Source: Kocuria salsicia (GTDB lineage Bacteria; Actinomycetota; Actinomycetes; Actinomycetales; Micrococcaceae). From it: a stretch of 64,000 bases of DNA. Shown in pieces: positions 1 to 64,000 of this stretch (its first letter is position 1; each line of letters begins with the position of its first letter). Where the stretch lies: assembly GCF_007681555.1 (NCBI RefSeq), contig NZ_VELE01000007.1:62001-126000 (forward strand). The letters are read 5' to 3'. The notes below the pieces were generated by a model, which saw nothing but the letters and a program-made list of their open reading frames with translations, ran no database searches and was not told the origin of the DNA. The position numbers and the translations under genes are program-made.

Positions 1-177
1 CCCGGGGATGACCTCGTGCATGCGGTTGAGGGTGCGCAGGAACGTGGACTTGCCGCAGCCGGAGGGGCCGATGAACGCGGTCACGGAGCGCGGCTCGATG
101 TTCATGCTGACGTCCTGCACGGCCAGGAAGTCGCCGTAGTAGACGTTGAGGTGTTCGACGTCGATGCGTTTCGACAT
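1..177 (-). CDS. pstB: Phosphate ABC transporter ATP-binding protein PstB (N-terminal part only)
   Basis: This is the ATPase subunit of the PstSCAB high-affinity phosphate importer, acting on the cytoplasmic face of the membrane. Only the first 59 residues are inside the window; the gene continues past the left edge. The start [16 protein letters not shown] is typical of the family, and the Walker A motif GPSGCGKST sits at about residues 37-45, followed by the PstB-like [13 protein letters not shown] at 177 is preceded by an AAGGA-type ribosome binding site. It lies 37 bp downstream of pstA and is presumably co-transcribed with it. Identification is firm from the motif and the pst context. 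Confidence 0.95.
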
Positions 178-214
178 GGGTGTCAGTCCTTCGCTCAGGT
201 GGTTAGGGCCGCGC

Positions 215-1345
215 TCAGCGCCCGGCGGTCTTGGGGGCGAACGCCCGGGCGATCAGGCGCGCCACGAGGTTCAGCAGCATCACGATGATGATGAGGATCA
301 GGGCCGCGGCCCACGCCCGCTGCAGCGAGGGGTCGGGGTTCGTGGGCGACGTCGGGTTCATGATCTGGTAGTAGATGAACGTGGGCAGCGTGGTCATCCA
401 GCCGGAGAACGAGTTCCAGTTGATGGCCGTGGCGAAGCCCGCCGTCACCAGCAGGGGCGCGGTCTCACCGATCACGCGCGCGATCGCCAGCGTCACGCCG
501 GACGCGATGCCCGAGATCGCGGTGGGGATGACCACCTTGAGGATGGTGCGCCACTTGCGCACGCCCAGCGCGTAGGAGGCCTCGCGCAGCTCGTTGGGCA
601 CGATCCGCAGCATCTCCTCCGTGTTCTTGACCACCGTGGGGATCATCAGCACGGTCAGTGCCACGGCGGCCACGAAGCCCGTGCGGGTGGAGGGCCCGAA
701 GATCATCCCGAACAGGGCCGCGGCGAAGAGACCGGCCACGATGGACGGGATGCCGGTCATCACGTCCACGAAGAACGTGATCGCCTTGCCGAGCCAGCCG
801 CCCTGGGAGTACTCGACCAGGTAGATGGCGGTGAGCAGGCCCACCGGCACCGACATGACCGTGGCCCAGAAGGTGATGGACACCGTGCCCACGATCGCGT
901 GGTACGCACCGCCCACCACCTCGCCGGAGGATCCCGCGGTGTTGTCCTGCAGGCCGGTGACCCCGTTCATGGAGGTCCACAGCATGTTGCCGGTCAGCCC
1001 GGGGACGCCGTTGACGAGCACCGTCCAGATCACGGAGACCAGCGGGATGACCGCCAGGACGAAGGCCGTGTAGACCAGGAAGGTCATCAGCGAGTCCTTC
1101 CCGGCGCGGGAGCCCTCGATGAGCCCCACGGCGAGCGGTCCCACCACCAGGAAGATCACCGCGGCGAACAGCGCCCACAGGGCGATGCCGAAGCCCACCA
1201 GCGCGGCGAGCGCGGCACCCGCCACCACGGCGACGACGCCCACCACGGGCACGAGCCAGCGGGGCCGCTGCCCGCGCGTGAGCTTGGAGCGGCGCACCGG
1301 CGAGACGCCGGGGCCGGGCTGGGAGGTCTGCGTGGACGTGGACAT
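215..1345 (-). CDS. pstA: Phosphate ABC transporter permease PstA
   Basis: Integral membrane permease of the phosphate importer, pairing with PstC. The product is 376 aa, longer than the roughly 300 aa usual for PstA. The extra length is an N-terminal extension of about 80-90 residues with two additional hydrophobic stretches before the conserved core. The core has the binding-protein-dependent transport domain with the EAA-like stretch [18 protein letters not shown] chose ATG 1345 because it overlaps the pstC stop codon (TGATG), which implies translational coupling; a longer open frame upstream lies inside pstC. Function is well supported by order and sequence. Confidence 0.95.
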
Positions 1346-2292
1346 CAGTTGGCCCCCGAGAATTCCTTGTAGCGGGCGATGATGGCGCGGGCAATCATGT
1401 TGACCACCAGGGTGATGAGGAACAGCACCAGCCCGGCGGCGATCAGCTCGGACAGCCGCAGGCCGTAGGCCTCCGGGAAGTTCAGGGCGATCTCCGCCGC
1501 GATGGTCTGGTTGCCGGACTTGACGAGGGACGCGATCATCGGTCCGGACGAGAGCACCAGGGCCACCGCCATGGTCTCGCCGAGGGCGCGGCCGAGCGCG
1601 AGCATGATCGAGGAGACGATCCCCGGGCGCGCGAAGGGCAGCACGGACACGCGGATCATCTCCCAGCGCGTGGCGCCCAGGGCGAGCGCGGCCTCCTCGT
1701 GCAGCTTGGGGGTCTGGGAGAAGATCTCGCGGGACATGGACGTGATGATGGGCAGGATCATGATGGCGAGCACGATGCCCGCGGTGAGCATGGTCTTGCC
1801 GGTCTGGGACGCGGGGCCCGTGAAGAAGGGGATGAACCCGGCGTGCTCGCTGAGCCAGGTGTACAGCGGCACGAGCGCGGGGGCGAGCACTGTGGCACCC
1901 CACGCGCCGTAGATCACGGAGGGGATCGCCGCGAGCAGGTCGATCACATAGCCGACCGGGGTGGAGATCCGCGCCGGTGCGTAGTGCGAGATGTAGAGGG
2001 CCACGAGGATGCCCACGGGCGTGGCGATCAGCAGGGCGATCACCGAGGCGATCAGCGTTCCGACCACGAGCGGGCCGATGTAGCTGAAGAACCCGGCGCC
2101 CCCGGTGATCTCGGCCGCGGGGGCGGTGAACGTGGGCAGCGCCTGCAGCAGCAGGAACAGCGCCACGGCCGCCAGGACCGCGAAGATCAGGATCCCCGCG
2201 GCCAGGCTGAGCCCGGAGAAGACGGCGTCACCGGCACGCCCGCCCGCGGACGAGCTGGTCCCGGGTTTGCGTGCGCTAAGGGTGGTGGACAT
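1345..2292 (-). CDS. pstC: Phosphate ABC transporter permease PstC
   Basis: Membrane permease partner of PstA in high-affinity phosphate uptake. The 315-aa product has about six hydrophobic segments, and its EAA loop is visible as KLHEEAALALGATRWEMI. ATG 2292 is preceded by AAGGGA at good spacing; the frame stays open further upstream, but that stretch is the pstS-pstC spacer and looks non-coding. It is separated from pstS by 141 bp that hold a strong hairpin, so its transcript level is probably lower than that of pstS. Its stop codon overlaps the pstA start. Confidence 0.95.
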   Translation of the reverse strand: MSTTLSARKPGTSSSAGGRAGDAVFSGLSLAAGILIFAVLAAVALFLLLQALPTFTAPAAEITGGAGFFSYIGPLVVGTLIASVIALLIATPVGILVALYISHYAPARISTPVGYVIDLLAAIPSVIYGAWGATVLAPALVPLYTWLSEHAGFIPFFTGPASQTGKTMLTAGIVLAIMILPIITSMSREIFSQTPKLHEEAALALGATRWEMIRVSVLPFARPGIVSSIMLALGRALGETMAVALVLSSGPMIASLVKSGNQTIAAEIALNFPEAYGLRLSELIAAGLVLFLITLVVNMIARAIIARYKEFSGAN

Positions 2293-2379
2293 GGAACAGT
2301 CCCTTCGATCAAGGTCTGGTGCGTGCTGGGCGAAGGCCACCGCCCAGCCTAGGGGCTCGTGGGCCCCGGGGGCGTGGCT

Positions 2380-2413
2380 GCGGCGTCGGCTCCCCATGAG
2401 GTGCCGACGCCGC
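2380..2413 (-). terminator. Intercistronic hairpin between pstS and pstC
   Basis: A perfect 11-bp GC-rich inverted repeat (2380-2390 with 2403-2413, 12-base loop) lies just after the pstS stop codon. There is no T-tract, so it is more likely a partial terminator or an mRNA-stabilising structure than an absolute stop. Such hairpins commonly let the periplasmic or lipoprotein-binding component be made in excess over the permeases; that role is inferred here. Confidence 0.6.
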
Positions 2414-2433
2414 GTCCGTGCGCTGCGGGCGGG

Positions 2434-3540
2434 TCAGCCCTTCGCGGAGATGGACTCCACGGCGGCCTTGGCCTCGTCCCGCAGGGACTGGGACAGCGGG
2501 GCGGAGCCGGCGGAGTCCGCGGCGGCCTTCTGGCCGTCCTCGGAGACCACGTACTTCTCGAAGGACTTCACGAGGTCCGCCGTCTCCTGGGAGTCGTAGG
2601 TGGAGCACACCACGTGGTAGGAGATCAGCACCAGCGGGTAGGCCCCGGCCTCCGTGGTGGCGCGGTCGATGTCGATGGCCATGTCGTGCTCGCCGCGGCC
2701 CTCGACCTGCTTGGAGACCTCCACGGCCTTGGCGGCGGCGTCCGCGGAGTGGGCCACGTACTTCTCACCCACCTTGATGGCCGCGGTGCCGAGGTCCCCC
2801 ACGGCGGAGGAGTCCGCGTACGTCACGGCGCCCTCGGTGCTGGAGGTCGTGGAAACCACGCCGGAGGTGCCCTTGTTGTTCTCGGCCGCGTACTTGGTGG
2901 GCCACGCCTGGGCAGGCTCCTCCGTCCAGTCCTGGGGCGCGGCCTTGGAGAGGTAGTCCGTGAAGTTCTCGGTGGTGCCGGAGTCGTCGCTGCGGTGCAC
3001 CACGGTCACGGCTGTGTCCGGCAGATCGGCGTCCGGGTTCTGCTTCTTGATCTCGTCCGCGTTCCACTTCTTGATCTCGCCCTTGAAGATCTTGGCGATC
3101 GTGGGCGCGTCCAGGTTCAGCGACTTCACGCCCGGCAGGTTGAAGGCCACCGAGATCGGGGAGACGTAGACGGGCAGGTCCATGGCCCCGGCGTCCCCGC
3201 ACTGCTGCTTCGCCTGGGAGACCTCGTCCTCGGTGAGGTAGGCGTCCGAGCCGGCGAAGTTCGCCCCGCCCGCCAGGAACGCCTTGCGCCCCGCGCCGGA
3301 GCCGTCCGGCGAGTACTGCACCGTGGCACCGCTGTTCGCGGACTGGAAGCCGTTCTGCCACGCGGTCATGGCGGCCTGCTGCGAGGAGGCGCCGATGCCG
3401 GTCAGGGTCCCGGAGACCCCGCTCTGCTCCCCCGAGCCGCCCCCGGCACTTCCGGTGGGGTTGTCGGAGCCGCAAGCGGTCAGGGCGAGGGCACCAATGG
3501 CCAGGACTGCGGCCGAGCGGCCGACGTGCGAAAGCTTCAC
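2434..3540 (-). CDS. pstS: Phosphate-binding lipoprotein PstS
   Basis: Extracytoplasmic phosphate receptor of the Pst importer. It has a lipoprotein signal peptide: a basic N-terminus, the hydrophobic stretch AAVLAIGALALTAC, and the lipobox LTAC, whose Cys would be lipidated. The mature protein begins with a Gly/Ser-rich linker and has PstS-type phosphate-site stretches such as GIGASSQQAAM and DSGTTENFTDYLSKA. I prefer the GTG start at 3540 (368 aa) because GAAGGG lies at proper spacing before it; an ATG at 3561 in frame has no visible ribosome binding site. The gene leads the pst operon and carries the candidate PhoP box upstream. Confidence 0.95.
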   Translation of the reverse strand: MKLSHVGRSAAVLAIGALALTACGSDNPTGSAGGGSGEQSGVSGTLTGIGASSQQAAMTAWQNGFQSANSGATVQYSPDGSGAGRKAFLAGGANFAGSDAYLTEDEVSQAKQQCGDAGAMDLPVYVSPISVAFNLPGVKSLNLDAPTIAKIFKGEIKKWNADEIKKQNPDADLPDTAVTVVHRSDDSGTTENFTDYLSKAAPQDWTEEPAQAWPTKYAAENNKGTSGVVSTTSSTEGAVTYADSSAVGDLGTAAIKVGEKYVAHSADAAAKAVEVSKQVEGRGEHDMAIDIDRATTEAGAYPLVLISYHVVCSTYDSQETADLVKSFEKYVVSEDGQKAAADSAGSAPLSQSLRDEAKAAVESISAKG

Positions 3541-3650
3541 AGTTTTTCCCTTCGAAAGCATGTACCGGTGGAGCGGGTGAACGGGGCCGAACGGGTCTCG
3601 GCGTGCACCACCGCAGCGCTCTCAGTGCGCCCAGCGCTCACCGTAGGCAT

Positions 3651-3694
3651 CGAACGTGGACAGCGTCGGCCACGAAGGTGAACGGGCGATTAAC
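3651..3694 (-). promoter_or_regulatory. Candidate PhoP (PHO) box of the pst operon
   Basis: On the minus strand four consecutive 11-base units read GTTAATCGCCC, GTTCACCTTCG, TGGCCGACGCT and GTCCACGTTCG. The second matches the streptomycete PHO-box unit G(G/T)TCAYYYR(G/C)G very well; the first and fourth match partly. A possible -10 (TACGGT, 3640-3645) follows, so the box would overlap the -35 region, as expected for PhoP activation. A further single GTTCACCCGC lies at 3573-3582. Role inferred from spacing, consensus and the pst target. Confidence 0.6.
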
Positions 3695-3725
3695 AACTGG
3701 CACAGGGGCTGTCGGAGGGAGAGCC

Positions 3726-3731
3726 TAGGAT
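3726..3731 (+). promoter_or_regulatory. Leaderless -10 element of the FUSC-like gene
   Basis: TAGGAT ends exactly six bases before the ATG at 3738, which places transcription start on the A of the start codon. No ribosome binding site is visible. This is the common actinobacterial leaderless arrangement. Confidence 0.6.
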
Positions 3732-3737
3732 GGCCTC

Positions 3738-4895
3738 ATGGCCTCCTCGGAAGCAGCTACCCACCGCTCCCGACTCCGCCGTGTCCCCGAGATCGCGGGC
3801 CGTCGCGGCCGCACCGGGTGGGTGCGGATGACCGCAGGCTACTTTCAGGCGGTCCAGATGACGGTGGCCGCCGTGGGGGCGTACGTGATCGCCGAGCGGC
3901 TGCTGGGCCACCACGGCCCCATCTTCGCCGCCACCGCCGCCCTCGTCTCCCTCGGCTACGCCAAGGGAGGGCTGCGCTACCGCCGCGTGCTCGAGGTCTC
4001 CATCGGCTGCACGCTCGGGATCGTCGTGGGCGACCTCCTGATCCACCTGCTGGGTCCCGGGGAGTGGCAGGCCGCCGTCGTCCTGCTCGTGTCCCTGCTG
4101 CTCGCCCGGTTCCTGGACAACGGCGCCATCTTCACCACCCAGATGGGTCTGCAGTCCGTGCTCGTGGTGCTGCTGCCACCCTCCCAGGACGGCGTGTTCG
4201 CCCGCTCGCTCGACGCGGTCGTGGGCTGCTTGTGCGCGCTCGTGCTCGCGTACATCGTGCCGCAGGACCCGCGCCGCGAACCCCGCCAGGACCTCAGCAA
4301 GCTCATTGACGAGTTCACGCGCATTCTCACCGACTGCTCGCACGCCGTCGCGGACACCGACTCCCGGCTCGCGTGGCACGCTCTGGTCCGGGGACGCCAG
4401 ACCCAGCCGCTGGTGGACTCGGTGCGCACGGGGCTCATGGGCTCGCGCGAGATCACGTACGCGTCCCCCCTCTACCGGCGCCACCGCCACGAGATCGACG
4501 AGCTGAGTGAGAGCATCCGCTACCTCGACCTCGCGGTGCGCAACTCCCGGGTCTTCGCACGCCGCCTCGCGTCCGTGCTCAACAGGGTCACGCTCGCCGA
4601 CGACGCCGTGACTTCCCTCTCCGGGGCCCTCGCCGACCTCTCGGACGCCGTCCTGAGCCTGGGCCACGCCCTGGCCGAGAGCCACGAGCAGACGAGGGAG
4701 AGCTACCTGCGCCAGACGCGCAACGAGCTGTTCTCCGTGGCCCAGCGTCTGGAACCTGGTGCCATGGGCATCCGCACTATGGAGGGCGAGGCGCTCGTGC
4801 TGCTGCTGCGTCCCATGGTGGTGGACCTGCTCGAGGCCGCAGGGGTCTCCCACGAGACCGCCGCCAAGAGCCTCCCGGCGCTCGGCGGGCAGTGA
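3738..4895 (+). CDS. FUSC-family / aromatic acid exporter-like membrane protein
   Basis: Membrane protein of 385 aa. The first roughly 180 residues hold several hydrophobic helices with the sequence pattern of the FUSC/ArAE family (GHHGPIFAATAALVSLGYA and a second block LDNGAIFTTQMGLQSVLVVL). A hydrophilic, helical, probably cytoplasmic C-terminal half of about 200 residues follows. Known family members export aromatic acids or are of unknown substrate; nothing here fixes the substrate. The gene stands alone between the pst operon (divergent) and radA, and is probably expressed from a leaderless promoter. Confident as a gene, moderate on the family, no claim on substrate. Confidence 0.8.
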   Translation: MASSEAATHRSRLRRVPEIAGRRGRTGWVRMTAGYFQAVQMTVAAVGAYVIAERLLGHHGPIFAATAALVSLGYAKGGLRYRRVLEVSIGCTLGIVVGDLLIHLLGPGEWQAAVVLLVSLLLARFLDNGAIFTTQMGLQSVLVVLLPPSQDGVFARSLDAVVGCLCALVLAYIVPQDPRREPRQDLSKLIDEFTRILTDCSHAVADTDSRLAWHALVRGRQTQPLVDSVRTGLMGSREITYASPLYRRHRHEIDELSESIRYLDLAVRNSRVFARRLASVLNRVTLADDAVTSLSGALADLSDAVLSLGHALAESHEQTRESYLRQTRNELFSVAQRLEPGAMGIRTMEGEALVLLLRPMVVDLLEAAGVSHETAAKSLPALGGQ

Positions 4896-4941
4896 GGCGG
4901 CGGGGCCGGCCCGGTCGCCTATGCGCGTCGGAGCCGCCCCC

Positions 4942-4947
4942 TATGGT
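4942..4947 (+). promoter_or_regulatory. Leaderless -10 element of radA
   Basis: TATGGT is followed by six bases and then the radA ATG at 4954. The intervening GAGGCC could also serve as a weak ribosome binding site, but the geometry fits a leaderless transcript. Confidence 0.55.
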
Positions 4948-4953
4948 GAGGCC

Positions 4954-6438
4954 ATGAGCACGAAGACCCGTAAGCCCTCCGTGACCTACCGCTGCACGGA
5001 GTGTGGGTGGACCACCGCCAAGTGGGTGGGGCGCTGCGGTGAGTGCCAGGCCTGGGGAACCGTCCAGGAGATGGGCGGCAGCCAGGAGCACGGTCGCACC
5101 CGAGCGGCGTCCTCCGTGGCCACTCCGGCACGGCCCATCTCCCAGGTGGACTCCTCCGTCGCGCGGTTCACCCCCACCCAGGTTCCCGAGCTGGACAGGG
5201 TGCTCGGGGGCGGGCTCGTCCCGGGCGCCGTGATCCTGCTCGCCGGTGAACCCGGCGTGGGCAAGTCCACCCTGCTGCTGGACGCCGCCGCGAAGGTTGC
5301 CGCGGGCGCCGCGGGTGAGGCGATGCGCACCGCGGGGCCGAACGCCAGTACCGGCGAGGGCGCGGAACGCGCGTCCGGTTCGCGGGCAACGTCGTCCGGG
5401 GCCTCCCCTCGCACCGTGCTCTACGTGACCGGGGAGGAGTCCGCCGCGCAGGTGAAGCTGAGAGCCGAGCGGATCAACGCACTCTCAGACACGCTGTACC
5501 TGGCGGCGGAGTCGGACCTCTCGGCGGCACTGGCGCAAGTCGAGGCGCTGTCCCCGGACCTGCTGGTCGTGGACTCCGTGCAGACGTTGGCGAGCTCGGA
5601 GATCGAGGGCTCCGCCGGCGGTGTGAGCCAGGTGCGGGAGGTGGCCGCGAGCCTCATCCACGCCGCGAAGACCAGGAACATGACCACCCTGCTCGTGGGC
5701 CACGTGACCAAGGAGGGCTCGATCGCCGGGCCCCGGCTGCTCGAGCACCTCGTGGACGTGGTGTGCCAGTTCGAGGGTGACAAGCACTCGCGCATCCGGC
5801 TGCTGCGGGCCGTCAAGAACCGCTTCGGGCCCACGGACGAGGTGGGGTGCTTCGACCTCGAGGAGAACGGCATCCGCTCCGTCTCGGACCCCTCGGGACT
5901 GTTCGTCTCCCGCACCCCCGTGCCGGTGGCGGGCACGTGCCTGAGCGTCACGGTGGAGGGCCGCCGACCCCTGCTCGCCGAGGTCCAGGCGCTGCTGGAC
6001 AAGTCGAGCACCGCGCAGCCGCGGCGGGCCACCGCCGGGCTGGACGGCTCCCGCGTAGCCATGCTGCTGGCCGTGCTGCAGCGCAGGGCCGGCGTGGCCC
6101 TCGCCTCCATGGACTGCTACGTCTCCACGGTGGGCGGGGTGCGGCTCACGGAGCCCGCCACGGACCTGGCCGTGTGCATGGCCCTGGCCTCCGCCGCGCA
6201 GGACCGCCCGCTGCCGCAGCGGCTCGTGTGCTTCGGGGAGATCGGGCTGGCCGGGGAGGTGCGGCCGGTGCCGGAGATCAACCGTCGGATCCAGGAGGTC
6301 GCCCGCCTGGGATTCACCCACGCGGTCGTCCCCGCCTCGCCCAGCGGCCCGGGGAAGATCCCGCCGGGGTTCTCGGTGCGGGAGGTGACCACGGTGAACC
6401 AGGCTATGGAGCTGCTCTTCCCGCCGCGGGCCGGCTGA
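4954..6438 (+). CDS. radA: DNA repair protein RadA/Sms
   Basis: Branch-migration ATPase/helicase acting with RecA in recombination intermediates. The product is 494 aa. Domains in order: zinc finger with C14, C17, C28 and C31; RecA-like ATPase with Walker A GEPGVGKST at 98-106; the family KNRFG motif near residue 288; and a Lon-protease-like C-terminal domain. There is a low-complexity insertion at about residues 117-152, rich in Ala, Gly, Ser and Thr, between Walker A and the VLYVTGEES strand, where homologues usually have a short loop. ATG 4954 was chosen because the zinc finger follows directly. It is followed by disA, a pairing widespread in Gram-positive bacteria. Confidence 0.96.
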   Translation: MSTKTRKPSVTYRCTECGWTTAKWVGRCGECQAWGTVQEMGGSQEHGRTRAASSVATPARPISQVDSSVARFTPTQVPELDRVLGGGLVPGAVILLAGEPGVGKSTLLLDAAAKVAAGAAGEAMRTAGPNASTGEGAERASGSRATSSGASPRTVLYVTGEESAAQVKLRAERINALSDTLYLAAESDLSAALAQVEALSPDLLVVDSVQTLASSEIEGSAGGVSQVREVAASLIHAAKTRNMTTLLVGHVTKEGSIAGPRLLEHLVDVVCQFEGDKHSRIRLLRAVKNRFGPTDEVGCFDLEENGIRSVSDPSGLFVSRTPVPVAGTCLSVTVEGRRPLLAEVQALLDKSSTAQPRRATAGLDGSRVAMLLAVLQRRAGVALASMDCYVSTVGGVRLTEPATDLAVCMALASAAQDRPLPQRLVCFGEIGLAGEVRPVPEINRRIQEVARLGFTHAVVPASPSGPGKIPPGFSVREVTTVNQAMELLFPPRAG

Positions 6439-6527
6439 GCCCGTGGGCCGCGGCGGGCGAGGACGGGCCGCGGGCTGGCCGCAGAGCCTGCACCACGCTG
6501 TGCGCGGCCCGTACAGAGACCCGTACA

Positions 6528-6533
6528 TAGAAT
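6528..6533 (+). promoter_or_regulatory. Leaderless -10 element of disA
   Basis: TAGAAT ends six bases before GTG 6540, so transcription should begin on the start codon itself. The stretch between the radA stop and this point has no other gene. A good -35 hexamer is not apparent. Confidence 0.6.
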
Positions 6534-6539
6534 GGTGTC

Positions 6540-7616
6540 GTGGTGAAGACACGTGAAACCGCTCTGCGGAAGACCCTCGCGCGGGTCGCCCCCGGGACCG
6601 AGCTGCGGACCGGGCTGGAGCGCATCCTGCGGGGTCGCACGGGTGCGCTGATCGTCCTCGGCTTCGAGCGCTCCATGGAGTCGCTGTGCTCCGGGGGCTT
6701 CGACATCGACACGGACTTCACCCCCACCAAGCTGCGCGAGCTCGCCAAGATGGACGGTGCGATCGTGTGCGACAGGGACGCCTCCCGCCTCCTGAAGGCC
6801 GGGGTCCAGCTCATGCCGGATGCACGAATCACCACTCAGGAGTCCGGCACGCGGCACCGCTCCGCGGAGCGCACCGCCAAGCAGACCGGCCTGCCCGTGA
6901 TCTCGGTGAGCCAGTCGATGAGCGTGATCACCATCTACGTGGACGACTACCGGTACGTCATCGAGGGCTCGCAGGCCATCATGGCCCGGGCGAACCAGGC
7001 GCTGCAGACCCTCGAGCACTACAGCCACCGTCTGGAGCAGGTGCTCGGGGCCCTCTCGGCCCTCGAGATCGAGGCGGCGGTGACCGCACGGGACGTCGCC
7101 CTCACCCTGCAGCGCATGGAGATGGTCCGGCGCATTTCGGAGGAGATCGGGTGGTACGTGCTGGAGCTCGGCGAGGACGGGCGGCTGATCTCCCTGCAGC
7201 TCGAGGAGCTCACCGCCGGCACCGGTCCCGGCCCGGACGTCGTCCTGCGGGACTACCTCCCGGACCCCACCCCCGCCGAGGAGCTGGACGCGGCCCTGGA
7301 GCGACTGGCGGAGCTGTCCTCCGCGGACCTCATCGACCTGCAGAAGGTCGCCTCCGCCGCGGGTCTCACGGCACCGCAGTGGAGCCTGGAGACAGACCTC
7401 CACCCCCACGGCTACCGGCTGCTCGAGGGGATCAAGTCCATGCCGCGCGCGGTGGCCAAGCGACTCGTGGCGCAGTTCGACGGGCTGCAGTCCCTGATGG
7501 CCGCGAACCTCGAGGACCTGATGTCCGTGGAGGGCATCGGCGAGCAGCGGGCCCGCACGGTCCGCGAGTCCCTCTCCCGCATGGCAGAGACGAGCCTGCT
7601 CGACCGCTTCATGTGA
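6540..7616 (+). CDS. disA: DNA integrity scanning diadenylate cyclase DisA
   Basis: Makes the second messenger c-di-AMP from two ATP while scanning DNA for lesions. The length of 358 aa matches the family. The diadenylate cyclase (DAC) domain carries the catalytic DGA (residues 72-74) and the ATP-binding GTRHR (103-107). A helical spine follows, and the C-terminal helix-hairpin-helix DNA-binding domain is visible in LMSVEGIGEQRARTVRESL. GTG 6540 is the first of two tandem GTG codons and fits a leaderless promoter. radA immediately upstream supports a damage-linked role. Confidence 0.96.
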   Translation: MVKTRETALRKTLARVAPGTELRTGLERILRGRTGALIVLGFERSMESLCSGGFDIDTDFTPTKLRELAKMDGAIVCDRDASRLLKAGVQLMPDARITTQESGTRHRSAERTAKQTGLPVISVSQSMSVITIYVDDYRYVIEGSQAIMARANQALQTLEHYSHRLEQVLGALSALEIEAAVTARDVALTLQRMEMVRRISEEIGWYVLELGEDGRLISLQLEELTAGTGPGPDVVLRDYLPDPTPAEELDAALERLAELSSADLIDLQKVASAAGLTAPQWSLETDLHPHGYRLLEGIKSMPRAVAKRLVAQFDGLQSLMAANLEDLMSVEGIGEQRARTVRESLSRMAETSLLDRFM

Positions 7617-7752
7617 GCCGCTGCCGTCCAGCGGCACGCTCCTGGGGGCGCGAGCCAACCGGCCGGAGGTGGCGACCGCCGCCCCGGGCGAGAGTTTCTC
7701 CTGCCGAGAAAAGCGCCGCTGGCTGTGAACGCCCCCTCGCGGTCAGGGCCGC

Positions 7753-8484
7753 CTACTGCAGGACGAACGCCACCTGGGGGCTGCTGTCCTCGCCCAGGGA
7801 GGCCGTGAGGTTGTAGTACCCCGCGAGCGCTTCCGCCTGACCGGCGGGGCAGCCCTCTGCGGTGCGGACGCGGTTCCAGGTCAGCCGCGACGTCTCCTTC
7901 TGCCCCGCGTCGAGCGTGACCGTCTTGTCCTCGCCCGGGGCGGCGCAGTGGCGCGAGTCGAACACGGTGTCCGAGCCGGAGGTCACCACGAACGCCATCT
8001 GCTTGCTGCCGGCGTTCACGGTGCACTGGTTGTCCCCGGTGTTCTCCAGGGTCATCACGAGCGCGGGCTGCTCCTTGGCGGCGTAGGTCTCCTTGTCGGT
8101 GGAGGCCGTGACCGTGAGGTTCGTTCCGCACGCCTGGGGTGTGCTGCTCGCACTGGGTGAGGACGACGGCGCCGCGCTCCCCGGGCCCGAGGGGTTGGGC
8201 CGGGGCGTGAAGTCGGCGAACTTCTGGTCCGGGTTGGCGGTGACCTGGGTGCTCGCGGTCGACGCGGCGGCCGGGGCCGGGTCCTCGTCCCCGGACTCCG
8301 AGGAGGTCACGGCACGGACGCCCATGGTGACACCCCCGACGAGGAACAGGGCGAGGAGCACCAGCACGGACAGCGCCACCAGGCGGCGTCGCCGGTAGAC
8401 GTGGTCCGGGAGCCGGGCCTCCGAGCCCCCGTCGTCGGAGGGGTGCGCGGGGGGATCGTGACGCTCGGAACCGTGGGAAGCCAT
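7753..8484 (-). CDS. Single-pass membrane-anchored extracytoplasmic protein, unknown function
   Basis: A protein of 243 aa that I cannot assign to a named function. A short acidic cytoplasmic N-terminus ends in basic YRRRR, followed by one transmembrane helix at about residues 34-55. A Ser/Pro/Ala-rich linker comes next, and then an extracellular domain of about 125 residues with four cysteines, likely a beta-sandwich (it contains ALVMTLENTGDNQCTV). It resembles DUF4232-type exported proteins of actinobacteria only in a general way. It is divergent from mutY with only 25 bp between start codons, so the two promoters must overlap. ATG 8484 has GGAG upstream and also a possible -10 seven bases before it. 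Confidence 0.75.
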   Translation of the reverse strand: MASHGSERHDPPAHPSDDGGSEARLPDHVYRRRRLVALSVLVLLALFLVGGVTMGVRAVTSSESGDEDPAPAAASTASTQVTANPDQKFADFTPRPNPSGPGSAAPSSSPSASSTPQACGTNLTVTASTDKETYAAKEQPALVMTLENTGDNQCTVNAGSKQMAFVVTSGSDTVFDSRHCAAPGEDKTVTLDAGQKETSRLTWNRVRTAEGCPAGQAEALAGYYNLTASLGEDSSPQVAFVLQ

Positions 8485-8491
8485 GGTCTCC

Positions 8492-8501
8492 AGGTTACCG
8501 T
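8492..8501. promoter_or_regulatory. Overlapping divergent -10 elements (membrane protein / mutY)
   Basis: On the minus strand TAACCT (8497-8492) lies seven bases before ATG 8484. On the plus strand TACCGT (8496-8501) lies eight bases before ATG 8510. The hexamers share two base pairs, and the whole intergenic space is 25 bp, so both mRNAs would be leaderless or nearly so. Confidence 0.45.
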
Positions 8502-8509
8502 GGGGAGTT

Positions 8510-9505
8510 ATGAACTCGAGCGCCGGTCCCGCCGCGGAAGACCCCCAGCAGGACGACCACCAGGGCATCCACCGCGCCGTGATCGAGTGGTACGCGCGCG
8601 CCGCCCGGGACCTCCCCTGGCGGGCACCGGAGCGCACCCCGTGGCAGGTGCTCGTCAGCGAGATCATGCTGCAGCAGACCCCCGTGGTGCGCGTGCTGCC
8701 CGTGTGGCGGCGCTGGATGCAGCAGTGGCCGGAGCCCCGGGACCTGGCGGAGGCCTCCCCGGCGGACGTCGTCCGCGCCTGGGATCGGCTCGGCTACCCC
8801 CGCCGCGCCCTGCGGCTGCACGCTGCCGCCCAGAGCATCCGTGACGAGCACGGCGGGCGGGTGCCGAGCAGGCACTCCGAGCTGCTCGCGCTGCCCGGGA
8901 TCGGGGCGTACACCGCCGCCGCGGTGGCTGTCTTCGCGTTCGGCCAGCGCCACGCGGTGGTGGACACCAACATCCGGCGCGTGGAGGCCCGGCTGTTCAC
9001 GGGGCGAGCGCTGCCCTCCCGTTCCCTCACGGCCGCCGAGACGCGGCTCGCCGAGGAGCTGCTGCCCCGGGGCGTCCCCGAGTCCGTCGCGTGGAACCAG
9101 GCCGTCATGGAGCTTGGCGCCCTGGTCTGCACGGCACGTTCTCCGCGCTGCTCCGACTGCCCGGTGCGGGAGGACTGCGCGTGGCTGGCCGCGGGCAGCC
9201 CCCCGGCCGAGGACGTGCCGCGCGGGCAGGCGTGGCACGGAACCGACCGGCAGGTGCGCGGTGCACTCATGGCCGTGCTGCGTGCCGCGGAGGAACCGGT
9301 GCCCCGCCGCCTGCTGCTCGCGGACGCCTCCTCCGCAGAGCAGCTCGCCACGGAGCACGGGGCGCCGCCGCAGGTGGTCGTGGACGGTCTCACCGCCCTG
9401 TGGCGGCTGCCCGCCCCGGCCGAGCAGCGCGAACGCGCCCTGGCCGGGCTGCTCGCGGACGGCCTGGCCGCCGAGTCCGACGGCGGGCTCAGCCTTCCGG
9501 TGTGA
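8510..9505 (+). CDS. mutY: A/G-specific adenine glycosylase MutY
   Basis: Base-excision repair enzyme that removes adenine mispaired with 8-oxoguanine. The 331-aa product has the catalytic Glu51 in SEIMLQQTPV, the helix-hairpin-helix LPGIGAYTAAAVA, catalytic Asp152 in VDTNIRRV, and a canonical 4Fe-4S ligand set C207-x6-C214-x2-C217-x5-C223. The C-terminal 8-oxoG-recognition (NUDIX-like) domain is short, as in other actinobacterial MutY. ATG 8510 follows GGGGAG; an upstream in-frame ATG at 8483 overlaps the divergent gene and lacks support. The 3' end overlaps the convergent argA by 17 bp. Confidence 0.93.
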   Translation: MNSSAGPAAEDPQQDDHQGIHRAVIEWYARAARDLPWRAPERTPWQVLVSEIMLQQTPVVRVLPVWRRWMQQWPEPRDLAEASPADVVRAWDRLGYPRRALRLHAAAQSIRDEHGGRVPSRHSELLALPGIGAYTAAAVAVFAFGQRHAVVDTNIRRVEARLFTGRALPSRSLTAAETRLAEELLPRGVPESVAWNQAVMELGALVCTARSPRCSDCPVREDCAWLAAGSPPAEDVPRGQAWHGTDRQVRGALMAVLRAAEEPVPRRLLLADASSAEQLATEHGAPPQVVVDGLTALWRLPAPAEQRERALAGLLADGLAAESDGGLSLPV

Positions 9506-10079
9506 CGGCGCCGCCCGGTGTGGTGGCGATTCCCGGTGTGACGGCGCCTTCCGATATGGCGGTGCCTTCCGGTGTGACGGAACGGATCATCCGGGTGTTG
9601 CCCAGCGTGTTCGGCTTCACCCGGGCGAGGTCCAGGTACTCGGCCACACCCTCGTCGTGGGAGCGCAGCAGCTCCGCGAACACCTCCGGCGGGATGGTCT
9701 CCTGGTTCGCCATGACCTCGAAGCCGTGCGCCGCGAAGAAGTCCACCTCGAACGTGAGGCAGAAGACCCGGCTCACCCCCAGCCGGGAGGCCCGCGCCAG
9801 CAGCTCCCGGATCATGCCCCCGCCCACGCCGTGCCCGCGCGCCGCCGGGGACGTGGCGAGCGTGCGCACCTCCGCGAGGTCCTCCCACATCACGTGCAGC
9901 GCACCGCACCCCACCAGGGTCCCCTCGCCGTCCTCCGCGACCACGAACTCCTGGATGCTCTCGTAGTAGGTGACCGTGTCCTTGGTGATCAGGATGCGCT
10001 CGGCCGCCATGGGCGCCACGAGCTCCTTGATCCCGTGGACGTCGGTGGTCCGGGCGGGGCGGATGCGGATCTCTGTCAT
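9489..10079 (-). CDS. argA: Amino-acid N-acetyltransferase (short ArgA-type, N-acetylglutamate synthase)
   Basis: GNAT-fold acetyltransferase. It resembles the short actinobacterial ArgA that makes N-acetylglutamate, the first step of arginine synthesis. The product is 196 aa; about 165 residues are the GNAT domain. Acetyl-CoA-binding motif A is seen as RTLATSPAARGHGVGGGMI, and CLTFEVDFFAAHGFE is typical of this subgroup. The last roughly 30 residues are a repetitive tail of hexapeptides (SVTPEG, TAISEG, AVTPGI, ATTPGG, AVTPEG) encoded by an 18-bp tandem repeat. TACAGT seven bases before ATG 10079 suggests a leaderless promoter. Substrate assignment is by similarity only. Confidence 0.8.
   Translation of the reverse strand: MTEIRIRPARTTDVHGIKELVAPMAAERILITKDTVTYYESIQEFVVAEDGEGTLVGCGALHVMWEDLAEVRTLATSPAARGHGVGGGMIRELLARASRLGVSRVFCLTFEVDFFAAHGFEVMANQETIPPEVFAELLRSHDEGVAEYLDLARVKPNTLGNTRMIRSVTPEGTAISEGAVTPGIATTPGGAVTPEG
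9497..9586. repeat. 18-bp tandem repeat, five units, across the argA/mutY 3' ends
   Basis: Five consecutive 18-bp units start at 9497, 9515, 9533, 9551 and 9569. Most begin CCGGTGTGACGGCG or a close variant; the fourth is the most diverged and the fifth loses match at its end. Read on the minus strand they encode five hexapeptides at the ArgA C-terminus. The first unit also contains the mutY stop codon (9503-9505). Confidence 0.85.
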
Positions 10080-10187
10080 GGCCCCGACTGTACGCGGTGG
10101 CCCGCCGCCAACGACCGGCTCGGAGCCGACCAGGCAACGCGGAGAGGTGCCTGCCCGGCAACGCGGAGCGGGGACCGGACACGACAA

Positions 10188-10240
10188 CGCGAGCGGGCGG
10201 CGTCGTGAACCGCTGTGGTCCACGACGCCGCCCGCTCGCG
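10188..10240. terminator. Strong hairpin downstream of clpC
   Basis: A perfect 20-bp inverted repeat (10188-10207 with 10221-10240, 13-base loop) lies 42 bp past the clpC stop and before argA. No T-tract follows on either side, but stem strength and location make it the likely clpC terminator. Confidence 0.75.
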
Positions 10241-10281
10241 TCAGGGGGTCCGTGCCGGTCTCCCGGCACGGCCCGTCAGGC

Positions 10282-12900
<2,619 letters not shown>

Positions 12901-12929
12901 GGATACTCCTTCATTGATCTCTGCCCACG

Positions 12930-12976
12930 ATGCTAGGCACCTGAGTCGCCGCTCCGGGCACTGTTCGCCACTGGCG
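12930..12976 (-). promoter_or_regulatory. clpC promoter with ClgR-type operator
   Basis: The motif GTTCGC-N5-GCG, matching the ClgR box described for streptomycetes, lies at 12963-12976 (read on the plus strand). A -10 like TAGCAT lies at 12935-12930 on the minus strand, and no consensus -35 is present, so the box sits just upstream of the -35 region, as expected for an activator. ClgR itself is not in the window. Confidence 0.55.
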
Positions 12977-13057
12977 CACGGTATCCAGCCCTCAGCAAAA
13001 TTCCTCCCCCGGTGCCGCGCGCGCATGCGCGCCCCGCCGCTTTCCCCACCGACGACG

Positions 13058-13095
13058 ACGGCCGGAACACGTCAGTGCTGGCGTGTTCCGGCCGT
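13058..13095 (-). terminator. Likely terminator of lsr2
   Basis: A 14-bp perfect inverted repeat (13058-13071 with 13082-13095, 10-base loop) lies about 100 bp downstream of the lsr2 stop codon and upstream of the clpC promoter. Confidence 0.7.
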
Positions 13096-13191
13096 TGCCG
13101 GGTGGTGCCGCGGGTCAGCACGTGACTCTCCCACGGCACCGCACGGTCCGCAGCTGCCCGGGAGGGGTCCCGGGTGGCAGACCGTGGCGGA

Positions 13192-13533
13192 TCAGTTGCC
13201 GTTCTCGGCGTAGTACTGGTCCTGGATGTCCTGGTGGATCCGGCCGCGGTCCGAGACCTGCAGGCCCTTCTCCTTGGCCCACGCGCGGATCTTGGGGGTC
13301 TCCGGGTTGCCGGAGCGGTTGGGACGAGTGGTGGCGGTGGTGGTGCGCCCGCTCTTGGCGGTGGCGCGGCGCCCTGCGGTCACGTACGGCCGCATGGCGT
13401 CGCGCAGCTTGGTCGCATTCGCGGAGCTGAGGTCGATCTCGTACTGGCCCCCGTCCAGACCGAAGCGCACCGTCTCGTTGGCCTCGCCGCCGTCGATGTC
13501 GTCCTCAAGAATGATCTTCACGGTCTGAGCCAT
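13192..13533 (-). CDS. lsr2: Nucleoid-associated protein Lsr2
   Basis: Actinobacterial H-NS-like protein that binds AT-rich DNA and silences it. The 113-aa product has an N-terminal dimerisation beta-sheet domain (starting MAQTVKIILEDDIDGGEA) and a Thr/Arg-rich linker at about 60-75. The C-terminal DNA-binding domain contains the AT-hook-like RGR in VSDRGRIH. ATG 13533 follows a perfect GGAGGAG. The gene lies between lysS and clpC, the usual actinobacterial place. Upstream DNA is much richer in A+T than the rest of the window, so autoregulation is plausible. Confidence 0.97.
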   Translation of the reverse strand: MAQTVKIILEDDIDGGEANETVRFGLDGGQYEIDLSSANATKLRDAMRPYVTAGRRATAKSGRTTTATTRPNRSGNPETPKIRAWAKEKGLQVSDRGRIHQDIQDQYYAENGN

Positions 13534-13534
13534 G

Positions 13535-13759
13535 TCATCTCCTCCAAGTGCCCGCGGGCAGAATAGTTCTTTTGCTTTGCTGTGGTGAACGAAAGGTGTG
13601 GGGTGAACCGCAGAATACGCCGCCCGTCCCCGAATCCGCCCACGCGCCCAGCATGCGCTGCAGTACATTCATGACATTGCGGGCGGAGTGTAAATCGAAC
13701 GCGCGCCGATTTCCCCGAATCACATGCCCCATCATTGCACGCAATTCGTCAATTGTCAT
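13535..13759 (-). CDS. Possible small protein (74 aa) between lysS-linked ORF and lsr2
   Basis: An open frame of 74 codons starting MTIDELRAMMGHVIRG, six bases after the stop codon of the preceding small gene and ending one base before the lsr2 start (TGAC-ATG). The tight packing suggests an operon. The first half looks like a helical protein segment. Against it: no clear ribosome binding site, A+T-rich codons (TTA, ATT, AGA, AAA) unlike all neighbours, and the likely lsr2 promoter inside its 3' half. It may simply be promoter DNA that happens to be open. Confidence 0.3.
   Translation of the reverse strand: MTIDELRAMMGHVIRGNRRAFDLHSARNVMNVLQRMLGAWADSGTGGVFCGSPHTFRSPQQSKRTILPAGTWRR
13560..13589 (-). 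promoter_or_regulatory. Likely lsr2 promoter
   Basis: On the minus strand TTCACC (13589-13584), an 18-base A-rich spacer and TATTCT (13565-13560) form a reasonable sigma-70-type promoter about 27 bases before the lsr2 start codon. It lies in the most A+T-rich patch of the window, consistent with Lsr2 binding its own control region. Confidence 0.5.
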
Positions 13760-13765
13760 GACAGC

Positions 13766-14041
13766 CTATTCCGCGCGCCCGGGGTCTTCCGGTGATTCAC
13801 GAATAGGAATGCTGTTGCGCAGGGCCAGTCCGCGCTGCGGCCGCTGCGTTTCCTGCTCGTGTCCAAAGGGCGCTGCGTCCCCCTCACGCTCCCGCACCTC
13901 GCGGTACCAGCGCTCGGCGTCCTGCTGCGCCCGTGTCTGCGCACTGCGCTCGGCCCGATCCCCGCGGAACAGCCAGCGCATCACCAGGTAGAACACCACA
14001 CCCACGCCCAGCGAGGGGAGAAATACGGCCAGGTAATCCAT
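13766..14041 (-). CDS. Small single-pass membrane protein, unknown function
   Basis: A 91-aa protein with an N-terminal transmembrane helix at about residues 2-24 (MDYLAVFLPSLGVGVVFYLV) followed by a basic then highly charged cytoplasmic tail (RGDRAERSAQTRAQQDAERW). I do not recognise a named family. It lies 61 bp downstream of lysS on the same strand and is probably co-transcribed. Start choice: ATG 14041 has GGAGG 12 bases upstream, somewhat far; an in-frame ATG at 14053 directly abuts the same GGAGG and is less likely. The final third overlaps nothing and has normal codon use. Confidence 0.65.
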   Translation of the reverse strand: MDYLAVFLPSLGVGVVFYLVMRWLFRGDRAERSAQTRAQQDAERWYREVREREGDAAPFGHEQETQRPQRGLALRNSIPIRESPEDPGRAE

Positions 14042-14102
14042 GCGGGTGATCATCCTCCGGGGGTCTGTGCGATTGCTGTGCGCGAGTGTACTGCGGGTCG
14101 AA

Positions 14103-15635
14103 TCACTCGGGCTTCATGAGTGGGAAGAGAATGGTCTCCCGGATTCCGAGGTTCGTGAAAAGCATGATGAGACGGTCCAGACCGAGTCCGAGTCCGCCCA
14201 TGGGCGGCGCTCCGTGTTCCAGGGCGCGCAGGAAGTCCTCGTCCAGCTGCATGGCCTCGTCGTCCCCGGCCGCGGCCAGGCGGGACTGCGCCACGAGGCG
14301 TTCGCGCTGCACCACGGGGTCCACCAGCTCGGAGAACGCAGTGCCGCGCTCCATGCCGCCGATGATCAGGTCCCAGGCCTCGATCAGGCCGGGCTCCGAG
14401 CGGTGCTGGCGCGCCAGCGGCTGAGCGGCCGGCGGGTAGTCGCACACGAACGTGGGCTGCAGCAGGGTGGGCTCCACGATCTCTCCGAAGAGCTCGATCA
14501 CGAGCTTCTGCGCGTCCCAGGCGGGGTTGACCGGGATCTCGCGCTCGGCCGCGGCCGTGCGCAGCACCTCCGCGGGGGTGTCCGGGGTGATCTCGCGCCC
14601 CACGGCCTCGGACAGCGCCGGGTACACGGAGAGCCACTTCCACTCGCCGAACAGCTCGATCCGGCCCTGGGGGGTGTCCACGCCCTCGACGCCCAGCACG
14701 CGGGCGCACTCCTGGATGATCGTCCTGATGCGATCGGCCATCGTGAACTGGTCCCCGTAGGCCTCGTAGGCCTCCAGAGTGGTGAACTCGGGACTGTGGG
14801 AGGAGTCCACGCCCTCATTGCGAAACACGCGCCCGATCTCGAACACGCGCTCGATCCCGCCCACCACGGCGCGCTTGAGGTAGAGCTCGGTGGCGATGCG
14901 CAGGGTCATGTCCTGGTCGAACGCGTTGAGGTGCGTCTCGAACGGGCGCGCGGCGGCACCGCCGTGAACCAGCTGGAGCATGGGGGTCTCGATCTCCACG
15001 TAGCCCTGCTCCTCCATCACGCGACGCACGGTGCGGATGATCGCGGAGCGGGTGAGCACAACGTCGCGCGCCTCCTGGCGCACGATCAGGTCCAGGTAGC
15101 GCTGGCGCACCCTGGTCTCCTCGTTGAGCTCCTTGTGCATGGTGGGCAAAGGGCGCAGGGCCTTGGACGCCATCGTCCAGGAGTCAGCCATCACGGAGAG
15201 CTCGCCGCGGCGGGAGCTGATCACGCGGCCCGTGACGGCCACGAAGTCGCCCAGGTCCACGAGGGCCTTCCACTGCGCGAGGGGCTCGTCCCCCACGTTC
15301 GCCTTGGAGAGCATGACCTGCAGGCGGGTGCCGTCCCCCTCCTGGAGGGTTCCGAAGCACAGCTTGCCCGTGTTGCGCACGTGCACCACGCGCCCGGCCA
15401 CGGTGACCACGTGCTCGGTCTCCTGGCCGGACTCCAGGTGGCCGAACTGCTCGCGCACCTCGGCCAGGGTGGCGGTACGGTTCACACCCACCGGGTACGG
15501 TGCCATCCCGGCGTCCGAAGCCGCCTGGCGCTTCTCGGCGCGCACCAGCATCTGGTCGTTGAGCTCGTGTGCGCTCAGCTCGGGGTCGAAGCTGGGGGAC
15601 GCTGCGGGAACGGTGGTTTCAGGCTGTTCGGTCAC
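14103..15635 (-). CDS. lysS: Lysyl-tRNA synthetase, class II
   Basis: Charges tRNA-Lys. The 510-aa product has an N-terminal OB-fold anticodon-binding domain (VVTVAGRVVHVRNTGKLCF) and the class II catalytic core. Motif 2 is visible in RVFRNEGVDSSHSPEF, and motif 3 is GLGLGLDRLIMLFT near the C-terminus. HGGAAARPFETHLNAFD is the lysyl-specific stretch. The start is GTG 15635. A -10 like TATCCT (15649-15644) lies eight bases before it, suggesting its own near-leaderless promoter inside the panC-lysS gap rather than pure read-through from panC, which ends 18 bp upstream. Confidence 0.96.
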   Translation of the reverse strand: MTEQPETTVPAASPSFDPELSAHELNDQMLVRAEKRQAASDAGMAPYPVGVNRTATLAEVREQFGHLESGQETEHVVTVAGRVVHVRNTGKLCFGTLQEGDGTRLQVMLSKANVGDEPLAQWKALVDLGDFVAVTGRVISSRRGELSVMADSWTMASKALRPLPTMHKELNEETRVRQRYLDLIVRQEARDVVLTRSAIIRTVRRVMEEQGYVEIETPMLQLVHGGAAARPFETHLNAFDQDMTLRIATELYLKRAVVGGIERVFEIGRVFRNEGVDSSHSPEFTTLEAYEAYGDQFTMADRIRTIIQECARVLGVEGVDTPQGRIELFGEWKWLSVYPALSEAVGREITPDTPAEVLRTAAAEREIPVNPAWDAQKLVIELFGEIVEPTLLQPTFVCDYPPAAQPLARQHRSEPGLIEAWDLIIGGMERGTAFSELVDPVVQRERLVAQSRLAAAGDDEAMQLDEDFLRALEHGAPPMGGLGLGLDRLIMLFTNLGIRETILFPLMKPE

Positions 15636-15653
15636 AGTCGACCAGGATACCGT

Positions 15654-16502
15654 TCACGCGGGTATCCGCATGTTGTCGATCAGTCGGGTGGGGCCCACCC
15701 ACGCCGCCACCAGTGCGAGCGCGCCGGGGCGGGGTTCCGTGACCGCAAGCGTGTCGGGATCCACGGTCACGAGGTAGTCGAGGGAGACCTCCGGTTCTGC
15801 GGCCACGCGGCGTCGGGCCTCGTCCAGAGTGAGCTCCCCGGCGGCCAGGGCCCGCAGGGTGCCGTTGAGCACGAGCGCGTGCCCGGCCTGCTCCGGTGAG
15901 AGGTACTGGTTGCGGGATGACAGCGCAAGGCCCTGCTCGGAGCGGACGATGGGCACCGGGCGGATCTCCACGCGGAGGTTGAAGTCACGCACCATGCGCT
16001 GCATGAGCAGCAGCTGCTGGGCGTCCTTCTCACCGAAGTAGGCCCGGAACGGGATCCGCGGGCCGGGGTCCACGATGGTGAGCAGCTTGTTCACCACGGT
16101 CAGCGCGCCGTCGAAGTGACCGGGGCGCGTGGCCCCCTCCAGCACGGCACCGGCCGCACCCGACGTCACGGACACCACCGGTGTGCCACCCGGGTACATC
16201 TCCTCCACCGAGGGGGCGAACACGAGGTCCACGCCCTCCTGCGCGAGCACCCGGACGTCCTGCACCAGCTGCCGCGGGTAGCTCTCGAAGTCCTCCCCCG
16301 GGCCGAACTGCAGGGGGTTCACGAAGACCGAGACGACGGCGACGTCGTTCTCCGCCCGCGTGCGGCGCGCAATCTGCAGGTGCCCCGGGTGCAGCGCGCC
16401 CATGGTGGGCAGCAGCCCCACGCTCGCCGCGCCGGCCGCGGTGCGCGCGGCCACCTCATCGCGCAGCTGCGCCACGGTGGTGCACACCGCCGGTTCCGTC
16501 AC
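15654..16502 (-). CDS. panC: Pantothenate synthetase
   Basis: Condenses pantoate and beta-alanine with ATP to form pantothenate. At 282 aa it is the usual length. The nucleotidyltransferase HIGH-type motif is in LPTMGALHPGHL (31-42); VFVNPLQFGPGEDFESYPR and LSSRNQYLS are further family signatures, and FGEKDAQQLLLM is present. The ATG overlaps the upstream DUF2520 stop codon (ATGA), so the two are translationally coupled, a pairing common in actinobacteria. Confidence 0.96.
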   Translation of the reverse strand: MTEPAVCTTVAQLRDEVAARTAAGAASVGLLPTMGALHPGHLQIARRTRAENDVAVVSVFVNPLQFGPGEDFESYPRQLVQDVRVLAQEGVDLVFAPSVEEMYPGGTPVVSVTSGAAGAVLEGATRPGHFDGALTVVNKLLTIVDPGPRIPFRAYFGEKDAQQLLLMQRMVRDFNLRVEIRPVPIVRSEQGLALSSRNQYLSPEQAGHALVLNGTLRALAAGELTLDEARRRVAAEPEVSLDYLVTVDPDTLAVTEPRPGALALVAAWVGPTRLIDNMRIPA

Positions 16503-17428
16503 GGCCGTTCCCCTTCCTCGAGCGCGGTCAGCACCGCGCGGTACGTCGTCTCGTCCAGTCTGCCGGACACGCGGGCCCGTTCGGCCGTCTGCCGTCCCAG
16601 GGCCAGATAACCGGTCAGCAGCTGGGGCCCAGTGTCGGGGCCCGTGGCCGCAGCGCCGCCCGCCAGCTCCCGCAGGGCGGCCACGTGCGCCTCGACGGTG
16701 GCCACGTCCCCGCGCGCCACCGGGCCCGTGAGCGCGTTCTCCCCGGAGGCCAGTGCGTTGTCCACCGTGGCGCGTACGAGCGGGCCGAGGACGCGGTCCG
16801 GGCGCTCGACCCCGATCTCCCCGAGCAGCTGCATGGACTCACCGAGCAGCGTCATGACGTGGTTCGATCCGTGGGCGAGGGCCGCATGGTAGAGCGGGCG
16901 GTCCGCCTCGGCGACCACCACCGGATCGGCTCCCATCTCCACCACGAGCGCCTGGGCGATGGGGAGCACGGGTGCCGCGGCGGTGACCCCGAAGCTGCAG
17001 TCCACGAGCCGCTGCAGGTCCAGGCTCAGTCCCGTGAAGGTCATCGCGGGGTGGATGGCCAGGCCGATCCCGCCCGCGGCACGCACCGGTTCCAGCACGT
17101 CCGTGCCGTAGCGGCCCGCCGTGTGCACCACGAGCTGGCCGGGCTGCCACGCACCGGTCTGCGCGAGGCCGCTCACGAGCCCCGGCAGCTGGTCGTCCGG
17201 GACGGCGAGCAGAACGAGCTCGCTGCGCTCCACGATGGTGGGGACGTCCAGCACGGGCACGTCCGGCAGCAGGGCGGCGGCTCGTTCCCGGCTCTCGGAC
17301 GAGGACGCGTGGACACCGACGACGGCGTGTCCCGCCGCTCGCAGGGCGGCACCGAGTACGGCCCCCACCTTCCCTGCACTGATGACGCCCACACCGAGAC
17401 GGCCTGGGCGGTGACTGGGCTGGGGCAC
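16499..17428 (-). CDS. DUF2520/Rossmann-like domain protein
   Basis: A 309-aa protein with an N-terminal NAD(P)-binding-like Rossmann fold (LGVGVISAGKVGAVLGAALRA, then VVGVHASSS) and a C-terminal helical DUF2520 domain. That layout is like ketopantoate reductase-type oxidoreductases. Because it is coupled to panC, a role in pantothenate synthesis is tempting but unproven. The start GTG 17428 is preceded by GAGGAG at six bases. A further in-frame GTG at 17461 directly abuts a possible -10 (TAGCCT, 17467-17462) and so cannot be the start if that promoter is real. Confidence 0.85.
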   Translation of the reverse strand: MPQPSHRPGRLGVGVISAGKVGAVLGAALRAAGHAVVGVHASSSESRERAAALLPDVPVLDVPTIVERSELVLLAVPDDQLPGLVSGLAQTGAWQPGQLVVHTAGRYGTDVLEPVRAAGGIGLAIHPAMTFTGLSLDLQRLVDCSFGVTAAAPVLPIAQALVVEMGADPVVVAEADRPLYHAALAHGSNHVMTLLGESMQLLGEIGVERPDRVLGPLVRATVDNALASGENALTGPVARGDVATVEAHVAALRELAGGAAATGPDTGPQLLTGYLALGRQTAERARVSGRLDETTYRAVLTALEEGERP

Positions 17429-17497
17429 GGAGAACTCCTCGGGAGGGACGATGGCACCCACAGGCTAGCGCACGCCGGTGCGGGGAACATGGGGCGG

Positions 17498-19474
17498 TCA
17501 GGGGCGAAGCGGGACGGGTCCGCCGGCACGCGGGATGTCAACCGCGACGTCGCTGCCTCGGGTGTCCGAGGTGACGGCCCCGGCGTTCCCGCGGTGCGCG
17601 CCGACCCGCTCGCGCGCGGCTCGCGCGAGCTCGCTCTGGCGCCACTGCGCCTCGCGGGCGCGGTCCACGTCCAGGTGGTCCACGGACGTCGTCACGCTTC
17701 CGGCCGTCACGTGCACAGCAAAGCTCGCGAGCCGCAGGCGACGCTCCAGCGGCCCCTGCGAGAGCGCGACGGACTGCGTCTTGTGGTGCGGGACCACGCT
17801 CGCGTGCCGACTGAGCCGGCCACGGCGCAGCACCAGGGAGGAGTCGTCCATCGCGAAGCCGGTGCGCCGCCACGTGACCGGGTCGAACCACCGGGCACGC
17901 CGCGGACTGGTGGTGAACCGGCCGCCGTCCCCCACGCCGTCGAGGCCCTCGGTCACGAGCGGTTCCGGGTCGTCCGGCAGGGGCAGGAGCAGGGCCAGGA
18001 TCACGCGCACCTGCTCGGCCGTGCCCACGGGGAGCACGAGCGAGCCCAGTCCCTCGGCCGCCTCCGCACCACCCTTGCCCGCGGTGGTCACGACCACCCG
18101 GTGACCGCCGAAGATGCGCCACAGGGCGGGCCGCGTCACCTCCAGCGCCTGCACCCGGCCGGTGGGGATGGTCGAGGAGCGCTCGTTGAACAGCCCCGCT
18201 CGGGACCGGACACCGCTGGGAACCTCGCTGAGCGTGAAACCCCAGCTCTTCTCGAGCCGCCCGTAGAGCCCGGAGACCACGCCCAGCAGCATCGGGACGG
18301 CGGTGGGCACCAGCACGAGCAGCGCGTCCGGGTAGACCACCCACGCCACGGCGGCAGCCACCAGCACCAGGGCCAGCAGCACCGCGGGCACCGAGCACAC
18401 GAGGCTCAGCAGAACCCTTCCTGTGGGCACGGTGAAGACCTGCCGCAGCTCGTCCTTCTCCGTGAGCAGCCCGTACTTCCGGGCCACGCGCACGTCCACG
18501 CCGTCACGGTCGGGCATCGACGACGAGGCCGTCCCCGCTTCCTCCACTGCGGCACCCGGCGGAATGCTCGCCTCGCCGGGGGCACCGCGCACAGCTCCCG
18601 TCCCGGCCGCCGGTGCGGCGGCCGTGCCCGAACTGTCCCAGGGAGCCGTATGCGCCGCTGCGCCGCCGGTCGGGAGAGCCCCACCCTCGGACGCCGCCAC
18701 CTTCCCGGAGGTTCCGCCTGCCTGGCCGACGACGCTGCCGTCTGCGGACGCGGCCGATTCGACGGTGCCCTGCGCGAGGATGGCCGAGTCCCCCGTGCGC
18801 TGCCCGCGGGAGACGGCGAGTGCGTCGTCGGCGGCCTCGTGGGAAGCCACGAGCAGCTGCTTCCGCAGCAGCCGGGCGTGGTCGCGGCCCAGGTAGGAGA
18901 GCTCGAGGACGCTGGACCCGCCGTCGGCCACGTCGAACTTCAGAGCCGCCAGACCCAGGATCCGGGGCAGGAACTTGCGCTCGATGTCGATGCCCTGGAC
19001 GCGATCCAGCCGCGCCTGGCGCTGGGTGCGGAAGAACCACCCGCTCCGGAAGCGGACGTGCTCCCGCGTGATCTGGTAGCGCGTGAACCACCACGAGAGC
19101 AGCCCCAGACCGATCAGCAGGCCCAGCACACCGCACAAAAGGGCGATGAACAGTCCAGCTCCCACCACCTGGACGGGGCCGCCCACGTCCACGCTGATGG
19201 GCTCGCCCTTGATCAGGGCAGAGACGATGTCCTCCACGAACGTGTGGCCGATGCCCCAGACGAGCGCCACGAGCAGGAGCCAGCTGCGCACGAACGGCGT
19301 GAGGGGGTGCACGCGGTGCCACACGTCCGGGGCGTCCGGCTGGAGGGGCTCCAGGCCCCCGCTGCGGCCGGGCGACGTCGTGTCCGCGGTGTCTGCCCAC
19401 GGCTGGTCGACGAAGGGCTGGCCCCCTGCAGGCTGGTCCCCGAAGGGCTGGCCACCGGGGGTTGCGCACGCCAT
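17498..19474 (-). CDS. Large PH-domain (bPH2/YdbT-like) membrane protein
   Basis: A 658-aa membrane protein of the YdbT type with several bacterial PH domains. The N-terminus carries a short repeat GGQPF/DQP. Two hydrophobic helices lie at about 65-90 and 105-130, followed directly by a bPH2 domain with the signature TRYQITREHVRFRSGWFFRTQ. A disordered Ala/Gly/Ser/Thr linker of about 110-120 residues comes next, then further helices and a second and third PH segment (GFTLSEVPSGVRSRAGLF; WFDPVTWRRTGFAM). ATG 19474 overlaps the stop of the small PH gene (TGATG). Homologue pairs of this kind are of unknown function in actinobacteria. Confidence 0.85.
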   Translation of the reverse strand: MACATPGGQPFGDQPAGGQPFVDQPWADTADTTSPGRSGGLEPLQPDAPDVWHRVHPLTPFVRSWLLLVALVWGIGHTFVEDIVSALIKGEPISVDVGGPVQVVGAGLFIALLCGVLGLLIGLGLLSWWFTRYQITREHVRFRSGWFFRTQRQARLDRVQGIDIERKFLPRILGLAALKFDVADGGSSVLELSYLGRDHARLLRKQLLVASHEAADDALAVSRGQRTGDSAILAQGTVESAASADGSVVGQAGGTSGKVAASEGGALPTGGAAAHTAPWDSSGTAAAPAAGTGAVRGAPGEASIPPGAAVEEAGTASSSMPDRDGVDVRVARKYGLLTEKDELRQVFTVPTGRVLLSLVCSVPAVLLALVLVAAAVAWVVYPDALLVLVPTAVPMLLGVVSGLYGRLEKSWGFTLSEVPSGVRSRAGLFNERSSTIPTGRVQALEVTRPALWRIFGGHRVVVTTAGKGGAEAAEGLGSLVLPVGTAEQVRVILALLLPLPDDPEPLVTEGLDGVGDGGRFTTSPRRARWFDPVTWRRTGFAMDDSSLVLRRGRLSRHASVVPHHKTQSVALSQGPLERRLRLASFAVHVTAGSVTTSVDHLDVDRAREAQWRQSELARAARERVGAHRGNAGAVTSDTRGSDVAVDIPRAGGPVPLRP

Positions 19475-19998
19475 CACAGGCCCACCATGTGGGCTTCACC
19501 GCGCTCCGTGAGCTGCTCCCGCAGCCGGTCCGCCTCCTCGCGGGGCAGTCCGGGCAGCACTGCGTCGGTGCCCGCGGAGGCCGTGTGCAGCGTGACCGAG
19601 GCCAGCCCGAAGGCGTTGAGGACCGGCCCCGTGCTGATCTCCACGTACTGCATGCGCCCGTACGGCACCACAGTCACGGTGCGGAAGAAGAGACCCTTGC
19701 GCAGCCACAGCTCGGTGGGTGCCTGCGCGTAGCCGATGGCGCGCACCCGGCGCGGGGTCAGGCACAGTTGCACCACGCCCCACGCGAGCACGACCGCCGG
19801 GGGCAACCACAGCCACCACTGCACCCCGCCGCTCCAGACGCCGAGCAGCGCCAGGAGGACCGGGACCGAGACGATGGCCGTCCAGATCACCGTGGTCACC
19901 ATCCTGTTCAGCAGCCGCGCCGTGACGTAGCGCGGGGACACGCGGTGCCACGTCAGCTCCGCGGGGGAGAGCTCATGGGGGTCATTCGTGGCGGGCAT
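19474..19998 (-). CDS. Small PH-domain (bPH2/YdbS-like) membrane protein
   Basis: A 174-aa partner of the larger PH protein. Two transmembrane helices at about 35-80 are followed by one bPH2 domain (RAIGYAQAPTELWLRKGLFF, then VVPYGRMQYVEISTGPVL). ATG 19998 follows GAGAGGGAGG; the open frame extends upstream, but only this start has a ribosome binding site. The start lies inside the 3' end of the DUF3180 gene, and the stop overlaps the next start, so the three genes form one tightly coupled unit downstream of the folate genes. Confidence 0.85.
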   Translation of the reverse strand: MPATNDPHELSPAELTWHRVSPRYVTARLLNRMVTTVIWTAIVSVPVLLALLGVWSGGVQWWLWLPPAVVLAWGVVQLCLTPRRVRAIGYAQAPTELWLRKGLFFRTVTVVPYGRMQYVEISTGPVLNAFGLASVTLHTASAGTDAVLPGLPREEADRLREQLTERGEAHMVGL

Positions 19999-20536
19999 AC
20001 CCTCCCTCTCCTGTCGCGTACGGGTCTTGCCGTCCACCGTAGGGGGTTTCCTCCCCCGCGTCCGGGTCATCCGGTGGCAGGCGGCAGGATTTCTCCACGA
20101 TCCACCCGAGCACCACGAGCAGCAGACCGGCCACCACCTGGGCCACGCACTGCCACAGCGGCTCCTGGGTGGAGCGCACCGCGAGCAGGCTCAGCTGGTC
20201 CCCGCCGATCCCCGTGTGCCAGCCCGCGCACAGCGCCCCGTAGTACGCGATGGCCTGCGCCGCTGCGGCAGTGCCGACGGCCCACACCGGGTCGTACGGC
20301 TTGCGACGGGCCTGGTCCCTGCGCCGCGCGCCCTCCCTCTCCGGGTCCCGGTAGGCCCGCAGCCGCAGCCCGAGGTAGCCGACGACGATCCCCGCCCCCA
20401 GCTCCGCCACGAGACTCACCCACGGCAGGATCAGCAGCGCCTGGTGGGCACCGCTGACCACGTGGTTGATGCTCCAGCCCACGGCGGCGGACACGGCCGC
20501 CACCACCACGAGGGTCCACGGGTTCAGGTAGCGCAC
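19982..20536 (-). CDS. DUF3180 family membrane protein
   Basis: A 184-aa protein with four hydrophobic helices. The sequence starts VRYLNPWTLVVVAAV and contains SLVAELGAGIVVGYLGLRLR, the pattern of the actinobacterial DUF3180 family, whose members sit after folK. Function is unknown. The likely start is GTG 20536, preceded by GGAGGGAG; this overlaps the folK 3' end by 13 bp. The C-terminus is a hydrophilic Gly/Asp/Pro-rich tail. Confidence 0.85.
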   Translation of the reverse strand: MRYLNPWTLVVVAAVSAAVGWSINHVVSGAHQALLILPWVSLVAELGAGIVVGYLGLRLRAYRDPEREGARRRDQARRKPYDPVWAVGTAAAAQAIAYYGALCAGWHTGIGGDQLSLLAVRSTQEPLWQCVAQVVAGLLLVVLGWIVEKSCRLPPDDPDAGEETPYGGRQDPYATGEGGYARHE

Positions 20537-21057
20537 GGGGCCTCTCCCTCCTGTTCGGGCAAGCACAGGACGACGTCGGTCACGGTCAGGTCCGCGCGGT
20601 CCGGTGCTGTGTCCGCGAGCTCGCGCACGGAACGCCCCTCCAGCACCGCGGCGGGGTCCATGAGCGCCCAGGGCTCGAGCACGAACGCGCGCTCGGCGGC
20701 ACGCGGGTGCGGCAGGATCAGCCGCGGGTCATCGCTGCGCACGCCCTCGAAGCACACGACGTCCAGGTCCAGGGTGCGGGGACCCCAGCGCACCTCGCGG
20801 GTGCGCCCGTGCGCGTTCTCGATGCGCTGGCACGCGCTGAGCACCTCGTCCGGACCGAGCTGCGTGGCCAGCTCCACCACGGCGTTGAGGTAGTCCGGCG
20901 AGTTCGCGGGTCCGCCCACAGGGCGGGTCTCGACCACGGGCGAGCACGCCTGCACGCGCGTGCGGGGAACGGCGTCCAGGGCCGCCACTGCGTCGCGCAG
21001 CACGGCCGCTCGGTCGCCGAGGTTCGCCCCCAGGGCGACGACGCACCGGGACGCCAT
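20524..21057 (-). CDS. folK: 2-amino-4-hydroxy-6-hydroxymethyldihydropteridine pyrophosphokinase
   Basis: Transfers pyrophosphate from ATP to 6-hydroxymethyl-dihydropterin, the step before dihydropteroate synthesis. The 177-aa product begins with the HPPK signature VVALGANLGDRAAVL and has the catalytic loop RWGPRTLDLDVV. It includes LPHPRAAERAFVLEPW, typical for the family. ATG 21057 overlaps the folB stop codon (TGATG). It is the fourth gene of the folE-folP-folB-folK run. Confidence 0.95.
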   Translation of the reverse strand: MASRCVVALGANLGDRAAVLRDAVAALDAVPRTRVQACSPVVETRPVGGPANSPDYLNAVVELATQLGPDEVLSACQRIENAHGRTREVRWGPRTLDLDVVCFEGVRSDDPRLILPHPRAAERAFVLEPWALMDPAAVLEGRSVRELADTAPDRADLTVTDVVLCLPEQEGEAPCAT

Positions 21058-21485
21058 CAGCGACCGCCCTCCGGCGCCACGGGGGTGTCCTCCCCTGCGC
21101 GGGAGCGGAAGATGCTCACCGCCACGTCCGAGAAGGTGACGTCAATGGGCGCCTTGGGCTTGTGGACGGTCACGTCCAGGGCGCGCACGGCGGTGAAGCG
21201 CTGCAGCAGGCAGCGGGCGATCTCCTCCGCGAGCGCCTCGATGAGCTGGAAGCGCGTGCCGATGATGATCTCCCGCACCATCTCCGCGACCTCCCCGTAG
21301 TGCACGGTGAGCGTGAGCTCGTCCGTGGCACCGGACGGGCGCAGGTCCACGTAGAGCACGAGGTCCACGAAGAAGGGCTGCCCGCTGCGGCGCTCCTTCT
21401 CGAAGACGCCGTGGTAGCCCACGGCCCCCAGGCCGGTGAGCGTGATGCGGTCGCAGTGGTTCGCGACGGGGACGATCTTGTTCAT
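21057..21485 (-). CDS. folB: Dihydroneopterin aldolase
   Basis: Cleaves 7,8-dihydroneopterin to 6-hydroxymethyl-dihydropterin and glycolaldehyde. The 142-aa product starts with the family stretch DRITLTGLGAVGYHGVFEKERR and has the catalytic region LIEALAEEIARCLL and VTVHKPKAPI. It lies seven bp after folP and overlaps folK by one base; all are presumably on one mRNA. ATG 21485 is the natural start for the conserved N-terminus. Confidence 0.95.
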   Translation of the reverse strand: MNKIVPVANHCDRITLTGLGAVGYHGVFEKERRSGQPFFVDLVLYVDLRPSGATDELTLTVHYGEVAEMVREIIIGTRFQLIEALAEEIARCLLQRFTAVRALDVTVHKPKAPIDVTFSDVAVSIFRSRAGEDTPVAPEGGR

Positions 21486-21492
21486 GACGGGT

Positions 21493-22449
21493 TCAGCTTC
21501 CAGGATCCCGGGGGTGCAGGGCGGGTGGTTCGACGCCCAGCCACGCGTGCGCGGTGGTGACCGCGTCCACGGTGGCCGCGACGTCGTGGACTCGCACTGC
21601 CCAGGCTCCCCCGAACGCGGCCAGTGCGCTGATGGCTGCCGTGGCGCCGTCGCGTCCCGTGGCCGGGCGGGGTTCCCCGCCCTCGGCCAGCAGGGCGCCC
21701 AGGAACCGCTTGCGCGACGCCGCCACGAGGACCTTGTGGCCCATCTCCCGCAGCCGCGGCAGGGCCCGGAGCAACTCCCAGTCCTGCCCGCCGGCCTTGG
21801 CGAATCCGAGCCCCGGGTCCACGATCAGCCGTTCTGGGTGCACGCCCGCGGCGAGCAGGCGGTCTCGGACCCCGGCGAGCTCGCGGAGCACGTCCGCAAC
21901 GGTGTCGTCGTAGTGGGTCAGGGTGGTCATGGTCTCGGGCGTCCCCCGCGAGTGCGTGAGAACGTAGGGTGCGCCGCTGCGACCGGCCAGCTCGACCATC
22001 TCGGGGCTGACGTTCGTCCCGGAGACGTCGTTGACCAAGTGGGCGCCGGCCGCCAGTGCAGCCTCGGCCGTCTCCGCGTGGAAGGTGTCCACGCTGACGA
22101 CGACGCCACGGCGGCTTAGTTCGCGGATCACCGTGAGGATGCGGCGCTGCTCCTCCTGCGGTGCCACGCGCGTGCTGTGCGGGCGGGTGGACTCACCGCC
22201 CACGTCCACGATGTCCGCACCGGCCCGCGCGAGCCGCAGCCCGTGCTCTACCGCGGCGGACTCGGTGTCGTGGTGGCCGCCGTCGCTGAAGGAGTCCGGC
22301 GTGACGTTGAGGATACCCATGACCAGGGTCCGCCCGGTGGGCAGGGCCGCGAAGGAGCCCCAGCCGAGGGCATCCTGCGGTCCGGTGTCGCCGGAGACCG
22401 GCCGCGGGGCACCCGGGTGGAGCACAGCGGCGTCGTGCGCGCCGTTCAC
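21493..22449 (-). CDS. folP: Dihydropteroate synthase
   Basis: Joins hydroxymethyl-dihydropterin pyrophosphate with p-aminobenzoate; the target of sulfonamides. The product is 318 aa. Signatures are [14 protein letters not shown] (pterin site) and [14 protein letters not shown]; later [18 protein letters not shown] and [11 protein letters not shown] are conserved. The start GTG 22449 overlaps the folE stop (GTGA). The first roughly 35 residues are a variable extension. An alternative, longer frame runs back through folE in another reading frame and was rejected. Confidence 0.95.
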
Positions 22450-23102
22450 CGCCGGTGCTCCGCGGCGATCAGGTTCATGGCCTCCGCGCGGGTGGCGGGG
22501 TCGCGCAGCTGCCCACGCACGGCCGAGGTCACGGTGCGGGCGCCCGGCTTGCGGACTCCGCGCATGGACATGCACAGGTGCTCGCACTCGACCACGACGA
22601 TCGCGCCCGCCGGGTTCAGGTGCGTCACCAGCGCCTCGACCACCTGTGTGGTGAGCCGTTCCTGCACCTGGGGCCGCTTCGCAAAGAGGTCCACGAGCCG
22701 TGCGAGCTTGGACAGGCCGGTGACCTTGCCCTCCGGACCCGGGATGTAGCCCACGTGGGCCACGCCGTGGAACGGCACCAGGTGGTGCTCGCACGTGGAG
22801 TAGAACGGGATGTCCTTCACGAGCACCATCTCGGAGTGCCCGATGTCGAACGAGGTGGCGAGCAGCTTCGCCGGGTCCTCGTGCAGGCCCGCGAAGATCT
22901 CCGCGTAGGCCCGCGCCACCCGCTCAGGGGTGTCCTCCAGTCCGCTGCGGTCCGGGTCCTCCCCCACGGCCAGCAGGATCTCCCGGACCGCCGCCGCGAT
23001 GCGGGGCTGGTCCACGGCGGGGGACGCCGACGCGACCGCGGCCAACTCCTCGTAGGATCCCGAGACCGGCTCGGGGACACCGTGCTGATCAGCGGACGTC
23101 AT
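22446..23102 (-). CDS. folE: GTP cyclohydrolase I
   Basis: Converts GTP to 7,8-dihydroneopterin triphosphate, the entry to folate. The 218-aa product has zinc ligands visible in [12 protein letters not shown] (C104, H107) and in [11 protein letters not shown] (C177). [22 protein letters not shown] is the family core. The ATG directly abuts the ftsH stop codon, so folE is coupled to ftsH, and its stop overlaps the folP start. This ftsH-folE-folP-folB-folK order is widespread in high-GC Gram-positives. Confidence 0.96.
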
Positions 23103-25247
23103 TCAGCGGCTCTCCCGCCGGACACCGCCCGGTTCCTGGCCGGGCTCGCCGGCCGTGGAGCCACCGGTCGCGGAACCGCCCGGGCCGGACTGGTCCTCGC
23201 CGCCCGGCCGGGGGTCCTGGTGCTCGGGCACCTCGAGGGGGTGCTCCGGCTTGGCGCCCACCGCCTGGTCCTGCGGGGCCATGGTGCTGGGGTCCTGAAG
23301 GTTCTTGCGACGGGCCTCCTCGCGCTCGGCCGCGGTGACGACCGGCGGGGTGTACGAGACCTCACGCTCCTCACCGGACTGCCACACCGGGCGCACGTCC
23401 CGCAGGGTGACGTCCCGGAAGATCTCGCGGATCTGGGCCTCGTTGAGGGTCTCCTTCTCCAGCAGCTCCAGCGCCAGGCGGTCCAGCACGGCCCGGTTCT
23501 GCAGCAGGATCTGGTGGGCCTCGTCGTGGGCCTGCTCGAGCAGCAGACGCACCTCGTCGTCCACCACGGCCAACGTGCGGTCCGAGTACTCCTTGCCTCC
23601 GGAGCCCATTTCACGGCCCACGAACGGGTCCGAGTTGTCCCCGCCGATCTTCACGGAGCCGATCTTCGAGCTCATGCCGTACTGCGTGACCATCTTCCGG
23701 GCCGTGTCCGTGGCCTTCTGGATGTCGTTGGAGGCACCGGTGGAGGGGTCGTGGAAGACGATCTCCTCCGCGGCTCGCCCGCCCATGGCGTAGGCCATCT
23801 GGTCCAGCAGCTCGTTGCGGGTGGTCGAGTACTTGTCGTCCGTGGGCATCACCATGGTGTAGCCCAGGGCGCGGCCGCGCGGCAGGATCGTGATCTTGGT
23901 GACGGGGTCCGTGTTGCGCAGTGCAGCGGCGACGAGCGCGTGACCGCCCTCGTGGTACGCCGTGACCTTGCGCTCGAGCTCCTTCATGACGCGCGAACGC
24001 TTCTGCGGGCCGGCGATCACGCGGTCGATCGCCTCGTCCACCGCGCGGTCGTCGATCAGCTGGGCGTGGGAACGGGCGGTCAGCAGGGCCGCCTCGTTCA
24101 TCACGTTGGCGAGCTCCGCGCCGGTGAAGCCCGGGGTCCGCTTGGCCACGGACGCGAGGTCCACGTTGTCCGCGAGCGGCTTGTTCTTCGAGTGCACGCG
24201 CAGGATCTGCTCGCGACCCTTCATGTCCGGGGCGTCCACGCCGATCTGACGGTCGAAGCGACCCGGGCGCAGCAGTGCGGGGTCCAGCACGTCCGGACGG
24301 TTGGTGGCCGCGATCAGGATCACGTTGGTGTTGGCGTCAAAGCCGTCCATCTCCACCAGGAGCTGGTTCAGGGTCTGCTCGCGCTCGTCGTTGCCGCCGC
24401 CCATGCCTGCGCCGCGCTGGCGGCCCACGGCGTCGATCTCGTCCACGAAGATGATGGCCGGGGAGTTCTCCTTGGCCTGCTGGAACAGGTCACGCACACG
24501 GGACGCGCCCACGCCCACGAACATCTCCACGAAGTCCGAGCCGGAGATCGAGTAGAACGGCACGCCCGCCTCGCCCGCCACGGCCTTGGCCAGCAGGGTC
24601 TTGCCGGTGCCCGGAGGCCCGTAGAGCAGCACGCCCTTGGGGACCTTGGCGCCCACGGCGGTGAAGCGGTCGTGCTCCACCAGGAACTGTTTGATCTCGT
24701 CGAGCTCCTGGACGGCCTCGTCCGCGCCCGCCACGTCCGCGAACGTGACCTCGGAGTTCTCCTTGTTGAACATCTTGGCCTTGGAGCGGCCGAACTTCAT
24801 GGCCTGCCCGCCGGTCTGCATGCGGGAGAACACGAACCAGAAGATCCCCAGGATGATGAGGAACGGGAGCATGAAGCGCACCAGGGAGAGGAACCAGTTG
24901 TTCTCCACCGGCTGGTCCGTGAACCCGCTGAGGTGGGCGTCGTCCATGCTCTTGACGACCTCCTCCGCACGCGGCTGCACGTAGAAGAACTCGACGTCCT
25001 TGCCGAGGTTCTGGTCATTCTGGTTGAGGTCGTCCTTGAGGGAGAGTTCGACCTTCTGCTCACCGTCGTAGATCTTGGCCTCGTTGACCTTGCCGTCGTG
25101 CAGCAGCTGCAGACCCACGTTGGTGTCCACGCGGGAGGAGGTGGGGCTGAACATCATGGCGCCCACGGGCACCAGGACCACGATGGCGAGCAGGATCCAG
25201 AAGAGCGGTCCCTTGAAGAAACTTGTGGGTTTTTTTGCCGTGGCCAA
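23103..25247 (-). CDS. ftsH: ATP-dependent zinc metalloprotease FtsH
   Basis: Membrane-bound AAA+ protease that degrades misfolded and regulatory membrane proteins. The 714-aa product has transmembrane helices at about 14-33 and 121-141, Walker A GPPGTGKT at 210-217, the AAA+ signature [18 protein letters not shown], and the zinc site HEGGH near residue 431. The C-terminal 60-70 residues are a Pro/Gly-rich tail. I chose the TTG at 25247, which has GGGAGG nine bases upstream. No ATG or GTG is at suitable distance: the frame upstream is open, but its sequence looks non-coding. A run of seven A occurs at codons 4-6. Confidence 0.93.
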
Positions 25248-25607
25248 GCCGTTGATCCTCCCGTGGACGTGACACGTTGCCGAGCGCGGCCCGTTCCCTG
25301 CGGGTGGCCCTCCGGGTGGAGTGCCAGGAATCCGATGGCCGTGACGCGTGTGCCACAATCTATCGTCTCGTGTGGCGCCAGTTCGTCTCGAGTGCGGTCC
25401 GTTCTTTTACAGCGCACACGATCGGCTCACGCTACCCCGCCCGTCCCGGCGTTGACTGGGAGCGGGCACGACGCCGCCGGGAGACGCGCGTGGCCCCGCA
25501 GCGCGGCGTCGTCGTCGGGGATGCCTGGTTCTCGGCGGTCGCGAGGTGCCGGCGCGGACCACGGTTCGGGGCACCACATTCTCCACCGCCGCTGCGCGCG
25601 GGCGGGC
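25248..25607. other. Non-coding gap between hpt and ftsH
   Basis: This 360-bp stretch has no convincing gene. A possible ftsH -10 (TAGATT, 25362-25357 on the minus strand) would give a leader of about 100 bases. An imperfect hairpin with 9-bp arms at 25468-25476 and 25504-25512, about 100 bp past the hpt stop, may end the tilS-hpt transcript. Confidence 0.5.
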
Positions 25608-26159
25608 TCAGGAGTAGACGTGCGGCGCGAGCGTGGCGATGCAGTCCAGCGTGCGGTACTGCTCGGCGAAGTCCAGGCCGTAGCCCACCACGAACTCGTT
25701 GGGGATGTCCCAACCCACGTAGCGGACGTCGATGCTCGTCTTCATGGCCTCCGGCTTGCGCAGCAGCGTGCAGATCTCCACGGAGTTGGGCCCGCGGGAC
25801 TCCAGGTTGGTGCGCAGCCACGAGAGTGTGAGGCCGGAGTCGATGATGTCCTCCACGATCAGCACGTCCTTGCCGTGCAGGTCCGTGTCGAGGTCCTTGA
25901 GGATGCGCACCACACCGGAGGACTTGGTGCCGGAACCGTACGAGGACACCGCCATCCAGTCCATGGGGTACTGGCCCTCGAGTTCGCGCATGAGGTCCGC
26001 CATGACCATCACCGCGCCCTTGAGCACACCCACGAGCAGCACCTGCCGGCCCTCGTAGTCACGGTCGATCTGCTGCGCGAGGTCGTGGACCTTCTCTGCG
26101 ATCTGTTCCTTGGTGAACAGGATGCTGCTGAGGTCCTCGCTGACGTGTTCCGGCTTCAC
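25608..26159 (-). CDS. hpt: Hypoxanthine phosphoribosyltransferase
   Basis: Purine-salvage enzyme making IMP and GMP from hypoxanthine and guanine with PRPP. The 183-aa product has the PRPP-binding motif VLIVEDIIDSGLTL and conserved VLLVGVLKGAVMVMADL and SYGSGTKSSGVVRILKD. GTG 26159 overlaps the tilS stop codon (GTGA), indicating coupling; the open frame extends upstream, but that part lies within tilS. tilS-hpt-ftsH is a conserved neighbourhood in Gram-positive bacteria. Confidence 0.96.
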   Translation of the reverse strand: MKPEHVSEDLSSILFTKEQIAEKVHDLAQQIDRDYEGRQVLLVGVLKGAVMVMADLMRELEGQYPMDWMAVSSYGSGTKSSGVVRILKDLDTDLHGKDVLIVEDIIDSGLTLSWLRTNLESRGPNSVEICTLLRKPEAMKTSIDVRYVGWDIPNEFVVGYGLDFAEQYRTLDCIATLAPHVYS

Positions 26160-27367
26160 TGGGCACTCCCGGGGTTGTTCTGGGTGGGCGTCGTCTGCTG
26201 GGGCGTGCTCCCGGAACCGCCTCGCAGCTCCAGGCACCCCCGCGCGTGCTCGGCGTCCGCGCGGTGCCGCCACGCAGTCACCTTACCCGCCAGCTGGACG
26301 GGTCCAGCGGCGCCGTGGCCGAGCGCGAAGTCCTCGAGCGCGGCGAGCCGCTCGAACGTGGGCGTCTCCCCTCCGGCGAGCGCGCAGGCGCGCGCGAGCA
26401 GACGGCGTCGCAGGGCGGGTGGTGTCGCCTGCACCGTGGCGGCGTCCAGGACCACGGACGACGGCGCGGCGCCCCCCGGGCGCTCCGGTTCCCGCTGGGC
26501 GCGGGGCCCAGGAGACAGATGGGCCGGTCTGGGATCCTGTTCGGGAGCGGACTGCGGTGTGCGCTGCCGAGCCGTGCCGGGCTGAACCAGGGCGGCGGCG
26601 AGCGCGGCGAGAGCCTGCTCGTCCAAGTAGTCGGCGTCCGCGCCGAGCACCGAGGCGGTGCGGGCCAGCGCCTTGGCGACGCCTGGTCCGAGCTCGCGCT
26701 CGAGGTGCGGCAGGACGTCGTGGCGGATCCGCGAGCGGGTCAGCGTGGTGTCCCGGTTGGTGGGGTCGAGCCACGGGTCCAGGCCCTCCGCGGCGCAGAC
26801 CGTCTCGGTCTCCGTGCGGGTGAGCCACAGGAACGGTCGCAGATACGTCACACCGTCCAGGACGTGGCGCTCGGACATTCCCGCCAGCGAGCGCGTGCCT
26901 GAGCCCCGCGTGAGGCCGAGCAGCACGGTCTCCGCCTGGTCGTCCCGCGTGTGGCCGAGCAGCACCGCCGCCGCTCCCGTGCGAGCCACAGCGCGCTGGA
27001 ATGCGGCGTAGCGGGCGAGACGGGCGGCCATCTCCGGGCCGTGCCCGCGCTGCGAGACGGTGACCCGCTCCACGAGCACGGGATCCGCTCCCGCAACTCG
27101 CAGCACCTCAGCGGTGCGCCGCGCGACCGCCTGGGACCCGTCCTGGAGCTGGTGGTCGACCACGACGGCCCCCACCCGCAGGCCGCCGCGGCGCTGCAGG
27201 TGCAGTGCCGCGGCGGCCAGCGCGAGCGAGTCCGCGCCACCGCTGCACCCCACGAGCACGAGTGGTGGTGCAGATCCCGCGGTGTCCAGTCCGGACACAC
27301 CGCGGGCAACGGCCCGCCGCGCCCGCGCGACCACGGGGTTCAGCCGCCCGAAGCGCCCCTGCTGCAC
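26156..27367 (-). CDS. tilS: tRNA(Ile)-lysidine synthetase TilS
   Basis: Modifies the wobble C of the AUA-reading tRNA-Ile to lysidine, an essential step. The 403-aa product has the PP-loop SGGADS at 42-47 and GHTRDDQAETVLLGLTRGSG further on; a C-terminal substrate-binding part follows. Between them is a Pro/Arg/Gln-rich insertion of about 40 residues near position 265-305, absent from most homologues I know. The start is GTG 27367, four bases after the stop of the HTH gene. The end overlaps hpt. Confidence 0.93.
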   Translation of the reverse strand: MQQGRFGRLNPVVARARRAVARGVSGLDTAGSAPPLVLVGCSGGADSLALAAAALHLQRRGGLRVGAVVVDHQLQDGSQAVARRTAEVLRVAGADPVLVERVTVSQRGHGPEMAARLARYAAFQRAVARTGAAAVLLGHTRDDQAETVLLGLTRGSGTRSLAGMSERHVLDGVTYLRPFLWLTRTETETVCAAEGLDPWLDPTNRDTTLTRSRIRHDVLPHLERELGPGVAKALARTASVLGADADYLDEQALAALAAALVQPGTARQRTPQSAPEQDPRPAHLSPGPRAQREPERPGGAAPSSVVLDAATVQATPPALRRRLLARACALAGGETPTFERLAALEDFALGHGAAGPVQLAGKVTAWRHRADAEHARGCLELRGGSGSTPQQTTPTQNNPGSAQ

Positions 27368-27370
27368 CCC

Positions 27371-27832
27371 TCAGCCCCGTGCGTGCCCGGAGCGCTGCGC
27401 GGTCTCCTCCGCCATGGCCAGCACCTTGGACAGCACCGGCGTGCTCTCCCCGAGCATGACCAGCGCGCGTTCCAGTTCCCCCACCGGAACCACGGAGGCC
27501 AGCGCGCTCACGGCGTCCGTGTTCGTGGCGATCCCGGTGCGGATCTGGGACGTGGAGAGCACCGGCTGGGATGCCTCCACCCTGGTCAGAACGGCCTCCC
27601 GGTCCGAGGTGCTCACGCTGTCCTCGAGCATGACCAGGCGTTCGTAGACCGCCGGATTTCCGATTTTGATGCGTCTGCCGCTGATGAGTTGGGAGAGCAT
27701 GGGCGCCGACAGACCCAGAACCTGGGCCAGCCGACGCTGCGTAATACCGTAGGCCCCCACCACGGCGCCAAAACGCTCTGACAACGGCTGTCCGTACAGC
27801 CGTACCTGTTGTTCAATGTTTTCAGAGCTCAC
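27371..27832 (-). CDS. Helix-turn-helix DNA-binding protein
   Basis: A 153-aa protein with an XRE/lambda-repressor-like helix-turn-helix at about residues 25-60 (ITQRRLAQVLGLSAPMLSQL). A helical C-terminal part contains a Ser/Thr-rich middle segment. Target and ligand are unknown. It lies between the zinc protease and tilS and may be co-transcribed with tilS-hpt, since only three bases separate it from tilS. Start GTG 27832 has CAAGAT six bases upstream, which would make its mRNA leaderless; no ribosome binding site is visible. Confidence 0.75.
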   Translation of the reverse strand: MSSENIEQQVRLYGQPLSERFGAVVGAYGITQRRLAQVLGLSAPMLSQLISGRRIKIGNPAVYERLVMLEDSVSTSDREAVLTRVEASQPVLSTSQIRTGIATNTDAVSALASVVPVGELERALVMLGESTPVLSKVLAMAEETAQRSGHARG

Positions 27833-27881
27833 GGGGTCATCTTGACATACCCGTCTGAACGATCACCTGGCAGGTGCGGAC

Positions 27882-28979
27882 TCAGCGCAGGACCCGCTCC
27901 ACCCACGCCCGGGGGTCGTGGATCTCCGCCTCGGTGGGCAATGTCTGCGGGGAGCTCCACACGGTGTTGAAGCGGTCCATGCCCTCGCGCTCCACAATGT
28001 GCTCCACGAACTTCTGGCCGTTGCTGTACTGACGCATCTTGGCGTCCATGCCCAGCACCGAACGGATGAAGCGGTCCACCACACCGTGGTCCGCGGAACG
28101 GTTGTCGAAGCGCCGACGGATGGTCTTCACGGTGGGCACGATCCTCGCGTCCACGGCGTCCATGACCGCGTTCGCATGACCTTCCAGCAAGGACATCACC
28201 GCGGTGACGTGGGAGACCGTGGCCCGCTCCTGCGCGGTGAGCAGGTGGGTCAGCGGGCCAAGACCCGCGTCCGGGCGCTCACCGCGCGAACGGCCCGTGA
28301 CGGATGACGCCAGCGCACGCACCCGGTCCCACACGGAGGCGTCCAGGGAGCCGAGGCTCGTGATCTGCTCCAGCATGTGGTCCCGCAGCCACGGCGCGGC
28401 GGCAAACTGCACGCGGTGGGTCTGCTCGTGCAGGCACACCCACAGCCGGAAGTCCTCCGGTGCCACGTTGAGCTCCTTCTCCGTCCACAGCACGTTGGGC
28501 GCCACGAACATCAGGCGGCCACCGGGGTGGGAGCGGGCCGCGGTCTCGGAGACGAGCCCCGCGTAGGGGTCGTACTGGCCGAGCACCTTCGAGGACAGGA
28601 ACCCCACGAACGCAGCCATCTCCGCGGCGGTGGCCGTGGGTGCCACACCGCGCCTGGCGGCGTCGAACTTCTGGGGGTCCTTGGCGCGCAGCCGGTCGAA
28701 GACGGGCTGCATCAGCACGGAGAACGTCTGGGTGTTCGCCTTCGCCCAGCCCGCGCGGTCCACCACCAGAACGGTGGAGTCCCGCAGGTTCTCGGCTGCG
28801 TCCAGGCGGGTGATCGTGTGCACGTGGTGCACAGACTCGTGCGCGAAGTAGCGCAGGGACTCCACGGCCTTGGACATCTCGCGCGGGGCCGGGGTGGGTC
28901 CCGGAGGAGTCATCTTGGCGGCTAGCTGCGCGGCTGCATCCCAGTCGACGAGCGAACGCTGCGTCAGTTCTTGGCTCAT
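27882..28979 (-). CDS. Zinc-dependent metalloprotease-like protein (DUF2342 / F420-biosynthesis-associated family)
   Basis: A 365-aa protein with the zinc motif HEQTH at 184-188 and a downstream LLEGHANAVMDAVD stretch that supplies the further Glu/His of the metal site. This pairing is typical of the actinobacterial family sometimes labelled coenzyme F420 biosynthesis-associated protein; that label comes from phylogenetic co-occurrence, not from shown activity. It sits between dacB and tilS, the usual place. ATG 28979 is the first good start after a non-coding gap, although no strong ribosome binding site is seen. Confidence 0.85.
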   Translation of the reverse strand: MSQELTQRSLVDWDAAAQLAAKMTPPGPTPAPREMSKAVESLRYFAHESVHHVHTITRLDAAENLRDSTVLVVDRAGWAKANTQTFSVLMQPVFDRLRAKDPQKFDAARRGVAPTATAAEMAAFVGFLSSKVLGQYDPYAGLVSETAARSHPGGRLMFVAPNVLWTEKELNVAPEDFRLWVCLHEQTHRVQFAAAPWLRDHMLEQITSLGSLDASVWDRVRALASSVTGRSRGERPDAGLGPLTHLLTAQERATVSHVTAVMSLLEGHANAVMDAVDARIVPTVKTIRRRFDNRSADHGVVDRFIRSVLGMDAKMRQYSNGQKFVEHIVEREGMDRFNTVWSSPQTLPTEAEIHDPRAWVERVLR

Positions 28980-29249
28980 GCGCCCACTCAACCACACGGC
29001 CCCGACGCCGCGTTGGGGGTTTCCCGCCCCACCTCCTGGCAAGTCCCCGACGGCTTCCTGCACGGCCGCAGTGCGGTGCGCGGGAGTCGGCCGTGCTGTG
29101 CTCGAGCCGTTGCCGTGGTGTCGGGCGGCCAGCCACCGGGCGGTCAGGTGACTGCGCTGTCCGGTGCTTGGCTGGTGGGGTGCCCGCCTGGGGGGGGCGT
29201 GGCCGGGTGAGCGCGTGGGCTGCCAGGCGGGTGGGTGGTCGCCGTTGCG

Positions 29250-30704
29250 TCAGGCGGCACCAGTCAGGGCGGCCACGGCGGTGTCCACGGTGTTCCGGGC
29301 GCGGTCCGTCTTCCCCTTCACGCCGTTGAGCACCAGGGAGTAGACGAGCACGTTGCCGTCCTCGCACTGGACGTAGCCGGAGAGCGATGCCACGTCCAGC
29401 AGTGTGCCCGTCTTGGCGCGGGTGCGTCCTCGGGCGGCCGCTTCCGAGGAGTCGTCGAAGCGCTGGGCCAGTGTTCCCGCGCCGCCGCCCACGGGCAGTC
29501 CCCGCCCGTAGGGGGCGAAGCGCTGCTCCGTGACCAGCGCGCGGACGGTGCGCGCGAGGACCAGCGGCGTGAGCCGGTCTGCCGCGGCCATGCCGCTCGC
29601 GTCCTTGACCGCGAGGCCGTCGGTGGCAATGCCCTGCTCCTGCAGGGCCTCCGGCAGCATCTCCTGCACACCGGCCACGCTGCCCTCGCGCCCCGAGGCG
29701 ACGGCAGCGACCCGGGCGAGGGTCTCCGCGAGGGAGTTGTCCGAGTGGGCGAGCATGTAGGCGCTCTGCTCGTGCACGGGTGCGGACTCCACGGCCGCGA
29801 GCTCCTCGGCGTCCTGCGGTGCCGCGGCGGTCCCCTTGACGGACACGCGGGCGCCTCCCAACTGCTCGGAGAGCCGGTCCGCGAACGCCTGCGCGGCGGC
29901 TGCCGCGGGGTCCGAGGGGCGGCTGCCCTGGGAACCGGGGTCCGCACCGTCCGCCGTGGGCACCCGGTGCGAGTACAGGGCGATGGGCGCCACCCGGGTG
30001 ATCTCCCCGGACTCTATGTCCTCCGGGTCCCAGTCCGGGTTCAGGTCCGCCCCCGTGAACAGGCTCGTGTCCACGGCCACGGTCACACCGTTCGAAGCGG
30101 CTTCTGGAGCCCGCTCGCGCAGGGCGTCCGCGGTGCGCCGGGCGAGCGTCCCGAGACCGGCACGGCCGTTGACAGCCTCCGGGTCCCCGTCCCCGGGTGA
30201 GAGCAGCGTGTCCCCTCCCGCCACCAGGGTGAGCTTGCCAGGGTCCTCCCCCGTGACCACCGTGGTCCGCAGACGTTCGTGCGGGTCCAGGTGCTCAGCG
30301 AGGCTCAGCGCAGTCACCAGCTTCTGGTTCGAGGCGGGAACCACGGCCCGCTCCGGGGACTCCCCCGCCACGACATCGTCCGAGTCCACCGCGAGAACGG
30401 CGGCACCCGCCGTTCCCGGGGCACCGTCCAGCACCCCGTCCAGGGCGCGCTGCACGGCATCCGCGTCCACCGGGGGCGCCTCCTCCGAGTCCCCCGCCAC
30501 CGACGGGTTCGCGGCCGCAGTGGCGCCCGAGCCGTCGACGGCGCCAGAACCGGTGCCGGTGCTCGCGCCGGAGCCGGGTGCGACCTCCGCCAGCGCCGCG
30601 GGCACCGCGACGACCGACGCAACCACCAGCGCGACGACGAGCAGCACGCACACGACGGGCCACACGAGGTGGCGCGCCGGGGTCTTGTGCGGGGTTGCGG
30701 GCAT
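29250..30704 (-). CDS. dacB: D-alanyl-D-alanine carboxypeptidase/endopeptidase (PBP4 type, peptidase S13)
   Basis: Penicillin-binding protein that trims or cleaves peptidoglycan cross-links outside the cell. The 484-aa product has an uncleaved or cleaved signal helix at about 13-38 and a low-complexity linker to about 80. All three active-site motifs are present: SNQK with the nucleophile Ser125 and Lys128, SDN at 321-323, and KTG at 431-433. The PBP4-specific insert after SxxK is present. ATG 30704 fits a promoter whose -10 lies six bases upstream. Confidence 0.93.
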   Translation of the reverse strand: MPATPHKTPARHLVWPVVCVLLVVALVVASVVAVPAALAEVAPGSGASTGTGSGAVDGSGATAAANPSVAGDSEEAPPVDADAVQRALDGVLDGAPGTAGAAVLAVDSDDVVAGESPERAVVPASNQKLVTALSLAEHLDPHERLRTTVVTGEDPGKLTLVAGGDTLLSPGDGDPEAVNGRAGLGTLARRTADALRERAPEAASNGVTVAVDTSLFTGADLNPDWDPEDIESGEITRVAPIALYSHRVPTADGADPGSQGSRPSDPAAAAAQAFADRLSEQLGGARVSVKGTAAAPQDAEELAAVESAPVHEQSAYMLAHSDNSLAETLARVAAVASGREGSVAGVQEMLPEALQEQGIATDGLAVKDASGMAAADRLTPLVLARTVRALVTEQRFAPYGRGLPVGGGAGTLAQRFDDSSEAAARGRTRAKTGTLLDVASLSGYVQCEDGNVLVYSLVLNGVKGKTDRARNTVDTAVAALTGAA

Positions 30705-30710
30705 GAGCCG

Positions 30711-30739
30711 ATTCTTCCGTGCCGCTCCGACGCGGACAA
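30711..30739 (-). promoter_or_regulatory. Leaderless promoter of dacB
   Basis: On the minus strand TTGTCC (30739-30734), 17 bases, AAGAAT (30716-30711), six bases, then the dacB ATG. It has both hexamers at ideal spacing and leaves no room for a leader. Confidence 0.6.
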
Positions 30740-30973
30740 CCTCACGACGCCGCGACACCACCACCCCGCAGAACCCACGTTGCCATGGCCCCTGACGCCG
30801 CAGTCCTCGTGCCGGGGCCCGCGCGGAGACCGCCACCGATGCGGGCCGGCCGCGGGGGAGGCCGGTATCGTGGGACGCATCAGCTCGGACGCGCGCCGTC
30901 GGAGCGCCGCCGTGTGCGACGCCCCGGGGCAATCCACCGCGGCGCGCACCACTACGAACCAAGGAGTTTCACC

Positions 30974-31489
30974 ATGGAGTTGGACGTCACCATCGAGATC
31001 CCGCGCGGCTCGCGCGTCAAGTACGAGATCGACCACGAGACCGGCCGGATCCGCCTGGACCGCGTGCTCTTCACCTCCATGCAGTACCCCACTCACTACG
31101 GCTACTTCGAGGACACCCTGGGCGAGGACGGCGACCCCCTGGACGCCATGGTCATCATGGACGTCGACATCATGCCCGGTGTGATCCTGGAGGCCCGCCC
31201 CATCGCCGTCTTCAATATGACCGACGAGGCCGGCGGAGACGCCAAGGTGCTGTGCGTATCCACGGACAAGCGCTACGACGGGATCCAGGGCCTCGAGGAC
31301 GTCAACGAGTTCCTGCAGAAGGAGATCCAGCACTTCTTCGAGCGCTACAAGGACCTCGAGCCCAACAAGTGGGTCAAGGGCGAGGGCTGGGAGGGCAAGG
31401 AGACCGCCGAGCGCCTGATCGTCGAGGCACAGGAGCGCTTCCAGCAGTCCCAGTACGACACCGCCGCGGAGGCGGAGCAGGACGACTGA
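30974..31489 (+). CDS. ppa: Inorganic pyrophosphatase
   Basis: Soluble family I enzyme hydrolysing pyrophosphate and pulling biosynthetic reactions forward. The 171-aa product has the signature DGDPLDAMV with its metal-binding aspartates, plus VKYEIDHETGRIRLDR and HYGYFEDTL. ATG 30974 follows AAGGAG. A possible -10 (TATCGT, 30866-30871) gives a leader of about 95 bases. It is divergent from dacB, a common actinobacterial arrangement. Confidence 0.97.
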   Translation: MELDVTIEIPRGSRVKYEIDHETGRIRLDRVLFTSMQYPTHYGYFEDTLGEDGDPLDAMVIMDVDIMPGVILEARPIAVFNMTDEAGGDAKVLCVSTDKRYDGIQGLEDVNEFLQKEIQHFFERYKDLEPNKWVKGEGWEGKETAERLIVEAQERFQQSQYDTAAEAEQDD

Positions 31490-31514
31490 GCTCCCGCACT
31501 CACCGCGTGATGCA

Positions 31515-31553
31515 GATCCCCGCCCTCGGAGCACCCCTCCGGCGGCGGGGATC
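31515..31553 (+). terminator. Terminator of ppa
   Basis: A two-part hairpin: outer 10-bp stem 31515-31524 with 31544-31553, inner 5-bp stem 31527-31531 with 31537-31541. It lies 25 bp past the ppa stop. Confidence 0.75.
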
Positions 31554-31667
31554 GCCCGTTCAGAACCCGTCCCTTATGCCTGTCGCCGGGACGTGGTGGG
31601 ATGATCGCAGCCCGTTGCGCGGGTGGTGAAACCGTCACCGCCCGCCGTATCCCCGGAGGTGGTGCCC

Positions 31668-32444
31668 GTGTTTGATGCGCAGTCGAGCGACGTGGAGCGC
31701 GTGTACGTCTTCCACGGCACGGACTCCACCCAGGTGCTGGGTCCCGAGCACCTCATGGGCCGGGTGCGAGGGCTGCTGACGGCCGCGGGGACGGCGGCTG
31801 CCCCGGGACCCCCGCTGCACCCGGACATCACCCTGCGCCCGTTCACCGCCGAGGCCGGTCAGGATCCCGGTGGGTCCGGCGGCAGCTGGGCACGCCAGCA
31901 CAGCACGGTGTCGGACCTCTCCGTGGAGATCGGTGCGCAGCGCTTCTGGGACCGCGTTGAGGCAGGCAGCTGGGCCACGTGGCGCGAGCAGTGGCCGGAC
32001 TCGCCGGACGGAGCACTCTTCCCGCCCAGTCCACCGGACTGGCTGCTCCGCGCACCCCGCTGGGAGCTGGACCCGCTCGCTCCCGCGCTGGGACCGGCGG
32101 CCTCCGGGGGATGGGTCCGCAGCCCCGCGCAGGGCTGGGGAGATCCCGCCGCGGGTGCCGGAACCGGGACCGGAGGGCTTCCCGCTCCCCGGGGGCACCA
32201 CGGGGTGGGTCTGTTCCAGCTGACGGACCTGGAGTCCTTCTGGGTCTTCTCACCGGAGGCCGAGACCAGGCGCATCGTCACCCGGTGCGAGTCCCTCGCC
32301 CGGGACCACCCGGCGTTCACGTGGCTCACGGGCTACTTCGACGCCCGGGACGTCGCGGGCTCCCTGCGTCTGCCCGCAGAGTGCCTGCCCGTGCTGGAGA
32401 CGGATCTCGCAGCCGCCGGGTACACGGTGGACACCTGGTGGTGA
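31668..32444 (+). CDS. Protein of unknown function (258 aa)
   Basis: I do not recognise the family. The protein is soluble, with many Trp and Pro residues, starting FDAQSSDVERVYVFHGTDSTQ. The N-terminal stretch about 10-60 and the C-terminal stretch about 180-258 look folded, while the middle holds a Gly/Pro/Ala-rich part. GTG 31668 was chosen because GGAGG lies eight bases upstream; an in-frame GTG at 31623 has no such site. It stands alone, convergent with the next gene at a distance of six bases. Codon use is normal for the window, so it is likely real. Confidence 0.65.
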   Translation: MFDAQSSDVERVYVFHGTDSTQVLGPEHLMGRVRGLLTAAGTAAAPGPPLHPDITLRPFTAEAGQDPGGSGGSWARQHSTVSDLSVEIGAQRFWDRVEAGSWATWREQWPDSPDGALFPPSPPDWLLRAPRWELDPLAPALGPAASGGWVRSPAQGWGDPAAGAGTGTGGLPAPRGHHGVGLFQLTDLESFWVFSPEAETRRIVTRCESLARDHPAFTWLTGYFDARDVAGSLRLPAECLPVLETDLAAAGYTVDTWW

Positions 32445-32450
32445 CGAGGC

Positions 32451-33080
32451 TCAGCCCTGCAGGCCGCCGGACTCGCACAGCCGCAGCAGCGTGGCCGCCG
32501 CGGGGCGGGCCCGCCACTCCTCGTGCCACAGGGAGCGCACCACGGCCTTGGACACCGCCTGCGGGGTGATGCCCAGCTGCCGGGCCACGGTCTTCTGCTG
32601 GCCGCGGGCGCCGGGAACCAGGAGGTCCACCACACGCCACTCGGCGTCGCTGCGCACGCTCACAATGTGGCCCACGAGTCGCAGCACGGCCTCCGCCTGC
32701 TCTGCCGCCTCCGGGTCCGCCGCGCTGACCCGCACGGCCACGCGCTCCGTGCTGCGGGTGTGCTGGGCGGCGTCGTGCCCGAAACCCATGCCGGGACCTT
32801 CCGCCGTGACGGCCACCCGGCCGTCCTCCTGGTCGACGGGCGTGAGGAACACGTCCCCCACCCCGATCCCCACGGCGTAGGCGTCGTCGCGCAGGGCCAC
32901 CATCGCGGCGGTCACTGCAACGTCTGCGTCCTCGGTGAGCCCGCGCACGACCCCCGCCGCCGACGGCTGGAAGGGTGCGCGCACGGACAGCCCGCTCAGC
33001 AGCCGGCACACCTCGCGGTCCGTGGCGGGATCAGGACGGGAGGCGTCCGCCACGCGCTGGGTCAGGGTCAGGACGAACAC
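32451..33080 (-). CDS. SatD-like protein with C-terminal helix-turn-helix
   Basis: A 209-aa protein. The N-terminal 140 residues resemble SatD-family proteins (VFVLTLTQRVADASRPDP, then AYAVGIGVGDV). The C-terminal part has a helix-turn-helix (TVARQLGITPQAVSKAVVRS), so it probably binds DNA. Role unknown. Start GTG 33080 was preferred to the upstream ATG at 33107 because GATACT lies six bases before it, fitting a leaderless mRNA. The ATG at 33107 would lie upstream of that promoter and outside the transcript. Confidence 0.65.
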   Translation of the reverse strand: MFVLTLTQRVADASRPDPATDREVCRLLSGLSVRAPFQPSAAGVVRGLTEDADVAVTAAMVALRDDAYAVGIGVGDVFLTPVDQEDGRVAVTAEGPGMGFGHDAAQHTRSTERVAVRVSAADPEAAEQAEAVLRLVGHIVSVRSDAEWRVVDLLVPGARGQQKTVARQLGITPQAVSKAVVRSLWHEEWRARPAAATLLRLCESGGLQG

Positions 33081-33086
33081 GGTCCC

Positions 33087-33092
33087 AGTATC
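33087..33092 (-). promoter_or_regulatory. Leaderless -10 element of the SatD-like gene
   Basis: GATACT on the minus strand, six bases before GTG 33080; no ribosome binding site present. Confidence 0.5.
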
Positions 33093-33296
33093 GCAGTTCC
33101 ATGCCATTTCACGGGCAGCACCGCCCGCGTGCCGGACGCGGCGCCCGGGCGCAGTGCCCGACCACGGTGCCTGACCTCGGAGCCCCGGGCCACGGCATTC
33201 CTGAGGACGGCGCCCTGGTCAACGGTGCTCCGGCCGCAGAGGTCCCCGGATACCAGGCCCGCGGAGCCCCCGGGGGATGCCGCAGAGCCGCGCGGC

Positions 33297-34220
33297 TCAG
33301 AGCAGCGAGCGCAGGACTGCCGCAGCGCCGTCGTCGTAGACGCTGTCCGTGACCTCGCGGCTCACGGCGGCGACCTCGTCCGGGGCCTGGCCCATGGCCA
33401 CCCCGCGTGCGGCCCACTGCAGCATCTCGATGTCGTTGCGTCCGTCCCCCATGGCCACGGTGTGAGCGGGGTCCACGTCCAGGTGCTGGCGGATCTGCTC
33501 CAGCGCGCTCGCCTTGGACACGCCGTTCGCGGCCACGTCCAGCCACGAGGACCAGCCCACGGAGTAGGCCACGCCGTGCAGCCCGGCACGCTCGATGGCG
33601 TCCGCGAAGTCCCCGGGAGCGTCCGTGGCGCTGTAGACCACCAGGCGAACGGCGGGGATTTGGGCGAGTTCGTGCAGGTCCACGGGCACGGCCTCGATGC
33701 CGAAGGAGGCGTCCTGGAAGCGCTCCGTGGAGTAGAACTTCCCGTCCGCGCCCTCGAGCGCGAACTTGGCGGTGGGCAGCGTGCTCGCGAGCGCCTCCAG
33801 TGCGTGGGCGGGGTCGAAGCTCACGCGGTCGGTGACCTCGTAGTGCTCGGGCAGCTCGGGGTCCAGGCGCAGGGTCACGCCGCCGTTGGAGCACACGGCG
33901 AAGCCGGAGTCGATGTGCGCCTGGCGGATCACGGGCAGGGTGGCGCCCATGGAGCGGCCGGTGGAGATCACCACGTGGTGCCCGGCGGCCACCACGGCGC
34001 GCAGGGCGTCCTTCACGCCGCGGGACATCCGGCCGTCGTGGTCCACGAGGGTGCCGTCCACGTCCAGGGCCACGAGGTAGCGTGCGCCCTCCTCGCGGGT
34101 CCAGGAGCTGGTGCGAGGGGTCTGGACCTTCAGGGGCGCGAAGGCGTCGGCCGCGCTCTTCGCGCGCTCGTCGGTGTGCCGGTCGTCGATGCCGGTTCGG
34201 GTATCAGTCATGACAGTCAT
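33297..34220 (-). CDS. HAD-superfamily hydrolase, Cof/type IIB
   Basis: A 307-aa phosphatase of the Cof type. HAD motif I is ALDVDGTLVD with nucleophile Asp53 and Asp55; motif II is VISTGRS; motif IV is MGDGRNDIEML. The large type IIB cap domain lies between. Substrates of this group are sugar phosphates or cofactors; nothing here decides. The N-terminal 45 residues are a variable extension. Two ATGs (34220 and 34211) are equally plausible starts. The gene follows serS on the same strand with a terminator-like hairpin between them, so they may be only partly co-transcribed. Confidence 0.85.
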   Translation of the reverse strand: MTVMTDTRTGIDDRHTDERAKSAADAFAPLKVQTPRTSSWTREEGARYLVALDVDGTLVDHDGRMSRGVKDALRAVVAAGHHVVISTGRSMGATLPVIRQAHIDSGFAVCSNGGVTLRLDPELPEHYEVTDRVSFDPAHALEALASTLPTAKFALEGADGKFYSTERFQDASFGIEAVPVDLHELAQIPAVRLVVYSATDAPGDFADAIERAGLHGVAYSVGWSSWLDVAANGVSKASALEQIRQHLDVDPAHTVAMGDGRNDIEMLQWAARGVAMGQAPDEVAAVSREVTDSVYDDGAAAVLRSLL

Positions 34221-34309
34221 GGTGTCACATCACCATGGCGGCACGTCCTGCGGTGGACGCCCCGGTGACCTGCGGGTGACGTCCGGGCCACGGGGCGGCA
34301 AACGACGAC

Positions 34310-34330
34310 GCCCGCGCACCGTGCGCGGGC
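34310..34330 (-). terminator. Hairpin after serS
   Basis: A 9-bp GC stem with a three-base loop (34310-34318, 34322-34330) in the spacer between serS and the HAD gene. It lies about 60 bp past the serS stop. Confidence 0.5.
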
Positions 34331-34387
34331 ACGGCGGGCGGGCGACATCGTCGGAGCGCAGCGTCGTCGGGCGGGGGGCGCGGCTGC

Positions 34388-35692
34388 TCACGCGACGGGG
34401 CGCATGACCTCCTGGCCGCGCATGTACGGGCGCAGGATCTGCGGGATCGTCACGGAGCCGTCCGTCTGCTGGTGGGTCTCGAGCAGCGCCACGAGCCAGC
34501 GGGTGGTGGCGAGCGTACCGTTGAGGGTGGCGACGGCGCGCGTGCCGCCCTTCTTGACCTTGCCGTTAGCGTCCGTGGTCTCGGGCAGCCGCTCGCGGAT
34601 GTTGAGCCGGCGCGCCTGGTAGGTGGTGCAGTTGGAGGTGGAGGTCAGCTCGCGGTACTTGCCCTGCGTGGGGATCCAGGCCTCGCAGTCGAACTTGCGG
34701 GCGGCGGAGGTGCCGAGGTCCCCCGCGGCGGTGTCAATCACACGGTAGCTCAGACCGCAGGCCTGCAGCATCTGCTCCTCCCACGCGAGCAGCTTCTCGT
34801 GCTCGGCGGCGGCGTCCTCCGGACGGCAGTAGACGAACATCTCCAGTTTGTTGAACTGGTGCACGCGGATGATGCCGCGGGTGTCCTTGCCCGCGGAACC
34901 GGCCTCGCGTCGGTAGCACGAGGACCACCCGGCGTAGCGCAGCGGGCCGTCGGAGAGGTTCAGGATCTCGTCCTGGTGGTACCCGGCCAGCGCCACCTCG
35001 GAGGTGCCCACCAGGTAGAGGTCATCCTTGCCCACGCGGTAGATCTCGTCGTCGTGCTCCACGTCGAAGCCCGTGCCGTTCATGACGGCCGGGCGCACCA
35101 AATTGGGCGTGGTCATGGGGACAAACCCGTTGTCCAGGGCGAGGTCCTGCGCAGCCATCAGCAGCGCGGTCTCCAGGCGGGCGACGTCCCGCTTGAGGAA
35201 GTAGAACCGGGAGCCGGAGACCTTCGCACCGCGCTCCATGTCGATGCCGTCCAGCAGCTCCCCGAGCGCCAGGTGGTCGCGGGGCTCGAACCCCTCGGCC
35301 GCGAAGTCCCGGGGTGTGCCCTCGGTGCGCAGCAGCACGAAGTCGTCCTCACCGCCGGAGGGGATGCCCTCCACGATGACGTTGGGGAACTGTGCCACGA
35401 GCTCCTGCTGCTGGGCCTGTGCATCATCCGCGGTGGCCTGCGCGGTCTTCACATCCGCGGCAAGCTGCTTGACCTGGGTCAGCAGCTGCTGTTTTTCCTC
35501 ACCCTGGGCCTTGGCCACCTTCTTGCCGAAGGCGTTCTGCTCCGCGCGCAGGGACTCGAAGTCCGTGATCGCACTGCGACGCCGGGAGTCCGCCTCCAGG
35601 ATGCGGTCCACGAGCCCCGCGTCCGCCCCGCGGGCGGTCTGGGAGGCACGGTAGGTTTCGGGGTCGGCGCGCAGGTCGTTGATGTCGATCAC
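34388..35692 (-). CDS. serS: Seryl-tRNA synthetase
   Basis: Charges tRNA-Ser and tRNA-Sec-like substrates. The 434-aa product has the N-terminal long coiled-coil arm at about 30-100, rich in Gln/Lys/Glu, followed by a class II core: motif 2 in [21 protein letters not shown] and motif 3 in [35 protein letters not shown] is a serine-specific signature. Start GTG 35692 has TACCCT six bases upstream and no separate ribosome binding site, so its mRNA is probably leaderless. Confidence 0.96.
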
Positions 35693-35698
35693 CCTTCC

Positions 35699-35704
35699 AG
35701 GGTA
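35699..35704 (-). promoter_or_regulatory. Leaderless -10 element of serS
   Basis: TACCCT on the minus strand, six bases before GTG 35692. Confidence 0.55.
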
Positions 35705-35798
35705 TCCAACCGGGCGGTGTCCCGGGGAACGGGGAGGCCGGACCCGTAGACTTGCCGCTGTCGACAACCAGCGTGAACCGATCCCCGGAAGGGACTCA

Positions 35799-36740
35799 GT
35801 GCCGGACAACAAGTGGCAGCCCCAGCGAGTGGCCATGGTGGTCAACCCGATCAAGGCCCAGGCGGGAGTGGCCCGGGATGCGCTGATCGTGGCGTGCCGC
35901 AAGGCCGGCTGGGCAGACCCGGTGATCTACGAGACTGAGATCGACGACCCCGGATTCTCCATGGCGCGGCGCGCTGTGGAGTCCGGTGCCGACGTCGTGC
36001 TGGCCGCGGGCGGGGACGGCACCATTCGCGCGGTGGGCGAGTCTCTGGTGGGCGGGGAGATTCCCCTGGGTCTCGTGCCGCTCGGCACCGGCAACCTGCT
36101 GGCCCGGAACCTGCACGCGGACCTTACGGACCCGCACCACTCCGTGGACGTGGCGCTGTTTGGCTCGCAGAAGGCGATCGACTCCATCACCATGCACCTG
36201 GAGACCGAGGACGGGCGCACGGAGGACCACCGCTTCCTGGTCATGGGCGGCGCGGGCTTCGACGCCCAGATCATGGCGGACACCAAGGACGACCTCAAGA
36301 ACCTCGTGGGGTGGGCCGCCTACGGCGAGGCCGGGATGCGCCATCTGTTCAGCCACCCACGGTGGGCGCGCTTCAGCGTGGACGGCGGCCCGTGGGAGTC
36401 CCGCCTGGTGCGTTCCGTCATGGTGTGCAACTGCGGCGAGCTCACCGCCGGGCTGATCCTGGTGCCGAAGGCCAAGCTGGACGACGGCTACCTGGACCTC
36501 GTGGTGATGTCCCCGCGCTCGGTCCTTGGCTGGCTGGGAATGGTGGCCAAGGTGGCCTTCCGCCACCGCCACGACCTGCCGGTGATCGACTTCTACAGCG
36601 GCAAGTCCGTGCGCGTGGAGTTCCACGAGCCCATCGAGTGCGAGGTGGACGGGGACCTGCTCGGCAGCATCACCGCCCTGGAGTCCATCGTGGACCACCG
36701 CTCCCTGCGGGTCCGCGTGCCACCCTCCCAGGCAGACTGA
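35799..36740 (+). CDS. Diacylglycerol kinase catalytic-domain lipid kinase
   Basis: A 313-aa soluble or membrane-associated kinase of the DagK/YegS group that phosphorylates diacylglycerol or a related lipid. The ATP site is GGDGT at 71-75 and GTGN at 96-99; [11 protein letters not shown] and CEVDGDLLG are further family marks. GTG 35799 has GGAAGG at seven bases spacing. A possible -10 (TAGACT) lies about 50 bases upstream. It is divergent from serS and followed by a strong terminator, so it is a single-gene unit. Lipid substrate cannot be told. Confidence 0.88.
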
Positions 36741-36750
36741 CCCAGCCCGG

Positions 36751-36798
36751 CTGACAGGAGGACCCGGTTCTCCTGGGAGAGCCGGGTCCTCCTGTCAG
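36751..36798. terminator. Bidirectional terminator between lipid kinase and gntP
   Basis: A 22-bp stem with one G-U pair (36751-36772 with 36777-36798) and a four-base loop CTGG, 10 bp after the kinase stop. The next gene converges, and its stop is 93 bp away. Confidence 0.85.
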
Positions 36799-36890
36799 GG
36801 GCTCGCGGGCACCGCCCGGGGACCGCGGCCGGGCGCGGCCGGAACGGGACGCGACGACGTGGCCGTCGTCACCCCCGCCGGGGGGCAAGG

Positions 36891-38285
36891 TCAGAAGGCC
36901 CCGGCCACCGCGAACAGCAGGGCCGCGAGCGCGAAGCCGAGCACGCCGATGATGGTCTCGAGCACCGTCCACGTCTTGAACGTGGTGCGCACGTCCATCT
37001 CCAGGAACCGGCCCACGAGCCAGAACCCGGAGTCGTTGACGTGGGAGAGCACCACGGAACCGGCCGCCACGGCCACGACCATCGCGGCCAGCTGCACGCC
37101 GTTGAAGTCGCCCGCGAGAACGGCGGGAGAAATCAGCCCCGCCGCAGTGGTCAGGGCCACGGTGGCCGAGCCCTGCGCCACGCGCATCACAGCGGCGATC
37201 AGGAAGCCCGCGAGGATCACGGAGATCCCCAGATCCGCGAGCACGTCCTCGAGGGCGGCACCGATCCCGGAGGTGCGCAGCACGCCACCGAACATCCCGC
37301 CGGCGCCGGTGATGAGGATGACCGAGCACACGGGACCCAGTGCGGAGTCGAACGTCTTCTCGATCGCGGTGCCGCTGAGCCCACGGGCCCGGCCGATGCA
37401 CAGCGCGGCCACGATCAGTGTGATGGTCAGCGCGAGGGGGGTCTCGCCGAGGGAGCGCAGCAGCTGGAACCATGTCTGGGATGCGGTCTCCTGGGACACC
37501 GCCCCGGATTTCGCGAGGGTTCCCAGACCGGTGTTGAGGAAGATCAGCACCATGGGCAGCAGCAGCATGGCCACCACGGTGCCCACCTTCGGCGGGTTCC
37601 GCACGTCCTCGGCCTCGCCCAAAATCGTGGGCACGGGCAGGGAGATCCGGCGTCCGACCACCTTGCCGAAAAGGTAGGAGGACACGTACCACGCGGGGAT
37701 CGCACAGATCAGGCCCACCAGGATGATGTAGCCCACGTTGGCCTCGAAGAACGTGGCCGCGGTGACGGGCCCCGGGTGCGGTGGCAGGAACACGTGCATC
37801 ACGGAGAACGCGCCCACGGCGGGCAGCGCGTAGGTCAGCACGCTGCCTCCCAGGCGGCGGGCCACCGAGAAGACCACGGGAAGCATGACCACCAGGCCTG
37901 CGTCGAAGAAGATCGGGAAGCCGAACAGCAGGGAGGCCACGCCGAGCGCGAGCGGTGCGCGCTTCTCGCCGAAGGCCCGGATCAGCCGGTCCGCGAGCAC
38001 CTGCGCGCCGCCGGAGGTTTCCAGCAGGCGCCCGAGCATCGCGCCGAGGCCCACGAGCAGCGCAACGCTCGCGAGCGTCTTGCCGAAGCCGTCAAGCATC
38101 ACGGGGACCACCTGGTCCGTGGGGATCCCGGTGGCGAAGGCCGTGAGGGCCGAGATGATGATCAGTGCCAGGAACGCGTGCACGCGCAGCTTGATGATGA
38201 GCACCAGCAGCACGGCAATGGCCGCCGCTGCGATGAGCAGGAGGGGGCCTGCGGTGAGCGTCTGGCTCCAGCCCTCGATGTCCAT
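36891..38285 (-). CDS. gntP: Gluconate permease family (GntP) transporter
   Basis: A 464-aa membrane protein with about 12-14 hydrophobic helices. Family signatures are GFPIFFDAGLVVMLPVVFSVAR and HVFLPPHPGPVTAA, which are strongly conserved in GntP-type gluconate:H+ symporters; VLSHVNDSGFWLVGRFLEM closes the protein. The substrate may be gluconate or another hexuronate. ATG 38285 has AAAGGA upstream, inside the small pheA-gntP spacer of five bp. No gluconate kinase is nearby; co-transcription with pheA is unusual. Confidence 0.88.
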   Translation of the reverse strand: MDIEGWSQTLTAGPLLLIAAAAIAVLLVLIIKLRVHAFLALIIISALTAFATGIPTDQVVPVMLDGFGKTLASVALLVGLGAMLGRLLETSGGAQVLADRLIRAFGEKRAPLALGVASLLFGFPIFFDAGLVVMLPVVFSVARRLGGSVLTYALPAVGAFSVMHVFLPPHPGPVTAATFFEANVGYIILVGLICAIPAWYVSSYLFGKVVGRRISLPVPTILGEAEDVRNPPKVGTVVAMLLLPMVLIFLNTGLGTLAKSGAVSQETASQTWFQLLRSLGETPLALTITLIVAALCIGRARGLSGTAIEKTFDSALGPVCSVILITGAGGMFGGVLRTSGIGAALEDVLADLGISVILAGFLIAAVMRVAQGSATVALTTAAGLISPAVLAGDFNGVQLAAMVVAVAAGSVVLSHVNDSGFWLVGRFLEMDVRTTFKTWTVLETIIGVLGFALAALLFAVAGAF

Positions 38286-38290
38286 GGACG

Positions 38291-39292
38291 TCACTGTCCT
38301 TTCAGGTTGTCGACCCACGAGCGGGCCTGGATGAACGCGGCGTCACTGTGGTGCTTCGCCACGCGGACCTCGCGCCTGTCCGCGCGGGGGTAGGAGCCGA
38401 GGAAACGGGTGCGGGGACAGATCCGGCGCACGCCCATGAGGGCGTCAGCGACGCGGTCGTCCTGGATGTGGCCGTCGATGTCCACAGAGAAGAAGTAGTC
38501 GCCCAGGTGGGTCTTGGTGGGGCGGGACTCGATACGGGTGAGGTTCACGCCGCGGGTGGCGAACTGCTCGAGGATCTCCAGCAGCGCCCCGGGGCGGTCC
38601 TCCCACAGGGGGACCACGAGCGAGGTCTTGTCCGCGCCGGTGGGGGCGGGCATGGTGGCGTCCGGGCGGGCCACGAGCACGAAGCGGGTCACGGCCTTCT
38701 CGTTGTCGCTGATGTCCTCCGCGAGCACCTGCAGCTCCGGGTGCCGCTGCACGACCACCGGCGAGCACACCCCGGCGTCGTATCCCAGGCCCTGGGTGCT
38801 GACCCCGCCGCGGCCGTCGAGCATGGCCACCGCGGAGGCCGCCGTGGACGGCGCCGGGACGTACGTGACGCCTGGCAGGTTCGTCTCGGCCCAGCCACGG
38901 ATCTGCGCCCACGCGTGCGTGTGGGTCGAGACGGTGCGGACGTCCTGCAGCCGCACGCCGTCCGGTGCCACGAGCACGAAGCGGATGGGCACGAGGATCT
39001 CCTGCAAGATCCGCAGCTCGGCGCCGAAGGAGACGTCGTCGAGGGTGGCGCTCACCCCGCCCTCCACCGAGTTCTCGAGGGGCACGACGGCGGCGTCCAC
39101 CGTCTCCTCGCGCACCGCGGCGAGTGCGGCCGGCACCGAGTTCATGGGGATGCACTCGGCGTCCGGCGCCCCCGGAACCTGCATCAGTGCGGCTTCGGTG
39201 AAGGTGCCCTCAGGACCGAGGAACGCGTAGCGACGGGCGCGTGGCCCCGGGTCCGAGGGACCCGGGGCCACGCCGGAGACCGCCGCGTTCAC
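38291..39292 (-). CDS. pheA: Prephenate dehydratase
   Basis: Converts prephenate to phenylpyruvate in phenylalanine synthesis. The 333-aa product starts the domain with YAFLGPEGTFTEAAL, has LENSVEGGVSATLD, and the catalytic TRF in KAVTRFVLVAR. A C-terminal ACT domain (LLEILEQFATRGVNLTRIESRP) senses phenylalanine. GTG 39292 overlaps the rhodanese stop (GTGA), so translation is coupled. There is no chorismate mutase domain, as in other monofunctional enzymes. Confidence 0.95.
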   Translation of the reverse strand: MNAAVSGVAPGPSDPGPRARRYAFLGPEGTFTEAALMQVPGAPDAECIPMNSVPAALAAVREETVDAAVVPLENSVEGGVSATLDDVSFGAELRILQEILVPIRFVLVAPDGVRLQDVRTVSTHTHAWAQIRGWAETNLPGVTYVPAPSTAASAVAMLDGRGGVSTQGLGYDAGVCSPVVVQRHPELQVLAEDISDNEKAVTRFVLVARPDATMPAPTGADKTSLVVPLWEDRPGALLEILEQFATRGVNLTRIESRPTKTHLGDYFFSVDIDGHIQDDRVADALMGVRRICPRTRFLGSYPRADRREVRVAKHHSDAAFIQARSWVDNLKGQ

Positions 39293-39624
39293 AGAACGCG
39301 CGCCGTTTCCCCGGTCTCGGACACGATGGGTCTGCCTGCGTCCGCCCACGCACCCATGCCGCCCAGCACGTTCACGGGGTCGTAGCCGTACTGCGCGAGG
39401 TACGCCGTGGCGCGCAGTGACCGACCGCCGGAGCGGCAGATCACGTAGACGTCCACGTCCAGCGGCACCTCGTCGGTACGCTCGGCGAGCTGCGAGAGCG
39501 GCAGGTGCTGGGCGCCCTCGATGTGCCCGGCATCCCACTCGTCCTGCTCGCGCACGTCCAGCACGGGTGCGCCCGCGGGGATCTCGTCCACGCTCGCGGA
39601 CGGCAGGTTGTTGATGTTGTCCAT
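39289..39624 (-). CDS. Rhodanese-like sulfurtransferase domain protein
   Basis: A small 111-aa single-domain rhodanese. The active-site loop CRSGGRS (63-69) has the catalytic cysteine and fits persulfide formation; VLDVREQDEWDAGHIEGAQ is the family start. Physiological acceptor unknown. ATG 39624 has GGAGGAG upstream. It heads a three-gene unit with pheA and gntP. Confidence 0.9.
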   Translation of the reverse strand: MDNINNLPSASVDEIPAGAPVLDVREQDEWDAGHIEGAQHLPLSQLAERTDEVPLDVDVYVICRSGGRSLRATAYLAQYGYDPVNVLGGMGAWADAGRPIVSETGETARVL

Positions 39625-39765
39625 GTGCTCCTCCAGCCTCGGTCCCGCCGCTTTTCGCGGCGCCCCGGATTTACCAGTGCTCCACCCTAGCGGCAGGGCA
39701 ACCGATTCCGGCGGGTCCGGGGGCCGTGGCGCGGCTCACGTCCACGGTCCGGGGGACGACGGTGC

Positions 39766-41301
39766 TCAGCGCGTGCCGGGGCCCCGCCCCTCGCCCTCGG
39801 CGGCACCGTTCCCCACGGCGTCGTGGTGCCCTGCCTCGTCGTCGTGCTCCTCGTTCGAGGGTGTGAGGTCAGGCAGGCCGTTGCGGCGCACGTGGCGTCG
39901 GGAGATCTCGTAGCCGATGTTCGTGGCCACCAGGATCAGCACACCGGCCAGGAGGCTGTAGTACCAGTGGGGGTTGCTGAAGTCGAACATGATGTAGAGG
40001 GAGAGCACCGTGAGGAACACCAGGCACACGTAGTTGGTCACGGGCGCACCGGGCATCTTGAAGTGAACGGGCGCGACCTGCCCGCGGGCGACCTGGCGCC
40101 GGTAGCCCAGGTGGGAGACGAAGATGGAGATCCAACCGAAGAGCACGAAGATTGAGCAGGCGCTGAGCACCACTTCGAACGCGTCCGAGGCGCCCAGCGC
40201 GTAGATCATCACGATGCCGACCAGGTCGAAGCCGAAGATGCACAGCAGCGCCCCCGTGGGCACACCGCGGTGACCCACCGAGGCCATCACCTTGGGCGCC
40301 TGGCCGTGCGCGGAGAGGTTGCGCAGCAGCCGCACGCTCGCGTAGAGGGTCGCGTTCACGCCGGAGATCGCCGCCGTGAGCACCACGAAGTTCATGATCC
40401 CGGCCAGCGCGGGGATGTGCAGGGAGGCGAGCGCGGTGACGAACGGGGACTCGTCTCCGGAGTACTCGTCCGTGGGCAGCAGCATGGAAAGCACCAGGAT
40501 GGAGCCGACGTAGAACAGGGCGATGCGCAGCACCACGGAGTTGATGGCCTTGGGCATGGACTTCTCCGGGTCCTTGGCCTCGCCCGCGGACACGCCCACG
40601 ATCTCGATCGCGGAGAAGGAGAAGACCACGCCGGTCATCACGACCACCAGCACGAGCACTCCCCGTGTGGCGAAGCCGCCGCTCCACAGGTTGGTGACCG
40701 ACGCCGCGGTGGGGGCGTGGAAGATGTCACCGGCGACCACCAGGACGAGGCCCGCCGCCAGGAAAAGCAGGATCGCGAGCACCTTGACCATGGCCGCCCA
40801 CGTCTCGATGAACCCGTAGAGCTTCACGCTGAGCAGGTTGCAGCCCACGATCGTCATCGCCGCGACCAGGGACGGGATCCATCCCGGGATCTCTGGCCAC
40901 CAGAACTGCACGTACACCGCGAGCGCGGCGATCTCGCCCACCCCGGCCACGGCGGAGAGCGCTACATAGATCCACCCCGTCATGAACGCGAAGCGGTCGC
41001 CCACGAACTCGCGCGCGTAGGAGACCCACGCGCCCGTGGTGGGGCGGTGGATCACGAGCTCCCCCAGGGCGCGCATGAGCAGGTACACCACGGCGGAGAC
41101 CACCAGGTAGGAGACGACCAGCGCGGGGCCCGCCGCCGCGAGGCGCCCGCCGATGCCCAGGAACAGACCCACGCCGATGGCACCACCGATGCCGATCATC
41201 TGGATCTGGAAGTGGCCCAGGGACTTCTTGTACCCCTGGTCCCCCCTCTCGTGGAAAACGGGCATGGGGCCGGTGGCCGGGGCCTGTGGATCGAAGGGCA
41301 T
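39766..41301 (-). CDS. Amino acid permease, APC superfamily
   Basis: A 511-aa transporter with about 12 transmembrane helices. The start FQIQMIGIGGAIGVGLFLGIGG and the motif FSFSAIEIVGVSAGEAKDPEKSMP are typical of the AAT/APC group (GabP, CycA, AnsP and relatives). Substrate uncertain: GABA, proline, aromatic or D-amino acids are all possible. ATG 41301 has AGGAG upstream. It is divergent from the amidohydrolase gene, with a 358-bp control region between. The C-terminal 40 residues are acidic and His-rich. Confidence 0.87.
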   Translation of the reverse strand: MPFDPQAPATGPMPVFHERGDQGYKKSLGHFQIQMIGIGGAIGVGLFLGIGGRLAAAGPALVVSYLVVSAVVYLLMRALGELVIHRPTTGAWVSYAREFVGDRFAFMTGWIYVALSAVAGVGEIAALAVYVQFWWPEIPGWIPSLVAAMTIVGCNLLSVKLYGFIETWAAMVKVLAILLFLAAGLVLVVAGDIFHAPTAASVTNLWSGGFATRGVLVLVVVMTGVVFSFSAIEIVGVSAGEAKDPEKSMPKAINSVVLRIALFYVGSILVLSMLLPTDEYSGDESPFVTALASLHIPALAGIMNFVVLTAAISGVNATLYASVRLLRNLSAHGQAPKVMASVGHRGVPTGALLCIFGFDLVGIVMIYALGASDAFEVVLSACSIFVLFGWISIFVSHLGYRRQVARGQVAPVHFKMPGAPVTNYVCLVFLTVLSLYIMFDFSNPHWYYSLLAGVLILVATNIGYEISRRHVRRNGLPDLTPSNEEHDDEAGHHDAVGNGAAEGEGRGPGTR

Positions 41302-41659
41302 GGTGTTCTCCTGCTGTGCGAGGTGGGGCACATCCGCGCGAGAGGCCAGTGGCCCGTCCACACCCCGGGGCGGGGGTGGCCGATGCCGTTGCCTCGAGGG
41401 TAGTCGCCGCGCGGGGGGCGACCCCGGCTTGCGTCAGCCCCTCCCGGGCGCGGGCCGGGTGAGCGGGCCGGGGGCCGCGCGTGGTCACCGGTCACGGTCG
41501 GTCGCCGCCGGGTCACGGCCCGTCATGGCCCGTGACGTCGCGTGACACGGGGCACACCCGCGCGAGACGATGGGCGGACTCGCCCGCTCGCCCGAGCACG
41601 ACGTCGTGCCCGGAACCCGGTGCGCGGACCACGCACACGACCCCGAGGACGGCACCACC
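41302..41659. promoter_or_regulatory. Divergent control region, permease / amidohydrolase
   Basis: No gene. It holds five GTCAC/GTGAC half-sites at 41484-41488, 41491-41495, 41512-41516, 41532-41536 and 41542-41546. The pair GTCACGG (41512-41518) and CCGTGAC (41530-41536) forms a perfect inverted repeat with an 11-base spacer. This could be an operator for a regulator of the two transcription units; the regulator is not evident in the window. Confidence 0.4.
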
Positions 41660-43381
41660 ATGGCACTCGACGTGATCTTCACGAACGGCTCCATCCACAC
41701 GCAGGACCCCGGGCACCCCCTGGTGCACGCGCTGGGGGTGCACGGCGGCAGGATCGTGAGCGTGGACGAGCAGCTGCCCCGTGAGGCCTTCGACCGAGTG
41801 GTGAACCTGCGCGGCGCCACGGTGGTCCCGGGCTTCCACGACGCGCACTGCCACCTGAGTCTGCTCGGCGAGGCGCTCGTGCAGGTGGACGTGAGCCCGC
41901 GGGCTGCGCCCACCATGGCGGAGCTGCTGGAGCGGATCGGCGCGGCCGCGCGAGACTCGGAGCCGGGCGAGTGGGTCATGGGCCAGGGCTACGACCAGAA
42001 CTACCTGGACGGCCACCACCCGCTGGCTGTGGAGCTGGACGCCGTGGCCCCGCTGAACCCTGTGTGGCTGTGGCACAACTCGCGCCACATGGCGGTAGCG
42101 AACTCGGCCGCCTTCGCGGTGGCCGGCTACCCGGGGCGCGCCGGCTTCACCGTCCCGGAGGGCGGCCGCGTCCCGCTGGACGACGACGGCTCGGCACAGG
42201 GCCTGCTCGAGGAGACCGCCCGCGCGCTGGTCTCGGACCACCTCCCGGCCAAGACCACGCGCGTGGTGGCCGAGCAGATCGGGGCCGCGGGCGACGTCGC
42301 CGTGGCCGCGGGAATCACGTCCATCACCGAACCGGGGCTCGGGGCCCCCGCGCACCTGGGCCAGTCCCCCACGGACATCGCCGCCTACCAGCTCGCCCGG
42401 GACGAGGGGCTGCTGCGCGTGCGCGCCACCGTGATGCCCTACCTCACAACCCTGCACCCCGTGGACCCCACCGGGCTCACGGTGGCCGAGCCGTACCCGC
42501 ACGAGGGCCAGGGGTTCGGACTGGATCTCGGCATCCGCTCCGGGATGGGCGACGAGTGGTTGCGCATCGGCGCGGTCAAGGTGCTCTCGGACGGCTCGCT
42601 GATCGGGCGCTCCGCGCTGATGACGGTGGGCTACGAGCCCGAGACCTCCCCCGCGGACGACGCTCTGTCCGCGGAGGGCGAGCCCCACTCCTGCGCCGCG
42701 GAGGAGAACCTCGGATACCTGCAGTTCCCCCGCGAGTGGCTCGAGGCCCGACTCGTGGCCGCCCACGAGAACGGCTGGCAGCTGGCCGTCCACGCCATCG
42801 GCGACGGCGCCGTGGACGTGGTCCTGGACATCATCGAGGAGGCCCAGCGCCGGTTCCCGCGCGAGGACTGCCGCCACCGCATCGAGCACTTCGGAGTGGC
42901 CAGCGAGGAGCAGGTGGCACGCGCGGCGTCGCTCGGCGTGGTCCCCGTGCCGCAGGGCAGGTTCGTCAACGAGCTCGGCGATGGCATGGCCCGTGCGCTC
43001 GGGCCCGAGCGCACCCGGTTCTGCTACCGCATGAAGTCCCTGCTGGAGGCAGGCATGACGGTGCCCGCCTCCACGGACGCGCCCATCGTGGACTACCCGC
43101 CGCTGTCCAACATCCACGACATGGTCAACCGCCGCACCGCCTCCGGAGCAGACTTCGTCCCGGAGGAGCGCATCACCGTGGACGAGGCGCTGCACGCCTA
43201 CTCCGTGGCCAGTGCGCAGGCCTCCCACCAGGAGCACGAGAAGGGATCCCTGAGCGTGGGCAAGCTCGCGGACTTCGTGGTGCTCTCCGAGGACATCTAC
43301 GCGGTGGACCCCACGAGCATCAAGGACATCGGGGTCACCGCCACGGTGATCGGTGGCGAGGTGGTCCACGGGAGCCTGTGA
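41660..43381 (+). CDS. Amidohydrolase, YtcJ / Amidohydro_3 type (A)
   Basis: A 573-aa metal-dependent hydrolase. Metal ligands are seen in GFHDAHCHLSLLG (H63, H65), AVHAIGDGAVDVV, HRIEHFG and STDAPIVDYPP; KVLSDGSLIGRSA holds another likely ligand region. Family members include N-substituted formamide deformylase and enzymes of unknown substrate. I chose ATG 41660, preceded by GAGGA; the frame is open further upstream but lacks conserved sequence. It opens a three-gene run with a ThDP enzyme and a second amidohydrolase. Only about 30-35% similar by eye to the second one, so not a recent duplication. Confidence 0.85.
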   Translation: MALDVIFTNGSIHTQDPGHPLVHALGVHGGRIVSVDEQLPREAFDRVVNLRGATVVPGFHDAHCHLSLLGEALVQVDVSPRAAPTMAELLERIGAAARDSEPGEWVMGQGYDQNYLDGHHPLAVELDAVAPLNPVWLWHNSRHMAVANSAAFAVAGYPGRAGFTVPEGGRVPLDDDGSAQGLLEETARALVSDHLPAKTTRVVAEQIGAAGDVAVAAGITSITEPGLGAPAHLGQSPTDIAAYQLARDEGLLRVRATVMPYLTTLHPVDPTGLTVAEPYPHEGQGFGLDLGIRSGMGDEWLRIGAVKVLSDGSLIGRSALMTVGYEPETSPADDALSAEGEPHSCAAEENLGYLQFPREWLEARLVAAHENGWQLAVHAIGDGAVDVVLDIIEEAQRRFPREDCRHRIEHFGVASEEQVARAASLGVVPVPQGRFVNELGDGMARALGPERTRFCYRMKSLLEAGMTVPASTDAPIVDYPPLSNIHDMVNRRTASGADFVPEERITVDEALHAYSVASAQASHQEHEKGSLSVGKLADFVVLSEDIYAVDPTSIKDIGVTATVIGGEVVHGSL

Positions 43382-43644
43382 GCGCACGCGCCGTCGACCA
43401 CACGCACCGGCGGCCGCACGCACCGCCCACCGCTCCCGCCGTCGACCGATCACGCCGCGGGGTCCGCCCGGGACGGCCCGCGGGCCGTGCGCACCCGACG
43501 GCGCACGTGCGGACCGCGCCGATCTCGACGGCGCGGCGGTAGGCTCACGGGACCACCGCCCACGTGGCGCGGGTCACCCCGGCCACCCCGGGTGACCGGG
43601 ACCGCGAGCATCCCGGGCCCCCGCCAGGACACACAGGAGTAGAC

Positions 43645-45291
43645 ATGCCCGAGCAGTCGGCCGGCCACCTGATCGTCGAGTCCCTCGAGGCCCACGGCGT
43701 GGACCGCGTGTTCACCGTGCCCGGGGAGAGCTTCCTGGACGTGCTGGACGGGCTCCACGACTCGTCCGTGCAGAACGTGGTGTGCCGCCAGGAGGGCGGG
43801 GTGACCTACATGGCGGAGGCCCACGGCAAGCTGACCGGCCGCCCGGGCGTGGCCATGGTGACCCGCGGACCGGGCGCGTCCAACGCGTTCGTGGGCGTGC
43901 ACCTCGCGTGGCAGGACTCCACTCCCCTGGTGCTCTTCGTGGGCCTGGTGCCCGTGGCGCACCGGGAGAAGGAGGCTTTCCAGGAGTTCGACCCGCACCA
44001 GTGGTTCGGCTCCCAGGCCAAGCGGGTGATGGTCCTGGACGACCCGGACCGGGCCTCCGAGTACGTGGCGGAGGCGTTCTTCGCCGCGAGCTCCGGGCGC
44101 CCCGGCCCCGTGGTGGTGGGACTGCCGGAGGACGTCATCACCCAGCGCACGGACGCCCCCGTGGTCCCGCCGCTGCCCGTGGCCGAGGGCGCGGTCTCCG
44201 CGGAGGAGCTCTCCGAGCTGGCAGCCGCACTGGAGACGGCCGAACGGCCGGCCATCATGCTCGGCGGGCCGCGGTGGACCCCCGAGGCCGCCGCGCTGGT
44301 CACCGGCTTCGCGGAGCGCCACGGCATCCCCGTGGTCTCCGACTGGCGCGCCGGGGACAGGATCCGCACCGACTCCCCCGTGGCCGTGGGCGAGCTCGGC
44401 TACAGCCGCACCGAGGACACCGTGCGTGTGCTCACGGAAGCGGACCTGCTGCTGGTGGTGGGCACCACCCTCTCGGACATCCCCACCGACGGCTTCACGC
44501 TGCGCCAGCAGCACTCGGCACGCAACTGGGTGGTCAACGTGGACGCCGGGCTGCGCCAGCACTCCGGGGCGGTGACCCGGCACATCCTGGCGAGCCCCGT
44601 GGCCTTCGGGAGCGCCGTCGCCGGCATGGAACTCGGTGAGCACCCCGACTGGACGGACTGGCTCGAACCCGCCGCCAACGCGCACCGCGAGCACATGCGC
44701 ATCCCGTCGTCCGCCGGGAACAACGCTCCCGGGACCGCGGACATGGAGCTGGTGGTGAAGGCGCTGCTGCCCCACCTGCCCGAGGACACCGCCGTGACCA
44801 CCGGCTCGGGCAACCACACCGCGTGGGCGCAGCGCTACGTGCCCAAGGGCGGCTACCCGTGCCACTTCTCGGTGCGCAACGGGACCATGGGCTACTCCGT
44901 GCCCTCCGCCGTCGCCGTCTCCCTGGCCCAACCCGAGCGCTTCGTGCTCTCGGTCTCCGGGGACGGCGAGTTCCTCATGAACTCGCAGGAGCTCGCCACC
45001 GCGGTGCAGTACGGCGCGCGCCCGCTGATCGTGGTTGTGGACAACGGCCAGTACGGAACCATCCGTGCGCACCAGGAGCGCCACTACCCCGGCCGGGTCT
45101 CCGGCACGCAGCTGTGCAACCCGGACTTCGCCGCAGTGGCCCGCGGCTACGGGGCGCACGGTGCGCGGCTGGAGCGCAACGAGGACATCGAGGGCGTCAT
45201 CGCCGACGCCGTGCGCGCCGTCACCGAGGACCGGGTCCCGGCCGTGGTGCACGTGGTCGCGGACCCGGCGAAGCTGCTGCCCGGCATGTAG
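43645..45291 (+). CDS. ThDP-dependent enzyme (acetolactate synthase / 2-oxoacid decarboxylase superfamily)
   Basis: A 548-aa enzyme using thiamine diphosphate. The catalytic Glu50 lies in CRQEGGVTYMAEA; the ThDP/Mg site is SGDGEFLMNS at about 438-447 and DNGQYGTIRAHQ some 25 residues later. The three-domain layout (Pyr, central, PP) is complete. Candidates are acetolactate synthase-like, sulfoacetaldehyde acetyltransferase-like, or a 2-oxoacid decarboxylase such as 5-guanidino-2-oxopentanoate decarboxylase. It is not the ilvB housekeeping enzyme, since no ilvN or ilvC is adjacent. ATG 43645 follows AGGAG. Flanked by amidohydrolase genes on the same strand. Confidence 0.85.
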   Translation: MPEQSAGHLIVESLEAHGVDRVFTVPGESFLDVLDGLHDSSVQNVVCRQEGGVTYMAEAHGKLTGRPGVAMVTRGPGASNAFVGVHLAWQDSTPLVLFVGLVPVAHREKEAFQEFDPHQWFGSQAKRVMVLDDPDRASEYVAEAFFAASSGRPGPVVVGLPEDVITQRTDAPVVPPLPVAEGAVSAEELSELAAALETAERPAIMLGGPRWTPEAAALVTGFAERHGIPVVSDWRAGDRIRTDSPVAVGELGYSRTEDTVRVLTEADLLLVVGTTLSDIPTDGFTLRQQHSARNWVVNVDAGLRQHSGAVTRHILASPVAFGSAVAGMELGEHPDWTDWLEPAANAHREHMRIPSSAGNNAPGTADMELVVKALLPHLPEDTAVTTGSGNHTAWAQRYVPKGGYPCHFSVRNGTMGYSVPSAVAVSLAQPERFVLSVSGDGEFLMNSQELATAVQYGARPLIVVVDNGQYGTIRAHQERHYPGRVSGTQLCNPDFAAVARGYGAHGARLERNEDIEGVIADAVRAVTEDRVPAVVHVVADPAKLLPGM

Positions 45292-45414
45292 CTGTCCCCG
45301 CAACGGCGGCGTACCGCACCCCTCGGGTCTGCGACGGGGTCGCCGTAGGGTGGTCCGTGACGATCGGCGGCCACCAGCCGCTGCCGTGCTCGGCGCACCA
45401 CGAGGAGTCCCACC

Positions 45415-47043
45415 ATGCACCGCCTGTTCCACAACGCCACGGTCCACGCCATGAACCCGGCCACCGGCTGGACGCCCCAGGGCCAGTGGCAGTCCCACAG
45501 CATGGCGCACCCGAACGCGCTGCTGACCTCCGGGGACCGCATCCTGGCCGTGGGCGACTACCGCGAGCTGAAGGACCAGGCGCCGCTGGGCACGGAGCGC
45601 ACGGACCTGGGCGGTGGGTTCGTGATGCCGGGCATGGGGGACGGCCACATCCACTCCGCCATGTACTCCCGCTCGCTCATCGAGCCGGACATGCGCCACT
45701 GCACGGACCTGGACTCCGCGCTGGCGGTCCTGCGCCCGTTCGTGGAGCGGGCCATGGCGGACGAGTCGATCACCTGGATCTTCGGCGGGCAGTGGAACAT
45801 CAACGCGTGGACCACCACCGAGCTGCCGGACCGCCATGTCCTGGACACCGTGGCCCCGGACATTCCCGTGGCCCTGAGCTCCCTGGACCTGCACACCCTG
45901 TGGCTGAACTCGAAGGCGCTGCAGGAGCTCGGCCTGGACCGCACCGTGAAGGACCCGGACGGCGGCGAGTTCGAGCGCTACGAGGACGGCGAGCTCACGG
46001 GTGTGCTGCGCGAGGCCGCGGCCATCCCCATCCGGGACGGGCTCATGCAGTCGGACGTGTCCGGGGACATCGACAGCTACCTCCCCCTCGGGCAGCGCGA
46101 GCTGCTGAAGCGCGGCATCACGTCCATCCACGACATCGACGGCGTGGACTGCCTCCACGCCTACCGCAAGCTCCGCGAGCGCGGTGAGCTGGACATCCGC
46201 GTGCACAAGATCCTGCGCCAGGAGCAGATCCACGAGTTCATCCGCCGCGGGATCCGCACGGGCGCCGGTGACGAGTGGATCTCCATGGGCCCCCTCAAAC
46301 TCTTCGCGGACGGCGCCCTGGGCTCCCACACGTGCCACATGTCCGAGCCGTGGCCCGGCACCCAGGACCACGGGATGAGCGTCATGGAGCCCGCTGAGCT
46401 CGACCACTGGATCCACCTGGCCGCCGCGGCGGGGATCGCCTCGGCGGTGCACGCGATCGGGGACCAGGCCGCCAGCGAGGCCCTCGACGCCATCGCCACC
46501 ACCAGCTCCATCTCCCGCGCGTTCGGGCTGCGCCACCGCATCGAGCACGCGCAGTACATCAAGCGCGGGGACGTCCCCCGGCTGCGGGAGCTCGGGGTCA
46601 CCGCGTCCATGCAGCCCGTGCACTGCACCTCGGACATGCCCATGAACGGCTTCCTGGAGGGCCGGGACCTCGTGGCCTACGGGTGGAACAGTCTGCGCGC
46701 GGCCGGAGCCGAGCTCGTCTTCGGCTCGGACGCCCCGGTGGAGGACCCCAACCCGTTTTACGGCATCCACGCCGCCATCACCCGCACCCGCGACGGGCTC
46801 CCCGAGGGCGGCTGGCAGCCCCACGAGACCATCACGCGCCCCGAGGCCGTGGACTACTACACCCACGCCGTGGCCCGCGCCTCCTACGAGGAGAACCTCA
46901 AGGGCTGCCTCGCCCCCGGGATGCTCGCGGACTTCGTGTGCGTGGACCGGGACGTCTTCGCCGAGGACGCGCAGGCCGTGCGGGACACCGCGGTGCGCAC
47001 CACCGTGGTGGGCGCCCAGATCCGCTACCAGCGCGAGGACTGA
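45415..47043 (+). CDS. Amidohydrolase, YtcJ / Amidohydro_3 type (B)
   Basis: A 542-aa metal-dependent hydrolase. Ligand motifs are MPGMGDGHIHSAM (H78, H80), KLFADGALGSHTC, HAIGDQAASEALDAI, RHRIEHAQYI and GSDAPVEDPNPF. ATG 45415 follows GAGGAG. It lies 123 bp after the ThDP gene on the same strand. A probable hairpin terminator at 47068-47093 follows the stop. The substrate cannot be told; see the cluster hypothesis in the findings. Confidence 0.85.
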   Translation: MHRLFHNATVHAMNPATGWTPQGQWQSHSMAHPNALLTSGDRILAVGDYRELKDQAPLGTERTDLGGGFVMPGMGDGHIHSAMYSRSLIEPDMRHCTDLDSALAVLRPFVERAMADESITWIFGGQWNINAWTTTELPDRHVLDTVAPDIPVALSSLDLHTLWLNSKALQELGLDRTVKDPDGGEFERYEDGELTGVLREAAAIPIRDGLMQSDVSGDIDSYLPLGQRELLKRGITSIHDIDGVDCLHAYRKLRERGELDIRVHKILRQEQIHEFIRRGIRTGAGDEWISMGPLKLFADGALGSHTCHMSEPWPGTQDHGMSVMEPAELDHWIHLAAAAGIASAVHAIGDQAASEALDAIATTSSISRAFGLRHRIEHAQYIKRGDVPRLRELGVTASMQPVHCTSDMPMNGFLEGRDLVAYGWNSLRAAGAELVFGSDAPVEDPNPFYGIHAAITRTRDGLPEGGWQPHETITRPEAVDYYTHAVARASYEENLKGCLAPGMLADFVCVDRDVFAEDAQAVRDTAVRTTVVGAQIRYQRED

Positions 47044-47067
47044 GGCGGGCGCGGAGACCGCGCCGGT

Positions 47068-47093
47068 CGGCGTCGTCCTCGGAGGCGACGCCG
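47068..47093 (+). terminator. Probable terminator of amidohydrolase B
   Basis: An 8-bp GC stem (47068-47075 with 47086-47093) with a 10-base loop, 25 bp after the stop codon. Confidence 0.5.
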
Positions 47094-47234
47094 CCCGCTC
47101 GCCGTACGCGGCGACGTCGCCCGCGCACGGCACAGAGCGATGTCGCCCGCCTTCCGCGCGGGGGCTCAGTGCCGGACATGGCCGGGCAGTCAGGCGCTCA
47201 GCTGCAGGCGTCGCACCCGCACGTCGGCCGGCGG

Positions 47235-47408
47235 TCAGCCACAGTGCCGGGCCGATGACGGGCCGCCAGTGTCAACAGCAGCTGCTGAGCGGGCGTGCGC
47301 GGCCTTGTTCTTCGCGGGCGTCCAGATCGCCACGAGCCACAGGACCGCGGCTACCGCACCCAGGGCGAACATGAACTGGGCGATCGGTGACGGAACGAGC
47401 GGGTTCAT
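47235..47408 (-). CDS. Small membrane protein (57 aa)
   Basis: A short gene easily overlooked. ATG 47408 is preceded by a perfect GGAGG at five bases. The peptide begins MNPLVPSPIAQFMFALGA and has one transmembrane helix at about residues 8-30, then WTPAKNKAAHAR and a short hydrophilic tail. Similar tiny MNPL-starting membrane proteins occur in actinobacteria, but I know no function. It is on the strand of the aldehyde dehydrogenase gene, downstream of it and separated by a strong terminator, so it needs its own promoter. An overlapping 60-codon frame (47272-47454) looks non-coding. Confidence 0.65.
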   Translation of the reverse strand: MNPLVPSPIAQFMFALGAVAAVLWLVAIWTPAKNKAAHARSAAAVDTGGPSSARHCG

Positions 47409-47480
47409 GGGGCCCTCCGGGGTTCGTTGGCCCGTGACACGAGGCGTCTTTCACGGCGAGATCCTCGTCCCGCCAGAATG

Positions 47481-47522
47481 CGACGACGCCCCCGCACCTA
47501 CCACGGTGCGGGGGCGTCGTCG
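47481..47522 (-). terminator. Terminator of the aldehyde dehydrogenase gene
   Basis: A 17-18 bp near-perfect GC stem (47481-47498 with 47505-47522) with a 6-base loop, 10 bp after the stop codon. Confidence 0.85.
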
Positions 47523-47531
47523 ACCGGGGCC

Positions 47532-48911
47532 CTACTTCTTCTTGGGCGTGTGGATCAGCTTCTTGTTGGCGAACTCCTCGATGCCGAACGGGCCGAGCTC
47601 ACGGCCCACGCCGGAGCGCTTGACGCCGCCGAAGGGCAGGTCCGGGGCCGTGTCAGTGACGGCGTTGACGAAGACCATGCCGGAGTCCACGCGCTGCGCG
47701 ACCTCCAGGGCCGCGGCCTCGTCCGCGCCGAACACGGAGCCGCCCAGGCCGAACGGCGAGGAGTTGGCGAGCTCCACAGCCTCGTCCACGTCCTTGACCT
47801 TGTAGACCACGGCCACGGGACCGAAGATCTCTTCCGCGTACGCACGCATCTCGGGGGTGACGTCCGCGAGCAGGGTGGGTTCGATCCAGGCGCCCGGCTT
47901 GTCGGGCTTTCCGCCACCGGCCAGCACGGTGGCGCCCTTGGCCACGGCGTCCTGGACCTGCTCCATGATCTCGTCCCGGGCACCCACGGTGCTCACCGGG
48001 CCCACGAAGGTCTTCTCATCCGTGGGATCCCCCGGGGTGATGCCCTGCACGGCCTGCGCGAAGTTCTCCACGAACGTGTCGTAGGCGTCCTCCAGCACGA
48101 TGAAGCGCTTGGAGTTCGTGCAGGCCTGGCCGCTGTTGCTCATGCGCCCGGAGACCGCCTGCTTCACGGTGCGCTCCACGTTGGAGTCGTCCAGCACGAT
48201 GAACGGGTCCGAGCCGCCCAGCTCCAGCACAACCTTCTTGAGGTTCTTGCCGGCGGTGGCCGCGACGGACGCGCCCGCCCGCTCCGAACCGGTCAGGGAC
48301 ACGCCCTGCACCGCCGGATCCGGGATGATGATCTCCGCGACCTGGTCGTTGGACGCGAACACGTTGATGTAAACGTCCTCGGGGAAGCCCGCCTCGTGGA
48401 AGAGCTGCTCCTGCACGAGCGCGGACTGCGGGACATTGCCCGCGTGCTTGAGGATGACCGTGTTGCCCAGCATCACGTTCGGGGCCGCGAACCGCGCCAC
48501 CTGGTAGTAGGGGAAGTTCCACGGCATGATCCCCAGCAGCACGCCCGTGGAGTCCAGCACCACGCGAGCCTCCCCGCCCGTGGACGGGTTGAGGGTGCGG
48601 CCCTTCATGAACTCCTCCGCGTTGTCCGCGTAGTAGTCGTAGATCGCGGCCGCGATCTGCACCTCACCGGCGGCTTGCTGGGCGGGCTTGCCCATCTCCA
48701 GTGTGATCAGAGCGGCCAGCTCGTCCTGGCGCTCGCGGTAGAGCTCGGCCATGCGGTGCATCATGGCGGCGCGCTCCGCCACCGGCACGTTGCGCCAGCT
48801 CTTGTACTCCTCGGCGGAGCGGGCGACGGTGTCGCGCACCTCCTGGTCCGAGGCGGTCTCGAATTCCTTGACGGTTTCCCCTGTGGCGGGGTTGATCGTT
48901 GCGTAAGCCAT
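47532..48911 (-). CDS. NAD(P)-dependent aldehyde dehydrogenase (succinate-semialdehyde dehydrogenase-like)
   Basis: A 459-aa aldehyde dehydrogenase. Catalytic Cys264 is in GQACTNSKRF, and general base Glu230 in LELGGSDPF; GIMPWNFPYYQVARFAAP is the NAD-site stretch. Overall it resembles the shorter SSADH group (GabD2/Sad type). It is divergent from the second SSADH gene at 49223. The C-terminus ends in Lys-rich TPKKK. Its exact aldehyde is unknown; with the ThDP enzyme nearby it could oxidise the aldehyde made there. Confidence 0.88.
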   Translation of the reverse strand: MAYATINPATGETVKEFETASDQEVRDTVARSAEEYKSWRNVPVAERAAMMHRMAELYRERQDELAALITLEMGKPAQQAAGEVQIAAAIYDYYADNAEEFMKGRTLNPSTGGEARVVLDSTGVLLGIMPWNFPYYQVARFAAPNVMLGNTVILKHAGNVPQSALVQEQLFHEAGFPEDVYINVFASNDQVAEIIIPDPAVQGVSLTGSERAGASVAATAGKNLKKVVLELGGSDPFIVLDDSNVERTVKQAVSGRMSNSGQACTNSKRFIVLEDAYDTFVENFAQAVQGITPGDPTDEKTFVGPVSTVGARDEIMEQVQDAVAKGATVLAGGGKPDKPGAWIEPTLLADVTPEMRAYAEEIFGPVAVVYKVKDVDEAVELANSSPFGLGGSVFGADEAAALEVAQRVDSGMVFVNAVTDTAPDLPFGGVKRSGVGRELGPFGIEEFANKKLIHTPKKK

Positions 48912-49222
48912 GGTGCGAGCCTATGCGGCGTCACACCGCTTCGACAGGGCGTTCACGCAGGGCGATAGGTCGGCCGCCGGCAACGTCGTCGTCGTGCGCC
49001 ACGGGGCCGCGCGCCACCCGTGGCCGGAGTCACCGGACGCCGCCGCGCGAAAACCGCCGCGAGGATGCCGTGCACCGCGCTGCGGAGTCCGCGAAGTCAC
49101 GGAGCGACAACCACTAAGGGAGGCCTTGCCCCCGGGCATACGATGGACAGGAAGGACTCTGTCCGAACACCCCCGCGAGCGCACGTGAACGAACCGCGCG
49201 CGGATTCTGAAAGGAACGAGAT
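48912..49222. promoter_or_regulatory. Divergent control region, aldehyde dehydrogenase / gabD
   Basis: No gene in these 311 bp. A perfect inverted repeat GGACAG-N8-CTGTCC lies at 49145-49164, about 60 bp before the gabD start, just downstream of a possible -10 (TACGAT, 49139-49144). Such placement suits a repressor operator. The rest holds no convincing reading frame. Confidence 0.4.
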
Positions 49223-50698
49223 TTGAGCATCAAGGACAAGGTGTCAGAGGTTCTCGACGCCACCCCCAAGGGACTGCTGATCAACGGCGAGTGGCGCGAC
49301 GCCTCGGACGGCGGGACGTTCGACGTCGAGAACCCCGCGACCGGCGAGGTGCTCGCGACCCTGGCCTCGGCCACGGAGGACGACTCTCGCGCGGCCATGG
49401 ACGCCGCCGCGGACGCCCAGGAGTCCTGGGCCCGCACCAGCACCCGCGAGCGCTCCGAGATCCTGCGCCGAGCGTTCGACCTCGTGCAGGAGCACAAGGA
49501 CGACCTCGCGCTGCTGATGACCCTGGAGATGGGCAAGCCCTTCAAGGAGGCCCAGGGGGAGGTCGTCTACGGCGGCGAGTTCCTGCGCTGGTTCTCCGAG
49601 GAGGCCGTGCGCCACTACGGCCGCTACGCGTCCACCCCCGAGGGCAACCTCAAGATGATCGTGACCCACAAGCCCGTGGGCCCGTGCCTGCTGATCACCC
49701 CGTGGAACTTCCCGCTGGCCATGGCCACGCGCAAGGTCGCGCCCGCCGTCGCCGCCGGGTGCACCATGATCCTCAAGCCCGCGCGCCTGACCCCGCTGAC
49801 CTCCCAGTTCTTCGCGAAGCTCATGGTCGAGGCTGGCCTGCCCGACGGTGTGCTCAACGTCGTCTCCTCGGCCTCCGCGTCCAACGTGTCCGGGCCCATC
49901 ATGGCGGACCCGCGGCTGCGCAAGGTCTCCTTCACGGGCTCCACCCCCGTGGGCAAGCAGCTCATGAAGACTGCCACGGACCACGTGCTGCGCACCTCCA
50001 TGGAGCTGGGCGGCAACGGTCCGTTCATCGTCTTCGAGGACGCGGACCTGGACAAGGCCGTGGACGGCGCCATGGCCGCCAAGATGCGCAACATGGGCGA
50101 GGCCTGCACCGCGGCCAACCGCTTCCTGGTGCACGAGTCCGTGGCTGAGGAGTTCTCGCAGAAGTTCGCCGCAAAGCTCGCCGCGCTCAAGCCCGGCAAC
50201 GGCCTGGACGAGGACTCCACCGTGGGCCCCCTGGTGGAGAAGAAGGCCCGCGACAGCGTGGCCGAGTTCGTGCAGGACGCCCTGGACAAGGGCGCGAAGG
50301 CGGAGGTCGGTGGCAAGGCCGTGGACGGCCCCGGCTACTTCTTCGAGCCCACCCTGCTCACCGGCGTGACCGAGGAGTGCCGCGTGTTCACCGAGGAGAT
50401 CTTCGGTCCCGTGGCTCCCGTCATCACGTTCACGGACGAGGACGACGCCGTGCGCCTGGCCAACAAGACCGAGTACGGCCTGGCCTCCTACGTCTTCACT
50501 GAGGACATCTCCCGCGCGCTGCGCATCGGCGAGCGCATCGAGTACGGCCTGCTGGGCCTGAACGTGGGTGTGATCTCCAACGCCGCTGCACCGTTCGGCG
50601 GCGTGAAGGAGTCCGGCCTGGGCCGGGAGGGCGGCGCCGAGGGCATCGAGGAGTACACCACGGTCCAGTACATGGGCCTGCCCTCTCCCTGGGCCTGA
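49223..50698 (+). CDS. gabD: Succinate-semialdehyde dehydrogenase
   Basis: Oxidises succinic semialdehyde to succinate, the last step of GABA breakdown. The 491-aa product has catalytic Cys295 in MGEACTAANRF and Glu261 in MELGGNGPF; LITPWNFPLAMATRKVAPA and TSQFFAKLMVEAGLP are typical of GabD. The start is TTG 49223, with AAAGGAACGAG upstream; no ATG is suitably placed. It is followed 44 bp later by gabT and then a permease, so the assignment is backed by context. Confidence 0.93.
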   Translation: MSIKDKVSEVLDATPKGLLINGEWRDASDGGTFDVENPATGEVLATLASATEDDSRAAMDAAADAQESWARTSTRERSEILRRAFDLVQEHKDDLALLMTLEMGKPFKEAQGEVVYGGEFLRWFSEEAVRHYGRYASTPEGNLKMIVTHKPVGPCLLITPWNFPLAMATRKVAPAVAAGCTMILKPARLTPLTSQFFAKLMVEAGLPDGVLNVVSSASASNVSGPIMADPRLRKVSFTGSTPVGKQLMKTATDHVLRTSMELGGNGPFIVFEDADLDKAVDGAMAAKMRNMGEACTAANRFLVHESVAEEFSQKFAAKLAALKPGNGLDEDSTVGPLVEKKARDSVAEFVQDALDKGAKAEVGGKAVDGPGYFFEPTLLTGVTEECRVFTEEIFGPVAPVITFTDEDDAVRLANKTEYGLASYVFTEDISRALRIGERIEYGLLGLNVGVISNAAAPFGGVKESGLGREGGAEGIEEYTTVQYMGLPSPWA

Positions 50699-50742
50699 TC
50701 CGCCCTCTCCGCACGAGCACCCTGCACGAAAGGAACACCCAC

Positions 50743-52086
50743 ATGGCAGACATCGAGTACCGGCTCCCTCAGAAGCGCGAGCTCAAGACCAGCATCCCCG
50801 GCCCCAAGTCCCAGGCGCTGACGGAACGCCGCAAGAAGGCCGTCTCGGCTGGCGTCGCCTCCTCCCTGCCCGTCTTCGCGGACGAGCTGGACGGCGGCGT
50901 GATCCGGGACGTGGACGGCAACCAGCTCGTGGACCTCGGCTCCGGCATCGCCGTGACCTCCGTGGGTGCCTCCGCACCCAAGGTGGTCTCGCGCGTGCAG
51001 GACGCCGTGGCCAAGTTCACGCACACGTGCTTCATGGTCACCCCGTACGAGGACTACGTGAGCGTGGGCGAGAAGATCGCCGCGCTGACCCCCGGCTCGT
51101 TCGAAAAGCGCACCGCGCTGTTCACCTCCGGCTCCGAAGCCGTGGAGAACGCCGTGAAGATCGCGCGGGTGCACACGAAGCGTCAGGCAGTGGTCGTCTT
51201 CGACCACGCCTACCACGGCCGCACGAACCTCACGATGGCCATGACCGCCAAGGTGATGCCCTACAAGCAGGGCTTCGGACCGTTCGCCAACGAGGTCTAC
51301 CGCGTTCCCATGTCCTACCCGTTCCGGGATCCGGAGGGCATGACGGGCGAGGAGGCCGCCCGCCGCGCGCTGGGCATCGTGGAGAAACAGGTGGGCGCGG
51401 AGAACGTGGCCGCCGTGGTCATTGAGCCCATCCAGGGTGAGGGCGGCTTCATCGTCCCCGCCGAGGGCTTCCTGCCCGCGCTGTCCTCCTGGTGCCGGGA
51501 CAACGGCGCCGTGTTCGTGGCGGACGAGGTGCAGGCCGGCGTGGCCCGCGCGGGCCGCTGGTTCGCGTCTGAGTACGAGGGCGTGGAGCCGGACCTGGTG
51601 ACCTTCGCCAAGGGCATCGCCGGCGGCATGCCGCTGTCCGGCGTGGTGGGCCGTGCCGAGATCATGGACGCCGTGCACGGCGGTGGCCTGGGCGGCACCT
51701 ACGGCGGCAACCCCGTGGCCTGCGCGGCCGCGCTGGGCGCCCTGGAGACCATCGAGGAGTGGGACCTCGTGGACCGCGCGCTCGAGATCGAGTCGATCAT
51801 CAAGGAGGAGCTCGGCTCCCTCGCCGAGTCCTCCCCGATCGTGGGCGAGCTGCGCGGACGCGGCGCGATGATTGCGCTGGAGTTCGTGGAGCCCGGTTCC
51901 AAGGACCCGAACCCGGAGGCGGCCAAGCAGATCGCGGCCACCTGCCTCGAGAAGGGTGTAGCCATTCTGACCTGCGGCACCTACGGCAACATTGTGCGCC
52001 TGCTGCCCCCGCTGGTCATCGACTTCGACCTGCTGCGCGACGGCCTGCGCGTCTTCGCCAAGGCCATCGAGGATGCCGGCGCCTGA
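50743..52086 (+). CDS. gabT: 4-aminobutyrate aminotransferase
   Basis: PLP-dependent class III transaminase moving the amino group of GABA to 2-oxoglutarate, giving succinic semialdehyde. The 447-aa product has the PLP lysine Lys290 in VTFAKGIAGGMPL, the cofactor aspartate in FVADEVQAGVARAG, and the phosphate-binding GSEAVENAVK. ATG 50743 follows GAAAGGAA. Operon with gabD upstream; a strong hairpin ends it before the permease. Confidence 0.94.
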   Translation: MADIEYRLPQKRELKTSIPGPKSQALTERRKKAVSAGVASSLPVFADELDGGVIRDVDGNQLVDLGSGIAVTSVGASAPKVVSRVQDAVAKFTHTCFMVTPYEDYVSVGEKIAALTPGSFEKRTALFTSGSEAVENAVKIARVHTKRQAVVVFDHAYHGRTNLTMAMTAKVMPYKQGFGPFANEVYRVPMSYPFRDPEGMTGEEAARRALGIVEKQVGAENVAAVVIEPIQGEGGFIVPAEGFLPALSSWCRDNGAVFVADEVQAGVARAGRWFASEYEGVEPDLVTFAKGIAGGMPLSGVVGRAEIMDAVHGGGLGGTYGGNPVACAAALGALETIEEWDLVDRALEIESIIKEELGSLAESSPIVGELRGRGAMIALEFVEPGSKDPNPEAAKQIAATCLEKGVAILTCGTYGNIVRLLPPLVIDFDLLRDGLRVFAKAIEDAGA

Positions 52087-52408
52087 TCCCGAGGATCTGA
52101 CGCCACGCGCTCCACGAGGAGCGTCCCCAGCGGGCGGGCGGTGACCGGTTCTCCGGTTGCTGCCCGCCCGTTCGTCCTCCGCCCGCTCTTCCTCGGTTCC
52201 GACGACGACGCCGCGCCGCGCCTTTGCTGCCTCGGCTCCGCAGCACGCAGTACGGGGATGTGGAGGTGCGGAGGCCGCGCACGAAACACCCCTGTCACAC
52301 CGTCTGTGGTAGAACTCACCTGTCCCACCCGGAACCTGCCGCCCGCACTCAGCATCAGGCACCGGCCCGTTCCACCCTGCACCCGGCCGACGGCCGAAAG
52401 GAACTCTG
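52087..52408. other. gabT terminator and permease promoter region
   Basis: A spacer of 322 bp without a gene. The first part holds the hairpin listed separately. The second part may hold a promoter: a -10 like TAGAAC lies near 52308-52313, leaving a leader of about 90 bases before the permease. Confidence 0.4.
52131..52170 (+). terminator. Terminator of gabD-gabT
   Basis: An 18-bp stem with three G-U pairs (52131-52148 with 52153-52170) and a four-base loop, about 45 bp past the gabT stop. Confidence 0.8.
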
Positions 52409-53893
52409 ATGAGCAACGACGGCGCACCGCACGGCGGCGCACCCTCCGGCAGCTCCGCGGCCACCACGGCCACTGCGGCCGGCGGAGACTCCCCCGAGAT
52501 CACCCACAAGGCCCTGCGATCACGCCACGTCACCATGATCACGCTGGGCGGGATCATCGGCGCGAGCCTGTTCGTGGGCTCCGGCAACGTGATCCGCATG
52601 GTCGGACCGGCCGCAGTGCTGTCCTACCTGCTGGGCGGGCTGCTCGTGTTCCTGGCCATGCGGATGCTCGGCGAGATGGCCGCCGCCCGGCCGGCCGTGG
52701 GCTCCTTCATGGAGTACGCGCGCGTGGGCCTCGGGGAATGGGCCGGCTACTTCGTGGGATGGCTCTACTGGTACTTCTGGGTGGGTGTGATCGCGTTCGA
52801 GGCCGTGGTGGGTGGATCGCTGCTCGCGGGGTGGTTCCCAGCCATGCCCGTGTGGCTGGGCTCCGTGATCCTGCTGCTGATCTTCACGGGCACCAACCTG
52901 ATCTCCGTGCGCTCGTTCGGGGAAGTGGAGTTCTGGCTCGCGAGCGTCAAGGTGGCGGTGATCGTCGCGTTCCTCGCCGTGGGGACCCTCTTCGCGTTCG
53001 GGCTGTGGCCCGGCGCCGGCTTCTCGATCCCGAACCTGTGGCAGCACGGCGGCTTCGCCCCTGAGGGTGGCTGGGCCGTAGTCTCAGGCGTGGCCGTGGT
53101 GATCTTCTCCTACTTCGGCACGGAGATCGCCGTGATGGCCGCCGCGGAGTCCGAGGACCCCGCCAAGGGCATCCGCCAGGCCACCGTGACCGTGGTGTGG
53201 CGCATCCTGATCTTCTTCGTGGGCTCCATCCTGCTGATCGTGACCATCGTGCCGTGGAACCAGCTTCCGGACCCGGACGAGCAGGCACCGTTCGTGTACG
53301 TCTTCGACCTCTTCGGGGTGCCCGGCGCGGAGACGATCATGAGCATCGTCATCTTCACCGCAGTGTGCTCCGTGCTGAACTCCGGGCTGTATTCCGCAGC
53401 GCGCATGTTCTCCGCTCTCGCGGCGGAAGGACTGGCTCCGCGCATCGTGGCACGGAAGTCCAAGAACGGCGTTCCCGTGGTCGCCGTGATTGCCTCCACC
53501 CTGGGCGGATATGCGGCGGTGTTCGTGAACTTCCTGGCCCCGGAGTCCGGGATCTTCGACTTCATCATGAACTCTGCGGGTCTCGTGGCTCTGTTCGTGT
53601 ACGTGTTCGTGGCGATCACCCAGATGAAGCTGCGCTCGCGGATGAGCCCCGAGGAGCGCGCCAACCTCAAGCTGAAGATATGGCTGCACCCGTGGCTCGG
53701 CATCCTGGTGATCGTGGCCGTCGCGGGGATCGTGGTGGTCATGCTGGTCTCGGACGACGCGAGCCGCACCCAGGTGTGGACGAGCCTCGTGGCCGTCGGT
53801 GTGCTGGCCGTGTTCTGGCCGCTCGTGCGCCGCAACCTGCGACGCCGCCGGACACCCAGAGCCGCGGCTCCCGCCACGACGCCCACGGCCTGA
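52409..53893 (+). CDS. gabP: Amino acid permease, probable GABA permease
   Basis: A 494-aa APC-superfamily transporter with about 12 helices. It starts with RHVTMITLGGIIGASLFVGSG and carries FSYFGTEIAVMAAAESEDP, typical for the GabP/AAT group. Its place right after gabD-gabT makes GABA the likely substrate, though the substrate is not proven by sequence. ATG 52409 follows AAAGGAA. The N-terminal 30 residues are Ala/Gly/Thr-rich. The following amidase starts 37 bp later. Confidence 0.85.
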   Translation: MSNDGAPHGGAPSGSSAATTATAAGGDSPEITHKALRSRHVTMITLGGIIGASLFVGSGNVIRMVGPAAVLSYLLGGLLVFLAMRMLGEMAAARPAVGSFMEYARVGLGEWAGYFVGWLYWYFWVGVIAFEAVVGGSLLAGWFPAMPVWLGSVILLLIFTGTNLISVRSFGEVEFWLASVKVAVIVAFLAVGTLFAFGLWPGAGFSIPNLWQHGGFAPEGGWAVVSGVAVVIFSYFGTEIAVMAAAESEDPAKGIRQATVTVVWRILIFFVGSILLIVTIVPWNQLPDPDEQAPFVYVFDLFGVPGAETIMSIVIFTAVCSVLNSGLYSAARMFSALAAEGLAPRIVARKSKNGVPVVAVIASTLGGYAAVFVNFLAPESGIFDFIMNSAGLVALFVYVFVAITQMKLRSRMSPEERANLKLKIWLHPWLGILVIVAVAGIVVVMLVSDDASRTQVWTSLVAVGVLAVFWPLVRRNLRRRRTPRAAAPATTPTA

Positions 53894-53930
53894 TCCACCA
53901 CCGTCCACCGACCGTGCGCGAGAGGATCCC

Positions 53931-55487
53931 ATGGAGCACTTCCCCACCCTGACCGAGACCGTGGCGGCGCTGCGCCGCGGTGAGACGACCAGCGAGGCAC
54001 TCACCTCGGACGCCCTGGACCGCATCGACGCGCTGAACGGGCATCTGGGGGCGTTCGTCCACGTGGCGCGGGATGCGGCAGTGGTCAGCGCCCGCGCCGC
54101 GGACGAGAGGCTGTCCGCGGGCCAGCGCCCGGCCGACGCAGTCCGAGGCGGGACCGGCCGTGCCTCGGACGCCCCCGGTGGGTTGACCACCCTGCCCGCG
54201 CTGCTGGGGGTTCCCACCGCGCTCAAGGACGGGCACGACGTCGCCGGGATGCCCACCTCCTGGGGCAGCCTCGCATCGCGGGACGGGCACGGTGATCTGG
54301 CCCGCGCTCAGCGTTCCGACGAGCTCTCCGGGACGCTCGAGGCCGCCGGGGCCGTGATCCTGGGCAAGACGCAGGTGCCAGAGTTCCTGCTCAACAGCTA
54401 TTCCGAGAACCGCATGTACCCGGCGGCACGCAACCCGTTCGCCCTGGACTGCTCCCCCGGTGGATCGTCCGGGGGTCAGGCCGCGACGGTCGCGGCGGGG
54501 ATCCTGCCGGGCGCGATCGGCTCGGACGGCGGCGGCTCCGTGCGCATCCCCGCCGCGGCGTGCGGTCTCATCGGGCTGAAGCCCAACCGCGGTCGGGTCC
54601 CCAGCAGCGACGCGCTCTCCAACGTGGGGCAGCTGGGCGTGAACGGGCCGATTGCCCGCACCGCTGAGGACGCCGCCCTGCTCATGGACGTGCTGTGCCG
54701 CACCCCCGGCCACGACCGGATCCCGCGGCCCGTGGCGGCAGCACCTGAGAACTCCTTCCGCGACGTCGTCCGCGCCGCCCACCGCGGAGACACGCCCTGG
54801 GGCGAGCGGCCCCTGCGGATCGGCGTGACCACGCAGTCCCCGTTCGACGGCACCTACGACGTGCAGGTCTCCCCCGAGGCGCGCACCGCCCTGGAGCGGG
54901 GCGTGCGGCAGCTCGAGGATCTCGGGCACACGGTGGAGACTGTGGACCTCGGATTCGATCCCGCCTACCCCGAGGCTTTTTCCGCCCTGTGGACCACCGC
55001 CACGGGCCAGCTGCCCCTGGAGGGCCGGGAGCACCTGCTCACCGGACTCGCGCGCACGTTCCGCGCCCGCGCCCTGCAGCGAGGGGCCGTGGAGCTCGCG
55101 GACGCCGTGGCCGTGCTGCGCGGCATCGAGGCGGACGTGATCCGGCGGTTCGCGGACCTGGACATGCTCCTGACGCCCGCGCTGGCCATGCCGCCCCGGC
55201 CCGTGGGGTGGTTCCACGAGGGGTACGACATCGCGGACCCCGCTGGGGCGGACCAGGACTACGAGCGCCAGTGCCAGTACACGCCGTGGACGTCCGTGGT
55301 GAACGTGGTGGGACTGCCTGCCATCACGTACCCCACCACGTGGGCCGTTCCCGCCACGGGCGACTACCCGGGCCCCGTGCCCATGGGCGTCCAGCTGATC
55401 GGCGGACCGTCCTCGGAGGCCCGGCTGCTCGCGCTCGTCGCCCAGCTGGACCCGGCGACGACGCCGCGCGCGCACCTCGTCGCCTGA
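53931..55487 (+). CDS. Amidase (amidase-signature family)
   Basis: A 518-aa hydrolase of the amidase-signature family. The Ser-cisSer-Lys triad is visible as Lys99 (TALKDG), Ser179 in [11 protein letters not shown] and Ser203 in [13 protein letters not shown]. Substrate unknown: the context with GABA uptake suggests an amide of a short amino or carboxylic acid, but this is a guess. It is not GatA, since gatB and gatC are absent and the glutaminase context is missing. ATG 53931 sits 10 bases after GAGAGGA. It has an extra loop at about 65-88 compared with typical members. Confidence 0.87.
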
Positions 55488-55648
55488 CCCGCCGTCTCGC
55501 CGCGCCCCCTCCCCCGGACCGCAGCGCCCGATTCCGCGGGACGGCCACGTGCCGCCGTCGAGTCCCCGTGACCGTGACGAAGGCATCCCACCCGCGCGGC
55601 GTCGCCATCCCTGGCAGGATCCGGCACGCACGGAACTGGATGTGCCGC

Positions 55649-55677
55649 CTGACGGGACGCGGATTCGGGACTAGGTT
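55649..55677 (+). promoter_or_regulatory. Leaderless promoter of pgm
   Basis: CTGACG (55649-55654), 17 bases, TAGGTT (55672-55677), six bases, then ATG 55684. Both hexamers are at ideal spacing; no ribosome binding site is needed. Confidence 0.6.
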
Positions 55678-55683
55678 GGTGAC

Positions 55684-57318
55684 ATGACCAACCGTGCGGG
55701 CACCGTCGCCCAACCCAGTGACCTCGTGGACATCGACCAGCTCCTGGCCGCGTACTTCGACCGCGTACCGGACGCGGACGATCCTGACCAGCGCGTGGTG
55801 TTCGGCACCTCCGGGCACCGCGGGTCCTCACTGAAGACCTCGTTCAACGAGAACCACATTGCGGCGATCACCCAGGCGATCGTGGAGTACCGCACGGCGC
55901 AGGGCATCACCGGCCCCCTGTTCATGGGCAAGGACACGCACGCGCTGTCCGGACCCGCGCAGGACACCGCGCTGCAGGTGCTCGCGGCCAACGGCGTGCG
56001 CACCCTGCTGGACTCCCGGGACGGCTTCACGCCCACCCCGGCGCTGTCCCACGCAATCCTCACGTACAACGCCTCCGAGCCCGAGGACCGCGCGGATGGC
56101 ATCGTGATCACCCCGTCCCACAACCCGCCCACGGACGGCGGCTTCAAGTACAACCCCCCGCACGGCGGTCCCGCGGACACGGACGCCACCGAGTGGATCG
56201 CGAACCGCGCCAACGACCTCATCGCGGCGGGCCTCGATGGCGTGGAGCGGGTGCCCCTGGAGGAGGCCGCCGCCGCGGAGACCACCGGGACCTTCGACTT
56301 CCTGGACAGCTACGTGTCCGCGCTGCCGCAGATCATCGACCTCGACGCCATCCGGGAGTCCGGGCTGCACATCGGCGCGGACCCCATGGGTTCCGCCTCG
56401 GTCGCGTACTGGGAGGAGATCGGCCGGCGCTTCGGGCTGAACCTCGACGTCGTGAACCCCACCGTGGACCCGCAGTGGGCGTTCATGACCCTGGACTGGG
56501 ACGAGAAGATCCGCATGGACTGCTCCTCCCCGTTCGCCATGGCATCCCTGATCGGCAACAGGGACCGCTACGACATCGCCACGGGCAACGACGCCGACAG
56601 CGACCGCCACGGCATCGTCACCCCGGACGCCGGGCTCATGAACCCCAACCACTACCTCGCCGTGGCCATCGACTACCTCTACCGCAACCGCGAGGGCTGG
56701 CGGGAGGACGCCGGGGTGGGCAAGACCCTGGTCTCCTCCTCCATCATCGACCGCGTGGCCGAGTCCCTGGGGCGGCGCCTGGACGAGGTGCCCGTGGGCT
56801 TCAAGTGGTTTGTCCCCGGTCTGCTGGACGGCTCCGTCGGCTTCGGCGGCGAGGAGTCCGCCGGTGCGTCCTTCCTGCGGCTGGACGGCTCCGCGTGGAC
56901 CACGGACAAGGACGGCATCATCATGGCCCTGCTCGCTGCGGAGATCACCGCGCGCACCGGCAAGACGCCTTCTCAGCGCTACCGCGAGCTCACCGAGCAG
57001 TTCGGCGACCCCGTCTACCAGCGCATTGACGCCCCGGCGAACCGCGAGCAGAAGGCCGCGCTCAAGAAGCTGTCCCCCGAGCAGGTCACCGCGGACACCC
57101 TGGCCGGTGAGCGCATCACCGCCAAGCTCACAGAGGCACCCGGCAACGGCGCGGCGATCGGCGGACTGAAGGTCACCACGGAGAACGCCTGGTTCGCGGC
57201 CCGCCCCTCCGGCACGGAGGACGTCTACAAGATCTACGCGGAGTCCTTCAAGGGCGAGGAGCACCTGAAGCAGGTCCAGCAGGAGGCGAAGGCGCTGGTG
57301 GACTCGGTGATCGGCTGA
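55684..57318 (+). CDS. pgm: Phosphoglucomutase (alpha-D-glucose phosphate-specific)
   Basis: Interconverts glucose-1-phosphate and glucose-6-phosphate. The 544-aa product has the phosphoserine loop TPSHNPP with Ser145, the Mg loop DADSDRHG near 303-310, the sugar-binding [10 protein letters not shown] and the C-terminal phosphate-binding [14 protein letters not shown]. The length and [10 protein letters not shown] start match the bacterial Pgm group. Stands alone, with a strong terminator behind it. Confidence 0.96.
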
Positions 57319-57358
57319 GTGCCGCGGTGCGGGCACGTCCCGCGCTGGCAGGCTGTCC

Positions 57359-57411
57359 AGGGGCCGCTGAGCGGTACGGGGTGCTCCCTCCCGTGCCACT
57401 CGGCGGCCCCT
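57359..57411 (+). terminator. Intrinsic terminator of pgm
   Basis: A 22-bp stem with two G-U pairs and one mismatch (57359-57380 with 57390-57411), a 9-base loop and a T-rich tail (CTTTGTCGT). It is the most classical terminator in the window. Confidence 0.85.
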
Positions 57412-57599
57412 CTTTGTCGTCGGACAGCACCGACGCTTGTGCCTGTCTGAGCACTGTGCTGTGATGTCCCCGGATCAAGAAGCCCGACCATCAGCCCTCC
57501 GGCTGGTCGGCTGGCAACCGGTTGTTCGCACCCGGTGCCCCCGGAGGAAGATCCGCCGCCCGGCACCCGCCGCGCGGAAGACTGCGAAAGGTCACCATC

Positions 57600-57959
57600 A
57601 TGAGCGTCTCCGTTCACACCCCCGAACACCCGTGCATCCACCCGGAGGACGGTTCCGCCTGCCGGAGCTACCACCCGGGGCACAACGCACACTACATCCA
57701 GGCCCGCCTGGCTTCCGAGAACCGGGACCGGTGGGTCCGGGTGGAGCTGGACCCCCCGCACGGGAACACGGTGCAGGCCACGTTCCCGGACGGCGAGACC
57801 CGCACGTGGTGGTGCCACGACCCCGCCCTGCTGGAACGGTTCCACACGCTGCAGCGCGGGGATGCGGCCTCGTTCGACCCCGGGACGTCGCTCGCCAGTG
57901 TGCAGAGCACGCCGGGTCGGCGCGCCCTGCTGCACCCGGCGGTGGTCCGGGAGCAGTGA
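57600..57959 (+). CDS. Small protein of unknown function with His/Cys-rich N-terminus
   Basis: A 119-aa soluble protein. The N-terminal 35 residues contain H10, C12, H14, C21, H25, H28 and H31 (HPCIHPEDGSACRSYHPGHN), which could bind a metal; the rest looks like a small beta domain (WVRVELDPPHGNTVQATF). No family recognised. ATG 57600 follows GAAAGG at eight bases. A hairpin terminator follows. Codon use is normal. Confidence 0.65.
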   Translation: MSVSVHTPEHPCIHPEDGSACRSYHPGHNAHYIQARLASENRDRWVRVELDPPHGNTVQATFPDGETRTWWCHDPALLERFHTLQRGDAASFDPGTSLASVQSTPGRRALLHPAVVREQ

Positions 57960-58331
57960 TCTCCCGGCCGTGAGACGGGGAGGACACTGCTGGCCCGGCT
58001 GATTCCGTGCCGGTTCCTCCCCACGGCTGGACGGCCGGTGGTGCGCGCCGCAGGCGCGACCCACCGGCCGTTCCGCTCAGCTCACCCCGACGGTGCGTCC
58101 CTCGGATGCGGCCGGGCGTCCGCCGTCCCAGCTGGCAGTCCTCCTGGGGAGGGGCAGTGCGGAGACACGATTCTCTGGCGTGCGGCGGAGGAAACGCCGC
58201 CATCGCACGGGAACACGCCGCACGGGTGATGTTGCGGGTCGGTGAGGTTGGCTATCTGAGGAGGATCGACCTCCGCGGCCCCAGGTCGCTCCCTTGCAGC
58301 GGGGGCAGACGCTCAAGGATGAGCACCCCGC
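57960..58331. other. Non-coding gap before the FemX-like pseudogene
   Basis: 372 bp without a supported gene. It contains the terminator of the preceding gene (58031-58071) and otherwise no signal that I can interpret; short open frames here have atypical composition for coding sequence. Confidence 0.5.
58031..58071 (+). terminator. Terminator of the 119-aa gene
   Basis: An 11-bp outer stem (58031-58041 with 58061-58071) and a 6-bp inner stem (58044-58049 with 58053-58058). Lies about 70 bp past the stop. Confidence 0.7.
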
Positions 58332-59073
58332 ATGAGGCACGCCCACGCCCAACCGGACCCCCTGACAGGCCTCGGCCCGTCCAGCGTGCTGCAGGCCGAG
58401 CCCTGGCAGCACTTCCTGACCGGTCTCTCGCGACGCGCTCAGACCCTTGACTGCGCCGGGTGGCACGCCCTCGTCGTCGAGGAGCGCTCCCGTGCCGGGG
58501 TGGTCTGGTACACCCCGTACGGGCCCGGCCCTGGCGCACCCCGAGCTTCTGCCCGACGCGGTGCGCGAACTGCGCTCGGCGGCGCGAGAGCACTCGGTGG
58601 CGTGGTTGCGGGTGGAGCCACAGGTGCCGTCCCCGGTGGGCACGGCCTTCGCGGCCGCCGTGCAGCGGCAGAACGCCACGACACCCGCGATCGCCGCGGG
58701 TCTGCACCGGCTCGAAGCACGGCCGGCCCCGCGGGACATCCAGCCCGCGTACACGCGGTGGGTGGATCTCACTCGCGAGCCGGAGCAGACCCTGGCCGCC
58801 ATGACACGCACCAGCCGCAATCTGTGGCGGCGGCACGGGGACAAGGTCATCGCCCTGGCCTCGGACTCCCGTCCGGACGCCGCCGAGGCGGTGATCGAGC
58901 TGCAGCACCGCACCATCGGGCGCAAGGGGTTCACGGCCCAGAGCGCGGACTACCTCCGCACCGCCGCCCGCCGCGCCCGGGACGAGGCGGGCTCGGCGCG
59001 CACGCGCGCCCGGGAGGCAGCGGGCCGCATCCGTGCCGGGCTGACCGGCGGGACGCAGGCGGGTGGGAAGTAG
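58332..59073 (+). pseudogene. Frameshifted and truncated FemX/FemAB-like peptidyltransferase
   Basis: The N-terminal part reads in one frame from ATG 58332 (AEPWQHFLTGLSRRAQ, then VVWYTPYGP) and the rest in the +1 frame from about 58527 (ALAHPELLPDAVREL, RDIQPAYTRWVDLTREPEQ, TRTSRNLWRRHGDK, ELQHRTIGRKGFTAQSADYL). Both halves together match the first half of FemAB-family enzymes that add amino acids to peptidoglycan precursors. After about residue 210 the sequence loses similarity and ends at 59073, so the C-terminal acetyltransferase-like half is gone. A sequencing error could explain the frameshift but not the truncation. A GGATGAG site precedes the start. Confidence 0.75.
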
Positions 59074-59094
59074 CCACCCGGAGGGGTCAGGGGG

Positions 59095-60630
59095 TCATCC
59101 CACCGGGTTCTCGGGGTCCCATGCCCGCGAGTAGAAGTCCGCGGAGCGCGAGTCCAGCAGCTGCTGGTACTCCTCCGGGTCCATCGCCTGCGCCGAGCCC
59201 TGGGGAGGCTCCTGCCGCCGGACGGACGTGCCGAGGCCCGCGGCGCCGTCGTGCACCGAGAGTCCCGCCGCCTCCAGAAGAGTGGGGTACATGCTGAGCT
59301 GGTCCGCCCCGGCCCGCAGGGGCTGCCCGGCGGTCTCGCCCGGGATCCACACGCGGTTGAACACGGTGCGGTTGGGGTGGTGGTCCAGCTGATCGTGGAA
59401 GGCGTCCCCCGCGCTCATGTGCTTGAGGTGGTCGCCCATGATCACCACGGAGGTGTCCTCCAGGTAGCCCTGGGTCTTCATGTGCTCCACGAACCCGGCC
59501 ACCTGGGTCATGGAGCACGCGAACACGGAGGTCACCTGGTTCTGGGTGTCCACGTCGCACGAGTTGTAGACGTGGACGGGTTCGTGGGTGTCCAGGGTCA
59601 GCATGGACAGGTTGAACGGCTGGCCCGTGCGCTCGGACTCGGCGTGCAGGCGGTCCACCTCGTCCTTGGCGTGGGCCATGAGCCGCTCGTCACTCAGGCC
59701 CCAGTCGCTGCGGAAGTTCTCCGCGGACTCGCCCGCCGCACGCCAGTCCTCCAGACCCTTGTCCTCGGTGTAGCCGTGGCTTCGCAGGAACGTGTCCTTG
59801 CCCGCGAAGGAGGAGTTGGCCCCGCCCAGGAACGTGTTCGTGTACCCGTGGTTCTGCAGCACGTCCCCCAGGCAGGTCACGCCACCCAGATACTGTTCCT
59901 GCCCGGCGCCGATGTCGGCGGAGCCTGCGTCACCCGACTCCTTGAGCGGGATCCCGCACTGCGTGGAGACGATCCCGGCCATGGTCCAGCCACCGCCCTC
60001 GTACTGCTGGAAGTCCTCGGCGCTGCGCCACCCGTCCTCGGGCCGGGTGACCTCCTCGAGCGGAGCGAAGGCGTTCTTCTCGAACAGCTGGTCGTCCGCG
60101 AGCGTGGCCTCCCCGGACTCCAGGTAGATGACCACCAGGTTGCGCTTGTCCGCGTCACTCGTGATGGTGGGCTGGACGTACGTGGAGCCGATGTCGTGAG
60201 GGGACTTCACGGCCTTGACGTACTGGGGCAGGTCCACCGCGGACGCGAAGCTCGTGCTCCCGGCCACGAACACCGCCGCCACGGTCACGGCGGAGGCCGA
60301 GCGCACGACGCCGCGGGACGACCGGGTGCCCTGCGCGCGTCGTGCTCTGCGGACCCACGCCCGACGCGCGAAGGCGATGCCCACGGTGACCAGGAGGGGA
60401 AGTACCCCGATGACCAGCACGGAGATCCACACCACGGACCCGCCGCCACCGTCTGCCTGCACGGACATCAGGTTCATGCGCATCTGCCCCACCGAGATCT
60501 GGCCCCAGTAGTGCCGGATGATCCCGCCCGCCGCGAGCAGGGTCAGTCCCAGCCAGATCAGGCCGTAGCAGAGCCCGCGACCCGTCCAGCGGCCCACTCG
60601 CCTGCCCACGCGCAGAAAACCCTCGGACAT
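59095..60630 (-). CDS. Phosphoglycerol transferase, LTA synthase / OpgB-like sulfatase fold
   Basis: A 511-aa membrane enzyme. Three hydrophobic helices lie at about 17-39, 66-86 and 112-132; an extracellular sulfatase-fold catalytic domain follows. Likely metal ligands and nucleophile: Glu171 in YLESGEAT, Thr216 in GGWTMAGIVSTQCGIPL, Asp400-His401 in MGDHLKHM. The TMAGIVSTQCG stretch resembles OpgB (MdoB) more than LtaS. It would move phosphoglycerol from phosphatidylglycerol to a cell-surface polymer; which polymer is unknown. ATG 60630 has AGGT-type site nearby. A PHO-box-like pair lies 112-133 bp upstream. Confidence 0.82.
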   Translation of the reverse strand: MSEGFLRVGRRVGRWTGRGLCYGLIWLGLTLLAAGGIIRHYWGQISVGQMRMNLMSVQADGGGGSVVWISVLVIGVLPLLVTVGIAFARRAWVRRARRAQGTRSSRGVVRSASAVTVAAVFVAGSTSFASAVDLPQYVKAVKSPHDIGSTYVQPTITSDADKRNLVVIYLESGEATLADDQLFEKNAFAPLEEVTRPEDGWRSAEDFQQYEGGGWTMAGIVSTQCGIPLKESGDAGSADIGAGQEQYLGGVTCLGDVLQNHGYTNTFLGGANSSFAGKDTFLRSHGYTEDKGLEDWRAAGESAENFRSDWGLSDERLMAHAKDEVDRLHAESERTGQPFNLSMLTLDTHEPVHVYNSCDVDTQNQVTSVFACSMTQVAGFVEHMKTQGYLEDTSVVIMGDHLKHMSAGDAFHDQLDHHPNRTVFNRVWIPGETAGQPLRAGADQLSMYPTLLEAAGLSVHDGAAGLGTSVRRQEPPQGSAQAMDPEEYQQLLDSRSADFYSRAWDPENPVG

Positions 60631-60741
60631 GTCTGGACCTCGTGTTCCTGGATCATCCGGTGCCAACCCGCACCGCCGCGGCCCGGGCATGGTGTGCCGT
60701 CGCGTTCGAGTTCGTGTTTTTTCAAGGGTAGGACATGTTCC

Positions 60742-60763
60742 GGTCACCTGCTGTTCACCTTGT
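60742..60763 (+). promoter_or_regulatory. PHO-box-like direct repeat before the phosphoglycerol transferase
   Basis: Two adjacent 11-base units, GGTCACCTGCT (60742-60752) and GTTCACCTTGT (60753-60763), both match G(G/T)TCAYYY. The second shares GTTCACCTT with the pst box. They are on the strand opposite to the gene; the only gene in reach is the transferase. A possible -10 (TACCCT, 60730-60725) lies just downstream of it for the minus-strand transcript. Confidence 0.5.
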
Positions 60764-60876
60764 GGGCCCGCGGCGGCGCCGGACACGGCAGAGAACCCTG
60801 CTGCCCGGGGAGGCATCGACCGGTCCAGCGCGAGGCTGATGCTGTCCGCAGCCGGCCCGGCGAGCGGCCGTCCCGT

Positions 60877-61659
60877 TCAGCCCGCGTGGGTGAGGGCCTG
60901 CACCCAGACGGCCTCCGCCATGAGGATGCCGAGTTCCAGGGCGTCACCCCAGGTCACGTCCGCGCCCTGGGTACCGGGAGAGGTCTGCGTCTGCCGATCG
61001 GCTGGCGAGCCGTCCCCGAGAAGGCCACCTTCCGGCGTCGTGCCCCCACCGGCCACCCGCACCTGCACCGTGGCGCTGCGGGCCGGGCCCGGGAGCACCC
61101 GCAGCACCGCGCCCGGCTGGATCCCCGCCTCGGCGAGCACCCGCAGGGTCTCGGGGCTCTCGTCCGAGACGCGCGTGACCCGCACGGGCTCCGGGTGGGT
61201 GACGTCCGCGAGCGGAACGGCCGGGGCGGGGGTGACCACCCCGTCCCGTGAGGGGATCGCATCCCCGTGCGGGTCCTCGGACGGGTGGCCGAGCTTGGCG
61301 TCCACACGGTCAATGAATCGGTCGGTGACGGCATGCTCGAGGACCTCGGCCTCGTCGTGGATCTCGTCCCACGCGTAGCCCAGCTCGGTGGCCAGGAACA
61401 TCTCCAGGATGCGGTGGCGGCGCACCATGTGCACGGCCACGTCCCGCCCCTGCTCGGTGAGCTCGACGACCCCGTACGCGGGCCGGGTCACCAGGCCCTG
61501 TGCGGTGAGCTTCTTCAGCGCCTCCGAGACGGTGGAGGCCGCCAGGCCCATGCGCGCGGCCAGCGACGTGGTGGTCACCCGCTCCGGCTCCCACTCGCCC
61601 AGCCGCCAGATGGTCTTCAGGTAGTCCTGGGTGGCCGGGCTCAGCTCTGCGGGGTGCAC
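60877..61659 (-). CDS. DtxR/MntR-family metal-dependent repressor
   Basis: A 260-aa transcription factor. The winged helix-turn-helix at about 25-60 reads TTSLAARMGLAASTVSEALKKL; the metal-binding dimerisation domain has RRHRILEMFLATELGY and WDEIHDEAEVLEHAVTDRF with its conserved His and Glu residues; an SH3-like FeoA domain forms the C-terminus, here extended and rich in Gly, Thr and Pro. Whether it senses iron or manganese cannot be decided. No metal transporter is adjacent. The start GTG 61659 has TAGCCT six bases upstream, a leaderless arrangement. Confidence 0.88.
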   Translation of the reverse strand: MHPAELSPATQDYLKTIWRLGEWEPERVTTTSLAARMGLAASTVSEALKKLTAQGLVTRPAYGVVELTEQGRDVAVHMVRRHRILEMFLATELGYAWDEIHDEAEVLEHAVTDRFIDRVDAKLGHPSEDPHGDAIPSRDGVVTPAPAVPLADVTHPEPVRVTRVSDESPETLRVLAEAGIQPGAVLRVLPGPARSATVQVRVAGGGTTPEGGLLGDGSPADRQTQTSPGTQGADVTWGDALELGILMAEAVWVQALTHAG

Positions 61660-62039
61660 GGGTTCAGGCTAGCGGCCCGCCGGGGACGTCCCCAAGGGGT
61701 CACCCTGCGGCGTTCGCGCCGGGGACGGCAGACGGGGGCGGCGCCGCTCGGGCCGTTCCCGGGACCGCGCCCGGGCTCCCGTCCGAAGTCGCTTCGGGTG
61801 CCGCGACACCCGGCGACGCCGCGCCGTCGGCTGCGCGCGAGGGGTCACCCTGCGGCGTCGTCAGGCCGTGCGACGGGGACGCGCCCGCCTGCAGGGCCGC
61901 TGCGGCGGAATGAGTCCCGCAGGAGACGTGCCATAGCGGAGCGAACACAGAAAATGGCGCTCAGATCTGCCTGTGCTCCGTTATTGCCCGGCGTGGGCCG
62001 CGGCCGCGTGCGGCTCCACGCCGGGGCTCTGCCGGGGCA
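61660..62039. other. Non-coding gap between dtxR-like gene and 3-hydroxyacyl-CoA dehydrogenase
   Basis: 380 bp without a supported gene. It holds the dtxR-like promoter (TAGCCT, 61671-61666 on the minus strand), a 12-base palindrome GGGGACGTCCCC at 61682-61693, and a 19-base direct repeat at 61695-61713 and 61840-61858. An imperfect inverted repeat (CACAG/CTGTG arms, around 61945-61976) follows the dehydrogenase stop and may be its terminator. An 82-codon open frame at 61700-61948 is Pro/Ala/Gly-rich and not convincing. Confidence 0.45.
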
Positions 62040-62894
62040 TCACTCGTACGTGTAGAACCCCTGCCCCGAGCTGCGGCCCATGTGGCCCTTGTCGATGAAC
62101 TCCCGCTTCACCCGCTCCGCGACCCGCTGGGACTCCTCGGTCCCCGCGTTGAGGTTGATCTGGTAGTAGGTCTCCATGCCCACGTGGTCCAGGATCTGGA
62201 AGGGGCCCAGCGGCGAGCCGGTGGCCGTGCGCCACGTCTTGTCGATGTCCTCCGCCTGCGCGATGTCGTTGACCCACAGGTGCGATGCCGCCGTGAGGAA
62301 CGGGACCAGCAGGGTGTTGAGGATGTAGCCCGCCTGCTCCTTCTTGATGTGGATGGGCACCATCCCGATCTGCCCGGCGAACTCCAGGACGGCCTCGGCC
62401 GCGGCGGGGTCCGTGCCCGCGTGCCCCATGACCTCAGCGGTGTTGTTGCGCCACACCTCGTTGGCGAAGTGCAGCGCCAGGAACCGCTCCGGGTGGCCTG
62501 TGGACTCGGCAATGTCACTGGGCAGCAGCGTGGAGGAGTTGGTGCACAGGACGGTCTTCTCCGGCGCGGCCGCACCGATCTGGGACCACACCTTCTTCTT
62601 GAGCTCGAGGTTCTCGGGCACCGCCTCGATCACGATGTCCGCGTCCTGCAGGGCCGCCTCGAGATCCGTGGTGCCGCTCAACCGGGCTTTGGCCGCCTCC
62701 AGTTGCCCGGGGGTGGCCGCCATGTCCCGCGTGTACAGCAGGGACAGCTTCTCCCACTTGCCGGGCAGTGCCCCGAGGATCTCCTCGCTGATGTCGTACA
62801 CGGTCACGGTCTTGCCGAAGTACGCCGCCTGGAACGCGATCTGGGACCCGAGCACTCCGGATCCGATGACGGTGAGGTTCTGCAGCTCAGCCAT
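62040..62894 (-). CDS. 3-hydroxyacyl-CoA dehydrogenase family protein
   Basis: A 284-aa NAD-dependent dehydrogenase. The N-terminal Rossmann fold shows GSGVLGSQIAFQAAYFG; the usual GMHFFNP motif with catalytic His is replaced by LALHFANEVWRN, where the His is kept; KEQAGYILNTLLVPFLTAAS and SPLGPFQILDHVGMET are family marks. This variant group oxidises 3-hydroxyacyl-CoA or related hydroxyacids. ATG 62894 follows GGGAGA; a further ATG at 62909 lacks one. No other beta-oxidation gene is adjacent. Confidence 0.88.
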   Translation of the reverse strand: MAELQNLTVIGSGVLGSQIAFQAAYFGKTVTVYDISEEILGALPGKWEKLSLLYTRDMAATPGQLEAAKARLSGTTDLEAALQDADIVIEAVPENLELKKKVWSQIGAAAPEKTVLCTNSSTLLPSDIAESTGHPERFLALHFANEVWRNNTAEVMGHAGTDPAAAEAVLEFAGQIGMVPIHIKKEQAGYILNTLLVPFLTAASHLWVNDIAQAEDIDKTWRTATGSPLGPFQILDHVGMETYYQINLNAGTEESQRVAERVKREFIDKGHMGRSSGQGFYTYE

Positions 62895-63266
62895 GATGGG
62901 TTCTCCCACTTCCTCGTGAGTCTCCCCGCAGGAGGCGGTCTCCCGCGAGTCCAGGGACCACGGGCGTGGCCCTCGTCACCAACCTTACTCGCCCGTAGGT
63001 TTCCCGCCAGGGGGCGACGACGCCGCACGGCCACCTCCCGCACGCCTCTTCCGTTTCCTGCGGGGCACCGCAGCTTGACGAGCCCTGCGCCGCGCTCACC
63101 GTCCCGGCACCAGTCCGGTGCGGCGGGGTGCACGCGGCTGCCCGGCACCCCGCCGCACCGGGCCGGCAGAACGCGCCGGGCGCCGCCGCAGACAGACCGG
63201 TAGCGACCAGTACCGAATAGAATTCCGTGGGCGGCAGGTCCGGGCCGCCGTCGACAAGGAGCCCCC
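62895..63266. promoter_or_regulatory. Divergent spacer upstream of the permease
   Basis: 372 bp between divergent start codons. It holds a 17-bp perfect hairpin (listed separately) and a -10 (TAGAAT, 63218-63223) that gives the permease a leader of about 37 bases with an AAGGAG site. No gene is supported. Confidence 0.5.
63115..63161. terminator. Strong hairpin within a divergent promoter region
   Basis: A perfect 17-bp inverted repeat (63115-63131 with 63145-63161) with a 13-base loop. No gene ends here, so it is either an insulator-like terminator, a small-RNA terminator or an operator. Confidence 0.5.
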
Positions 63267-64000
63267 ATGAGTTCGTCTGTGCCCCCGCCCCAGCCACCTC
63301 AACCCCAGCCCAGCGAGTCGCATGAGCCGCCGCAGACAAAGCTCGGCTCCGCACGGGACAAGACGGATGCGCCTGCTCGGCGCGGGGGCATCGTCGACCG
63401 CCTGGGCCTGAACTGGCGCCTGCACGGGGACGGCAGGCACGTGGCACCCGGAGACGTGGTGACCCCGCGGGAGCGGCTGGCGTGGCCGCGGACCATCTCG
63501 ATCGGTGCGCAGCACGTGGTGGCGATGTTCGGTGCCACGTTCCTGGTGCCGCTGCTCACGGGCTTCCCGCCGGCCACCACGCTGTTCTTCTCGGGCATCG
63601 GCACGGTGCTGTTCCTCGTCATCACGGCGGGGCGGGTGCCCAGCTACCTGGGGTCCTCGTTCGCGTTCATCGCCCCGATCACCGCGTCCGTGAACCAGTA
63701 CGGCCCGGGCGGCGCGCTCGGCGGCGTGATCATGGCCGGTGCCGCGCTGTTCCTGATCGGGCTGCTCGTGCAGATCGCGGGCACCGGGTGGCTGCAGAAG
63801 CTCATGCCGCCGGCGGTCACGGGCACCATCGTGGCGCTCATCGGCTTCAACCTGGCACCGTCCGCCAAGGAGAACTTCACCGCCGCGCCCGTCACCGCGC
63901 TGGTGACACTCGGTTCGATCATCCTCATCTCCGTGCTGTTCCGCGGCCTGCTGGGCCGCCTGTCCATCCTCCTGGGCGTGGCGATTGGCTACGTCACCGC
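63267..64000 (+). CDS. Uracil/xanthine permease (NCS2 family), N-terminal part
   Basis: A nucleobase:cation symporter-2 transporter cut by the window end after about 244 residues. An extended hydrophilic N-terminus of about 75 residues, rich in Pro and Gln, precedes the membrane domain. The family stretch IGAQHVVAMFGATFLVPLLTGF and PSYLGSSFAFIAPI are visible, followed by VTGTIVALIGFNLAP. These are close to uracil permease (UraA) signatures, so uracil is the first guess. ATG 63267 follows AAGGAG. The frame stays open to the edge. Confidence 0.9.
   Translation, partial: MSSSVPPPQPPQPQPSESHEPPQTKLGSARDKTDAPARRGGIVDRLGLNWRLHGDGRHVAPGDVVTPRERLAWPRTISIGAQHVVAMFGATFLVPLLTGFPPATTLFFSGIGTVLFLVITAGRVPSYLGSSFAFIAPITASVNQYGPGGALGGVIMAGAALFLIGLLVQIAGTGWLQKLMPPAVTGTIVALIGFNLAPSAKENFTAAPVTALVTLGSIILISVLFRGLLGRLSILLGVAIGYVT

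Follow-up and report, generated by a model that had tools for sequence, protein, structure and literature searches.

What does a cluster of genes for an amino acid permease, two amidohydrolases, a ThDP-dependent enzyme and an aldehyde dehydrogenase do in Kocuria salsicia, where it lies beside gabD-gabT-gabP and an amidase gene? A sequence-only reading of the window (the 64,000-nucleotide stretch of DNA analysed here) had taken this gene set for a possible catabolic cluster. The five genes (APC, AHA, ThDP, AHB and ALDH; Table 1) and the neighbouring gab-amidase segment (49223-55487) are indeed present, and their family assignments hold in Pfam and NCBIfam. All five are intact, coding-like open reading frames with a third-position GC of 0.94-0.98, and comparison between Kocuria species gives dN/dS values well below 1 for all cluster genes. 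Because APC and ALDH are on the minus strand and AHA, ThDP, AHB and gabDTP are on the plus strand, the locus is not one operon; it comprises several transcription units, namely APC(-), AHA-ThDP-AHB(+), ALDH(-) and gabD-gabT-gabP(+). An orthologue of APC is divergent from AHA in every Kocuria locus with an intact AHA; in NCBIfam the APC of the window scores highest against L-asparagine permease, under that model's cut-off. The start of the amidase reading frame overlaps gabP, and translation probably begins near 53931. We give about an even chance to the reading that the core, AHA-ThDP(-ALDH), is a catabolic module carrying out amide hydrolysis, transamination, ThDP-dependent decarboxylation and aldehyde oxidation.

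Table 1. Features of the Kocuria salsicia locus (positions in the window)
Feature	Coordinates	Strand	Basis and remarks
APC-family amino acid permease (AA_permease)	39766..41301	-	PF00324; likely start 41301
APC/AHA divergent intergenic region, likely control region	41302..41659	.	inferred from gene orientation
AHA (amidohydrolase A), YtcJ-type metal-dependent, Amidohydro_3	41660..43381	+	PF07969; likely start 41660
ThDP-dependent enzyme, NCBIfam PRK08199, group A	43645..45291	+	PF02776/PF00205/PF02775; likely start 43645
AHB (amidohydrolase B), second YtcJ-type, Amidohydro_3	45415..47043	+	PF07969, metal ligands
ALDH, aldehyde dehydrogenase	47532..48911	-	Aldedh PF00171; nearest NADP-dependent succinic semialdehyde dehydrogenase PRK09406
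gabD-like succinate semialdehyde dehydrogenase	49223..50698	+	older neighbour, possible downstream step
gabT, 4-aminobutyrate transaminase	50743..52086	+	TIGR00700; genus synteny; older neighbour, possible downstream step
gabP-like GABA/amino acid permease	52409..53893	+	neighbour
Amidase-signature family amidase	53799..55487	+	PF01425; genus-wide synteny with pgm; older neighbour

The association of AHA with the ThDP gene is conserved outside this strain, which bears out the proposal of a cluster. Of 102 AHA relatives in Micrococcaceae, 33 have a PRK08199 ThDP gene no more than 6 kb away, against 0.47 expected, and AHA adjoins ThDP in 22 of 80 GTDB loci from about ten genera (Kocuria, Arthrobacter, Microlunatus, Streptomyces, Leucobacter, Paenarthrobacter, Paeniglutamicibacter, Cryobacterium, Brevibacterium and Specibacter), often together with an aldehyde dehydrogenase gene. 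In several other genera the gene immediately after ThDP encodes a homologue of ALDH (54-58%); groups A and C of the ThDP enzymes both have an aldehyde dehydrogenase gene as the next one downstream, drawn from two different subfamilies. A homologue of AHB (50% identity) adjoins AHA-ThDP-ALDH in two Arthrobacter loci (L084 and L104), and in group C an M20 hydrolase of the carbamoylase/allantoate type adjoins AHA. The permease varies in type, being APC in Kocuria salsicia and an MHS-type MFS transporter elsewhere. The core is also found in parts: AHA-ALDH occurs without ThDP in some Arthrobacter, ThDP-ALDH occurs without AHA in some relatives, and AHA stands alone with MHS and LysR genes in Streptomyces and others, so AHA need not act with ThDP. 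Distant rhizobial members of PRK08199 on plasmid records are accompanied by hydantoinase genes, with no AHA among their annotated neighbours. The recurrence in about ten genera supports AHA-ThDP(-ALDH) as a conserved and apparently undescribed actinobacterial module, probably catabolic.

It is very improbable that the cluster as a whole reflects chance or synteny, with unrelated genes that happen to lie close to the gab locus. Such an origin does fit part of the locus: gabD, gabT, the amidase gene and pgm form an older Kocuria synteny, and ALDH-permease-gabDT is found in Kocuria species that lack AHA and ThDP. However, other genera repeat the pairings of AHA with ThDP, of ThDP with ALDH and of two YtcJ genes at sites that are not close to gab, which largely refutes coincidence for AHA-ThDP-ALDH and leaves it standing for the gab and amidase part. 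The AHA-ThDP block is an insertion beside the older synteny, and the link to gab may therefore be partly incidental. gabT itself is well identified (584.6 bits to TIGR00700, cut-off 506.65). No linkage of the module to gab was seen among the loci examined from other genera, and we reject the idea that gab belongs to it outside Kocuria. Neither the gab genes nor the amidase gene is a component of the conserved module, and the suggested entry of the product into the GABA route accordingly stays plausible in Kocuria alone.

The window of Kocuria salsicia contains no aminotransferase gene in the cluster, as the sequence-only reading had remarked, but the orthologous locus of its relatives does. 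In a sister Kocuria (G198) the layout is APC / AHA-ThDP-aminotransferase-AHB-AHB / Lrp ... ALDH-permease-gabD-gabT, with an aminotransferase of family PF00155 between ThDP and AHB. An aminotransferase gene is also next to ThDP in the second copy in genome G005 (L044), and in Arthrobacter L104 both APC and an aminotransferase gene lie within about 7 kb of ALDH. Two further Kocuria species (G185 and G083) have lost AHA-ThDP and keep an aminotransferase remnant in broken frames, with AHB, ALDH, gabD and gabT retained, as expected if the upstream half can be lost while the downstream half stays. The ancestral cluster of Kocuria thus included the aminotransferase, whose gene is decaying in two species; given the fuller layout of the sister species, the "missing" transaminase has been lost from the Kocuria salsicia locus. 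Its closest homologue in the Kocuria salsicia genome (41%) is at an arginine-type locus.

The ThDP enzyme is a member of PRK08199 (598.4 bits, cut-off 539), as are the enzymes of groups B and C, which likewise exceed the cut-off. It stays far below the cut-offs for anabolic acetolactate synthase (IlvB; 292 bits to TIGR00118, cut-off 538, against 755 for the genome's own IlvB), AruI (206.7 bits to PRK07524, cut-off 500) and sulfoacetaldehyde acetyltransferase, Xsc (204 bits to TIGR03457, cut-off 676). All aligned PRK08199 members have His at the position of AHAS Trp464, which we take to be the diagnostic residue of AHAS, and the genome's own IlvB has Trp. In a FastTree phylogeny the enzyme is apart from this IlvB, and the AruI-type enzymes, which differ in their active-site residues, make up a clade of their own. 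Score, residue and tree position rule out an anabolic acetolactate synthase, and the placement of the enzyme does not tell against a catabolic cluster. We also reject glyoxylate carboligase, against which the retained catalytic Glu argues.

We consider it unlikely that the enzyme is a carboligase of the catabolic acetolactate synthase kind, which would condense either two keto acids or a keto acid with an aldehyde. The closest solved folds and sequences are those of catabolic acetolactate synthases, at about 30% identity, and the active-site Gln and Met positions are shared with the AHAS/ALS type; the AlphaFold model (pLDDT 86.2), compared by Foldseek, gives a fold class and no clue to substrate. 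However, the scores to ALS models reach about half of the cut-offs, the replacement of Trp464 by His extends throughout the PRK08199 subfamily, and the downstream gene encodes an aldehyde dehydrogenase, not an acetolactate decarboxylase. Because the nearest fold is a catabolic acetolactate synthase, decarboxylation rather than carboligation is a presumed reaction.

ALDH matches a solved group of succinic semialdehyde dehydrogenases (SSADH) that includes 4it9 and 3vz1-3, with scores below the SSADH cut-offs (523 bits to PRK09406, cut-off 730; 379.5 to TIGR01780, cut-off 646). This resemblance would suit a shunt in the cyanobacterial style, in which a ThDP 2-oxoglutarate decarboxylase is coupled with SSADH (PMC10418658), but such a shunt leaves the two amidohydrolases, the permease and the M20 hydrolases of relatives unexplained, and we regard it as quite unlikely.

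The sequence-only reading had likened the cluster to the arginine transaminase pathway, while pointing out that a guanidinobutyrase was absent. The analogy is strengthened by the aminotransferase of the ancestral cluster, decayed in two species, and the absence is confirmed: no guanidinobutyrase-type ureohydrolase is in the cluster, and within the genome such genes occur only on contigs C49 and C47. The literal version would have the ThDP enzyme decarboxylate 5-guanidino-2-oxopentanoate and an amidohydrolase stand in for guanidinobutyrase; it is nonetheless exceedingly unlikely. It could draw on relatives in which the aminotransferase, ThDP and ALDH genes have the layout of that pathway, on the placement of the group C ALDH in the aminobutyraldehyde dehydrogenase subfamily, on urease genes beside a Streptomyces locus, and on an agmatinase-type ureohydrolase gene near AHA-ThDP in Microlunatus (L086). 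Against it stand the low PRK07524 score, the separate AruI-type clade with its different active-site residues, and contig C49 of the same genome, where a separate AruI-like ThDP gene (436 bits) lies by genes for an agmatinase-type ureohydrolase and an aminotransferase. With that locus in the genome, we reject the arginine route for the cluster in the window.

In a degradation of the Ehrlich type, acting on aromatic or branched amino acids or on their N-acyl forms, the ThDP enzyme would be an arylpyruvate decarboxylase and ALDH would yield arylacetate. At four Micrococcaceae loci the group B sister enzyme, with about 52% identity, is encoded next to paaI-paaK-paaR and paaZ-like genes, the Kocuria salsicia genome encodes a phenylacetate-CoA ligase homologue, and the locus includes an amino acid permease and, in relatives, an aminotransferase. 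Yet the paa linkage is in group B, not group A, and in some genera only; the genome already has an IPDC-like decarboxylase; and ALDH is SSADH-like rather than StyD-like. We judge this route improbable.

AHA and AHB are both members of Amidohydro_3 (PF07969; 305 and 277 bits) and retain the metal-ligand pattern HxH, K, H, H, D (H63, H65, K307, H378, H410 and D473 in AHA; H78, H80, K295, H346, H378 and D439 in AHB). The AlphaFold model of AHA (pLDDT 91.9) has as its nearest PDB folds in Foldseek 3igh and 3icj, both uncharacterised, and likewise indicates fold class and not substrate.

For the module of amide hydrolysis and decarboxylation, the scheme below is inferred throughout: its substrate class, its individual reactions, the direction in which they run and the link to GABA. 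The permease (APC, or the MHS-type transporter elsewhere) would import an amino acid derivative that is N-acylated, carbamoylated or a cyclic amide, and a YtcJ amidohydrolase would cleave its amide. The M20 hydrolase beside AHA in group C speaks for this scheme, as does epsilon-lysine acylase, a YtcJ-like amidohydrolase that has been characterised (PMC10699109). The aminotransferase of the ancestral operon would then give a 2-oxo acid, which the ThDP enzyme would convert to an aldehyde and ALDH to an acid. In Kocuria, AHB may be an amide hydrolase that acts after oxidation, and the GABA shunt may receive the product, as an omega-amino acid, via gabD-gabT. A more specific and tentative version, rather unlikely in our estimate, is a route not described so far that would handle diamino acids with a blocked omega-nitrogen, for example N-delta-acetylornithine or N-epsilon-acyllysine. 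Here the N-acyl group would keep the keto acid from cyclising; aminotransferase, ThDP enzyme and ALDH would lead to 4-acylaminobutyrate or 5-acylaminovalerate; a YtcJ amidohydrolase would free GABA or 5-aminovalerate; and gabT-gabD would complete the route. Group C, with its M20 carbamoylase, might be a carbamoyl (citrulline-like) version.

The AHA-ThDP-AHB-ALDH gene set has no description that we could find in the open-access literature, in keeping with the earlier impression that no described pathway has it. Its conservation connects the PRK08199 ThDP enzymes with the YtcJ amidohydrolases, two large groups that are still blank as to function, and connects both with ALDH and, in some members, with an aminotransferase. 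The range of chemistry is thereby reduced to amide hydrolysis around a step on a 2-oxo acid, with a small, testable panel of substrates; the linkage, if confirmed, would allow the naming of two enzyme groups now "hypothetical" in many Actinobacteria.

Several known systems share parts of this design. PRK08199, to which the ThDP enzyme belongs by score, is a "thiamine pyrophosphate protein" subfamily without assigned function, and within it group A forms a clade of its own with conserved AHA neighbours. The YtcJ-like Amidohydro_3 enzymes, which include N-substituted formamide deformylase, epsilon-lysine acylase (PMC10699109) and metallo bile salt hydrolase (PMC13081902), have the Pfam family and metal-ligand pattern in common with AHA and AHB; no characterised member close to either in sequence was found, so that the link to epsilon-lysine acylase is at family level. 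The arginine transaminase pathway (AruH-AruI-KauB-GbuA) resembles the cluster in its aminotransferase (in relatives), ThDP 2-oxo acid enzyme, ALDH and gabT/gabD entry, but the ThDP enzyme in the window is PRK08199 rather than PRK07524, two YtcJ amidohydrolases take the place of the ureohydrolase, and Kocuria salsicia has its own arginine-transaminase-like locus on C49. The likeness to the cyanobacterial 2-oxoglutarate decarboxylase and SSADH lies in the pairing of a ThDP enzyme with an SSADH-like ALDH, and that pair comes without amidohydrolases or a permease. Hydantoinase and N-carbamoylase (HyuH/HyuC) recall the group C combination of amidohydrolase, M20 carbamoylase/allantoate-type hydrolase and MFS transporter; the group C amidohydrolase, however, is YtcJ-type, a ThDP enzyme and ALDH are added, and the Kocuria salsicia cluster is without the M20 gene.

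All five genes named in the sequence-only reading as a possible catabolic cluster were found intact in the window (table), as called with a simple gene caller and checked by tblastn. The DNA is GC-rich and actinobacterial, from a Kocuria genome of 3.06 Mb; both YtcJ-type amidohydrolases (AHA and AHB) retain the complete metal-ligand set, and the ThDP-dependent enzyme (ThDP) its catalytic Glu.

Layout of the cluster and its neighbours in the window
Feature	Position	Strand	Arrangement
APC permease	39766-41301	-	diverges from AHA
AHA	from 41660	+	diverges from APC permease
ThDP	43645-45291	+	downstream of AHA, same strand
AHB	45415-47043	+	downstream of ThDP, same strand as AHA
ALDH (aldehyde dehydrogenase)	47532-48911	-	faces AHA-ThDP-AHB
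gabD, gabT, gabP, amidase, pgm	beyond ALDH	+	neighbours

Divergence of window 39766-52086 from a relative (G161, locus L042) is mosaic. Because pheA and gabT are 100% identical (gabT dS 0.009) yet ThDP is only 80% identical (dS 0.40), the sequences suggest that recombination replaced the AHA-ThDP-AHB-ALDH segment.

The sole NCBIfam model that the ThDP enzyme passes is PRK08199 (598 bits against a cut-off of 539), a subfamily carrying no function; the models for acetolactate synthase, Xsc and AruI each reach about half the cut-off or less. We built a tree of PRK08199 groups A (the window enzyme, other Kocuria and several further genera), B (a paralogue in most Micrococcaceae) and C, rhizobial members and the genome's other ThDP enzymes. 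All PRK08199 members form one clade (support 0.75; A+B 1.0; group A alone 0.99), separate from IlvB, Pox and AruI-type enzymes, and the window enzyme falls inside it, outside the IlvB and AruI-type branches. The entire subfamily has His at the site of AHAS tryptophan 464. The closest solved fold is a catabolic acetolactate synthase at ~30% identity, and we therefore infer the reaction type. Group B genes adjoin paaI-paaK-paaR and paaZ-like genes at four loci (L073, L075, L076, L077), which may mean that group B carries out arylpyruvate chemistry. Rhizobial plasmid genes (L080, L081) lie with hydantoinase A/B, an aminotransferase and two oxidoreductases, one NAD(P)-dependent and one of FAD type. 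Elsewhere in the window's own genome (L200, C44:78000-92000), a ThDP gene of a different subfamily, PRK08266, adjoins an APC permease along with a HisC-like aminotransferase and a regulator of Lrp type, repeating the general plan of the window cluster.

The AHA-ThDP pairing recurs beyond this strain. At least 33 of 102 AHA relatives (197 Micrococcaceae genomes) have a PRK08199 gene within 6 kb, against ~0.5 expected, and ThDP adjoins AHA in at least 22 of 80 GTDB loci found with AHA; these adjacency counts are lower bounds, from genomes that include relatives and hence are not independent. These 22 loci come from Kocuria, Arthrobacter, Microlunatus, Streptomyces, Leucobacter, Paenarthrobacter, Paeniglutamicibacter, Cryobacterium, Brevibacterium and Specibacter. 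In the recurrent group A layout, AHA-ThDP-ALDH comes after an MHS transporter and a LysR regulator; that of group C runs from a PucR-type regulator and MHS through ThDP to AHA and an M20 hydrolase of carbamoylase/allantoate type, with an ALDH (aminobutyraldehyde dehydrogenase subfamily) between ThDP and AHA in some loci. Several loci outside Kocuria (L049, L051, L084, L104) also have a second YtcJ gene.

Variants were also seen. In Streptomyces sp. NBC_01446 (L103, 8299-14747), a urease gene pair immediately precedes AHA-MHS-ThDP-ALDH. ThDP is absent from three loci of Arthrobacter relatives (L185, L186, L187), where the SSADH-like ALDH comes directly after AHA and a sugar-type ABC transporter lies alongside. 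The window genome's third YtcJ gene (L058, C47:41000-60000) adjoins a PF00755 gene of the choline/carnitine O-acyltransferase family, a rarity among bacteria, and an MHS transporter; genes for an amine oxidase and an ALDH are close by.

The earlier statement that no transaminase of that kind is present holds for the window, where no trace of the aminotransferase was found, but not for relatives. The Kocuria G198 operon reads AHA-ThDP-aminotransferase-AHB-AHB with APC divergent, and Lrp, ALDH, a permease, gabD and gabT downstream; the second copy in G005 (L044) has APC divergent from AHA-ThDP-aminotransferase, then Lrp and MHS. G185 and G083 have lost AHA-ThDP and keep the aminotransferase as a remnant in broken frames, still carrying AHB, Lrp, ALDH, gabD and gabT. 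Because the gene stands in the first two genomes and survives as a remnant in the others, a transaminase step was most likely part of the ancestral system.

The window genome's nearest match to that aminotransferase (41% identical) is located at an arginine-type locus. This separate arginine-transaminase-like locus (L199, C49:66000-85000) holds an AruI-like ThDP gene (436 bits to PRK07524) adjoining an agmatinase-type ureohydrolase, an SSF transporter and an MppQ/LysN-like aminotransferase. The window enzyme is therefore not needed for the arginine pathway, and we rejected it as an arginine-route enzyme.

Entry to the GABA route, as first proposed, fared less evenly: gab genes adjoin the module in Kocuria, but no gab linkage was seen at loci of other genera, and the link is suggestive, not established. 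Common synteny among 27 Kocuria genomes comprises serS-dagK-pheA and gabD-gabT-amidase, joined in some by pgm, a permease and ALDH. Because G196 and G209 have ALDH-permease-gabD-gabT-amidase at a locus that lacks both AHA and ThDP, the APC-to-Lrp block is best read as an insertion next to an older gab locus.

From gene content, the likely pathway would run from import through amide cleavage, transamination and decarboxylation to aldehyde oxidation: the permease would take up an amino-acid derivative bearing an amide, a YtcJ enzyme would cut it, the aminotransferase would make a 2-oxo acid, the ThDP enzyme would remove CO2, and ALDH would oxidise the resulting aldehyde. Because characterised YtcJ-like enzymes, for example an epsilon-lysine acylase (PMC10699109) and a bile salt hydrolase (PMC13081902), cleave N-acyl bonds, analogy supports N-acyl compounds as the substrate class rather than any one substrate. 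A specific version with omega-N-acyl ornithine or lysine as substrate seems unlikely; if true, it would give gabT and gabD a place as the final steps. Such a pathway would resemble the N-acetyl-lysine route.
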